Of a stretch of 64,000 bases of DNA, positions 1 to 64,000 are shown piece by piece. The translations under genes were made by a program, and so were the position numbers. The first letter of the stretch is position 1; each line of letters starts with the position of its first letter. The DNA is from Capsaspora owczarzaki ATCC 30864 (taxonomy: Eukaryota; Opisthokonta; Filasterea). Under the pieces are notes generated by a model. The model did no database searches and was not told where the DNA came from. It worked only from the letters and a program-made list of their open reading frames with translations. The stretch is taken from positions 1,837,181 through 1,901,180 of the forward strand of contig NW_011887292.1 in assembly GCF_000151315.2 (NCBI RefSeq). Direction: 5' to 3'.

Positions 1-2298
1 CCTTCTTTTCAGCAGCCGCCTTTTCCTCGGCCGCCTTCTGCTCCGCAGCAGCCTTTTCAGCGGCTTGGTCGGGCTGCGGTGTAATAGGAGGTGTCGCAGA
101 GCCGCCGATGCGGGCAGCGGCAGACGGAAGGCGCTCGCGGCTCTGCGAGAGCGCGCTGGTCGAGCCGGTTCGGCTGCGAGCATCGGATGCCACGGCCAGA
201 TTCGGACTGGATGTCGACAGGCCGCTGGATGGCGAAAAGTCGTTTTCGGCCCGGCCCGACAGGACGTTTTTGCGCTGCTGGACCATGTCGACGGGATTGG
301 AGTCTTCGAACGACGTCTCCATCAAATCCTTCATGGACTGCCCCTTCTTGAGTGCGTGACCTCCTTCTTGCTCCATGGACGGCGCGCGGCGTGCCGGCTT
401 GTGCAGGTTGCTGGTGCTGCCGCCGCCAGAATGGAGAGTGCCGGGCGCGGCCAAGTTGTTGTGGCTGCCCGTCGCGTCGTCCGAGCGCTGGATGGACAGA
501 CCGCCTGGCTTGATGACGCCAGACATGTTGGTACGAGTGAAACTGGTCCGGCGAACAATGGTCGCTCCAGAGTGTGATTCGTCCACGGACAGGCTCTTTG
601 AGAAGCTTGCGCCAGTCGGGTCGGGCACAAAGGAGCCATCCTTGGCTTGAGCAGCAGCAGCAGCGGCGGCGGCGTGTGCGCGCTTGACACCTTCCGGATC
701 ATGCACAATCGAAGTGACAACCTCGTAGCGTTGCTGCCTCATCACCTCCCAAGGCGAGCGGCCAGCGTTGTCAGAGATGAGGTCGTTCGCACCGCGTTCC
801 TTGAGCAACTTGATAATTTCGTGGTAGCCATGCGCACAGGCGAAATGCAGCGGCGTGAATCCACCCTTGGTTTGGGCGTTGGAATCCGAGCCGAGGGCAA
901 GCAAGCGACGCGCCAAGTCCGCCTTGCCAAACTTGACGGCCCAGTGCAGCGCAGTGTAGCCAAAGAAGGGATCGTGCATGCGAGCCAACAGCGGCTCCTT
1001 CTTGACCATTTCGAGCACCTTCTCATCGTCGGCGCGCGATGCGAGGCGGTACCACTGCTTCATGTCAACTTCAACGGCCATGTTCGAGCCAGCGGCAAAG
1101 TGATACTTTTTGTCGCGAACTTGCCGCTGGCCGCCAGTGTTGGTCGCGGTGCCCATGCGTGCGCGCATTGCAACAAAGTTCTCCGTCTCTCTGGCTTGGT
1201 CCTGGGCTGCTGCAGCCGTCAGCGCAGCCTGCGCCTTGGTGCTGGTGATGGTGGAAGCAGCAAGCTTGCTGTTGGACACGCTGGCTGCGGTATACATTGA
1301 GGTGCGTCGCACGAGCTTTGCGTCGGCCCCACTGGCGATGGCGCCATCGAGGCTCTGCCAGTGGTTGAGCATACCACAGAAGGTGGAGATGAGTTTGCAT
1401 GGCGCGAAGTAGGCAGAATGATGACCGCAGAGCAACCAAAAAGCAAAGCAAAAAAAACACAGCGACATACCGCCAAAGCGTCTTCTTCGCTGGTTACTTC
1501 CGAAGCCTGTTGCTGTTATTTGGAAAGGAGGAAGAGCACACACAAAAGTCAATGACGAATGAGTGAACCATTTCGCAGAGGCGGGCGTGTGCGAGAGGGA
1601 GGTGATGGAACAAATAATAATAAAAATACCAAACTAGAAGCTGGTTTTTTTTTTTTTTTTTTTTATGTAGTGGTGGTGGTTGTGGTTGGGTGCCACTGAA
1701 GCACCGTGCGCCGCGGGTGCTCTCACAGCAAGCGATTTGATGATTTGCTTCGAGTATGGGTTGTGGTCGACACTTTGCCAACGAGCGAGCGTCTGAAGCA
1801 AAGTTGTGCAATTCGCCAGATTCAGCGAATCCACAATACCGAACAAAGTCACTGTCACCGGCACTGCCAGCACGAGTGAGCCAGTTCACGCGCGTGTGCA
1901 ACGGAATCACTGCATGTGCCTCTGCGCGCGACGCAGGGCTCCCAGGCAGCAAGCAGGAAGAGACGAGCAGAACGAACCAAACAAAAAAAAAAAAAAAAAA
2001 AAAGATGAAAAAAAAAAGATGCCATTCAGACCGCAGAAAGCAAACGCTGGGGCTGCCCGTTTCACATGGGCATCCTGCCACCAGAATGACTCGGGGAGTT
2101 AAGCATATGGTGGGCGAGCCAAGCATCAGGTGTCGCACAAGCAGCAGCGCCACAATGCAACCGATAGAATGCAGCAGAATTGGGTTTTTTTTTTTTTTTT
2201 TTTTGGTGTTTTGGCAGTTTTGCAAATCAGACTACCTTCGGCGGCGGCTTGGCACGCGAGGCAGCAGCGGTGGCGGCGGCAGGTCCAGCGGCAGGCAT
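1..2298 (-). CDS. SOWAH-like ankyrin-repeat protein, 3' end outside the window
   Basis: Exons on the minus strand: 2298..2236 (ATG at 2298), 1512..1471 and 1354..<1; all three join in phase 0. The N-terminus is Ala/Pro-rich. The third exon holds three ankyrin repeats (about 1050 down to 740) with the motifs GYTALHWAVKFGK and GGFTPLHFACAHG. The segment before them, KQWYRLASRADDEKVLEMV, resembles the sosondowah (SOWAH) group of animal ankyrin proteins. After the repeats comes a long Ser/Thr/Ala-rich, probably disordered region, and the window ends in a Lys/Glu/Ala-rich stretch that looks like a coiled coil. At least 486 residues are present. Ankyrin repeats bind other proteins; the partner here is unknown. 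The 42-base middle exon is supported by acceptor AACAG and donor GTATG and keeps the frame. SOWAH membership is inferred from general pattern only. Confidence 0.75.
1513..2235 (-). other. long intron of the SOWAH-like gene
   Basis: This 723-bp intron is several times longer than its neighbours. It holds poly-T runs near 1646-1664 and 2186-2204 and a poly-A run near 1982-2003 on the plus strand. I see no convincing extra exon or RNA gene in it, although a short exon could have been missed. Confidence 0.5.
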
Positions 2299-2762
2299 TG
2301 GTTAACAAAAAAGAGTGGAGTCAAAAATCAGCGGCCTTTCTCTGATGTGAGCAAAGCAAAGGCGATAGTGAGCCAAGTCAAAAACACAGACACGCTTCAG
2401 TTCCATTCCTCCGCCGCCTTGCTCGCTGCTCTTACAAACCAAGCTCAGAGTCAATCGCAGGCAACACCAGACGACGACAAAAAATGATCACAAAGCCTGC
2501 GCAAAGTGGCCAAAAAAAAAAGAAAAAAAAAAAGGAAAATTATACAAACAATCTGGACTGGTTTTTTTTTTTTTTTTTTTTTTTTTTTCGGTTTTGGTTT
2601 TGGTTCTTGTTTTGTAATCAAGATTTAGTCGTTTCTGCCAGCTTATGAACAATGTCCAATGGGCTGGCCAATGCATCAAACCACTGATTGCTGATTGTAC
2701 ACGCATTTCAATGGACGGTCCAACTTGGAATGGTCCAGTCTTGAAAATTGTTTTTTACAACC
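2299..2762. promoter_or_regulatory. divergent intergenic region between the ankyrin gene and PMM
   Basis: These 464 bp separate two start codons that point away from each other, so both promoters must lie here. A-rich and T-rich runs occupy about 2511-2590. No TATA-like box or other recognisable element stands out. Confidence 0.5.
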
Positions 2763-4206
2763 ATGGCCGCTCGCGACGAGTCGACGCTGGTGCTGTTTGA
2801 CGTCGATGGAACTCTGACGCCATCGCGTTTGGTAAGCGCATCGGACTGAAAGTGGTTTCTATCTTGTGTTGGGTTTTGCTGTTGAGGACTGGTTGCAGTG
2901 ACTGGGGTCTGCGTTGGCAGGCTGAGTTGGCACAATCCGTCTGGCTCGAGGACGCAAGCTCATCGTCCAGCTCTTGCGCTGTTGGTTCTTTTTGCACGTC
3001 AGATCATCTCGCCGCAAATGAAGCAGCTGCTGCAACGGCTGCGGGAACGCGTCAACGTGGGCATTGTGGGTGGCTCGGACTTGCCCAAGATTGAGGAACA
3101 GCTTGATACCAAGACGAGTAAGAATGCGCCGAGAGTGACGGCTCGCCGAGATTGCCCTCCAGCGGTTGTGTACAGACTGTGTGGGGGGTGTCTAGCAGTG
3201 AGAGGCGAGGGGCCTTGGTGCTGCCAACCCGCTGTTTCGGTCACTGACAATGCGTGCTTGGTGGATTTTGGATTTTGCGGCATGATCATCCGTCATTCTC
3301 GTCGATTCCAGTTGGAGAGGACTATGATTACGTCTTCTCCGAGAATGGCGTCGTGGCCAAGTTGCATGGTGAGAACGCACCAGCACAGGTATGAGCCACA
3401 GAATCGCCTTTTTGTGCCTGCGCTTTGTGCGCTTTTGGCTCAAATTTTCCGTGTTCCTGTCCTGTACTTTTAGTCCGTTGTCAAGTTTCTGGGCGAAGAG
3501 AACCTGCAAGAGCTGCTGAACTTTGTGTTGCGCTACATTGCGGACTTGAAAATCCCAAAGAAACGGTGCGGTTCTCGCAAAACGGCGGCAAAAATTAAAA
3601 CGATGGTTGGTTTTGCAAAGTATGCTTGCTGACTCTGTTGCAAACCTACAGTGGCACATTCATCGAGATGCGTCAAGGAATGATCAACATTTCACCGATT
3701 GGTCGCGGCTGCACCCACGCTGAGCGTCTTGAATTTTTCGAACTTGACAACGTGAGCAATCCTGAAACTGTCTCTGCGTTACCCTTGGCTCACCTCATTT
3801 CGAACTACTCAACAATATCTGACAGAAACAAGGGATTCGCGCAGCAATGGTCAAGGCGCTGCAGGAAAAGTTCGCGCACTTGAGCATGAAGTACTCGATC
3901 GGAGGCCAGATCAGCATCGATGTCTTCCCGATCGGCTGGGACAAGACGTTCTGTCTGACCCATCTCGAGCCTGGAAAGTTCAAAACCATCCATTTCTTTG
4001 GTGACAAGACCAGTCCTGTAAGCTGTCAGCTGCGTTGGTTTTTCTTGTTTGGTTTTTTTTTCTTGTGTGTCAACACGTCTCAATGAATTTGATACGTCTA
4101 GGGTGGAAACGACTATGAAATCTTTTCGCACAGCTCGGTGCAAGGCCACACTGTTCTCAACCCGGACGATACTGCTGTGCAGCTCAATCAGCTGTTCTTC
4201 AAGTAG
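2763..4206 (+). CDS. PMM: phosphomannomutase (eukaryotic PMM, HAD family)
   Basis: Interconverts mannose-6-phosphate and mannose-1-phosphate in the cytosol, feeding GDP-mannose synthesis for glycosylation. Seven exons: 2763..2831, 3003..3117, 3312..3388, 3474..3565, 3652..3751, 3826..4017, 4102..4206, giving 249 residues, close to the 246-262 of human PMM2 and PMM1. The catalytic HAD motif LFDVDGTLT is at residues 11-19, with the nucleophile Asp and acid/base Asp both present. Further family landmarks are [57 protein letters not shown] and [17 protein letters not shown]. No residue expected for activity appears to be missing. The start is the only ATG placing DVDGTLT at the usual distance. 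A polyadenylation signal follows the stop. Confidence 0.97.
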
Positions 4207-4285
4207 ACACTCTCCAATCAGTCAACCACGTGCTGAACTCTGCACCCTCGGCACTGGTATTTTTTGTTGCTTGCCATGCTAGCAC

Positions 4286-4291
4286 GAATAA
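4286..4291 (+). terminator. AATAAA polyadenylation signal of PMM
   Basis: A canonical AATAAA lies about 80 bp after the PMM stop codon and before the convergent ankyrin gene. Confidence 0.6.
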
Positions 4292-4342
4292 ACATGATGT
4301 CAAATAGCATGTCTTTTGTCTCTCAAAACAAAACTGCATTGA

Positions 4343-5521
4343 CTACTGCGCCTGGAAGCGCATGATCGCATCGGGATTTGCACCAGCGGCTAACAACAAC
4401 CGAGTCAAAGCTACGTGATTCTGGGTCACAGCAATATGCAGTAGGGGGCGGCCGAGCTTATCGACAAAGTTGGGGCTCGCGTCCGCATCAAGCAACGCTT
4501 CTGAAACGTGAACAAAGTTCCTGTCGCACGCAACAAGGAGCGGTTCGTTTACCTCCAGCTTCATTTGGCTAGCGGCAGCAGCCATGAGAATCGCGCGAAC
4601 GGCTTCGGCTTGATTCGCATGGCATGCGTGGGAGAGAGCAGAACTCAGAAGCGCCGGACTTTTCGACACGTCAAACAGCCACCGCAGGACTGCAAGCTGC
4701 CCTGTACTTGCCGCCCCGAGATAGGCCATCAAGAAACGGTTGGAATTGGTTCCGCCCAATACCAAGCGGGAGACAATCTCCAAGTTGCCATGCCGGGCCC
4801 ACGCGTACCCCGACAAGCCATCCGCGTCTTGGGCACCCGCTTGAACGAGCGCCAGCACCATCGGCGCATACTTGATGTCAATCCCATTGCCAGCAGCTGG
4901 ACGCACGGCGTCGAGCAGGGAGTCCTTCCCCTTGATATCTGCGCCGTGTCGCAACAATTCTTGCAGCATTGCTAGGTCGTTGGATCGCACCACGTTGTAA
5001 ATTGCACGCCAGTTGATGTGCGAACCTGCGCGTAATAGGATGGCAGCTATTTCGACTTTGTTCTTCTCAACGGCGACATCGAGCGCGTTCAGGCCGTTTG
5101 ACATGGTCGTGCTCACGTCGGCACCGGCGTGCAACAGCGCATTGACGGCATCGATCTGTCCTTGCTCGCTGGCCGACATGAGCGCGGTTCGCGGAGTGGC
5201 TTCCCGTGTGCCACTCAAGTGGTTGACTTGAGCTCCAGCACGAATCAGCTCGTGAATGACGGCAGCATGACCGCGTTCGGCGGCAATCCTTAATGGACTT
5301 GCATAGCCGGTATTCTCGCCGTCGAGGTTGGCACCCGCACGAATCAGCTCGACGACCAGCTCGAGATGACCTCGCGCACTGGCGAGATACAGCGGCGGTG
5401 GGAGGGCTGAGGGTTGACCTGCCACAATGCAGTTCACGTTCGCACCCTCGGCGAGCAGCTTGCGCACCAAACTCAGATTGCCCTCCGAGACAGCGTAGCA
5501 AATGCCCTCTGTGTCTTGCAT
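4343..5521 (-). CDS. intronless ankyrin-repeat protein
   Basis: A single open frame of 392 residues, from ATG at 5521 to the stop at 4343. Ankyrin repeats fill nearly the whole protein: the pattern GHLELVVELIRAGANLD, GHAAVIHELIRAGAQVN, GQIDAVNALLHAGADV and HVALTRLLLAAGANPDA recurs about every 33 residues, ten or so units in all, some degenerate in the middle. There is no other domain, signal peptide or membrane segment. It is probably a cytosolic protein-binding scaffold; long ankyrin-only proteins are common in protists and no specific function can be read from the sequence. It has no introns, unlike most neighbours, which could mean a retroposed or recently copied gene, but that is inference. 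Confidence 0.9.
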   Translation of the reverse strand: MQDTEGICYAVSEGNLSLVRKLLAEGANVNCIVAGQPSALPPPLYLASARGHLELVVELIRAGANLDGENTGYASPLRIAAERGHAAVIHELIRAGAQVNHLSGTREATPRTALMSASEQGQIDAVNALLHAGADVSTTMSNGLNALDVAVEKNKVEIAAILLRAGSHINWRAIYNVVRSNDLAMLQELLRHGADIKGKDSLLDAVRPAAGNGIDIKYAPMVLALVQAGAQDADGLSGYAWARHGNLEIVSRLVLGGTNSNRFLMAYLGAASTGQLAVLRWLFDVSKSPALLSSALSHACHANQAEAVRAILMAAAASQMKLEVNEPLLVACDRNFVHVSEALLDADASPNFVDKLGRPLLHIAVTQNHVALTRLLLAAGANPDAIMRFQAQ

Positions 5522-5930
5522 CTTGGCGTGACGAGATCAGCAAGTACTGCTGGAATTTGTATTGCCAGTACCGACAGTCTGTATGATCTGCAGCACGGTA
5601 CGACGACAGAAGGTGGTTTGTGAGTTGTCAATCTGAGAATGCTGGTGCTTGACTCAACTTTCGGTTGGCTCACTCACGGTGCCTGCGCCCCTGGCGCCTT
5701 TGGACATGAAGAGCGGAAACGAAAGAGAGCTGGGACGTTTAAATAGTAGAATGCGAAAGAGCTCACAGCAGGCAAATAGGAAAAACAGACACAAGTACAC
5801 AAAAAGGACTGAACAAAATGGGAATGAACAACTCAGAAAACTACAGAGGTTTCCGCCATTTTATTGGAAATTCACCTACGTACTGTATGTACTCTCAAAA
5901 CAAATCCGACTGCAAGCAAGTCCAAGCTGT
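5522..5930. other. intergenic region with no recognised gene
   Basis: About 409 bp between the ankyrin start codon and the 3' end of the next minus-strand gene. The part nearest 5521 should hold the ankyrin promoter. I see no other feature. Confidence 0.4.
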
Positions 5931-7537
5931 TCATTGACATGCAAAGCAAAATGGCTTGAAACACACGCCAGGGCCGCCGCATGCTCGTGCGGCCGGGTGG
6001 CCGGTTTGTTTACTGGGACGTGGATTCGCACTTACGCCGGTTGAGCCCTCAGCATTCATCGCCGTTGATGCTTGTGCAGGTGTCGGAACCGCCTCGGTCG
6101 CGATCGGCGGCGGGGATGGTGCAACTTCGAGCAGAGCAGGTTCGTCTAATTCTGTATCTGATTCTGGATCTGACGCATGGGTTGAGACGGAATTTGTTTG
6201 CGCTGCGGTTGATGGTGTGTCGGGTGGAGAAGAGTGGTGTTGGGTTGCGACTTTGCTGCCGTCCACCACGTCGCTGCCGTCCACGTCGTTGCCGGTCGGC
6301 AAAGAAGGTCTGGAAATGGCTCCAACAGAGCGCACTGGTGTCAGCCGCACGGCCGCCTTTCGCGGCGAGATGGTAATATTTGGCAAGCGCACCTTTCTTC
6401 GGCGCTCGGTGTACTCTGCAAACTCTTGTTCAATCATCGCGGCAAGCCGTGCCTCTGGCGTGTCCGGAGGTGTCGCGACAGGCGGCGTCAATCCGTTTTG
6501 ACAGGACGTTGGTGTCCCAGGTGACTGCAAGTTGAGCTCTGGTCTTCTTGTTGTTGGGGTGGAAGGAAGGATTTCGGACGGTGTAATCGTTGGGTCGTCC
6601 TGCTCGAAACTGTCTTGCTGTGGATGCGATTGCTGTCGCAGTGGTTGCTCTTCGCCTTCATCCTCTTCCTCTGCTTTGATGTGCCGTTGAGACGCATCCT
6701 GATGGTGACCATCGATGAAACTGCCGTCGCTGACAGGGATTGGCCCGCCATCCAACAATAACTCGCTGCCATCTTGAACAAGTCCCCGGAACATGCCTTC
6801 CGACAGGATTGACATGAAGTGCAATTGTGCTGTAATGTCAACATTTCAACGAAACGCAATCAAAGGGACAGGATGAGCCAGCCAGCGTTGACGGCAAAAC
6901 AGGATGTTACGAATGTTGTATCATGCCAAACGCGCTACTGACATGATGTGATTGTTGCATCGAACACCTTGGGATGCAATTGTGCGTTATTGATGGCAGC
7001 ACCAAACTCTTTCGTGTCGGTACTCGTTAGAAATCCTGCGGTGTCACAACAAGTGCAAACTCTGAGCAAAATCGCGTCGAGACGCGCCATCGATCTTTTC
7101 CTCCCGGCTCCCGCCTTCGCTCCCGGCTTCACTTACCATGATCCTCAATCACCTCCATGTTATCGATGTCCACAACATCCGACTCTTCAAACTCGTGGTC
7201 GTACTGCAGCAAAGAGCATGTCCCAAACGAGCGAGATGAGTGTGCAAAGCCATTCGGCTTCGCGGGCGCTACAACGCGGTCGCGTCGGAGCCCCAGTGAA
7301 CTAACTACACACGGCATGCATCTTCTATGCCCCTGCTCTAAGGCGATCTGCTTGGAGCAGCTGGATCACACAAACAGACCACACATTCTCACCTTTGAGC
7401 AGAGCTCCTCAGAGCTCCTCAAACACGGTCTTGAAGCGGCCCATGAGCCTCGCTCGCTTGCGCATAAGACTGTTGGAGGGGATGAAGGACAAGTGCAGGT
7501 TAGCAATGGAGCTGCAGACAACGTTTCCCCGCACAAA
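5931..7537 (-). CDS. unidentified gene with Pro/Asp/Glu-rich C-terminus; 5' end unresolved, frame broken by a 10-bp duplication
   Basis: Proposed exons on the minus strand: about 7537..7393, 7203..7137, 7035..6943, 6829..5931. The last three join cleanly in phase. The first encodes a conserved-looking segment containing SLMRKRARLMGRFKTVFEEL, followed by YDHEFEESDVVDIDNMEV, then a segment ending SQLHFMSILSEGMFRGL, then a long low-complexity tail rich in Pro, Ser, Thr and acidic residues, with a basic patch near ERRRKVRLPNITISPRKA. In the first exon the direct repeat at 7401-7420 shifts the frame to a stop. With one repeat unit the frame would run on to the strong donor after CTCAAAG, in phase with the next exon. 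I do not recognise the family. The true start codon lies upstream and was not found. It shares a promoter region with the kinase gene to the right. Confidence 0.5.
7401..7420. repeat. 10-bp exact tandem duplication inside a coding exon
   Basis: AGAGCTCCTC occurs twice in a row. On the minus strand it lies just before the exon's splice donor and turns an open frame (FEELCSK) into an early stop (FEEL, stop). The unit length is not a multiple of three. Confidence 0.85.
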
Positions 7538-7844
7538 CTGAAGCGCGCCAAATTCAAACGGACTCCATTGGTGTTCAGAAGCTCAGAGTCTAAAGGCAGA
7601 TTGGAGAGTGAACCGCGCTCCATACGAAGAGTACCATTGGTAGGTTGATATCCAAAAAACCAACACAACTCAGAGTGGTGGCAGATCCACATCCAGATCT
7701 CGCTTGCCACAGCCAACTGCCCTCAAGTTCCGTTTGCCGTGCTTTTCACTCAATGGCTCCATGCTTTCACTTGTCTGACCTCGATTGATTTTATTTTTTA
7801 TTTTCCTCACACCTCAGTCCCACTTCAACATCAATAGTCTGACA

Positions 7845-13040
<5,196 letters not shown>

Positions 13041-13327
13041 AGCTGGGATGACGTCCGTTTATAATTCGCTCTTCCCTGATATTTTCTTCTTGTTTGTTTT
13101 TTCCCCTTTGGTATGGACTCATTTATTGTTTAACGTCTCGGGTGTTTGATTTATTGTCTAACGTCTCCGGTGTGGCGCGTTTGTTGTTGGCGGTTGCTTT
13201 TTTGTCTGCTATTTCATCGAGTGATTGGCCTATTTGTCCTATTTTGTCACTTTTATACATTGCTCGTGCAGTCTTTGCTGTTGTGTTGCTGCATTTAAAT
13301 TACCACATGCTGACACACAATTGGGCT

Positions 13328-15196
13328 TCATGTAAAACGAACGCTCCCTTCGAAATCGCAAAACTTTTCACTCGTCCCCAGCACCAAGCGCTCAGTGTAC
13401 TTCAGCTCGAGTCCCATGCGCAGAAACTCGTGCTGCATGATGCTACGCAAGTTGGGCTCTTGGAGTGGCTGCCACGGATGCTTGATAAAGTTGTGATGGT
13501 AGAGGCGTCGTTGCCAGATGAGATTCCCGCGATTCGCTTCCGACCGGAACACTTCAAGCAGACTTTCGCGCGCTACAAAGTACTCTGGCACCTGCACCTT
13601 TTTGGTGACTGTCTCGACAATGTGCCGGCCAAACGCAAGGTCTGCTTGGGTGAGCGCTGAAACGCTCGGATCGCGTCCTTCTGGGAGCAGTTGCAGCAGG
13701 CCGCGGAGCTGGAAGAAATCTGCCTCTTCGCGCAATTGCATGAGCGTGTCGCGTGTCAGGGACGTTAACGCAATGTGGACGCGCCCATAACGGAGATAAT
13801 TGAGAATGTGCCGAAAGTGCGTGCCGTCACGGTCGATAAAGTAGCAGCCATCCGGGTCCTGCCGAATTGGAAAGTCGCCGCTGAACATGGCTGCGAGCAT
13901 GGAATCGGGCTCAAGACCGGTCAGGGTCTCCAGCGACGTGGAAAACCGCTGACCGCCGACGTTGAGATGGATGATTGGAGGAAAGGTTGTCGTGTAAGCT
14001 GTTGCACTATGTGTGGCGTGGTGGTAGCTGGGTGGCCTTGTGCCCGTGGCCCCATTGTGCAAGTTGTGCATGCTTCCGTTCCCGCTGTGACTGACCATCG
14101 CGTTGCCTGTACTGCTGGAGGGTTGGCTTGGAATGTTTGTGCTGTGATTACCGCCATGGGTGCCATTGTTGCCATTGTTGCTGTTGTTGCTGTTGTTGTT
14201 GCTGTGAGACTGAGAATGCAGTTGAGCCTGCTGTGATGATGAGGATGGCTGCTGTCCCACAGCTGGTCCAAATTGAGGCGTTGAGCCGGACGCACTGACA
14301 TCCGATTTCGCATCTGTAGTGCGTTTGGGTTCAGCGGGTACAAGCGCCGCGAGTGGGAATCCCGATTGGTAGAGAAATCCTGGCGAGAGTGGCGTTGTCG
14401 CAGTCGTCGAAGTATGAGCAGTGGTGGCAGAAGCCCCGTCGTGACTTGAATTGGCACTGATGCTAACGGTGCCAGTATTGGCACTGACCAGATTCGGCTT
14501 GGCGGCTGCAGTGGGGCTGGTCGCAATCGGCGACGACGCTGATGACGCGAAGGCCAGCCAAGCGTCGTCGTGCTCCGAGTCTGAGCCTGCGCGGGGGTCT
14601 GCAGCGGCTGAATCCTGGAGTGGCATGAGTGGTCTACTCATATCGGGCGAGATGGGCCCCAGCGGGAGCGGCAGAGGCGAGCGAGCTGGAGACGCGAGGG
14701 GCGTCGCGACGGGCGAGAGCGGCGCCTGGGCGAGCGGCGGCGACGGTGGGGAGCGTGTCGGCAGCCGGTGCGTAGGCAATACTCTGTGTGGCTGGTGCGG
14801 CAGGAGCGATGGGATGGCTGTGGCAGTGGCAGTGGCAGTGGCGGTCGTCGCAGTAGTGGGCGTAGTTGAACTCGTCGTCGCGGTCGTGGTCGTGGCTGGA
14901 CCACTTGGACTACTGCCATGATTCAATGGAACAACAACATTGCCATTGCTACTAGTACTAGTACTACTAGTTGTACTAGTACTGTCGCTGCTGGCGCTGT
15001 CACTGGCGGCACTGTCGCTGGCGGCAGCACTGCTCTCCGACGATGCATGATGCTGCTGCTGCGAGCGAGTCATTGGGTGGTATTGTTGTTGTTGTTGTTG
15101 TTGTGTGACTGGGAGTGAGATTGGGGGTGAGATTGGAAGTGAGATTGGAAGACTTGCGAACGAAGAGTGAATCCGCGTCGATCTGCTACTCTTCAT
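13328..15196 (-). CDS. KCTD-like BTB/T1-domain protein with a long disordered N-terminus
   Basis: A single open frame of 622 residues starting at ATG 15196. The first ~390 residues are low-complexity (runs of Ser, Thr, Asn, Gln and His, plus Pro-rich stretches). A T1-type BTB domain follows at about residues 400-500: IIHLNVGGQRFSTSLETL, then DGCYFIDRDGTHFRHILNYLR, both hallmarks of KCTD proteins. A ~115-residue C-terminal domain containing VPEYFVARESLLEVF follows. KCTD proteins mostly act as oligomeric adaptors for cullin-3 ubiquitin ligases; there is no channel pore here, so that role is more likely than a potassium channel. The low-complexity part is encoded partly by CAA/GTT, ACT and GCC-type triplet repeats, so its length may vary between strains. 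It is convergent with the GCK gene and divergent from P2X. Confidence 0.85.
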   Translation of the reverse strand: MKSSRSTRIHSSFASLPISLPISPPISLPVTQQQQQQQYHPMTRSQQQHHASSESSAAASDSAASDSASSDSTSTTSSTSTSSNGNVVVPLNHGSSPSGPATTTTATTSSTTPTTATTATATATATAIPSLLPHQPHRVLPTHRLPTRSPPSPPLAQAPLSPVATPLASPARSPLPLPLGPISPDMSRPLMPLQDSAAADPRAGSDSEHDDAWLAFASSASSPIATSPTAAAKPNLVSANTGTVSISANSSHDGASATTAHTSTTATTPLSPGFLYQSGFPLAALVPAEPKRTTDAKSDVSASGSTPQFGPAVGQQPSSSSQQAQLHSQSHSNNNSNNSNNGNNGTHGGNHSTNIPSQPSSSTGNAMVSHSGNGSMHNLHNGATGTRPPSYHHATHSATAYTTTFPPIIHLNVGGQRFSTSLETLTGLEPDSMLAAMFSGDFPIRQDPDGCYFIDRDGTHFRHILNYLRYGRVHIALTSLTRDTLMQLREEADFFQLRGLLQLLPEGRDPSVSALTQADLAFGRHIVETVTKKVQVPEYFVARESLLEVFRSEANRGNLIWQRRLYHHNFIKHPWQPLQEPNLRSIMQHEFLRMGLELKYTERLVLGTSEKFCDFEGSVRFT

Positions 15197-15414
15197 CGCA
15201 CGAGTTTGTCATTTCCACCAGTGCAAATCTATAAAACCCAGATGATGATCATTTTGTGAATGAATCACAACAACAAAGGCGGCTCATTTCTTTTTATTGT
15301 GCCTTTTTGTCAAGTCTGAGCGCTTCACTCAATCTTCACTCAGTCTTCACTCAGTCTTCACTCACTCTCTACTCTCGACTCTGCTCTCCCTTCCGCCTTT
15401 ATTTGGTTCAAGCC
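15197..15414. promoter_or_regulatory. divergent promoter region between the BTB gene and the P2X gene
   Basis: 218 bp between two opposed start codons. On the P2X side, near 15323-15370, are about four imperfect copies of an 11-base unit (consensus TCTTCACTCAG) in the presumed 5' leader. No TATA-like element is clear. Confidence 0.5.
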
Positions 15415-17794
15415 ATGGCTTCTGTGGTTGCTGCCTTCAAGCGCTTCATTGCGACAGACCCAGGTGAGGCTCACATGGGGTCTCGACTCGACACTCTGCC
15501 ATCCTCCAGCTTCCCTCTTCCCTCTTCCCTCTCGCTTTCACCTCCTTCACTCGGCCAAGTCGCTCACGCTTGCTTTTGTGGCTGTCTCGTTCTTGGCGGA
15601 GGTCCCACTCCCCCCTGCCTTCTGGACCAAGTTTTTATTGTTTTTGCCGAGTTTCCCGCCTTCTTCTTCTTCTTCTTCTACTTGTCCTTGTCTCTTTGTT
15701 CTTTCCCACACATGCAAATCTCCCTGATTTACAATCTTTCTCACTGTTTTTGTTTTCTTTTTTTCTCTCGTTCTTCATTGTTACATTCCCAACCAGATCT
15801 GTTATTCAATTACAAGACCCAACGCATCGGTAAACAAGTCCTCTTAGTTTTTTTTTTTTTGTTTGTTTGTTTGTCTGTTTGTTTGTTCTTGATCTCTGCA
15901 AAACGGTTCAATAAGGCTCACCTCAAACCATGCCCCCATCACGTTGGACGTACAATGGGGTTGGAACAGTCCGCATCAATGATCGCCGCCTTGGATTGAT
16001 CTACTACGCGTTCATGCTCGCCATTCTCGGCTACGTTATTGGCTACACGATCATCTACAACAAGCGATACCTCTTGCTTGACGACTCGCCGACAGGCTCG
16101 GTTCGCATGTCTCTTGCCAAGGTAAGCAGCATTTTCGATGGTTGCTAATCCACATTGATGCTGACTGCTTTTCTTGTTTCAAACCACACCAAACGCGACT
16201 CGATTCGCTCTTGTTTTTGTGTGTCAGCCGACGAAAGTCAATTCCAACCAGCCGTACTGTCTCCAAAATCAGCCCACCGTCAACGATTACACCAACTACA
16301 TGTGCAACTACTATGACGATCTTCTTGTTGTGTAAGAGGTGGTTTTTGCTTGTCTTGCGCTTTATGTTTGTTTTTTTTTCTTGCCGAGTATCCGAAGCTA
16401 GTAGACTGACTATCGTGCACTTGCACACTCCACACAGCTATCCCCGCACAGAGCAAACCGCCTTGCTTGCCGCTTCTCGGATTACCATTCAAAACAACAC
16501 GTTGAACTGCGATTTTGCCGCGGATCCCAACTGCGACTTTACACCTGAAACGCCCACGATTGTCTATGTTGGCGATATTGAACATTTTACGGTGTGTATT
16601 TCTGGCAATGTCTTTTTGACAAGGGTTGTTTGCATTAGTAGGGGGGAAAGCAGCGCTTTTGATGGATCAAACTAACACGTTTCGCCTCTGCGAATTGCCC
16701 CTTGCAGTTGATGATTGACCATACTACCTACTCGACCAATCTCGATATTCAAGCCAACGCCCAGTCGCTGGAGGGCAAGCTCTTGGATCTGCACGGAAAT
16801 ACCATGAAGCTGACTGGTCCGAATGTTGTGGGCCAAATTGGCCAACTGGATATTTTCGAGCTCCAAACCCTCCTGCTGGCAGCCGGCATTGCCACGTTGG
16901 ATCAAGATTGTACGTTTGTGTTTAAGTTTCGTACCTGCTTCCATCCAAACTAGTGGGGGTGGGGGAACGGTGAAACACCAACCTCACTTTTTTTTTGCAT
17001 TCAAACTCATGTTGTCATGATGTTGTCATCGAACAGCTGGTGCGTTGAACACCAAAACCAACAACTCGAGCCTGCGTTATACAGGCTTGGTGCTGCTGGT
17101 CCTGATCGAGTATGACAATGTTCACTCTTTCGACACGAGCGACATTCGCTACACCATCAGTGTAAGGAATGATGCGCGTCCCCCTTTCCGCATTGTTGTT
17201 GTCTTTCGTCCGCGCGTCTGCAGAATTCCGCCGCTCACTGCATTTGTGTGTGTGTATATGTGTATATGTGTGTGTGTTGGACGGTTTGTGCATATCCAGG
17301 TTCGCAGCGTCAAAAACACCCAATTCAAGAGCGTCGAGACGCGAACTTCGACGACCGATCAATCCCTTCAAACATGGGACAGGCACGGCATTCGCATTCT
17401 CATTCAACAGAAAGGACAGATGGGCAAGTTTGATTTCCAAACCCTGCTGATCAACGTTGTTTCTGGCTTTGGTCTTCTTGCCGTCGCCACCCTCGTCGTG
17501 GATGTTTTGGCTGTCAGCGTTATGCCTGAACGAGAAATCTACTCAAAGTACAAGTATGATGACACTCTCGACTTTAGGTAAGAGCCGTAGTGCACCAAGT
17601 TTTGGTATTGGGCGATTTTTGGGCTCATGATTTCTGATTGGTATGCGACTTTGCTTTAGCGACATTCGTGATGGTATCACCAAAGCTGAAGACGACCAGC
17701 TCATCTCCATCAAGACTCGCAAGAGTGCAGCTCAGCTTGTTGGGGTCTTGGATTCGGCATCTCAGCCTCTTCTTGATGAATCCTCTACTGTCTG
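15415..17794 (+). CDS. P2X-type ATP-gated cation channel
   Basis: Nine exons (15415..15463, 15797..15829, 15970..16121, 16228..16331, 16438..16591, 16709..16909, 17037..17161, 17300..17577, 17660..17794) give about 410 residues. P2X subunits form trimeric channels opened by ATP. Layout: short cytosolic N-terminus, TM1 (GLIYYAFMLAILGYVIGYTI), a ~270-residue ectodomain, the family signature HGIRILIQQKGQMGKFDFQT, TM2 (INVVSGFGLLAVATLVVDVL) and a cytosolic tail with a YxxxK trafficking motif (YSKYK). The ectodomain has few cysteines, unlike the ten disulfide cysteines of vertebrate P2X. At the usual ATP-contacting NFR position I read QFK, and the Lys normally just before the GIR segment is not at its expected place. 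Lys after TM1 (SLAKPTK) is present. The family call is firm; ligand sensitivity is not established. Confidence 0.9.
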
Positions 17795-17983
17795 AACAAG
17801 GCTTTTCTTTGGGTAGATAGAGAGAGGTGTGTGTGTGTGTGTGTGTCCTGTTCAATTGTCGACCGCGTCTTGTCGATTTGTGGTGTGCATCAAGTGGAAT
17901 ATTATCTTCATGAAGAAACGAAAAATACACGGTGACAAAGCAAAGCGAAACAAACAAAACAAACCAGCATTGTTGTGGCTGGC

Positions 17984-20900
17984 TCAATAAAGTGACAACA
18001 CCCAAACGCTCGGAATGTTGGCCATCGAACTTGAACTGTTGACCACTTCCATGCGAAGTGCATTGAACAGACACATGGGACACGCCAAACTGACCAGGCC
18101 AAGTCGGTAATCGGCGAGAATCAAGCGCGCGGTGATCGAGCCTTTGCCGAACGACGCAAGTGCCGTCAGGCGCTTCTCAAGCTCGGGAAGCACGGTGTCG
18201 TTGAGGTTGCGGCGCGAGAAGCAGTGATCGCAGGTGAAGACGACAACGTCGCGGTCTGTCGGTGCATTGATGCCATTGCTTGCCAGACTGGTGGCACCGG
18301 CTGATGACAGTGTGGTCACGCCGCTGCCGCTTGCGGTGCTGAACCCCTTTTCGTCGATCGTGCCGGTTCGTGATCGGGGCGCTGCATCGGAACCCAAGGC
18401 CTGCTCCAAGTTGAACAAGGCTTGCGAGCTGATTTCGACCTTGAGTCGATGTTTGACATCCTTGCTCAGATTGCGGCGAATTTCCGCCCACAAACGCTCC
18501 TGCGGAATGTGAGCGGAGCCTTTGGCCTGCTTGTCACCACGCTCAGTGTCAGCGGGCCTGCCGTCACGACCATGCTCGGTTGCCGGGTTTGCTCGGAGCA
18601 TCCGCTGGAGAGTGCTCAAATCAGCGTGTGGGGCTTGCTGTTGGCCTGATGCGTCGGAGCTGGAGCCGACGCCGCGCAGTGTCACCGTGCGCACGTTTTC
18701 AGCCAGCCGATCGGATGCGACGGCGAGCTTGGCGACGACAGCATGTGCAAGAGCGACATGGAAGTGAGCAGAAAACCCTTGATGCGCTCGACGCACTGCG
18801 GCAATCACATCGGAAGACGTTTGATTGCCAGTTTCTGCCAAAGAAGCGCCGTTCTCTTGCAACCCTCCTGCTGCTGCTGCGTTTGCGGCTGCTGAGTTTG
18901 CTGCTGGTGGTCGCAAAGCGTCGAATGCGCTCAGTCGAATAAACAAAATCACCAAGGGTGAGGCCACAAGGGAAATGTGCCGACGGAAGACACCCTCAAG
19001 ACTGGCAAGAGGGAGCGCATGCCGCTTCCAAAACACGAGCATGTGAATAATGAGCGAAACGCTCGTAATATCAAAGCTGTCCGTAGCAGATAAAGTGTGG
19101 TTGGAGATTTGCGTTTTGGGGACAAAGAACTGGCGCAGCTGGTTGAGTTGGGCATCGTCAGAGCCCTGCTGAGCCTCGCTCAGCGAAGCAATCGCCTCGG
19201 ACAGATCTTTGCCGGAAAGAACAGTCAGCGAGCAGTAGCGCTCAAAGCAGGCAACAGACCACGCCTCGAGGTCCACAACTTGGGCTGGCGGGATGGTCGC
19301 AGAGGCCTCCTCAAACGCGACCTCCTCAATGTGGCGCAGTCGACACTCAAAGGCAGACGGCCAATCGCAGACAGTCTCGTAAATGACGGCAGCCGCTTCG
19401 TACATGGCCCAGTCCATGCACAGCTGCAGCATGTGAGTTGTGCGGTAGGAAGGGTGGAGCAGGCGCAAACAGGCCAACAAACACTCGTGGTTGTAAGGCA
19501 CCGTGAGGGAAAGGAAATCTGGCAAAGCTGCGTTGGTGCGGTACGACAGGAGCCGCCGCTCATCCTCAGTGAAGAGGAGGTTTTCATCCTCCACGTCCGG
19601 CGCGCCGGCTGCTGGGTACGAGACGGAGGTGGCAAGAATGTCGGAATCCATCGCCGCGAGGCGCAGTGCAGGCGTGGTCAGACTGCCAAAGTCGGAGCGA
19701 GTGCCGGGAGCGGTCTTTGCCGTGTTGCTAAACGACGCGACAGAGGACGCGCTCAGCATCCCACCAGACCGGTGGTATCCACTCTGGAGCGATGGGGGCA
19801 GGCCAAACAATCGCTCGGGAGTGAAGGAACGTGGAATGGCAGCCTCAGCAACGGCAGCCTCCATGCCAGACTTGGCTGCTGGGGTGGCAGTAGTGGCACC
19901 AGAAGAAGCAGAAGCGTTCGGCGTCGATTCTTGCCCAAGCTGGCCGTTGTCTGCGCGACCCCAAATCCATGTCTGGCCAGCTGCATCCACACAAGCGCTA
20001 AAGTCCTCACCCGCGGCCAGGGCAATGATTGGCGGCACGTGGTCGAATGCGCCAATGCGTTTAGGAATTTCTTGACGAGGACGCAGGGAATTGATTCCAA
20101 GCTGGCCGTGCTCGTTCGCTCCGAGACAGTAGACCGAGCCGCGGGAGGTCAGCATGAGCATGTGCCAATCGCCGCAAACGACCTGAACAACGTGCTCGTC
20201 CGCCGCTGCAAGCGCCGCCGGAATGCCTCCGCTGACAGTGGCAAAGGCAGAGCCGGCCATGCGATTCCCAAAGGCGGCCGTCGACTGGGCAGATGCCGCC
20301 GAAGTGCCACGGGATGGATGACTGACACCTTGGCTCACGATGGGGACCTCGATCTGCTCGGGAGCAAAGCGGCACGGGAATTGATCGGAGGGAGACTGTT
20401 GCATGTTCTTCAGGCGACTCTTGTAGTACTGTTGGAGAGGGGTCATGTTGGAGGTTGCAAGAGCATCCTTGCCCCAGGTGTAAACGACGGTGCTGCTGCT
20501 GCTGGCTCGAGGAGCCGCAGCGGGTGTGCTGGAAGCGCTGGTTTTGGCTGCGGTCGCTGCTGTCTCTGACGTCTCAAGCGATGCGACGGTTGTACGGGGC
20601 GTGCCAACGCAGGCCGTTTGGAAGGTGCCACAGGAAATCCACGTGACGTGAACGTCAGCCAGCCCCGCAACAGGGAACGGTGTCAACGACGTCAGAACAG
20701 TGCCAGCAGCACCCAACTGGCCGTACGAGTTGCCTCCAAAAGCGTACAGGGTCCCGCTCTCGGTTAGCACGACGGAATGGCAAAACCCAGCAGCAAGGCC
20801 GACGATGCCCTTGTTGTCCAAGATTTTGACGTGGACGGGCAAGAGGGCGTTGGAAGTGGAGCCCACACCAAGTTGGCCTTGCGCGCCCCAGCCACAAGCC

Positions 20901-23900
20901 CACACCTCGCCCTTGTCGGTCAAAAAGAGCGTGTGGAAGTAGCCGCACGCAACTTGGATGATTCGCGACTCGTGCATCACAACAGGCTCGAGTCGACTGA
21001 GCATGGTTGGCTTGGTGCGCTTGTCAGTGTCACCCAGGCCCAGCTGTCCGTAGCCGTTCGCGCCCCAAGCGTAAACCATGCCTTCGTTGGTGATGGCGAC
21101 AGTGTGCTCTGCGCCACACGAGATGGAGGCGATTCGGTTTGAGTTCATATGGAGCGTCTCGCAGCGCGCGGGAGGTAAGCTGCCAACCCCGTCAATCATG
21201 TCGCCGTGGCCAAGCTGGCCATTGTGCGAACTGCCCCACGTGTAGACGTCGCCGTCGTACACAAAAGATGCATGGGTGGAGCCGCAAGCAATGACATACG
21301 GCGAGGTGATGGGTGGCAGCAGCGCCGGAGCGCGAGATTGCAGCCGCGACGACAGCGAATCAATATGGAAGGCAAAATGCGCGGCCACACTGACACCCAT
21401 CGTTTCAAGGGTGGTCGCGAGCATGGGGAAGACGCTGTTGGTCTGAACAGCAAAGTCATCCACCACGTCGTAAATGCCACTGCTATTGAGTCGGTCGAAA
21501 GGCGGGGGAGACTGTGCGACGGGTCCGAGCGAGGACGAAATCCTTCGCTGACGGCGCGAAGCAGACGACAGCGCCGTAATGGTGGCAGACGACGCGGCCC
21601 GTCGCCAAGGCCGGAAGGTTTTGTGTTGCGCCAATGACTGCTGCTGTTGCTGCTGCTGCTCGCCGCTTTGCGAAGCCGTCCAGCGGTCGGCGGAAAACCG
21701 GCTCGCGTCGCGTGTCGCCGCACTTTGGTTTTGACGCTTGCGCAGAGCATCCAAGCTGAGCATGGCGAGCAAAAAGAGCTCGACATACTCCATGATGACG
21801 GTGGGTTTGGTGTCGGGGACTGCGGTGGGGTCATGGAAGGACTCGCTCCGGGATTTGGTGATGACAGTCGCGACAGATGCCGTGGACTGTCGGCCCGAAA
21901 GCAGCGACTGGCGAGGCGTCGCCAAGAAGGTCGAAGTGGAGAATGCCAATGCGGTGGAGGACGCGGCAGCGGCGGCGGCGGCGGCGGACACTGCGGCGGC
22001 GTGTTGTCGAGCCAGAAGCAGGAGAGAGCGGAAGTTGCCTCGAGACGGGTCGAAAAACAGCGCTGCCTCAATCAACGTGTCGGGATCCAGCACCTGAGGC
22101 AAGAGCCAAGCCAGGAGGTCGGACGACGAGCAGCTGAATGTGCCACGAAAGAGTTGTGGCAGGGACGACGAGGCAGCAATCAGCGCAGAAGGCGGCGAGA
22201 GCAATGCCGAAACCGACGCCGACTGGGACGAGCGGGAAGAGGCGGCGCCAACGCCATCCAGCCCACCACCGCCGCCCGAACCGCCGTGGCCAGTGCTGGT
22301 TGCACCCGCGTTCGCGCCTGTGCTCTGCTCACCAAGGACGGGCAAGAGCAGATGCGGCCGCGAAAGCAAAACATGCACCTGCACGTCAATTGGCAAGCAG
22401 CGGAGCAAAACACCGTCCGACGAAGCAATCATGGCGTCGGCGTGGCCGTGCGAGTCCAAGAACGCCTGGGCCTTCTCGTCCAGATGCAGGGCGCAGCGGT
22501 TGACAAGAATGTTGAGCGCGCGGGTCATGAGGCCCTTGGTTTCCGCGACTTGCAAAAAGTGAGAAAGCATTCCGTGGGAAATCAACACCAAGAGCGCAGC
22601 GCCAGGGTCGTAATCCCAGTTGTCGGTAATGTACTTGGAGAACTGCTCTGATACTTCTGCGTGGCGCTCGAGCGCTCCGGCCGCCTTGGTCGCCAAAAGT
22701 TGCTGAACAAAGCACGCAAACTGCAAATCGGAGAGATGCTTGCGCTTGTTGGCTGTGAGAGAGCTGGGATCGCTCAAGACGCGCTGCAGGAAATCGTAGA
22801 CCAAGTCCATCTGCCCAACCCACGCAAACCGGCAAAGAAGCTTGTTGAAAGGCACATTGGACAGCTGATAAAGCTGGAAGGCCTGCAGGTAGTCGAGCTG
22901 GGCAAAGTACTGATCGGCGGCCAGCTCGTAGAGCCCATGCATGTCCAGCTCGACGGTTTTGCCAAAGGGCTCAGCATCCACTTGCTGCGCCACCAAACCG
23001 AGAAAGATGTGCTCTGGCGGAACGCGCGGGCGACAGTGGTAAACTCGGCCTGTGGTGACGACAAAGCAGCCGTCCAGCGTTGTCGTCCGCAAATTCGCCA
23101 AGGCCTCCTGGGCCTGCTGCTGAACGCGGCGCTGGAAGCTGGACATCCCAACTTCGTCCATTTGGAGGCCGGTTGTGAGGTCTTCGTGCACCCTGGGCCT
23201 TGCAAAGTCGTCGTCGACGGGCTGCGAAGAAAAGGTGCCAAGGAACTCCGGGTTTCGGGGATGACTCAAGTGGCCAGCGACGGCGGAAGGGGGCACGGGC
23301 GAGTTGACGCCATTATCGTGACGCAAAAGACCGTGCGAGCCGCCTGCCAACGCATCTGCGAGCATTGCCGCGACGGCAGGATCCTCGTGCTCGCTCGCAT
23401 TCACGGAGGCAGTCTCGGACGAAGCAAACCCAGCTGGTGAGAAGGAGCTATTGCTTCCGCCATTCAGCTGCCTGGTGCTGACCGACATGCTCAACAACAG
23501 CAGGTTGTTGTGGCTTTGGTTGTCCTCCTCCTCCATTTGGCGTTGGAGCCCAACAACCCCCGAGTAACCAAAGTCCGATGCTTGAATCGTCATGCCGCTG
23601 ACATCGAGTCCATGGTCGTAAAAGCCGGCAGGAGTTGCACGGCCGCTGTACGATGCCTGGGTCAAGTTACCGTTTTGAGGCAGCAGCCCCAGGTCCAGAC
23701 TCAACTGGTGCAGGCGGCTTTCGGTCGCTTCTTCGTGCTCGGTGGTCGACAACGGATGCGTGCCGGAGGCCAGCAGCGCTTCGCGTTGCTTTTGTCCAGA
23801 AGAAAGGGACGGGATTGGCGAGTCGCGGGCGAGATGAAGCACGGTCTCGTCGGCGGGAATGGAAAACTCTTGCACGACTGCGGCGCGAGCTCGCGCAAGA

Positions 23901-26424
23901 TTGGACGAGTTGCCAATGTTGGACGCTGTCGCCGTGGCCAGAATGCGCGAAAAGACAATCAAGCGCTGCGTGTGCGACTCTGGCGGCCGAGGCCGAACGA
24001 CCGCAAAGATAAACTTGTCTGTGAGCAGAATCTGGCACGCGTCCGGGAAGAGCTGGTACACGAAGAGGGAGTACTTTTTCATGTCGTTGTCAAACACGTC
24101 GTACTGGCCTGTCGCTCCAGAGTGGACTCCAATGAGCGACCCCTGGCGTGTGTTTTGCACGCCAACCACCTCCCAATGCGCAGTCGTGCGAAGAGAAAAG
24201 TGAGTAAAGTCCGGCTGGCCAAAGTTGGTCAAAATAGTTTCAGCAGTGGTCGAGATGTGGCTGGCTCCATCCACGGCAGCCGTTCCGTGACTGCCAGCAG
24301 CAGTAGAGGGAGCAAACACGTTCGACAGCGCAGCAGAGAGACGCATATCGGCCCCGACTGGTGCTTCCACGGGGGTTTGTACCAGTTGCTCCAAGAGGAG
24401 TTTGAAACATTCCCGAGCTGCGAGCAACACAAAAGAACAAAAAGAACCGCGAAAGAAGGCAACAAAGTGAGCGCAGCAGTAAAAATCAACAGCTGCAAGA
24501 CGACACCGTACAGGCTATTGAATAGGAAGCAGGCGGCGTCGCAGCAGTCAATGCACTGCCGGTTGGCACGGGCGCCTGAATGGCGTGAATGAGCAAATAT
24601 CGAGCGGGCAGTCCCAGAACGCTGTCAACAAGCTCCAGGCGCTCGATGGGCTTCTTGATGCGCTCGGCCGCTTGCTCCACTTGTGTGTTTAGGTTGACAA
24701 AGTAGATTGAGCCACGCTAGTGTCAATCGCAACAAGAAGAGAGGTCAGTTGCAAGTTTTCGAGCAAGTTTTGTCGTGGCGAAAGCGACTATTCTGCTCTT
24801 TTCTACCTTGGTCCCGATAACGCAGATATCGTCGCCGTTGAATGTTTTCCACCAGAGACAGCAACTGACAACGCCGAGACGAGCAGTTTTGGTCGCGCAG
24901 CTCGTACTCACAATGCCCGTGCGCTACAAGGAGGCAATCCAAGCAGAAGAGCAACTTTTGAGAAAAAGATTTCAAGCATTGGAAAAGCTCTGAACGGCGC
25001 CAAACAAACAAAAAAAAAGCCGTTTATCAACAAACCTTATCGCTTGAAGTGACTGGGGAGGATGTTGTTGCTGGACCAAACACGCCAAACGAGGCGAGAA
25101 CGGTTTCATTCGCCTTGAGCAATGAAATGGGCGCAACGACCGTGTCGGAAAAGGTGTCGTCAGAGCCAAAGGCAGCGAGCGAGCTCCATTCGGTGTCGGG
25201 ATCGAGATCAATGTCGTCCCAAGCGTCAGTGCCGAAAGCGGGCATATTGGCGGGCGACTGCTGTTGCTCTGATTGCTTTTGGCGGCTCTCTTCGCGCAAG
25301 AGTGCAACGACCGGAATAAGATGCACCGACACATCATAGCTGACGCAGACCACGCTTTCAGCCGTGGGGCTAATGTCCAAGGCGAGAATCCGCTTGTTGG
25401 GGTCTTTTGTCCAAGGGATGTGTCGCACGAGCGGGTGGTTTCCAGTGCGAACATAGCGAACTGTGTGCGTGTCGTTTTGTTGTGAAGGTGAGTTTATCGT
25501 CAACATTGATTGATCAAAACAAAACACACAAAAGGCGAGCTTCCTTCAGCAGTGCTTACCAACGAGGGTGTCTTGGTTGGAGAGCGTCGAACAGACAAAC
25601 GCAACCAGCGTGTGTTTGGTGGTTGTGACGGTTGCAGCAAGACGAACAGCCACGTGCGAGGCGAGCGACGCGGCTAATGACGACGCAGACGCGCCAGGAC
25701 CCGCGTTGGCTGGGTCGCTGCCTGCAGCAGAGGCTGAGCTCGTGTCGGTCGTCACTGCCGTCTTTGCAGCAGGACGGAACAAGCTTGACGCGAACGACGA
25801 GGCCAGCGAGCCCGATGCAGAAGCCGTCGTCGCTGTCGCCGTCGTCGTGGCTGCTGATGGCGGATGCTGCTTTGAACCAGGACCTGGACGACAAGGAAGG
25901 CCAGCGTGAGTGAGCGTGAACGAAGGACAAATCTCAAGCAAGTCGAGTTCAGTGTCCCAAACCCCACCAAACCAAACCAAACCCCCTATCGCAACAAAGA
26001 CGCCACTCAAACTGCAATAGCAATAGGCGTGTCGATTGCAATAACGCTGCAGAGCGGGCAAGAGTCACACAGAGGCAGACTACTGAAGCTTTTTGGGATT
26101 GGGTCAAGTGATACGGCAGCCAGTGTGTGTGACGCCCCACACCACCAACCACCGGGCAGATGCGAGATCGGGGTACAGGCAGCACTCACCTGTGACGCCG
26201 GCTGACCCTGGTGCCTGCGAGCCGAGCCCAGGCTGCTTCTGCTGCGAGGATTGTTGTGTGTGCGGATGCCAGGACGCGGGTGATCCGCTGCCCAATCCCA
26301 CGGACGACGAGGACGATGACGACGACGACGACGATGCAGACGCAACACCAACAATGGCTGCGAGCTCAAACAGCGGATATCGCGAGGGTGCCTGCGCTCC
26401 CTGCGACCACTGCGCGTCCGTCAT
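17984..26424 (-). CDS. giant RCC1-repeat protein with coat-like flanks and a C-terminal Cys cluster
   Basis: Six exons on the minus strand (26424..26190, 25883..25560, 25460..25036, 24923..24807, 24716..24512, 24417..17984) join in phase to about 2,579 residues. The N-terminus has a poly-Ser/Ala-rich part and then beta-propeller-like segments (ILALDISPTAESVVCVSYD, NGDDICVIGTKRGSIYFVN). An alpha-helical region containing QYFAQLDYLQAFQLYQLS follows. About seven RCC1 repeats lie between roughly 21330 and 19900 on the window (VYTWGSSHNGQLGHGD, VYAWGANGYGQLGLGD, VWACGWGAQGQLGVGS). A second helical region follows, and the C-terminus has CDHC...CPMC, a possible zinc site. The propeller, helical solenoid and C-terminal Cys-pair order recalls vesicle-tethering/coat proteins, but I cannot name an orthologue. 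The 5' ATG (MTDAQWSQGAQ) is the first in-frame one. Exon joins are well supported by phase. Confidence 0.8.
17986..17991 (+). terminator. AATAAA polyadenylation signal of the P2X gene
   Basis: AATAAA about 190 bp after the P2X stop. It overlaps the last codons of the convergent RCC1 gene, so the two transcripts probably overlap at their 3' ends. Confidence 0.5.
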
Positions 26425-26797
26425 GAGAAGTAGAGAGAAGAAAGAAAAAAAAAAAAAAAAAAAACAGCGACTGAAGCGCCAAGCATCGCAGCGAGTAGGT
26501 TGAGTTGAGAGTCGACTCTGACGTTAACGATTCGGATTGAGCAGATACACCGACGGATCGTAACGGGCAGGAGGAAGTCTAGGATTGCGAAACATCTGAG
26601 CTACAGGACGATCGGGCTTTGAGCGGCAACACGAGCTCTCCCTCCCCCGCCATTGTTGCTCCACCCTGGTAATATGTCTGTCCACTTGAGCATCCCTCCG
26701 CGAACGTTCATCCAAATCCAGAATCAAGACATCAAGACATCAACAACGAAGATTCAGTCTCACTTTTTTTTTTTCTTTACTTCCAAAACCTGTTTCA
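26425..26797. promoter_or_regulatory. divergent promoter region between the RCC1 gene and EHD
   Basis: 373 bp between opposed start codons, with an A-rich run at about 26442-26463 and a T run at about 26764-26774. No specific element recognised. Confidence 0.45.
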
Positions 26798-27376
26798 ATG
26801 GGCAAGAAGAACAAGGAAAAGACGCCCGGCGACGACCGCAAGGTGACGAGCGCGGTGGTGGAAGGCCTGAAGAAGCTGTACAAGTCCAAGGTGCTGCCGC
26901 TGGAGCAGCTGTACAAGTTTGCCGACTTCCACTCGCCATACATGCTCGACTCTGACTTTGACGCGCGGCCGATGGTCCTCATGCTCGGCCAGTACTCGAC
27001 CGGCAAAACCACCTTCATCCGGTATGGCAGGACGCTTGCTTTTGTGTGGCCGTCCACAGACAACACAACACAACAACCCCCCCCCCCTTTCAACAAAACT
27101 CAACAAACGCAACAATAGCGAGATCTCGTTCGTTCTCAAACAAGAAGCGAGGAAAGAACGAAAGGAAAGGAACGACAAACTTTTTTTTTTCTTTCTTTCT
27201 TTCTTTCTTTGTTCACTGCATCGCACTCGCTGTTCGGCTGTTGCGTTGCATTTCTGATCGTCTTCCAGCGTTGACTGCTTTGTCGTTCGTCCTGCTTACT
27301 CGGTCTCAACGAGGCTGGGCAGCAGGAGATGGGGGACAGCGCAACGCATTGCTTTTGACTGAAGCCCAATTCAAAC

Positions 27377-27409
<33 letters not shown>

Positions 27410-27770
27410 TCATAACAATGGCTGGGCTGCGGTTGGCGCCCTCCCCCCTCCCCGGCGTTCTTGGGGCCAGACCTCGCTTCGGATGGAAGTCTGCGTGGTG
27501 GGTTGGCTGATGCCATTCTGTTGATGGGGCTGGAGCGCAACGCCGCCGTCAAATCAAAGGTGGAAGAAGAAGAAGAAGAAGAAGAAAAAAGCCGTTGTTG
27601 ACGCAGTTGCGCATCCTTTGTGCTGTGATGTCGGTCGCCCATTCCCACCCGGTGGCCGAGTGCGATCTGCACTTGTTCGTGATCTTGTCGCTGTCCTTGC
27701 TAAAGCCGGGGCCGGGGGTGGGGCCAGTTTGCTTGAGCACGCGGTGGTGGTCTGTCTCGCGTCACTCTCG

Positions 27771-27801
<31 letters not shown>

Positions 27802-29274
27802 GCTCTCTCTGCATCCCGCCTTGTCTTTTGTTCACCTGGCTCACAAACACTTTTGCTTTTGCACCCACTATCTACACTGCACAAAAAAAAAAGATACCTC
27901 GTCGAGCGCGACTTTCCGGGCATGCACATTGGCCCAGAACCAACCACCGATCGCTTCTGCGCCATTCAGTATGGCAACGAAGAACGCGTGACGCCCGGCA
28001 ACGCATTGGCCGTGCAGGCAGACAAACCATTCCGTGGCCTGACCAAGTTCGGCACGGCCTTCCTCAGCAAATTCCAGGGCGCGGAAACGCCAGCGCCGAT
28101 TCTCGAGGAGCTGACCATCATTGACACGCCCGGTGTCTTGTCGGGTGAGAAGCAACGTCTCGGTCGCTCGTACGACTTTGTGCAGGTCACCGAGTGGTTT
28201 GCGGAAAAGTGCGACTTGATTCTGCTGCTCTTTGATGCCCACAAGTTGGATATTAGCGACGAATTCAAGCGTGTGATTACGTCGCTCAAGGGCCACGACG
28301 ACAAAATCCGACTGGTGTTGAATAAGGCAGACATGATTACCGGCCAGCAGCTCATGCGCGTGTACGGCGCGCTCATGTGGTCGCTCGGCAAGGTCATCCA
28401 GACGCCCGAGGTCATGCGCGTGTACATTGGCTCGTTCTGGGACCAGCCTCTGCACAACGACGAAAATAAGCGGCTGTTTGACGCCGAGCAGCGCGATCTG
28501 CTCAGCGACCTGCGCGCACTGCCCCGCAACTCTGCAGTACGAAAAATCAACGAACTGGTCAAGCGCGCTCGCTTGGCCAAGGTGCACGCCCTCATCATCT
28601 CCCACCTCAAGAACGAGATGCCGGCCATGTTTGGCAAGTCTGCCAAGCAAGCCGAGCTCATTGCCAACCTCGAAGAAGAGTGCGTCAAAATCCAGCGCCA
28701 GCACGGCATTCCGCCAGGAGACTTCCCCGACCTCAACCGCATGAAGGAGTTGCTGTCGGTGCACGATTTTGGCAAGTTCCCCAAGCTCGACAAGCGAATC
28801 ATCGAGTCCATGGACGAGGTTTTGGCCAACGATATTCCCGCACTCATGCGCAAGTTCCCGCAGGACACTGCCACCAAGGCCGAGCAGCTCCTCGGCGAGC
28901 TCGGCGAGGCCAACCCTTTCGCCCTCGCCAACGCCAATCCGTTCGCCACCGTCAAGTTCCTCGTCGACCAGATTGACGAAAACTCGCGCGCCAAGTTCTA
29001 CGGCATCTTTGAATCGCTCAAGCCCGTCGACGGCAAAATTGACGGCAACCAAGCCAAGAGTGTCTTGGTCGAGTCCAAGCTGCCACGCGATGTCCTTGGC
29101 AAGATTTGGGTTCTCGCCGACGTCGACAAGGACGGCAAGCTCGACTGTGAAGAGTTTGCCCTTGCCATGCACTTTGTTCACGTTCGATTGGCCGACGAGC
29201 CTCTTCCCGCTGTGCTGCCACGATCGCTTTATCCACCAAAGTTGCTTGCACAGATGGCATCCGAGGCGCACTAA
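26798..29274 (+). CDS. EHD: EHD-family membrane-remodelling ATPase
   Basis: Two exons, 26798..27021 and 27894..29274, give 534 residues, the normal length for EHD1-4. EHD proteins bind ATP through a dynamin-like G domain, oligomerise on tubular endosomal membranes and drive recycling. The P-loop GQYSTGKTT is at about residues 66-74, the switch/G3 motif IIDTPGVLSG follows, and the NKAD motif is in LVLNKADMI. The helical middle carries NPF motifs (EANPFALANANPFATVKF), which are typical ligands of EH domains. The C-terminal EH domain has the calcium-loop sequence DVDKDGKLDCEEF. The intron falls directly after the P-loop Arg codon (CG/A). Nothing needed for function looks absent. The intron is unusually long and repetitive (separate entry). 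Confidence 0.97.
27022..27893 (+). other. long repetitive intron of the EHD gene
   Basis: An 872-bp intron with a C run, CTTT repeats (27190-27210), a ~29-base A run (27377-27405), a GAA run (27565-27587) and a CT-rich simple repeat (27766-27810). The acceptor is an atypical purine-rich ...AAAAAAAAAG. The reading frame happens to stay open through its last ~300 bp, so intron retention would not be obvious from frame alone. Confidence 0.6.
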
Positions 29275-29678
29275 AAACACAAGGCGGGGGTTTTTTTTTC
29301 GGCAGCGCTTCCGTTTTGGACTTGCGTTGTGTTGTCGGATCTCTGGTGTCTGCTTGATGCATTTTTTTTTCGTGTGTGTGTGTGTGTGTGTTTGTTTCAA
29401 GTTTTTTTGTTTGTTGGTTTGTTTGACATTGTTCGTTCCCGATTTGTTTGGGGCGATCGTGTGTGTTGTGATGATCACGGTGAATGGGTGTTTGCATTTT
29501 TTTTTTTTTTTCCGTTTGTTGTCTCGTTTGCCATTTCTTCTTCTTCTTCTTTTTGTTTGGTTTTTAATTGTCATCGTGACTAGTAAACGTTGACAAGGCT
29601 GCATGTTTGCCGCTCCACACTGCAACAAAAAAAAAGGCGGCAAACTTTTTCTAATTCACAACAAAACAAAACTAAGAT
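29275..29678. other. convergent 3' intergenic region of EHD and DNase II
   Basis: 404 bp of T-rich DNA holding a GT microsatellite (about 29371-29390) and T runs. It should carry both 3' UTRs. No canonical AATAAA was noticed. Confidence 0.4.
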
Positions 29679-31876
29679 TTAGCAAGGATCGACAGCAACA
29701 ATCAGGCTATTGAAGGCAGTCCAGATGGTCTTGTTGACAATGCACACTGTGCCACCGGCTCGTGTTGCCATCGACGCCTGGCGGTTAATGTCGCCAATGC
29801 ATACCACATTCTCGTTGGCATTCTGACTGATGGCCCACTTGCTGTGGTCCCTGGAGCGCGTGTACTCGTAGCCTCCAGCAAATTCGACAACGGCAACGTT
29901 CATTGAATTGTAGGGGAACTTTGGGGTGCATTCGGACGGGAGCTGGGTTTTGGGTTTTGGAACAAACCGTGTCAGGGAGTGAGTGGCGCAGGGTTGAGGG
30001 TGACTCTGATCAAGACTATTGGTAGCAGCAAGGCTTACAGGATTGATGCCGTTCGTCCACGTTTCAATCAGCATGCTCTGCTTGTAGTAAGGCTGCACGA
30101 GATCCATGTACAGATCTTGGTTCCAAGTCGAGGTTTTGGAAAAGGCCGTCAACGGGACACCACCGAGCGTCTGGAACGCGGTAATGTTGGAAGCGCTCTG
30201 CAACAAGGGGTGTGGCAAGCACGAGGGTGGGGGGGGCATTAGCATGTGAGTTGCCATCTGGTTTTGCGCACAACCCTTCAACCCAATCGAGCGGGATTGC
30301 ATACCACAGAGACGTGCACGCCATTGACAATGCCAGCGAGCGCTGGAACCTTCTGGCTTGTGGCAGTGGTCAGCTTGGACTCAAACACGTACGGATGGTT
30401 GAGCTGCATCTGTTGTGAAACCGTTTGCAATGTGCTCAACGCTAGAGCACCATCAAGGGGGAAAAAAAAAAGAAAAAAAAAGTCAAAATCAAAGAATGAA
30501 AGTGCGACGTGAAACCTTTGCGCACTTACAGAGACTCATGCAGAAGAATGATTGGCCGAAGGTCGTGGCGTAGTCGGGATAGCTGTAGCCCGACGCTTGG
30601 TATGGAGGGTAGCGAGGAACGCTGTGCACCATCCAGAGGCCTGCCGAGTCGTCCAGGCCAACAACACCCTGCGATCCACACATCCATGACCGTGGTCAAA
30701 GGAAAAGCAGGCCGGTCAGCAAAACAAGAAAGCAAGGGTTCAATCAACAATATGCTACTGCTGCTGCTGCTGCTGCAAGGGCCAACCTTGGTGTGACCGT
30801 TGGAATCGTGGGTTTTGTTGTCGGGAGACTCGTCGTCATAAAATACATGGCTCACGTCTGCGCCCGCATTGTAGAATTGCTGGAGCGTCAGCGCGGCAGC
30901 ACCATGCGTGTTATCGTTGAGACCAATGCTGGAGAGCTGCGATGGTGAAAAATTTAGGTTGCAGCAAGTGAGTTGTTTGTTTGTTTGTTTGTTCACGGTT
31001 GACGAGGTTGTCGGTCACATTGCAACCTAAAAGCACCGAGCTACCTTGAAGGACGAAATGGTCGAGTCCATGTAAGCATATGCATTGCCTGTTTTCATGA
31101 AGGTGTTTGAGCTGGACGAGTTGACCGGGAGCTTGAGCATAATAAACCAATCGACCGGTTGACCGCTCTACGCGCACACACGATCGTTCGCAAAATATCA
31201 AATCAACATGTACAACCATGAGAACACACTTTCAAAGTGACTGCGCACGTTGGGAACAAGAATGGAAAACATTGGCGTCGTAACCCAAAAGACAAAAAAA
31301 AAAAAAAAAAAAAAAAATCAACCAAAAAAAGTAAGCAATAAAACCAAAAAAAAAAAAAAATAAAAAAAAAATCGGCGTTTGTGTGTGACACGCATTGCTG
31401 CTGGTCTGTTCTGCAAGCGGCCGTGCTGGAGCGCGTCCTGGACACCGACACAGTGACTTAGAAGCAAGGCTCACGATGGACAAGTCGTGGTGGCTCGTCG
31501 CTCGTTGGGCAGCAGCAGGCAGACAGCAGGCAAAGAGCTTGACACACTCACGAGGCCAATCAATCAGGCTAAAACCTCAACGTGCCAGCCATCGCCCCAC
31601 CTCGCTCCAACCGCTGGCGGTGCACTGCACACGGCTCGCTCTGCGCACGTCGCGCATCTGAGATAGAACACCGAGACGCACAAAGGAGTGCCAGGTGCGC
31701 AACGACGACACAAGCGCACAGAGCAAAACCAGCCGGTCTCAAGCAATCGAGCGGAGCGTTTTTTGCTTCTTTTTCTTTTTGTTGGGTCGCTTGCTTTCGA
31801 AACTGACCTCGTTCAAGCATGAGACGCCAGCGCTGACGGAGGCAGTGTTAGAGATGGCGCACAACAAGACAGCCAT
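29679..31876 (-). CDS. deoxyribonuclease II, secreted/lysosomal
   Basis: Acid endonuclease of the phospholipase-D-like fold that digests DNA in phagolysosomes. Seven minus-strand exons: 31876..31808, 31167..31045, 30936..30787, 30668..30530, 30441..30305, 30197..30039, 29942..29679, about 346 residues. A short signal peptide (MAVLLCAISNTASVSA) precedes VSCLNE/SGQPVDWFIMLKLP, matching the mature start of animal DNase II. Both catalytic HxK motifs are present: NGHTK (end of exon 3) and RDHSKW (exon 7). The landmarks GLWMVHSVPRYP, GYSYPDYATTFGQSFFCMSL and WTNGI also fit. An in-frame ATG at 31924 would add 16 residues; I prefer 31876 because it leaves a compact signal peptide. In a bacteria- or cell-eating protist it would digest prey DNA (inference). 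Confidence 0.92.
31168..31807 (-). other. long first intron of the DNase II gene
   Basis: A 640-bp intron with a ~23-base A run and a second interrupted A run between about 31295 and 31370. No other exon or gene seen. Confidence 0.5.
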
Positions 31877-32148
31877 GCAGCCATGCAGGCCGCGGCCAGA
31901 GAAGGGTTGCGCCCCAGCATGCAAGAAGAGTGGGAAGAGAACACTGAGTAGATTGGAAACTCCAAAAACGGAACGAGCGAAAGAAAATGGCTCATTGCTA
32001 AATCGACCTTCTCAAGCCTCTCAAGCATCCGTCGGGATCAACAACAACAACAACAACAACAACAACAAAAGCGAACGAAAACTCAAACAACAATGAGTCG
32101 TGTAATGATGACAAAGGGAACAGGATTCGACGAACTTTCCAGGGCGGT
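31877..32148. other. intergenic region upstream of DNase II and downstream of the DENN-PLAT gene
   Basis: 272 bp that should contain the DNase II promoter and the DENN-PLAT 3' UTR. A CAA repeat of about nine units lies at 32039-32068. Confidence 0.4.
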
Positions 32149-35100
32149 TTAGGAAAACAAGACCCAGTTGTTCTCGTCGTCCAAGCGAACAACGTGGTTG
32201 GTAATGAAAATACGAGTGCTCAGAGCCAGCGGCTCGTACACTTCAATCCGGTCGAGTTTCCACTTGCGGGACGAGAACAAGGAGAAGCCGTCAATTCGAA
32301 GCTTGATGCCAGTGAGGTCTCCAATGGGGGCGGGAGTGTCGATGATGAACATGGTTGGAGACTCTCCTGTGAATTTCATGTAGTTGCTGGCCGACCCTGG
32401 CGTAACGCGGTACGGCGCGCTGAAGCCGTGGGCGCCAACAAACTGCACGGACGCGGACACGTTGACGCTCTGAGAGTGAGCAGTATGGAGTGTAACCTAC
32501 AACACAAACGAAAAAAAAAAATCAATTCAAAGGCAATGCAGCCATGCAGATGGCAATGCAGCCAGCGAGAAGAGCGAGCGGTACCTCAAAAATTCGCAGT
32601 GGGGAAAAGCTCACGTCCCGGGTCACGCCGTCCATCACTTGCTCGTTGACCAACAGGGTTTGTGGCGTTGTATCAAGATCCAACCCGATGGAAACGCTGC
32701 TGGGAAGCCACCACAAGTCGGTGGCAGAAAGATCAAACAGCTCGGCAACGTCGTCCTCCTCCCGGTCGTTCGTCGCAAGAGCCCCTGCTCCAGACCTGCC
32801 TTCAGGCCCCAGTACCTGAGTGGCATCCGGAGTCGTGTTACCGCGGCGTGGTCGCGCTTGGACAGCCCGTGGCCGGGACGAAACGCGCAAGCGAGCCTTG
32901 ACAATCGAGCCAACACTCACGTGGCTAGGGACCAAGATTTTGAAACTGGTTGAAGACCCGATGGTAAAGGAGGCGGCGTCTCCATTTTCTTCCAACGCGA
33001 CATATGGAGTCAACTGGTCCCGGTCGCCTTGCAGTTGGATGGAAAGCGCGCATTGCTCGAGGTCAAAGTTGCACCTGTCGCCTCCAGTGTGCACCTTGAC
33101 ACGCAGAGTTTGGAGAGCTATACAGATGGACCAGCGTGAAGAGAGGATGAGGAGGAGGAGCAGAGGTAGAACGGAGAAACGGGGAGGAGAGCAGTAGACA
33201 AATGAAGACGGCCAACAAAGAAATGAGCAAACAACAAAAGTCAAACCAAACAAAATCGTCACTAGCATCTGTCTGGCTGGTTGGTTGGAAGCTTCCTTTT
33301 TTTTTTCTTTCTTTCTTCTTTTGTTTTTCGCTTCCAACCCCCTCCTTTCCCCCATCGTAATGGTCTTACCAGGTGCATTCGGAGACAACGGATCCAGTTC
33401 GAGCCAGTGCAGACGGAAATGCCACGCGGGCTTTCGAATCTCAATGGAGAGACGTCGTCGCTCTGCCGCACTCAGAGTCGAAAGTGCCACAGCAGCCTGT
33501 GACTCGGGGAGCGATAGCAACCAGTTCACAATGTCCTTCTTTTGCTCGCCAAAGTCATCAAAGTACCAGCGGAAATGCACTGGAAGTACAACGCTTGGGG
33601 AAAGTACGGAAACCTGCTCGTTGACAAAGAGCACGGCTCCCATCCGCAGCTGCTCCCACACAGTGTCTGGCTTGTAAATTTGCACAAACGGCGACGAATT
33701 GGTGCCGTTGAAGCAGGCAAAAGAAATGAACCGGAAATTCTCGTGGAGAGCTAGGTCTTGCGAAATAAGTTGGCTCGGAGTGAGCGAGTTTACCAACTGT
33801 TGCTGACGCGTTTTGGCAGATGATGCACCACCCTGGACAGGGTTGGACGGTTGCGACGTTGCCTGATGCGGTGATGCCTGGGAGGGCTCGCAAAGGTTGG
33901 ACTTGCTACCGTTTGGCGAAACAAACTCGTCCAGATCGGTCGCTCGCGACCTCGTTCGCACACTCATTTGCCGAACGCCTCGGGACAGGCCACGCCGAAG
34001 CGGCGGAGTGGTGGTCGTAGTCTTGGATTTTCCGGTGCTGGCGAGGGGAGCTGAGGTCAGCGGATCCGAGTATCGCAAAATCGTCTCGTCAATGTCTGCA
34101 ACAGAGTACAGCCGCCCACCGAGTTGGTACCGCGCGATCGAATACAGGAACTGCCATTGATGGCGATAAGTCGGGCCGCCCAGTTCGAGCACGGCGTGCA
34201 TCTGTTGAAAGCAGCAGGAAAAAGAAGAGGAACAGCAGATTTGGAAAAAAAAATTGAGCATCGCCAGAACCAATCTCTAGGAATCCATCGCCAAAACATG
34301 CATACCAAAAGTGCGGATCGAATGTTCAGGAAGAAACACAACTTTTCCTCAATGCTCGCAAATACTTTGTGGATTTGCACGGTGCTGAGCTGCTCGGCAA
34401 AACGCGCAAAGTTCTGGAAGGCAGATGTGTATGAAATGAGCGCAACGCGGCTGGGATCGGACACCACAAAGCCTGTCGCCTCTGTGTGGCCGATGATGCG
34501 GAAGAGCTCGGCCAGAATTTCCAGCATTTGGATGGACAGTTCCAGGGCAGATAAATGGTCCAGAGGCGGCAGCAAGTCTTCTTCGGACGATGCAGCGGAT
34601 AGCGAACTGACTGAAGTTGCTGGCGAAATGATTGAGTGGGCAGTGACGGACGCTCTTGTGCGCATGCCCTGTTGCAAAACTTGAAATCCGTTCGATTCGA
34701 GCACACGCCCAGGAAGCAGCGGCAGCGGCCGGGACTTGGCTGCGGAGCTCGTGGCATTCAGAATCAACAGCCGATTGGAGTCGGCTGGTGAACCCACGGG
34801 ACTCGCTGGCTGCTTGCTTGCCTCGGTCGGCTCTGCCTGGGTGGGCTGCTTGTAGAGTCGGCGCGCCGACGTCGGAATGAGGGACTGTGGAGCAATCGAC
34901 ATTCTGCGCCGCATCGTAGCGGATGTCAGCGCCACTGATGGCCGTCGCATGGCAATATCCTGAACCAAGGCTGCATCCACGGTCGACTGGGCTGAGGCCA
35001 GTTTGGGCCTGTCCGCAAGCGCCTGCTGCTGTTGCAACGCCCCTTTCTCTGTCGAGGACAGGTAGGAATCGTTCGAGAGAGATGGATCAATGGCTGAGTT

Positions 35101-37679
35101 GCGAGACGAATGACTGCCAGTCGCATGTGCACAGAAAGGGTGGACCATGAGCTCTGTCGCCGACGGTGGCGCGATCGCTGTCGAGCTGGAATTCAACAGC
35201 TCCCACAGGGCTGGATGAAGCTTGTGCACGAGTTCTGGAGGAACGTCTTCCTTGATGATGTGAATGCAGTCGCGCAGCACTGTGCTGTGGAAGGGTGGCT
35301 GCGACGGCTCTTTCTGTTGCGGCTGCTCGCTCTGTTGCGGCTTGGGGCGACACAGCTCCAGGAGGATGAGGATATCTTGCACCGCGCACGCATAGAGTTT
35401 CATGGAGAAGAGCGCGCTCGCACGCATCATCACGAGGTCGCAAAGCGTCGCGTCAAATGTGGCGGTGAGAGCGCCTTGCAGTTGAAGTTGACTATGCTGA
35501 CGGTCGATGGCTACCGTTAAAAATTCAACCAGAAACTCGGTAGGCTTCCACAGGAAAAGGGGCAGCAACGAAGAAGAGAGCTGCAAGAATCGTTTGCCAA
35601 GTAGCCTGCTATGGTAGCCTTCAGTGGCACTTGACACTGGAGGCGGCACTTTGAGGGCGAGGTGTGCCCGAGCGCTCGTCCACTCTGGTGCTCTCAAGGG
35701 TGAAGAGCCGAGTCTTGCACGCAATCTTGAATTGTCAAGTAATCGAAAGTAGGCGCTTGTTTCGCAAAAGCTCTGACAAACGCGGGGGAAGATGCAAAGT
35801 GAGACACAACGCGAACAAAGAAAAAACAAGCGTTTCAAAAGGGCTTAGCATTCGACGAGAAACAGTGCAACAGTGGGCAGCCACTTGCTTCTTGTTACCT
35901 CAACAAACTTGGAGTCAAGCTCGGGATGGGCAGCACAAAGGGCAATTACGTCGAGTTCGCTCGTCGAGTCGTCGTGATAACAAGCAATGGCAGCAGCAAA
36001 CCGCCATCCAAACATAGCAAAGGCATCCAGCAGCAGGCTGTGAACCGTTTCGTCAGCGCCGCGCTTGGAGGCAGGCTGGATCGACTCGCCCGGCGCCACA
36101 TCAGCCAGCGCAACTGCTGATCGACGAGGACGCGGCGTGTCGTATCTCTCTTCAAATCGGCGCTGCTGGGCTTGTTGCAGTAGCTTGAGCAGCTTGAGAT
36201 GATGGTTGCGACCGAGCGTCGCGCCATTGCGAATGATATCCGCTTCGAGATCGACAACAACGACGCCCTCGTCAATCTCGTCGCTGCATTCCAGAAATGC
36301 ATCCGTGTGCATTCCGAGAAAGAAAGGGGCGGGAGACTGGACAACCAACAGCAAGGAGGGCGGGAGAATCGGAATGTAGACATGCTCCCACTCAAACGGA
36401 AACAGGAGCGACCGGAAACTCTCGCACGTGGCGGTCAAAGCCTCCAGGTTGGTCGAATGTAGAATCACTGACTTTTCCAGCAGGAGCGAACCGTAAACCT
36501 GGAGGATGCTGCTTGGCGAAAGCGTGCTCAGCAAAACGGAAGTGTCCACGTCCACAAGGCGACGGGAGGCTGGGCGCGAGACCGACACCAGCTCGGAACC
36601 GACTTGGAATTCGACACTGAGGCCGCCGACAGGTGGTGTTGGGAGCTGCGACGATCGATGAAACAGTGAGTCCAAAAAAAAAAAAAACCACACATTTTGC
36701 GAAACGATTTGCATCAAACAAGGACCCCGACCCCGACCCCGATCGTTCGTTCGAGGCGTACCGAGTAGGTCAGGTGAAGACACCAGTTGTCAAGCTCTTC
36801 GGGAGTATCCGACCAGATGCCGAGCAACGAGCGCGAAATTTTAAACAAAGAGTCAAACAAGGGCAGCCTGGAAAGAAGCGCGACGGCGCGCCACGTGCAA
36901 CCTGGCACGTCGGGGAATCTGGAGATGACGGGATCGGCATAGTTTAACGCGGTTTGGAGCATGGTGGAAGGCAGGGACAACGACTTGCGACCGCGACTTG
37001 TCCGGCGCAGCTGGCCGATGGACGCCGACTCCAACGCGTCCGGCGCAGACTGCGTTGACTGGTTTGACGCACGCTGATGCGCACGTTGCGTCCGTGTATG
37101 GTCAGTGACTGGCTGCCCGGTTGGCGTCAGAAGAACGGTGCACACGCCGTAGCGATGGCAACCGAGCGCATCTGTGAGCACAAACGAGTGCGATCGAAAG
37201 TAGGGCTCGCGGGCCGCCGTGGCGTTGCTCGCACTGCCGGATGACTCGTCGGAGACGCTTCTGCCACGCACGACGGCCGGCATGGTGGCCTGGCTGCCCC
37301 TCGCAAAGGGCGTCGCGGGCTGCTCCACGAGCCATGACTCTGACGGGAAGCAGAACAGCGGAACAGTCTCGATGAAGCTCTTCCAGTCGGGGCTGTCAAT
37401 CTCGGGAAACGTGTCAAACGTGCCATCGTCCTTGGACACGCTGTTGAACAACAGAATCGTGTCGACAATCTTGGCCTCCAGCGGCAGCAGGTGCAGTAGA
37501 TCCGCAGCAGTAGCAGTAGCAGCACCATCAGCAGCAGCGTCAGCAACGTCAGCAGCACCCGAGGGCTCAGCCCAATCACCTCGAGCTGTCGGACGGTCCA
37601 GCGCCGCTGCGAGCTCGGACGCAGGATCCATCTGCAGCTTCGAGTCGGCTTGCGCAATACGCGTCGGCAGCGGGTCCAT
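32149..37679 (-). CDS. DENN-domain protein with a C-terminal PLAT domain
   Basis: Six minus-strand exons (37679..36762, 36645..35899, 35772..34306, 34201..33370, 33117..32585, 32496..32149), all in phase, give about 1,614 residues. DENN proteins are exchange factors for Rab GTPases. The N-terminal third shows the u-, c- and d-DENN parts: IVDTILLFNSVSKDDGTFDT, SILQVYGSLLLEKSVILHST, HVYIPILPPSLLLVVQSPAPF, then LLLDAFAMFGWRF. A long partly disordered middle and a conserved block (TYRHQWQFLYSIARYQLGGR) follow. Near the C-terminus is a split PLAT/LH2-like beta sandwich (LRVKVHTGGDRCNFDLEQC; SSRKWKLDRIEVYEP). Animal DENND5 (Rab6IP1) joins DENN to RUN and PLAT domains; I see no RUN domain here. The start is the first in-frame ATG; an upstream AG (CTCTCCTTCAG) suggests a 5' UTR intron. 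Confidence 0.85.
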
Positions 37680-37841
37680 GTGTGGCAACAACGCAACCGA
37701 CACGGACAAATCTGAAGGAGAGCAAGTGAAAAAAAAAAAAAAAAAAAAAAAAAGGATTGATTGCCAATCTCAGTTCAGGCTTTATTTTTTTATTTTTTTT
37801 TTTTTTTTTGATTGTTTTTAGGTCATCTTTTCAAGAGCATC

Positions 37842-39149
37842 ATGTCTGGGTTGGTTGCAGCCGTTCGCTCGGCGATTGTGGACAATTTGTTTGGGACGAC
37901 AGCAGAACCGGACAATGGTACTGCTCGCAGTGATGGCAACGATCTGCCGCAGGACAGCCAGCAGTTTGGCGGGAGCAGCGGTCGCTCAAGCGCTTACGGC
38001 CTTCGCTCACTTCCCGCAGTCGCATACGACCACATGGAAGCGCCGCACCACCGCGGACACCACCACGCACAGCACCCTCACCCCCACCAGAGTCCGGCGA
38101 ACGAAGCAGCTCCAGACGAGGACCAGAACCCTGCCTCGACGGCGGGAATTCAGCAACACCAGCATTCCTCACTGACCGCCATCCGGGACAATCACGATGC
38201 CGATGCTGATGCCGATGCTGCTACCGGGTGGACGCAGACGAGCAGTGAAGCTGTTGTCGATGATGATGATGACGGCTATGGCGACGACGGGATCTCTCAC
38301 CAGGAGGAGGACGACTTGGTATTGAATTCCGCAAACCAATCCAAACCATCCCACATCGAGAATGACCGCGACGACAAGTTCAAGCGTGCCGGCAACGCAG
38401 ATGAAACGACAGTGAACGCTAGCAACGATAATGAGGACGAGGATGACGATGATGAAGCCAGCAGCGATCGTTCCATGCATGATGATGGCGCTGGTGTGAG
38501 TGCTTCAACGCAACAGTTGTCTGAGAAACGCGTCCCGCGCAAGCAGCGAAATTCGCATTCTCTACCAACTCGTCGAACAGCAGATCGCACAACGTTGTTG
38601 CAGCAAGAACCATCTCCAGTTCCATCCGTCAACGCAAGCGCGAACAACCGACATGCGGCTGACTCTGCCTCGCTTGCTCGGGGAGGGAAATTCGAGACCG
38701 TACAATATCAGCAGCAGCAGTTACAGCACGTCTCTGTAGAGACCTTGAGAGGCTCTATGGTAGATATTAGACAGATGGCTGGATACAAGAGCCGGGGTAA
38801 AAAGCGCCCGGCGTTCTTCACGCCGCCTGCAGCACGACAGACCCACTTTGACTCCTCAACCGTCCAAGTCGTCCACTCGGACAATGTGCGCATTTCCCAA
38901 AGATCTCGCGCCCTGGCTTCTCTGCATCACCGCGCCCCGCCGCGCAGCCTTCCTGCATCTCCACTCGCGCTGCAGTCGGCCGACTCTGACCCGCTCTTCC
39001 GTCGGCATGTCCGGGCTCTGCGTGCCATCGAACGTCAGATTCGGTCCGAGTACACTTACTCGAACGTCTCGGCGCCGAACGATCAGCCGCTGATCGACTC
39101 GCTGGTTGACTCTGTTTGGGGGCTTTGGGATAAGTTTCTTGCTGCATGA
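37842..39149 (+). CDS. orphan disordered protein, His/Asp/Ser-rich
   Basis: A single open frame of 435 residues from ATG 37842. The N-terminus MSGLVAAVRSAIVDNLFG could form an amphipathic helix. The next ~250 residues are low-complexity: His-rich (HHRGHHHAQHPHPHQSP), then Asp/Glu runs encoded by GAT/GAC repeats. A more ordered C-terminal part (about 330-435) contains DPLFRRHVRALRAIERQIRSEYTYS and ends LIDSLVDSVWGLWDKFLAA, also a likely amphipathic helix. I do not recognise the family. It shares a ~160-bp divergent promoter with the DENN-PLAT gene. Codon use resembles neighbours, so I take it as a real gene. Confidence 0.7.
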   Translation: MSGLVAAVRSAIVDNLFGTTAEPDNGTARSDGNDLPQDSQQFGGSSGRSSAYGLRSLPAVAYDHMEAPHHRGHHHAQHPHPHQSPANEAAPDEDQNPASTAGIQQHQHSSLTAIRDNHDADADADAATGWTQTSSEAVVDDDDDGYGDDGISHQEEDDLVLNSANQSKPSHIENDRDDKFKRAGNADETTVNASNDNEDEDDDDEASSDRSMHDDGAGVSASTQQLSEKRVPRKQRNSHSLPTRRTADRTTLLQQEPSPVPSVNASANNRHAADSASLARGGKFETVQYQQQQLQHVSVETLRGSMVDIRQMAGYKSRGKKRPAFFTPPAARQTHFDSSTVQVVHSDNVRISQRSRALASLHHRAPPRSLPASPLALQSADSDPLFRRHVRALRAIERQIRSEYTYSNVSAPNDQPLIDSLVDSVWGLWDKFLAA

Positions 39150-39583
39150 GCTTGCCAACGAACGGCATGTTCACAGCAGCAGCTGCCGTGTCGGTGTCGT
39201 TTCCGAGAGATCACTGGTGCGACTGATGCTGACGTAGCGGCTTCAGTAGCGAAGGATGTGGGCAGTGTGTTTGAGTGTGAAATGGGTGTGCTGGTACATT
39301 TTGTGTTCCTTTTTCTTTCCTTCCTTGATGTGTGTTTTATCTCCTCAAGACCTGGATGGTTGTCGTTAGATATATCCGACATAAAGTCATACTCTAATAC
39401 GACAGCTTTCCAAGCGGTTTCAATCAAACTCATAATTGAAGGCCAAGCGACTCGTGCATAAAGCTTGAAGTCGAAAAAAAAAAAAAAGAGGCGTGTTCAG
39501 ATACAATCGACAACAAGAAGAGATCGACAACAATCGACAATCTCCGACAATCGAGCACACACACACAACTTCTGGTCTGCGCC
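39150..39583. other. convergent 3' intergenic region
   Basis: 434 bp between the orphan's stop and the phosphoglucomutase stop. It holds only short simple repeats (GACAAC, CACA) and an A run at about 39474-39486. Confidence 0.4.
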
Positions 39584-43072
<3,489 letters not shown>

Positions 43073-44786
43073 ATGAAGCTGCGTTCGGTGCTGGTGGCTG
43101 CGCTCGTCGTCGCTGCGTTCGCCATGTGCGCGGCAGAAACAGTCAGCAAGCCACGACCGCAACCTATGCGGAAGGCGCCACCCAAGCCTGACGCTGCTGC
43201 GCCAGCCAACCCGGCCGACTTGCTGCCTGAGGGTGGCTTGGGCAAGATCAACGAGCTGCAGCAAACCCTCGACAAGGCGCGCAAGCTCTCACGTCGTCAG
43301 ACGCTCGATGCCATACGCAGCAAACTCAAGGACGGCAACGCAGACGCCGCGAAAGACGACCCAGACGCGCCAAAGCTCACCGACAAGCAGGAGCAGGAGC
43401 TGGAGGAGATCCGAAAGACCATTGATGTCGAACGCCATAGTGTACGAAGCAACAAAAAAAAAGAAAGCGGCTGCGTCGCTGAAGAATGAGAGGGAACGCT
43501 GCTGAAGTCTGAGAATTTTAATGTGCTTGACGCTTTTTGCTCATTTTGGAGATTTGGATGGAATCGCAGGTGTTTGTCAAAAAAGTCCCAAAGAGTCTAA
43601 CTCTCCCGGAGCTTGCAGATCAGATCTTCCAACACGGTACGCATAGCGGGAGAGCAGTTGCTCGTTGCTGGGTTGTACTGATTGCGCTCACAGCCCTAGA
43701 CTATTCTTGCTTTTGCTTTGTTGTGCTCGTCGCGCGCAGGCATCTCGGAAGTGTCGATGAATGTGGAAGGAAAGTCGTATGCTCTTGAGGATGTGCTGAC
43801 TCAGGCACAATTCGGTCGGCTGATGATGCTCCAAGAAGACCGGCTGAAAGTCGTTCAGGTAGCCACACCCCTTGTTAAGCTTGCTATTGCGTGTCAGTGG
43901 GCTGATCAATAGTCTTTTTCGTGTTTTTGTTTTTGTTTCCGGTGCTGGCGTGAGAGCAGCAAGAGGGTGGGCAGGAAGAGCACGGCACCGTTGACGTTTC
44001 CAAGCTTGCGACGGAAAATCCCAAACTGCATGCCCTCAAGACCCTATCTGAGCAAATCTGGCAGCTGATTGTGCGTGCCGAGCAAGGCAAGGGCAAACTC
44101 GAAGGCTTTGTCCATAACATGCAAGGACAGGTAACGACGTTTTGCCTACAGCAATGCACCACGGTTCGGGCGGTGACATGATCAGCACATCCGAATAGCT
44201 CATTCGACCTCCCACACGCGTTGTTTTGTTTTTTTTATTTGAATTTCGGGGGGCTCCCTCTAGCGCGAGACCGAGTTTGACATCAACCTGACCTTGAGCG
44301 TTCGCAATGGTGTTCACCCGTTGCGCTACGAAGTTATTGCGCGAGAGAGCCCGTCCGAACAGGTCGTTCGTCTGGCTGACGCGTGGCTCCTCGATAAGCA
44401 GGACAAGCGTGTCAAGCATTTGGACTTTTCCAAGCTCAAGCACGAAGAGGTAAGTGGGTGTTTTTGATTGGAGCAGTTCACGACAAGGTCGAGCGTTCGC
44501 GTGAAATTTGTCTCTCACTCACTTGCAGCTGTAACACGATTGACCTTGCCCTGATGCTTCATCTTTCCTTGCACTGCTCCGACAATCAAAACAACCAACC
44601 CGCTTCAATGTTTCTTCTCGTCAACGACAGACCGTCCTGATTGGAACGCTTTCTTCGTGGGAGCTTCGTCACCTACTTGTGGGCGTCGGCGCTGTCTTCT
44701 TGCTGGTGGGCAGTATCGCCTTCTGCTGCACGGGTCGAAACGACCCTGTGCTGCCCCACAAGAAATCGAAAACGAAAAGCAGCTGA
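43073..44786 (+). CDS. orphan type I membrane protein
   Basis: Six exons (43073..43441, 43570..43636, 43740..43858, 43960..44130, 44264..44449, 44631..44786) in phase give 355 residues. A clear signal peptide (MKLRSVLVAALVVAAFAMCAAE) begins it. A Pro/Ala-rich segment and a helical, probably coiled-coil region (LQQTLDKARKLSRRQTLDAI; EQEQELEEIRKTID-like) follow. The lumenal part continues with VFVKKVPKSLTLPELADQIF and a helix-rich region ending LDFSKLKHEE. One transmembrane helix near the C-terminus (LLVGVGAVFLLVGSIAFCC) precedes a short basic cytosolic tail (KKSKTKSS). The topology is therefore type I, in the ER/Golgi or plasma membrane. I do not recognise the family. The Lys-rich tail is not a classical KKxx ER-retrieval signal. 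Confidence 0.8.
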
Positions 44787-45250
44787 AAACCCCCAATCCC
44801 GCCAAAGTGCCAAGAGCAGCGACAAACCACAAACCCGAGCAGTGTGCGTGTGTGTGTGTGTGTGGTATTGCGTTTTGCACAACGTGCTGCCTGTATTTAG
44901 AGTACACGATTCTTTTTCAGATAAACCCTTTTGTCTCGCGTGTTCCATGACCACATGTCTCTTGCCGATGTGATGACATTCGGACATTCGGAACACCTCC
45001 GCCACCATTCCACCACCAACACTCATCACCTCCTCACCCTCTTGATGCATGGGGTGGCGTGATTCAAGTGGTGCCCAAGTCCACCTCCCAACGGAAAAAA
45101 CGTCGCAAACCGCAGCGAATTGCCGCTCACTCCCATTTCGTTCTTTTTTTTTTCTTTTTTTTTTTCGCTGTTTGGCGTTCACGCTCGTTCGATTGTTTTC
45201 AGAGGCTCCTTGCTTTTTCAGTTAGTCAGGTTTCGAGGGGAAGTAACACA
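44787..45250. other. intergenic region upstream of an intronless orphan
   Basis: 464 bp with a GT run near 44843-44862 and T runs around 45144-45165. It should contain the 3' UTR of the membrane protein and the promoter of the next gene. Confidence 0.4.
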
Positions 45251-46564
45251 ATGGCAACCGCGTCGTCGTCTGTGCAGGCGGGGTTGACTGCGGACGCGCT
45301 TACGTCGATGTCGCTGGGCTCCGCTCCCTCCGCCTCCGCCGCCGCCGCCGCGACACATGCGTCTGCGTCTCCCGCGCCTCTTCACAAGAAGGGCGGCATT
45401 CTGCCCAACTTTTTCAAGTGGGGCTTGAGCATTGACGTTGCTCAGTTCACGCTCGACTTTTCCGAGGACGATCTCCGACCGTCCCACTCGCGCCACCGCA
45501 CGCTGACCGAGGCCGAACGCGCCGCGCTGCCGGAGGCCGAGTACAACTTGGACGACCACGGCGACGGTCTGCTGCTGGGCAAGTACACGCGCCAAGCCAT
45601 CTGTGCCATTCTCGAGGACGACCAGATCGCGGCCCAATTGCGAGAGCGCAACTTTCCTCAGTTCCACGTCAAGCTCGACACGAGCGACATTTTCGTCCAC
45701 AAGCTGTTCGTGGTGGCCAACCGACAGCCGCACGCCCCGCTGCTGGCGGAAATGTACTTTCGACGACTCCGCGCGGTCGACAATTTCAAAACGTTCGGCG
45801 CCCATTCGTCCACCAGCCCGGGCGTTGCTGTTGTCCGGAGCATGACGGCCTTCAGCGACTTGGACATTATCGTGCTCGAGTGGGCGCGGATGCAGGACCC
45901 AAACAAGTCGTTTTCAGCCGAGAGTCTCAAGTCGCTGCTCCCCGGACAGGACGCGCCGGGACTGGGCCTGGGCAAGCAGATTGACCAGCTCATGCTCAAG
46001 CTGGCCGAGCGCAGCAAGCGTGACGGGCTCATCAATGTCCCGCTCTACTTTCACAACGCGCTCTTCTACTCGCGCTCGTACTCCTTCCTCAACCCCGAGT
46101 TTGAGGGCGTCTTCCGGACGCTCGTCCACGATCTGCACGACGATGTTCGCGACAAGGGCTTGGTCAAAGTGGCGCACGCCATCGTGCGCGGCGCGCTCAA
46201 GGTCGCCAAGACGGGCCAGTCGGTGCGATGGATTGGCGAGGAGATGATTCTGCCAGTGTCCAAGCGGCTGAAAGAGTACGTCCACGCGCCAGAGTATCTC
46301 CGTGTGGTCAAAGCGTTCACCTCCAGCGGGGTCTTTAAGATTGACTGGGACGCCCAGCTCCTGTCCGATTCCGAGTGGCAGCACCAAGGCATCATCATCA
46401 AGGACGTCGACACCCGCAACCCCGAAGCGGATGAGCTGTTGAAGGCCGACCCTTCCCACGATGCCGGATCCGACCCGCACGCCGGCTGGCGCTCGCATCT
46501 CGCCACCGTGCTGCATGTCTTCCGTGCGTGGCATGCGCGTGCGCCATCCCCCGTCTCGTCATGA
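45251..46564 (+). CDS. intronless conserved-looking protein of unknown function
   Basis: A single open frame of 437 residues from ATG 45251, followed by TGA. After an Ala/Ser-rich leader (about 45 residues) the protein looks folded throughout, with helical character. Distinct segments are FFKWGLSIDVAQFTLDFSED, VHKLFVVANRQPHAPLLAEM, LPGQDAPGLGLGKQIDQLML, RDGLINVPLYFHNALFYSRS and WIGEEMILPVSKRLKEYV. There is no signal peptide or membrane helix. The block LPGQDxPGLGLG followed by RDGL(I/M)NVP looks like a family I associate with uncharacterised bacterial proteins, but I cannot name it. Absence of introns in an intron-rich neighbourhood would suit a gene gained by horizontal transfer or retroposition; base composition is not obviously foreign. 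Confidence 0.75.
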   Translation: MATASSSVQAGLTADALTSMSLGSAPSASAAAAATHASASPAPLHKKGGILPNFFKWGLSIDVAQFTLDFSEDDLRPSHSRHRTLTEAERAALPEAEYNLDDHGDGLLLGKYTRQAICAILEDDQIAAQLRERNFPQFHVKLDTSDIFVHKLFVVANRQPHAPLLAEMYFRRLRAVDNFKTFGAHSSTSPGVAVVRSMTAFSDLDIIVLEWARMQDPNKSFSAESLKSLLPGQDAPGLGLGKQIDQLMLKLAERSKRDGLINVPLYFHNALFYSRSYSFLNPEFEGVFRTLVHDLHDDVRDKGLVKVAHAIVRGALKVAKTGQSVRWIGEEMILPVSKRLKEYVHAPEYLRVVKAFTSSGVFKIDWDAQLLSDSEWQHQGIIIKDVDTRNPEADELLKADPSHDAGSDPHAGWRSHLATVLHVFRAWHARAPSPVSS

Positions 46565-46764
46565 AGCAGGCAGCTACCAAAAAATCGATTCTAGGATTTC
46601 CTTGATTCCTTAGCGAGGACTTCTGGCTGTTGTTGTTGCTGCTGTTAATGTTGTGGTTGTAGTAGTTGTTGAGATTGTGATGTTGTGATTTTGGCATCTT
46701 TACTGTATTGGAAGAAAGCGATCTGAAAAAACAAAACAAAAAATCAGTCCAACTTTTTTCAGTC

Positions 46765-49546
46765 ATGACGCGTCGGCTGGCTCTTGCCACGGTGCTTCTG
46801 GTGGCCGCTGCGTCGGTTTCCGCCATGCCTGCCAAGCTCCACACGTATCAGGGCGAGCACCTGCCCTTCAACCAGCAGCGTGGGAGCATTGCCCGAGTGA
46901 CACGCTTTGCCGAGCACAACGAATACGTTCAACCCACCAAGGACGCTGCCCCTGGTGCCGACGAGTCCCTCGTCTCCACTGCCAACGGCGTGATCAGCGG
47001 CGTTGTCTCTGACACTCATCGTGTATGGCCTGGACCTCCTCTCCCCCCCCCCCTCTCGCACGCGCTCCGAGCCTTGCCCCTCTCTCGCTGGCTGGCGCAA
47101 CAAAGCGGTTTTGTTCATAATTTCCCGCGGGCCTTATTTTTCTTTTTTTCTTTTTTTTTTTCCCGAGCAGATCACTGCTGGTTTCTGTCGATATCGTACA
47201 ACAAGCGGAAGAAGAGCAGGCAGTGAAGTGCATGGCAGTCCACCGACGGCACAAAGTGCAAGATGCGGAAAATATCAACCAAAGCAGATCATTTTCAAAA
47301 AAAAAAAAAAAAAAAAAAAAAAGATAACCAAAACATAAAACATAAAAAAAGCCCCGCATGTCATTTGACTTGCATTTAAACAGATGATTTGTTGTTGTTG
47401 TTGTTGTCGTTGTTGTTGTTGTAACAGCAACCTCACTCACTCACTCGACTCACTCGACTCTGCTGAGTTGTCAAGGGTCGCTTGGTCCCCACACTCACCT
47501 CTTGTGGTGTTGATTGATTGCTCAGGCCTTCCGCGGTATTCCGTACGGAGCCCCGCCGTCTCGCTTTGTCGACTCTACCCCTGCCCAGCCGTGGTCCCCG
47601 TCCGTCCTCAACGCCTACAATGGTATGTCGCGAACGGCTTCATTTGTTGTCTGATTCTACTCCTGCTGGTGCTGCTGCTGCTGCTGCTACTGGCGCTGCT
47701 ATTGCGACTGGCGCTGCTGCTTTCAGGTCTTAGAATCGTCCAAATTGCTGACTTTTTTGTTTGTGATCTGACATCCACTTTCGGAACGTCAAGATCCTCC
47801 GGGCTGCCCCCAGATCTGCGACCTGCCCCCTCACACCTGCCCGGATACCGTCAGCGAAGACTGTCTCTTCCTCAACGTTTTCACTCCGCGTCTCAACAGC
47901 TCGAACGGCCTCCCTGGCCCGTGGCCCGTCATGATGTTCATCCACGGTGGCAACTTTTACCAGGTAAAACGAACGGAACAAAAAAAAACAAATACATGCT
48001 GATCGTGCAAACAGGCAAATTCCAACTAACTCTCCTTGCTGGTTTTGTTTGTTCCATGTTTTGTTGTTTTGCTTTTCCCTTTGGTTGTGAAGGGAACCGG
48101 TGGCGGCCCGCTGTACGATGGTGGCTTTATGACCAACACTTCGTCGGTCGTCCTGGTCAACATCAACTACCGCCTGGGTGCCCTCGGCTTTTATGTCGGC
48201 GAGGACGGCACGAACGTTGGCGGCCAGTTTGGCTTCCGCGATCAGCGCCTCGCTCTCAAGTGGATTCGCGACAACATTGCGGCTTTTGGCGGCGACCCGA
48301 ACTCGGTCACGCTCTTTGGCCAGTCTGCCGGCGCCATCTCCACTATTGCTCACATGACCTCTGTCCGCAGCGCGGGTCTGTTCCATCGCGCCATTCTTGA
48401 AAGCGAGCCCTTCACCATCCCGCTCAAGACGGTTGACGAGGCGCGCAAGCTCGGTGCACACCTCGCCCAGGCCCTGAACTGCTCGTCCACCTCGGACATT
48501 GCCTGCATTCGCTCCGCCTCGCTCATCGACCTGCTCAATGCGCAAAACTCTGCCATGTCGCACATTGTCAACTATGACCGCATCCTCGAGGTCTTCCTCC
48601 AATGGGGCCCTGTCATTGACAACTTTGAGCTGTACCGTCAGCCCTTCGACTCCATCCAACAGGGTGAATTTGCGCCCATCCCAATCATGCTCGGCGACAC
48701 CGCCCAAGAAGCCGTCATCTTTATTTACCAGGCCTTCACCAAGCCGATGAGCACCCTCTACTATGAAGGCCTGATTGACGCCATTTTCCAACTTGACGGC
48801 CCCAAGACCATCAAGCAGTTCCCTCCGATCAAGGGCAGCGAGGATCAGCGCCCGATTACCGCTCTTCTTGCGACTGATGTAAGTGGGGTTGCAGTGGAGC
48901 CATCGTTCGCTGCACACGTCTGCGTGCTGACTGTTTGTTTGTTGGTTTGTTGATTGTTGGTTACGTTTTTTGGGGGTTGGACTTGTAGTACGTCTTCGTC
49001 TGCATCAACCGCAATGTTGCCGCGGCTTTGTCCAAGAGCGTCCCAACCTACCACTTTATTTTCGATCATGCCTTGTCGTTCAACGGCTGGGGCCCCAACT
49101 ACACTTTCTGCGCGAATGCTTCGTGTACGTACCGCGTGAATCACTGGCCGGCTGTTTCCTAATTGTGGAATTGTGTCTCATTCTGACGTTGGTCCTGTTG
49201 GTTTTGGTTTGAACTTGGTTTTTTTTTTTTTTTTTGTTTTTTGGTTTTTTTTTCTTTTGTTTGTGCAGGCCACGGTGCTGAGCTGCCGTACGTCTTCCAC
49301 TCTGCTAATCTCGCTGGCTTCCAGTACACTCCTCAGGAAGATCGCATGGCCACGAGCATGGTCAACTACTGGACCTCCTTTGCGCGCTATGGCGACCCGA
49401 ACGCCAGCGGCAAGGAGTCGCTCATCTGGCCTGCGTTCAACGCGACCACGCAACCCACCCTTCGCATCGAGACCCCCAACGAAGTCGACTACGATCTTCT
49501 TGGATCGACGTGCGCATTCTTTGATTCGATCGGCTACAAGGTGTAA
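46765..49546 (+). CDS. secreted type-B carboxylesterase (cholinesterase-like family)
   Basis: Six exons (46765..47022, 47526..47622, 47794..47963, 48093..48878, 48989..49124, 49269..49546) give 574 residues. An alpha/beta-hydrolase that cleaves carboxylic esters outside the cell or in the secretory path. The signal peptide is LALATVLLVAAASVSAMPA. Family landmarks: AFRGIPYGAPP; EDCLFLNVFTP; the oxyanion region MFIHGGNFYQGTG; the nucleophile elbow FGQSAGA; the acid region GDTAQEAVIF; and the His in CHGAELPYVF. The Ser and His of the triad are clearly visible; the acidic member is inferred from position. Several N-glycosylation sites (NCS, NSS, NYT, NAT) fit secretion. The substrate cannot be deduced. 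Intron 1 is 503 bp and contains a long A run and TTG repeats. Confidence 0.92.
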
Positions 49547-49918
49547 AGATGCTGGCCGGTTTTTGTTTTTATGTTTTTTTGAATGTTTGAAAGCCAAGTG
49601 TTGAACTGGCAACGACAAAGCCGAATTGTCGGAATGAAATCTATTCTTTCTAGAGCATGTACGGATAGATGTTGTTGATTGCGACCTGAGGGCCTGTTGT
49701 TGCAAATGGATTGTTGCAAGATAACGTTTTGAACCATAGTCTTTAAGGCACATCACACACACACGCACACAAACTGATCGAAGGACAGGAAAAAGAGGGA
49801 GCCGGGGGGAGAAGGGATACCGAAGCCTCGTGCTTTCAAGATCAAACACGTTCAATGCTCAGGTAAACCGGACAGGAACAAAAAGAAGGCGGCGAAACAC
49901 AAACATGGCCCTGTTTTG
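49547..49918. other. convergent 3' intergenic region of the carboxylesterase and RER1
   Basis: 372 bp holding both 3' UTRs. A short CA repeat lies at 49754-49772. Nothing else recognised. Confidence 0.4.
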
Positions 49919-50468
49919 TTAATGCTTGGCAGGCTCGTCCTTGCCCTTGTATGTTCGCTTGCCGTGCGAAAATGGCAAGTAACGATACTTGATCATGTGT
50001 CGGATCTGTCGCTTCATGGTCACGCCGAACAGGATGATAAAGTACAAGACGAGAATGGGCCAGAATACTGGAATGTCCATAAAGCCAAAGAAGGTGCACA
50101 GGATGGCCAGGAGAATGGCGCGCGTGACTGCATACCTGTGTAGTCAGAAGCCCCAGCAGGAGGGCGAAAGTTAGCAACGCGATCAACGCGGGGGCAAGCC
50201 AAAGCAACAACAAAAAAAAAAAAAATTAAGAAGAGAAAAACAAAACCATGACCAACGCACCAGAACTTGAATTCGGGCAGGCGACGAATGAATGGACGGA
50301 ACTCTTCATCCTTGCTGGTGGGAAGAGTGGGGCCATCGTCCTCGGCTCCGTCGAGGTTGGCCAACGCGGGGTCGATTTGAGGTGTTAAAAACGCAATGAA
50401 GAGATTGAGCATGTAAATCCCGAGCGCGTATGTGATGATATGGAAGCCCTATGACAAGCAGAAGATTG

Positions 50469-50506
<38 letters not shown>

Positions 50507-50878
50507 CACAAGTAAGTTCGTTGGTGATCGATATGCGACAAGGTCAGATCGGTTGCTGGATTGATCTGTGTGCGTTTGGTTGCTTCGCAGCCTTCCGCCC
50601 GCGTTTCTTGTCGCCATGGATCAGCGGTGAGGTGCGTCTTACCTGAATGTAGTAGATGCGCAGAAAGTACAGGGACATGACGGCCGCAGTGCCAATCCAA
50701 CGAACGTGCAGGTGTGGGGTCAAGTCGTCGAGCGTCTTTTGCAAGCGCTGTCAACAAAACAACATGCAAAAGGCACAAAAAGGCATTGCCGCCATCCAAG
50801 AGTGACAGAACGGAAGGTGAGTTTGGTTGGACACACGAGCCACTGCAACGCAACGCTCGCTTTGTTGAATTGGGGCTG

Positions 50879-50915
<37 letters not shown>

Positions 50916-51152
50916 CAAGAGCCATCTCCCGCTTTCATCTGATTTCCCCCCCCCCTTCTCCCTTCTCGCATCGGCAGGACTCGCACTGTTGACGTTGGTC
51001 TTGCGTGTGCTTGTTTCAGATCAACACCCACGCACCCTGCTGGCAATCACGTAGACGCGCTCGATGGCGGGCGGAAGCTGCTGCTTTGACGTGGCCGACG
51101 ACGACGAGGACGACGACACGGCGCTGTCGCCCAATGGCTCTTCATTCATCAT
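49919..51152 (-). CDS. RER1: RER1, Golgi-to-ER retrieval receptor
   Basis: Returns ER membrane proteins and unassembled subunits from the cis-Golgi in COPI vesicles. Four minus-strand exons (51152..51051, 50747..50643, 50448..50261, 50135..49919) give 203 residues, as in animals and yeast. After an acidic/Ser N-terminus it shows the expected four membrane segments in two hairpins: [39 protein letters not shown], then after [20 protein letters not shown] the pair [20 protein letters not shown] and [15 protein letters not shown]. The hallmark [20 protein letters not shown] ends the protein. Two ATGs stand in tandem at the start (51152 and 51149). Nothing is missing. Confidence 0.96.
50473..50504. 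repeat. (GT)n microsatellite in an RER1 intron
   Basis: About 15 GT units in the intron between RER1 exons 2 and 3 (CA on the transcript strand). Likely length-variable. Confidence 0.8.
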
Positions 51153-51259
51153 GCTTGACTCGAGGAAAAAAGAAAGAAAGAATAATAATAAATGAAGAAA
51201 TCAAAATGAAGAGTGAGGCTCAGAATCTCATTCACTCTTTGTTCTATTGCAAATACAGT
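51153..51259. promoter_or_regulatory. very short shared promoter between RER1 and PTRH2
   Basis: Only 107 bp (or 53 if PTRH2 starts at 51206) separate the two opposed start codons. The centre is AT-rich (AATAATAATAAATG). Both transcription starts must lie here or within the neighbouring coding sequence. Confidence 0.6.
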
Positions 51260-52494
51260 ATGCTGGGATCGGTGGATTCGACGACGATTGCGTGCGCAGT
51301 GACGGCGTTTGTCGGTGGATGGGTGGCGCATAGCGTGCTGCAGCATGTTCAAGCTCGATCGCGTGCGAACAAGGCCAAGGAGGCCGAGGTGAGGCAGCGG
51401 ATTGGCTCAGACGGGTGTATGCAACGAGCTCAAGCTCTCTGTATGTGTGTGTGTGTCTCACTTGGCGTTGCTGCAGAACGAGAATGACGATGATGACGAT
51501 GACGAGTACGAGGACGACGACGAGGAGGACGACGACGAGGAAGACGACGAGCAGGTGGCGGCCACGAGCGCCGAGACATTGCCGCCATACATCAACAGCG
51601 TCGGATTGATGGAAGATACAAAGATGGTGAGATGCGGGGGCCCATTGGCTCTTGTTACTGAAAACATGGCCGGGAGAAGCATGCTTTCGAAAACCGGTGG
51701 CTGATGATGATGATGTAACTCGAAATGTCTCGGCTCATGCTGTAGGTGCTCGTCGTGCGAGCGGATCTCGAGATGGGCAAAGGCAAAGCTGCTGCACAGG
51801 TGAGTCGGCGTTCTGCACACCTTAGAGATGTTGACAACACGAACGAAAACGATTGCGGTCTCCGTGGTAGTAACTGGGCTCACCAAACAAAAATTTCATG
51901 TGCATTCATTGCAGTGCTGTCATGCGGCAATCGCCGCTCTGGAGCTGGCAACCCATCACGCCCCGCGTGTAAGACCTCCGACCAAACGGTGTCTCTTTGA
52001 CGTTGACCTCAGGAGCGCAACACGATGGCTGAGCCGGAGGTGTTTTGCTTTTGGTTTTTGGCGCCTTTTGTTTTGTTTCTATTCAACCTGCCAGGTCGTT
52101 CGCGCATGGTCGCGCCAAGCACATGCCAAGGTTGTTCTGAAAACGCCAGATGAAGCTTCGCTGTAGGTCGATTCGCTTTATGCATTGATCCAGTTGTTCG
52201 TGTCGGGCTGATTCCATACTTGCCGCAATGAACAGGTTTGAACTCCAGAGGAAGGCGCGCCAAGCCGGTCTGGTGTCTTACATTGTTCGCGACGCTGGAC
52301 GTACGCAAATTGCCGCAGGATCACGAACTGTGCTTGCAGTGGGTCCTGGTACGAGATTGACCAAAATCCACACATTGAACAGGGTGCATTCGCAGTCCAG
52401 ATGCATGCTCACTGTGTACTTGCTTTGTTTTATTTCGAGATCAGGTCCGGTTGCTACCATCGATAAGGTGACGGGCGGTCTGAAGCTTTATTGA
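51260..52494 (+). CDS. PTRH2: peptidyl-tRNA hydrolase 2 (PTRH2/Bit1 type) with an acidic insert
   Basis: Hydrolyses peptidyl-tRNA released from stalled ribosomes; the animal form sits on the mitochondrial outer membrane. Seven exons (51260..51388, 51477..51626, 51746..51799, 51915..51968, 52095..52162, 52236..52348, 52445..52494) give 205 residues. An N-terminal membrane anchor ([20 protein letters not shown]) fits that location. The second exon is a nearly pure Asp/Glu run of about 30 residues from GAC/GAG repeats. The catalytic domain shows [25 protein letters not shown] (family: MGKGKxAAQCxHA), [29 protein letters not shown] and [15 protein letters not shown]. An in-frame ATG at 51206 would add 18 residues before the anchor; I chose 51260 because it gives a short leader as in the human protein. 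The promoter is shared with RER1. Confidence 0.94.
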
Positions 52495-54150
52495 ACGGCG
52501 CCACAAGCCGGCTCGCAGAAATTGTGATGCTTTGCCATGTTTTCGACCTGCATGACTGTGTGCTTTCCATTTAATCAGAGGTTTTATTGCTAGTGGAACA
52601 TGGCAGAATCCTGTTTTTGACTCCTAATGTAGTGCAAGGACGCGCGCTGTTTTTCGGCGAAACTTTTCGGCCACTTGTTGTTACTTGGTATTTTGGAAGC
52701 ATTACCTCCTTGCCTGTACTTACCTCTAATTATGCACAAGGTGCGCGTTCGTGGGTTCATACCATCCAAAAACATCCAATTGCACCAGGGTACACTAAAT
52801 CCTCAGCAACAGCCACGCTTGACGGACTGCACACTCCCAATCGCCAATTCGAAAAGGCGCCGGAGTTTCGCGCAATAAAATTCCATCTTGTGCACGAACG
52901 ACCGCCGTTTCTGAGGACGATAATAAATCTTGATGATATTTACGACTCGTACACATTGATTTTTGCTGCACGATTCCAACGTCTGATCGCGTTCACGACG
53001 AGCAAAGATGGCGAAATAATCGACAGTCTTTTTTTGTTTCTTTCTTTCTTTTTTTCTTTCTTTTTTTTTTTTTTTTTTTTTTTGTAAGTTTTTAATTTTC
53101 TTTGTGCTCTTTTTCTTTGCCCGTCGGCCGGCTGGACGCTGGACCTCGGAGACTCGACCCCATTCTAGCTCATTTTGCGCATTGCAACCACTGCCACGAT
53201 GCATGTGACGTGCGGGAGTGCAAACCCGACGGAGCGCGGTTTTGTCTGATTGACTGGTGGTTCCACAACAAACTGACAAAAAAAAATTATTGAGCCAAAA
53301 CAAAAGGCACGCGTCCTGTGTGAACGAGAGCATCTTTGCTCTGCTGGCATGGCCATCTCATCACTGGATGCATCGCTGCCCCCTCTCGGATTGTACACTC
53401 CCCAGTGTCAGCGCTCTGATCGTCTGCAGGAGCCAGCAATTCTATTATTTTTGTGGTTTTTTTTTTTTTGTTTTTTTGTGTGCTTTTTGGTTCGCTTTTC
53501 GGTTTGTCGGTTTCTGGCGCGTCTCTCTCGCTCGTGCGTCCCTGCGATGCGTATGCTTCATCTGCTGGCCAAACCGCGGCAGTGTTGTGTGATTCTATGC
53601 ACAGGAGCAGCCTCGTGCTCGCCTGACTGCATCGGACAAAACGGAGCACAACAATACGAATTGACTGCAGCGAACTTCAAAAAAAAAAAAAAGAAAAAAA
53701 AAAGAAAAAAAAAAAAAGAAACAAGTTTAGATCGATGTGGTTTTATTTTGGCAAACCGACGGCGTCGCGCGAAAGGAGCATCTGCACGCAACTGCGGGTG
53801 TGTGTCCGAGCGAATCAATGGCGTGCATGTGCAATGGCGTCTGTCATTGCCAAGCGTCGTTGTTGTGTCGAGCAAAACAAAAGCATGCGAAACTGAAAAA
53901 AACCAAAAAAAAAACCGATTTTTTTGATTTTTCTGTTGATTTTTTTTTTTTTTTGATTGTTCAAGTTTTGGAATCTTTTTATTATTCTACGTCACTGTCC
54001 GCCTGACATTCTGCTCTTCTCCAACCTCGATGAAGCCGACATCATTGCATCTTCGCACTCACATGTTGCTTGCGCTTCCACAAACAGATTTGATTCCTTT
54101 TTTTTTTTGTTTGTTTCTCCCCCTCCTCGCCCAAATTGTAGCGAGACCGA
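52495..54150. other. 1.65-kb region without a recognisable gene
   Basis: The longest gene-free stretch in the window. Its left half (52560-53030) is less GC-rich than coding DNA and contains an open frame of about 166 codons lacking an ATG start and matching nothing I know. The middle and right hold long T and A runs (53030-53100, 53455-53475, 53679-53716, 53938-53955). I find no convincing tRNA, snRNA or transposon. It should contain the P4-ATPase promoter at the right end. Confidence 0.5.
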
Positions 54151-54597
54151 ATGTCGATCACCGCTTCGGACTCGCGTGCTCTTCTCCCTCCAATGGCTGA
54201 CGGATCGCATCTGAACGAGGATGGCAGCGAAAAGGAGCGCCGCGTAGCTGCCAACAACCCGGGGTACAATGCCGCCTTCAAGTCGTACGTCGGCAACCAC
54301 ATTGTGACGTCCAAGTACACCATCCTCACGTTCATTCCCGTCAACCTGTTTGAGCAATTCCGCCGTGTTGCCAACGCCTATTTCCTCTTCCTGCTCATTC
54401 TCCAGCTGATCCCGGCCATTTCGGCGCTGAGCTGGGTGACCACGGCCATCCCACTGATCTTTGTGCTTGCTGTGACTGCCGTCAAGGATGGCTTTGACGA
54501 TTTCAAGCGCCACAAGAGCGATCACGGCGTCAACACCCGTCCTTCGCGTGTGCTTCGTAACAGTACGTCGAGGGTTTGAGCGTTGAATCCTGATCAG

Positions 54598-54652
<55 letters not shown>

Positions 54653-57600
54653 CATTCCCCCCCCCCGCTCACTCACTCCCTCGTCTTGCTCAACCCAACA
54701 GACGCGTGGATTGATGTCCAATGGCACGAGGTGGTGGTTGGCGACATTATCGCCAACCCAACAGACGCGTGGATTGATGTCCAATGGCACGAGGTGGTGG
54801 TTGGCGACATTATCGCCATGAACGACGGTGAATTTGTTGCGGCAGATCTCTTCCTGTTGTCGACCAGCGAGCCGCATGGCATTTGCTACGTGGAGACGGC
54901 CGAGCTCGACGGCGAGACCAACCTCAAAATCCGCCAGGCTATTCCGGACACCAACCATCTCGACGAAACGCACCACCTGAACGAGTTTGACGGCGTTGTG
55001 TTTTGCGAACCCCCGAACAACAATTTGCATCGCTTTGATGGCGCCCTGACCTACAAGAACAAGCAGTTCCCGATCGACAACGACAAGATTTTGCTTCGCG
55101 GCTGCGTTGTTCGCAACACCAAGTGGATTCATGGCCTCGTGCTCTTTGCTGGCCACGACACCAAGTTGATGCAAAACAGCGGTGGTGTAAGTTGCCGGTG
55201 TTTTGTTTGTTTGTTTGTTTATTTGCTTGTTTCCTTCCCCCCCCCCTCTTGTCACATTCGCGACTCACACACTCACACACTTCACATCCCCCACACCCCT
55301 CTCTCTTTTGCAGGCTCGCTTCAAGCGCACCCACATGGACAAGCTGATGAACAACATGGTCATTACCATCTTCTGCTTCCTGGCAACGCTGTGTTTGATT
55401 GCTGCGATTGGTAGCGGTATCTGGACGACGCTGTATGGCGGCGATTTCCGCATCTATCTGCCGTGGGAAACTTTTACGAGCACCCCTGGTGTTATTGGTG
55501 TTTTGAACTTTTTCTCGTTCATCATTCTGCTCAACACACTCGTCCCCATTTCCCTGTACGTGTCCGTCGAAATCATCCGTCTCATCCAGTCGTGGCTGAT
55601 TGACTGGGATCGCGGCATGTACTTCCCGGAGAACAACACCCCGGCTGCGGCTCGCTCGACCACGCTCACCGAAGAGCTCGGTCAGATCCAGTACATTTTC
55701 TCGGACAAGACGGGCACCCTCACTCGCAACGTCATGAGCTTCCTCAAGTGCACGATTGACGGCGTGTCTTATGGCAAGGCCCTGACTGCCGCCAACGCTG
55801 GTGCTGCCGCCCGCTCTGACGGCAACGCCTCTGCTGCCGGTGCCCTGACCAGGGTGGACTTTAGCTGGAACGCGCTCGCCGACCAGGACTTTGAGTTTTT
55901 CGACGAAAGCCTCGTTAAGGAATGCCGCGGTGGCAACCCTCGCGCTGCCGACTTTTTCCGCCTGCTCGCTATTTGCCACACTGTTGTTCCCGAAGAAACC
56001 GAGGCTGGCGGCCTGGAGTACAAGGCCCAATCCCCCGACGAAGCTGCCCTTGTGTCGGCTGCCAAGAACTTTGGCTTTGTCTTTATGCGCCGCACCCCGA
56101 CTCAGGTGGTCATCTCCATCCACGGCCAGGAAGAAACGTACGATCTCCTCACCATCATCGAGTTCAACTCGGACCGCAAGCGCATGTCCATCGTGGTGCG
56201 CATGCCCAACGGCAAGCTTCGTCTGTACTGCAAGGGCGCCGACTCTGTCATTTACGCTCGACTTGGCCCCAACTCCTGCGAGGATCTCAAGACAACGACA
56301 TCGCAGCACCTCGAAGTTTTTGCCAACGACGGTCTGCGCACGCTTTGCCTGGCTTACCGCGATCTCGGCGAGGAAGAGTTTACGGCTTGGCAAAAGGAAC
56401 ACCACGAGGCCAGCATCGCTCTGACGGATCGCGAGGCCAGGATTGGCGCGGTTGCCGAGCGCATTGAAACCGATTTGACGCTCATTGGTGCTACTGCCAT
56501 TGAAGACAAGCTGCAAGAGGGTGTCCCGGAAGCCATTGCCAACCTTGCTCGCGCGGACATCAAGATTTGGGTCTTGACGGGCGACAAGCAGGAGACGGCC
56601 ATCAACATTGGTTTCTCGTGCCAGCTGCTCCGCACCGACATGGAGCTTTGCATTGTGAACGGCAAGGAGGAAAAAGACACGCTTGCCAGCCTCGAGCAGG
56701 CCAAGCGTGTTGCCGAAGTCAACCCCGACGTCGCGAAGGCGCTTGTCATTGACGGCCACTCGCTGCATCACGCGCTCGAGCCGCACAACAAGCTCAAGTT
56801 CCTCGAGGTGGCTTCCAAGAGTCGCGCGGTGATTTGCTGCCGCGTCTCGCCGCTGCAAAAGGCGCTCGTCGTGACCCTGGTCAAGGAGCACAAGAAGGCC
56901 GTGACGTTGGCTATTGGTGACGGTGCCAACGACGTGTCCATGATCCAGGCTGCTCACATTGGTGTTGGTATTTCGGGCATGGAGGGTCGCCAGGCCGTCC
57001 TTGCCGCCGATTTCTCGTTCGCGCAGTTCCGCTTCCTCGAGCGCCTGCTCCTGGTTCACGGTCGCTGGTCGTACATGCGCATGTGCAAGTTCATGGCGTA
57101 CTTTTTCTACAAGAACTTTGCCTTTACTCTCTGCCAGTTCTGGTATGCCTTCTTTTCGGCCTTCTCTGCCACGGTAAGTTTTTGTGTTGTGTGTTTTTGT
57201 AAATTGTGGTTGTTGTTGTTGTTGTTGCTCTGCCATGGGCGTTCGGGTGTGTATGTGTGTGCGGATGCTGCTGAGCCATGCTCTCAACCTGCTTGTTTCT
57301 GGTCTCGATGTACTTGTTCCCCTTCCCCTTGCCCTCCCCAGACCTTGTACGATGCCTGGATGATTACTTTCTACAATGTCATTTTCACCTCGCTTCCAGT
57401 GCTGATGGTTCTGATCTCGATGTACTTGTTCCCCTTCCCCTTGCCCTCCCCAGACCTTGTACGATGCCTGGATGATTACTTTCTACAATGTCATTTTCAC
57501 CTCGCTTCCAGTGCTGATGGTCGGCATTTTCGATCAGGTACGTGTTCACTTTTTTTTGTGTGTTTGATGTTTTTTCTTTCGTCATCCACCCCTTCCAATC

Positions 57601-58546
57601 CCCCCCCCCACCGCCTCGCTAATCTCCCGCCTCGCTAATTTGTGCCCTTTTGCCTCCTCGTGTTGATTTGCAGGATGTGGACGATAAGACTTCGTTGAAA
57701 TTCCCGCAACTGTACATCCCCGGTCAGCGCAATCTTTTGTTCAACAAGACCAAGTTTTGGCTGTCGTTGGCCAAGGGCATCTGGACTTCGGTCGTGCTGT
57801 TCTTCTTTGCTCTTGGCATCTTTTAGTGAGATTTCCGCTTGTGCATATGCTCCGCATGTCCTTCATTCCCCCCCCCTGTCCCAGTTTCTGACTTGATTTT
57901 TTTTTTGTTTGGCTTGCGTTTTTTGCTTTGCGTGTTTTTGCTTTGTCGCAGCGATCAACTCTCACCCAGCGGCCGCACCAACAACGACCTCGTCTTCCTC
58001 GGCACTTGCGTCGCCGCGGTGCTCGTGCTGGTGGTCAACCTTGAAATTGGATTGAACACGTATTCGTGGACGATTGTGAACGCCGTTTTCGTGATTGCAT
58101 CCATCTTGTCCATCTGGGCGTTCTACTTTATTCTGTATTCCGTCCCTGCGTTTGGCGAGACTGTCATTGCCTACTACTGGGCCGTGTACCGAATCATTGC
58201 CTCTGGTGCATTCTGGTTCTACCTGGGCCTGGGTGTCGCGACCATCTTCCTGCCACTGCTTTCCATGCGCTACTACCAAATCACGTACAGACCAACGCCT
58301 GTTGACATTGTGCGCGAGATTCGGAAACTGGATTCGACACGCGACCGTCAAAACCGCGACAGCAAATCCTCCGACTCGCTCGAGCTCGGAGTTCGGGAGC
58401 CCACCAAGCCGTCGCCCCAGCCAGCACACCACGGCTTTGCCTTCTCCCAGGAGCCGGGTGGTGCCGACCTGATCACCCCAGGTCCTCGTTGCTCAATTGG
58501 CGAGGGCACTGGCATGGGCATCAAGAAGCCTGCTGCTCGCGAGTGA
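54151..58546 (+). CDS. P4-type ATPase, phospholipid flippase
   Basis: Moves phospholipids from the outer to the cytosolic leaflet, usually with a CDC50 partner. Six exons: 54151..54562, 54765..55186 (or from 54702), 55314..57173, 57454..57537 (or from 57342), 57674..57825, 57952..58546, giving about 1,174 residues. Motifs in order: TM1-2 after [20 protein letters not shown]; the A domain with [10 protein letters not shown]; the phosphorylation site [10 protein letters not shown] (about residue 409); [11 protein letters not shown]; the ATP-binding [13 protein letters not shown]; the hinge [21 protein letters not shown]5-10; and a Ser/Pro-rich cytosolic tail. DGET in place of the TGES of ion pumps marks a flippase. 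Two tandem duplications each copy a 3' splice site (separate entries); only the downstream copies give the normal protein at the second site. It is the richest gene here in splice ambiguity. Confidence 0.95.
54601..54650. repeat. (TG)25 microsatellite in P4-ATPase intron 1
   Basis: Fifty bases of uninterrupted TG lie between the exon 1 donor and the duplicated acceptor. Together with the following C run this fills most of the intron. Confidence 0.95.
54691..54816. repeat. 63-bp tandem duplication spanning a 3' splice site and the start of exon 2
   Basis: Two exact 63-bp units, 54691-54753 and 54754-54816. Each starts with the acceptor CAACCCAACAG followed by ACGCGTGGATTGATGTCC. Acceptors fall after 54701 and 54764. 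Use of the second gives the standard flippase sequence ([19 protein letters not shown]); use of the first adds 21 residues in frame. Confidence 0.95.
57297..57520. repeat. 112-bp tandem duplication spanning a 3' splice site and the start of exon 4
   Basis: Two units, 57297-57408 and 57409-57520, differing at one position that I can see (G at 57302, A at 57414). Each carries the polypyrimidine tract and acceptor CCCTCCCCAG before ACCTTGTACGATGCC. Acceptors fall after 57341 and 57453. Because 112 is not a multiple of three, only the second acceptor keeps the flippase frame ([20 protein letters not shown], then GIFDQ). Confidence 0.95.
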
Positions 58547-58881
58547 CAAGACCGACTTCAGCAAGTCTCCATTTTTGACTCTTGCATTCTTTGTCTTGAA
58601 CAATTTGGTTGTTTTCCTGTTTCTTGCGGTGATGTGCATGTCCGATTCTTCTGTGCGATGCTTTGTCATTTTTGTGTGTTTGTCAAGTTTAAGAAAGCTA
58701 TTTTTTTTTTGTCTCTCTCTTTCGGAACCCAATGTTTCGATTGAGTGCACATGTTTGCTTTCCATGCACAGTATCTCACTGCTTCTCGACACCATAATGC
58801 TATCCGCATGCTCAGCCAAGAAAGCGTTTCAGTCGTCATTGTTCAACAGTGACGCAGGACCGCGCTCGGTTTTCACGGATC
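58547..58881. other. intergenic region between the P4-ATPase and SPT3 genes
   Basis: 335 bp in tandem orientation: 3' UTR of the flippase gene, then the SPT3 promoter. No clear polyadenylation signal or promoter motif was seen. Confidence 0.4.
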
Positions 58882-60744
58882 ATGGATGTGCTGCCCGGCC
58901 AAGCACATTCGAGCGACCCAACCAGACTCGACGATTCCGATCTGCCTGATGAGACGGGTGGCTCGCGCGCACCAGAGCCTCTGCTGTGGCAGGACGACTT
59001 GTAAAGGAATCGAGCGCGAAGGCGCTGTTGCGCTTTGCCTTGACTCGAACGCTGGTCGCACTTGGTGGATTTTTTCATGATCTTACGTGCGATGCTTGAT
59101 TGTATGAATTGGCAGAGATGCAATCACACAGCCAGTTCAAGCCCAGCAAGACGACGGAGTCTCGTTCACTTTGACAACGCCAACCTCGAATTCTGCGTCT
59201 GCAGGGAGCTCGGTCGGCTCGTATCGGAAATTCCTATTCCATCACCACATACAGCAAATGATGTTTGCCTTTGGTAAGGAAGCTGGCAGAGTCGCCGTGT
59301 GCACCTTTTTTTGTTTTTTGTGTTCAGAGTGCTAAATCATGCTTGCTTCGTCGCGTCGCGGACGTTGACGCACAGGCGATGCCAAAGAGACCGACAAGGA
59401 TGCAGCGTATTTAATTGAAGAGATTGTTCAGCGAGAGATACAGCAGATTGTAAGCGTGTTTTGCGTGGTTTGCGTCGTGCAGCTGCTCCCACAAGTTTTT
59501 TTTGCTCTGTGCTGATTCCCCCCGCTCCCAAATCAGTTTGTGAATGCCATGAATTGTGCAATACAACGTCAGAGCCGGTACCCCACAGTGCAGGATGTGG
59601 CGATTGCACTCTCGAACGATCGCAGCAGAATGATGCGGCTGCACGAGTATCTCAACCACAAAGACATTAGCTCACAAGCAAGCGCCTCGACCGAACAAGC
59701 TGGTAAGGCAGTGCCGTTCGTATGCTGGGGTTTGTGTCTTGTTTTTTTCTTGGGTTTTCTGGGGAAGGTTGCGGCAACACTAGTCGAAACGAAGCGCGCG
59801 ACCTCATCGCCCTCCGTGCTCAATTGCAGATACACGTACAGCTAACGAGGCACCGACATTCCGAACCGGCAGCCTATCGGTGCATCTATCAGAGACGTTT
59901 CTAGTGGATTCCATGTGCGCAACGTTAGGACTGGATGTCGCGGGATTGACACCAAAAGTCTTGAATCCGGTTACTGCTGCAAGGCTTGTGGTAGGTCACT
60001 TGTTGAAGAACATGGCCAGCAGTGTCGTTTTGCTCTTATGTGACGGAGGAGGGGAGAAAGGGAGGAGGAGAGGAGGAAGCATCAAAGGAAGAGGACGGGT
60101 CGGAGAGCGTTCCGTTCTCGAGCAAACCTCTCTGGGCTCATTTGTCGTGCGTATCAACCTCATTTCAGCGTGCCGACAACCGCACCAGCAACATGTCCAA
60201 AGCGGCATACATGGATTACACGGCAACACGGCGAGTAAACTTTGTGCTGCACACAAAACGCAAATTCTGGACTTGGGTGCAGCGGCATCCGGAGGCGGAC
60301 GAGCATCCACCCACGCACATGGACGATGTGTTGGATTTGCTGGCATTCCTTGCATACGATCTGATTGGATTACTCGCCGAGCTGGCCCTGGAAGTGCAGA
60401 CTGCCAGTCGCTTGGCGCCAGCCCCCGTGGTTGGCCCAGCTGCATTTGCTCCTCCGCCACTCGCGCACAGCGTGTGGCTATCATCGCAGCCCTCTGGGGG
60501 TGGTGCCTTCCAGGCGCTTTCGTCGTTTCAGTCTCCGTCGTCCTTCTCAGCCGAGAAGCCGGCCAATCCCAAGTTACCTGTCGAGCCTTCGCCCTGTACC
60601 GTGCCGGCGGATTCTGGGATTACTGCGCAGCATGTTATGCGTGCGTACCAATTGCTCCGACAACGATCAGAGGTACTGGGCGGACATTCGCGAGCTGCTT
60701 TGCCCGACCAGGCCCACTTCGCCCCGACCCTACGCTTTCGATAG
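58882..60744 (+). CDS. SPT3: SPT3-like subunit of the SAGA transcription coactivator
   Basis: SPT3 carries two histone folds in one chain and contacts TBP within SAGA. Six exons (58882..59000, 59116..59273, 59376..59449, 59537..59702, 59830..59990, 60169..60744) join in phase to about 417 residues. The first histone fold reads KFLFHHHIQQMMFAFGDAKE, then AYLIEEIVQREIQQIFVNAM, then DVAIALSNDRSRMMRLHEYL followed by NHKDIS, matching the family pattern EIQQMMYVFGE..ETxxLVEDIV..D..KxxRLxxYLxxKD. The second fold follows RADNRTSNMSKAAYMDYTAT and RRVNFVLHTKRKFWTWV, then DDVLDLLAFLAYDLIGLLAE. The loop between the folds is long and the C-terminus is Pro/Ser-rich. An alternative last splice (donor near 60673) would change the final ~25 residues. 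Nuclear, by family. Confidence 0.82.
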
Positions 60745-60997
60745 GACGGACATCTGGTTTCATTGTACAATCTATTTATTTACACTCCAATTCACCACGT
60801 GATCTTCACAATGAGCTGTCATTTGAGTGCAGAGGTGGGTCTTTTGAATCGATGAGCTTTTGTTGGCTGTTTGTTTTTTTTTTGTGTGTGTGTTTGCGTG
60901 TATGCGTGTGTCTTTTCGTTTCTCGAGGCTGCTTTGGGGTTGTTCCTTTTCAAGACCACCCGGGCCCATGCAAAGTACATATTGACCTTCAACTGAT
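60745..60997. other. convergent 3' intergenic region of SPT3 and the HAM1-like gene
   Basis: 253 bp containing both 3' UTRs; T-rich with a short GT run near 60884-60915. Confidence 0.4.
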
Positions 60998-63025
60998 TTA
61001 GAACATGCTTGGCATGTCGGAGGGCAGGTGGCGAGACTCGTGCTCGTGCGGTTCAGTGGACTGGCCAAAGCCACCCACCTTGGTCTGATGCGAGCCAAAC
61101 TGGATCGGAATCGCGTCAAACTTCTCGTGTCTGCCGTGCTTGGAGGACTTGGACGACGATTTGGACGACGACGACGATCCGTCATCCTTGTCGAGCAGCT
61201 CTTTCGCATGCTTTTCGACTTGGGCCTTCTGCTCGTTGATGGCCTCACGAGCACGCTGGTACAGCTCCTTCATGACGCCGTTCAGCTGGGTGGTAATGTT
61301 GTCGACGACGCCGGTAATGCGCTCCTTGACAAGGGCCTCGGTGCGGCGCGTAAACTTTTCCCGCATGACCATGGTCCACATCTTGAGGAGAATCGGGTGC
61401 GACACGTCGTCGCGGAACTTGAGGGACAGCTCGGACAGATCAAACTTGATGTCGCTGCCGCGGAAGGTGACGGGCTGGTTTTCCTTGTAGTCGACGTTGA
61501 GGACAATCTCGAGCTTGGCACCCTCGCCGCCGAGCTCTGCATCGACAGTGCCCCAGTCCTCCAGCTTGGGGAAGGTCTTGTGGTTGAGGTAGAACTTGAC
61601 ATTCTCGAGGCTGGTGCGCATGCCATCCATCTTGAGGGAAATCTTGGACTCGGTCGTCGTCTCGAGATCGTCCAGTCGAATGTCCGTGTCCGAGCTCGCA
61701 CAAATGTGGACGTGGTCGGGAGCAATGTCGCGAATCGAAAAGACAACATTGTCCAGCATGGCGTCGTACGCCGTCTCGGAAATCTCAATACGCGGCACAG
61801 GCACAGCCGTCAGCTGGTCCAGAATGATGGGGATGATAATCTTGCGGACCTCGGACAGCGACTCGTAGTCAACATGGATGTTGTCCTTGTTGTCAATGTA
61901 GACAATGTCGCTGGCGAGGATCTTGCCGCGCAGCTCGAGCTCGTTCAGCACCTCGTCATTCTTGAGAGCGTCCAGCAGCTCGTTGATTTCGTCGTACATC
62001 TTGTTCCAGTCCTGGTCGTACTCGTACTTGTAGGCAAGGCTGCGACCGCGGTCGATGAGGTCGCCGGCCTGGTCAATCCAGTTCTCCTCCTCGAGGACCT
62101 CGGGACGCTCGATCACCTTCTCGAGCATGTCATTCCACTCGTCCAGCCAGCTCTTGATGTTCTGGTCGTTGGCCACCCTGGCAATCAGACGACGCGCGGC
62201 GTTGAGGAAGGGATCAATCGACTTGTTCCCAGTAAACTCCTCGACAAACGACTTGGCAGTCGACTCGACGTCCATCTCCTTGTCAATCTCTTCGGCCTGG
62301 CGCTTCACGTCAAGAGCGGCCTCCTTGGCGTTTGCAGCAGTGTCTTGGATGAGCTGCACAAAGTTGCGCAGGCCCGTCTTGAAATCTTCGTTGCGGGTGA
62401 GTTGCTGGAGCACGCCATGCAAGCGGTTGCCAAACTCTTGCTTTTGCTCCTGTGTCAGAGATGAGGGTTTGAGGTGAGAAACAGGATGCCACGCGTGCGC
62501 GCGCACACACACGCACACACACTCTCCCGACCACTGTAGTCGTATACGCATTTGCTCCCCCCCCCCCAAAAAAAAAACATTTTGTACCTCGGTCAGTTGG
62601 AAGGAAGCGAAAACAGTGTTCTGGCTCGTCTCGAGGGTGAAGCAGTCTTGAGCAATGCTCATCAAGGACGTGATGGAGCCGCGGAACTCGGACGAGCGGA
62701 CCAGCATCCGTGCGAGGGCGCTGATTGCCGCCTTGCCTTTCTTGGCAGAGCGTTCCATCTTGCCGCCATCGGCGGCCACATCAGGCGTCTCGAGCTGCTG
62801 ACCAGCGGCAACGAGATGTTGAAGCTTCTCTCCTTCGTTCTTTTCCTCGATCGCGCGCGCAGTAGTGTCGAGCAGATCCTTGGCATGCTGGACGATGGTT
62901 TGTCCCTTGCTGGACAGCTTGGCTTGGGGCTGCTCCAAGGTCTGCTCGGCCGTGTCGATGGCACTGAGCAGGGCCTCATTGGAGGGGAGCTGCGTGTCGC
63001 CGAGCTTTTGGGCAGGGCGGATTTG
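60998..63025 (-). CDS. HAM1-like (DUF4449-type) protein, first exon not found
   Basis: Two minus-strand exons are supported: 63025..62588 and 62449..60998, joined in phase, at least 629 residues. The acceptor before 63025 (ACGTAG) shows that at least one coding exon lies upstream. The N-terminal half is helical and acidic (TIVQHAKDLLDTTARAIEE; LLDALKNDEVLNELELRGKI). The C-terminal half has the pattern LDQLTAVPVPRIEISETAYD followed by DNVVFSIRDIAPDHVHI and a beta-rich region (KFYLNHKTFPKLEDWGTVD), then a Lys/Ser tail. This recalls fungal HAM1-like/DUF4449 proteins, which look like lipid-binding TULIP-fold proteins; that placement is from memory and moderate. No signal peptide or membrane helix is visible in the part seen. 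The last residues (SDMPSMF) end at a TAA. Confidence 0.65.
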   Translation of the reverse strand, partial: QIRPAQKLGDTQLPSNEALLSAIDTAEQTLEQPQAKLSSKGQTIVQHAKDLLDTTARAIEEKNEGEKLQHLVAAGQQLETPDVAADGGKMERSAKKGKAAISALARMLVRSSEFRGSITSLMSIAQDCFTLETSQNTVFASFQLTEVQNVFFLGGGEQMRIRLQWSGECVCVCVRAHAWHPVSHLKPSSLTQEQKQEFGNRLHGVLQQLTRNEDFKTGLRNFVQLIQDTAANAKEAALDVKRQAEEIDKEMDVESTAKSFVEEFTGNKSIDPFLNAARRLIARVANDQNIKSWLDEWNDMLEKVIERPEVLEEENWIDQAGDLIDRGRSLAYKYEYDQDWNKMYDEINELLDALKNDEVLNELELRGKILASDIVYIDNKDNIHVDYESLSEVRKIIIPIILDQLTAVPVPRIEISETAYDAMLDNVVFSIRDIAPDHVHICASSDTDIRLDDLETTTESKISLKMDGMRTSLENVKFYLNHKTFPKLEDWGTVDAELGGEGAKLEIVLNVDYKENQPVTFRGSDIKFDLSELSLKFRDDVSHPILLKMWTMVMREKFTRRTEALVKERITGVVDNITTQLNGVMKELYQRAREAINEQKAQVEKHAKELLDKDDGSSSSSKSSSKSSKHGRHEKFDAIPIQFGSHQTKVGGFGQSTEPHEHESRHLPSDMPSMF

Positions 63026-64000
63026 CTACGTTGTTGTCAGAAGGTCAGATCGGAACCAAGGGGTGGTGGTGGTGAGAGAATGATGGGCAAACCAAAAGAA
63101 ACAGCTCCTACTGAGATTTGAAATGAGGGCCGTGGTGCAGAAAGCGGCGCCAAAAAGACCCGAAAAAGAAGACAAATCCCGATGAAACAACAACAACAAC
63201 AACAAAAAACAGGTCGGCGTCGATTCGCCACGCATCTGCCCTATTGCCATCACCGCTCCAAGTCCATCGGTATGTAGATGCCCATGGATGGATCTACTAC
63301 TACTACTGAGATCCAGTGAGACTGACTCGGCATGATTGCGAGGGCAGGGCGAGGCGAGGTAGATGCGAAAAGACGTGAGAGCAACTTGAACGCCAGGGTT
63401 GTTTCACAGCGCATGCCGTTTTTTTTTTTTTTTTCTTCTGCTTTTTTGCTGTAAATGTCGCGAAAAACACGTTTTCTCTTCCCTTCGCAACAGCTGGGCG
63501 CTTTGGGCGACTCTCATCCCAGCACGACACGTAGCTGCCGCAGACAAGCGAAGGGAGGAGCACAAGTACAAACCTCGCGCGCATGAACTTGCGAAATGTC
63601 CGACTCTGGAATTGGCATTGTTGTTGTTGCTGTTGTTGAGGTGTGTGTTTGTCGAAATGTTGAACACTGTAGAATGTCGAATGAAGACTGCGACAGGCAT
63701 CCCCTTTTAAACCGGTGTTTGTGTTTTTGCACACCGCCTGCTTCAAAATACGCACACAGAAAACAAGGTCTCGCTTTTTTGGACATTACAGCAGATCGAC
63801 GTGCAACATGTGTCGTATGTCGTGTGATGTGATTGGGGAATCCACCGAAAAAAATCTTTGGCAAAAATACAGTCCAACTCGTCGGAAAAATGTCACGGCA
63901 AACAAAAGCACGACAACTTTTCATTACAGGCTGGCCGGAATGCTGGGATCGTGCTCATGCATAAACCCAGCAATTACCCTAAACCCTTGTAGCACAACAA
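63026..64000. other. right-end region: probable 5' exon(s) and promoter of the HAM1-like gene, not resolved
   Basis: 975 bp with CAA repeats (63187-63206), a T run (63419-63434) and a short GTT run (63618-63637). The missing first exon of the HAM1-like gene must lie here or beyond. Several short minus-strand ATG frames exist (for example ATG near 63772 reading MSKKARPCF), but none joins convincingly to the exon at 63025. Confidence 0.4.

Follow-up and report, generated by a model that had tools for sequence, protein, structure and literature searches.

In the potato RdRp gene PGSC0003DMG402000361, a tandem duplication that spans a splice acceptor was proven by 53 genomic and 106 RNA reads. 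As described there, the two copies differ at ten nucleotides, a new intron arose through a cryptic GTAAG donor, and the first intron holds another tandem duplication, of 83 bp (PMC4974935). The same source outlines the Rogers/Hellsten model, in which an intron is gained through duplication of an exon segment that bears AGGT, with ATP2A1 as the gene concerned (PMC4974935). The false duplications described by Kelley and Salzberg (2010) consist of near-identical adjacent copies over exon sequence, and the cases in that account involve separate contigs (PMC2864568). Literature searches on duplicated acceptors returned nothing to the point.

We analyzed a stretch of 64,000 nucleotides from Capsaspora owczarzaki (C1:1837181-1901180; the window, by which we mean this whole stretch), in which a P4-ATPase gene carries a 63-bp tandem duplication over the acceptor of its first intron. 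The two GAPDH qPCR primers given for this species in PMC9170242 have exact matches on C1 that face each other within 532 bp, which makes the species very likely; against it, four oligo stretches of the Capsaspora coYki gene, three searched exactly and one with up to 3 mismatches, had no match in the sequence searched. As in the potato RdRp gene, the 3′ end of an intron, its acceptor and the start of the following exon are doubled, and the gene holds a second tandem duplication. The potato case as described differs in its donor and in the divergence of its copies, since copy 1 of the Capsaspora 63-bp pair offers no frame-keeping donor and the two Capsaspora copies, as they stand in the assembly, do not differ at any position. 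The likeness to the Rogers/Hellsten account of ATP2A1 is that a tandem duplication in a P-type ATPase gene doubles a splice signal, but the doubled signal is an exonic AGGT in that account and the acceptor of an existing intron here. The Capsaspora copies also share near identity, adjacency and exon content with the false duplications described in PMC2864568. Unlike those cases, they are far shorter and lie in one unbroken stretch, as the window contains no N and neither a gap nor a contig end separates the copies.

The P4-ATPase gene and its doubled intron 1 acceptor

The gene has six exons and extends from the ATG to the stop codon over positions 54151..58546 of the window, on the forward strand like all its features described below; it was delineated with an exon model, catalytic motifs, Pfam and PDB. 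The motifs DGET, DKTGT, TGDK and DGAND are all found in its product. PF16209 (99.3 bits), PF16212 (103.5 and 62.3 bits; cut-off 28.3) and PF13246 scored above their cut-offs, and PF00122, searched on an exon piece, fell slightly short (27.8 bits; cut-off 28.1). The PDB matches comprised 20 distinct flippase sequences. Given P4-specific N- and C-terminal domains together with the P-type catalytic motifs, the predicted protein qualifies as a P4-ATPase (phospholipid flippase), and the gene appears intact apart from its tandem duplications. By sequence it resembles the flippases 8ox4, 6k7g and yeast Drs2 (6psx) in its A domain and catalytic motifs; we take 8ox4 to be ATP8B1 and 6k7g to be ATP8A1-type. 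Introns 2, 4 and 5 measure 127, 136 and 126 nt, and the donors of the gene read GTACGT, GTAAGT and GTGAGA. Within intron 4 (57612-57639), CGCCTCGCTAAT occurs twice at a distance of 16 bp (57612 and 57628), which doubles the branch-site-like word CTAAT. A profile search with PF16209 gave seven matches, probably representing six genes, and the closest paralogue by the A-domain exon was C8:597693 (46%).

Copy 1 of the 63-bp unit (54691..54753) consists of 11 nt from the end of intron 1, the proximal acceptor, whose AG ends at 54701, and 52 nt of exon 2. Copy 2 (54754..54816) follows directly, with the distal acceptor (AG ending at 54764). All 63 bases are equal, and the match extends for two further bases (CA, 54817-54818) to a total of 65. 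Ten order-1 Markov sequences, each 64,000 bases long, had no self-match longer than 11-13 bases at offsets of 20-500, which rules out chance self-similarity as the source of the 65 matched bases. A copy brought in from elsewhere in the genome was also rejected, as a DNA search of 27.46 Mb in 29 contigs matched the unit only at these two places. An exact scan of the window for runs of at least 25 bases found just two tandem repeats of varied sequence, both of them in the flippase gene. An earlier reading of the DNA letters (the sequence-only reading) had proposed an in-frame tandem duplication over the intron 1 acceptor, and this was borne out. It had also placed the start of the unit at the 3′ end of the intron; the unit does span the acceptor, but its first 11 nt are still intron and the larger part of it is exon.

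Intron 1 (54563..54764) measures 139 nt to the proximal acceptor and 202 nt to the distal one. Splicing to the distal acceptors of both introns 1 and 3 yields the standard protein of 1174 amino acids; the proximal acceptor of intron 1 combined with the distal acceptor of intron 3 yields 1195 amino acids, with 21 residues added in frame. These are the two products that had been foreseen, although the A-domain entry segment, which had been expected to appear twice in the longer one, is not doubled exactly. Because a split codon gives Asn, the first repeat differs after splicing and only the second reads D-AWIDV. Use of the proximal acceptor would insert the 21 residues at the entry to the A domain. 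No such 21-residue repeat was found at this place in two flippase alignments, which start inside copy 2. The 63-bp repeat was likewise absent from the paralogue stretches compared, and paralogues cannot tell the number of units expected at this locus. The A-domain exon was modelled from single sequences in two versions, with the repeat and lacking it; mean pLDDT values of 33.8 and 33.2 were too low to judge whether the insert is tolerated.

Acceptor choice at introns 1 and 3

The sequence-only reading described the two intron 1 acceptors as identical. This is true of the sequence beside the AG, which is AACAG/ACGCG at both, but not of the sequence upstream: 31 of the 40 nt before the proximal AG are pyrimidines compared with 18 of 40 before the distal AG, the remaining acceptors of the gene having 29 to 32 per 40 nt. 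The distal acceptor therefore does not have a pyrimidine-rich stretch of its own. Beyond the TG tract of intron 1, the first AG encountered is that at 54701, and a single further AG (54730) precedes the distal one. In the scanning mode of splicing, the AG chosen is the first suitable one downstream of the branch site. Provided that the duplication is real, we would expect the proximal acceptor, as the first AG beyond the pyrimidine-rich stretch, to serve the majority of transcripts, with the distal acceptor as a minor site that gives the standard protein. A balanced pair is not expected, because the distal acceptor is preceded by exon sequence. No word of the form CTRAY or TTRAY occurs within 80 nt upstream of the proximal acceptor in intron 1 or intron 3, or of the acceptor in intron 2. 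The distal acceptor of intron 1 has TTGAT 50 nt upstream, and that of intron 3 has CTGAT at distances of 48 and 39 nt. These branch-like words speak somewhat against a proximal preference at intron 1 but do not decide the choice of acceptor.

The second duplication concerns intron 3 (57174..57453), which measures 168 nt to its proximal acceptor (57341) and 280 nt to its distal acceptor (57453). The proximal site lies in copy 1 of a 112-bp unit (57297..57408) and the distal site in copy 2 (57409..57520). The copies agree at 111 of 112 bases, with position 6 of the unit as the sole mismatch (A at 57414, G at 57302), and each acceptor has its own pyrimidine-rich stretch (32 of 40 nt before the AG at both). 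Splicing to the proximal acceptor shifts the frame and leads to an early stop, with a product of 967 or 988 amino acids that would lack the C-terminal membrane part. Only two of the four possible mRNAs encode a full-length protein, both by way of the distal intron 3 acceptor, and the 112-bp duplication is harmful unless that acceptor is used. The earlier suggestion of two splice-site duplications in one gene is therefore correct in that the second one also spans an acceptor, but the 112-bp repeat is out of frame and the two do not form a matched pair. In the reading favored below, the 112-bp repeat is the same kind of event as the 63-bp repeat.

Origin of the duplications

Upstream of the 63-bp repeat, intron 1 contains a TG tract (54599..54651) and, between the tract and the repeat, a run of 10 C (54657..54666). 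The sequence-only reading had placed a (TG)25 tract before the repeat and had pointed to its slippage. The tract is there, but it has 53 nt or 26.5 units and the C run intervenes. Slippage as the cause was rejected, because the tract lies outside the copied unit and ends 39 bases before it; slippage would change the number of TG units, whereas the copied sequence begins only at 54691, 40 bases farther on. Very long dinucleotide tracts are also present elsewhere in the 264-kb block around the window on C1, with TG x50, CA x48 and GA x75 in addition to the TG x26 of intron 1.

Tandem Repeats Finder was applied to 314,000 bases, of which 14,987 were N and 299,013 were not. The scan gave 20 rows with a unit of at least 25 bp and varied sequence, and we kept those with a match of at least 96% and about two copies. 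The 14 rows left out were multi-copy arrays or had a match below 96%, including a two-copy 72-bp row at 92%. This leaves six near-identical two-copy duplications, whose units range from 32 to 112 bp, within the 299,013 non-N bases. Besides the two in the flippase gene, these are an exact 32-bp pair (C1:1798248-1798315), another near-identical 32-bp pair (C1:1819730), an exact 51-bp pair downstream of a long A run (C1:1946959-1947064) and a near-identical 50-bp pair (L027:6584). The match continues beyond the unit in the four pairs for which this overhang was measured, by 2 bases (63 bp), 1 base (112 bp), 4 bases (51 bp) and 4 bases (32 bp, C1:1798248). For random breakpoints and even base composition, an overhang of at least 4 has a probability of 0.016 in each case, and the overhang of 2 at the 63-bp pair is ordinary (0.156). 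In the C1:1798248 pair, an in-frame stop in the first copy separates one open frame of 568 codons from another of 551, both in the same frame. The scan region also includes a diverged tandem duplication (L027:5099-5380), with 85 identical bases at an offset of 160 and, elsewhere, substitutions and a small length difference.

The sequence-only reading had found two splice-site duplications in one gene hard to call chance, a judgment that was not supported as it stood. When six pairs were placed at random in a simulation, some two of them fell within 2.7 kb of each other with a probability of about 0.24 (0.10 for four pairs and 0.32 for seven), and duplications of this class recur in the genome. 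Among all placements in the gene, about 0.08 span an acceptor for a 63-bp unit and about 0.14 for a 112-bp unit, and these values rise to about 0.33 and 0.46 if one counts only placements that splicing could compensate for. Two acceptor hits are unusual in a null model without selection and cease to be remarkable when the view is limited to events that can survive; in both cases the count was made post hoc. Overall, the earlier interpretation is partly supported.

We favor, with roughly even confidence, the view that the 63-bp repeat is a genuine, recent and short tandem duplication of a recurring class that serves no special purpose. A replication or end-joining error at a microhomology of 2 bp (CA) may have given rise to it, in which case the end of intron 1 of the P4-ATPase gene would have been copied together with the beginning of exon 2. 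A close rival, which we regard as quite possible though somewhat short of probable, is a false duplication in which overlapping sequence from two read sets or alleles was set end to end and not merged. The gene would then have one acceptor here and make only the standard protein. Identical copies are just what such an error would show, and they count against the genuine reading; differences that would rule out assembly error amount to none in 63 bases and one in 112. That lone mismatch lies close to the start of copy 2 (its sixth base), where a sequence end of poor quality could have left it. The TG tract and the C run, which are hard to sequence, lie directly upstream of the 63-bp pair in what is presumably a Sanger draft assembly. 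Simple tracts occur within 100 bp of three of the six near-identical duplications compared with 923 of 5000 random stretches, an excess that is weak, based on small numbers and a hint at most, and that would fit either a region hard to sequence or a fragile site. Two of the six (the 112-bp pair and the 32-bp pair at C1:1798248) break a gene at face value. Genes broken at young duplications are as compatible with assembly error, or with an allele that is heterozygous or damaged, as with neutral events. Capsaspora cells are described as possibly diploid (PMC9170242), so that alleles could have been placed side by side and a damaged allele could be tolerated. Several observations argue for real duplications. 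The copies are not separated by N, and duplications inside one contig are, according to the account in PMC2864568, rarely misassembled single-copy sequence. The 4-base overhangs at two of the other duplications exceed what random joins would give, and the diverged L027 duplication indicates that the genome holds older ones as well, though two alleles in tandem could look alike.

Three further explanations take the duplication as real. The sequence-only reading leaned toward two retained acceptors that provide two working flippase forms, with the A-domain entry doubled or not, perhaps tuned by the TG tract. The preserved frame and the same AG context at both acceptors would fit, as would the regulated alternative splicing, mostly intron retention, described for Capsaspora (PMC3870316). 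The unequal pyrimidine stretches do not fit, identical copies give no sign of a lasting state, the partner at intron 3 is out of frame and the class recurs elsewhere in the genome; nothing in the analysis shows a regulated switch, and we consider this explanation very unlikely. If both duplications were real and formed a two-step control, the choice at intron 1 would double the A-domain entry and the choice at intron 3 would set a full-length (distal) or cut-short (proximal) protein. In its favor, the G-to-A difference supplies the distal intron 3 acceptor with the CTGAT 39 nt upstream, a word absent from the proximal copy, as if selection had maintained use of the distal site. Because intron 2 and intron 1 (to its proximal acceptor) are also without such a word, it is evidently not needed for splicing here. 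We regard a two-step control as highly improbable. As to a step toward intron gain, part of copy 1 would become a new intron that ends at the acceptor of copy 2. The layout agrees with that described for potato RdRp, with an intron 3′ end and an exon start in the unit (PMC4974935), and in the 112-bp pair splicing from the GT dinucleotides at 57378, 57399 or 57408 to the distal acceptor would preserve the frame, the one at 57408 adding 22 residues. However, all five GT dinucleotides in the exonic portion of 63-bp copy 1 would break the frame, and the three of four that preserve it in 112-bp copy 1 are unlike the gene's own donors. The sole donor-like GT in either duplication (57347, GTACGA) breaks the frame, and an intron starting at 57408 would have only 46 nt. 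We give intron gain here next to no probability; the 63-bp repeat is likely a member of the same kind of duplication, with no intron gain on present evidence.

Implications for the flippase gene

If the repeat is false, a gene model is corrupted by a local error of the assembly, and the same gene contains at least one other such error. If the favored reading of a genuine young duplication is correct, the locus would present a fresh acceptor-doubling duplication, its copies still undiverged, in a unicellular relative of animals. RNA-seq data from three life stages of Capsaspora have been published (PMC3870316). A real duplication would let one ask which AG wins when two acceptors follow unequal pyrimidine stretches, and whether a P4-ATPase tolerates a doubled entry to its A domain.
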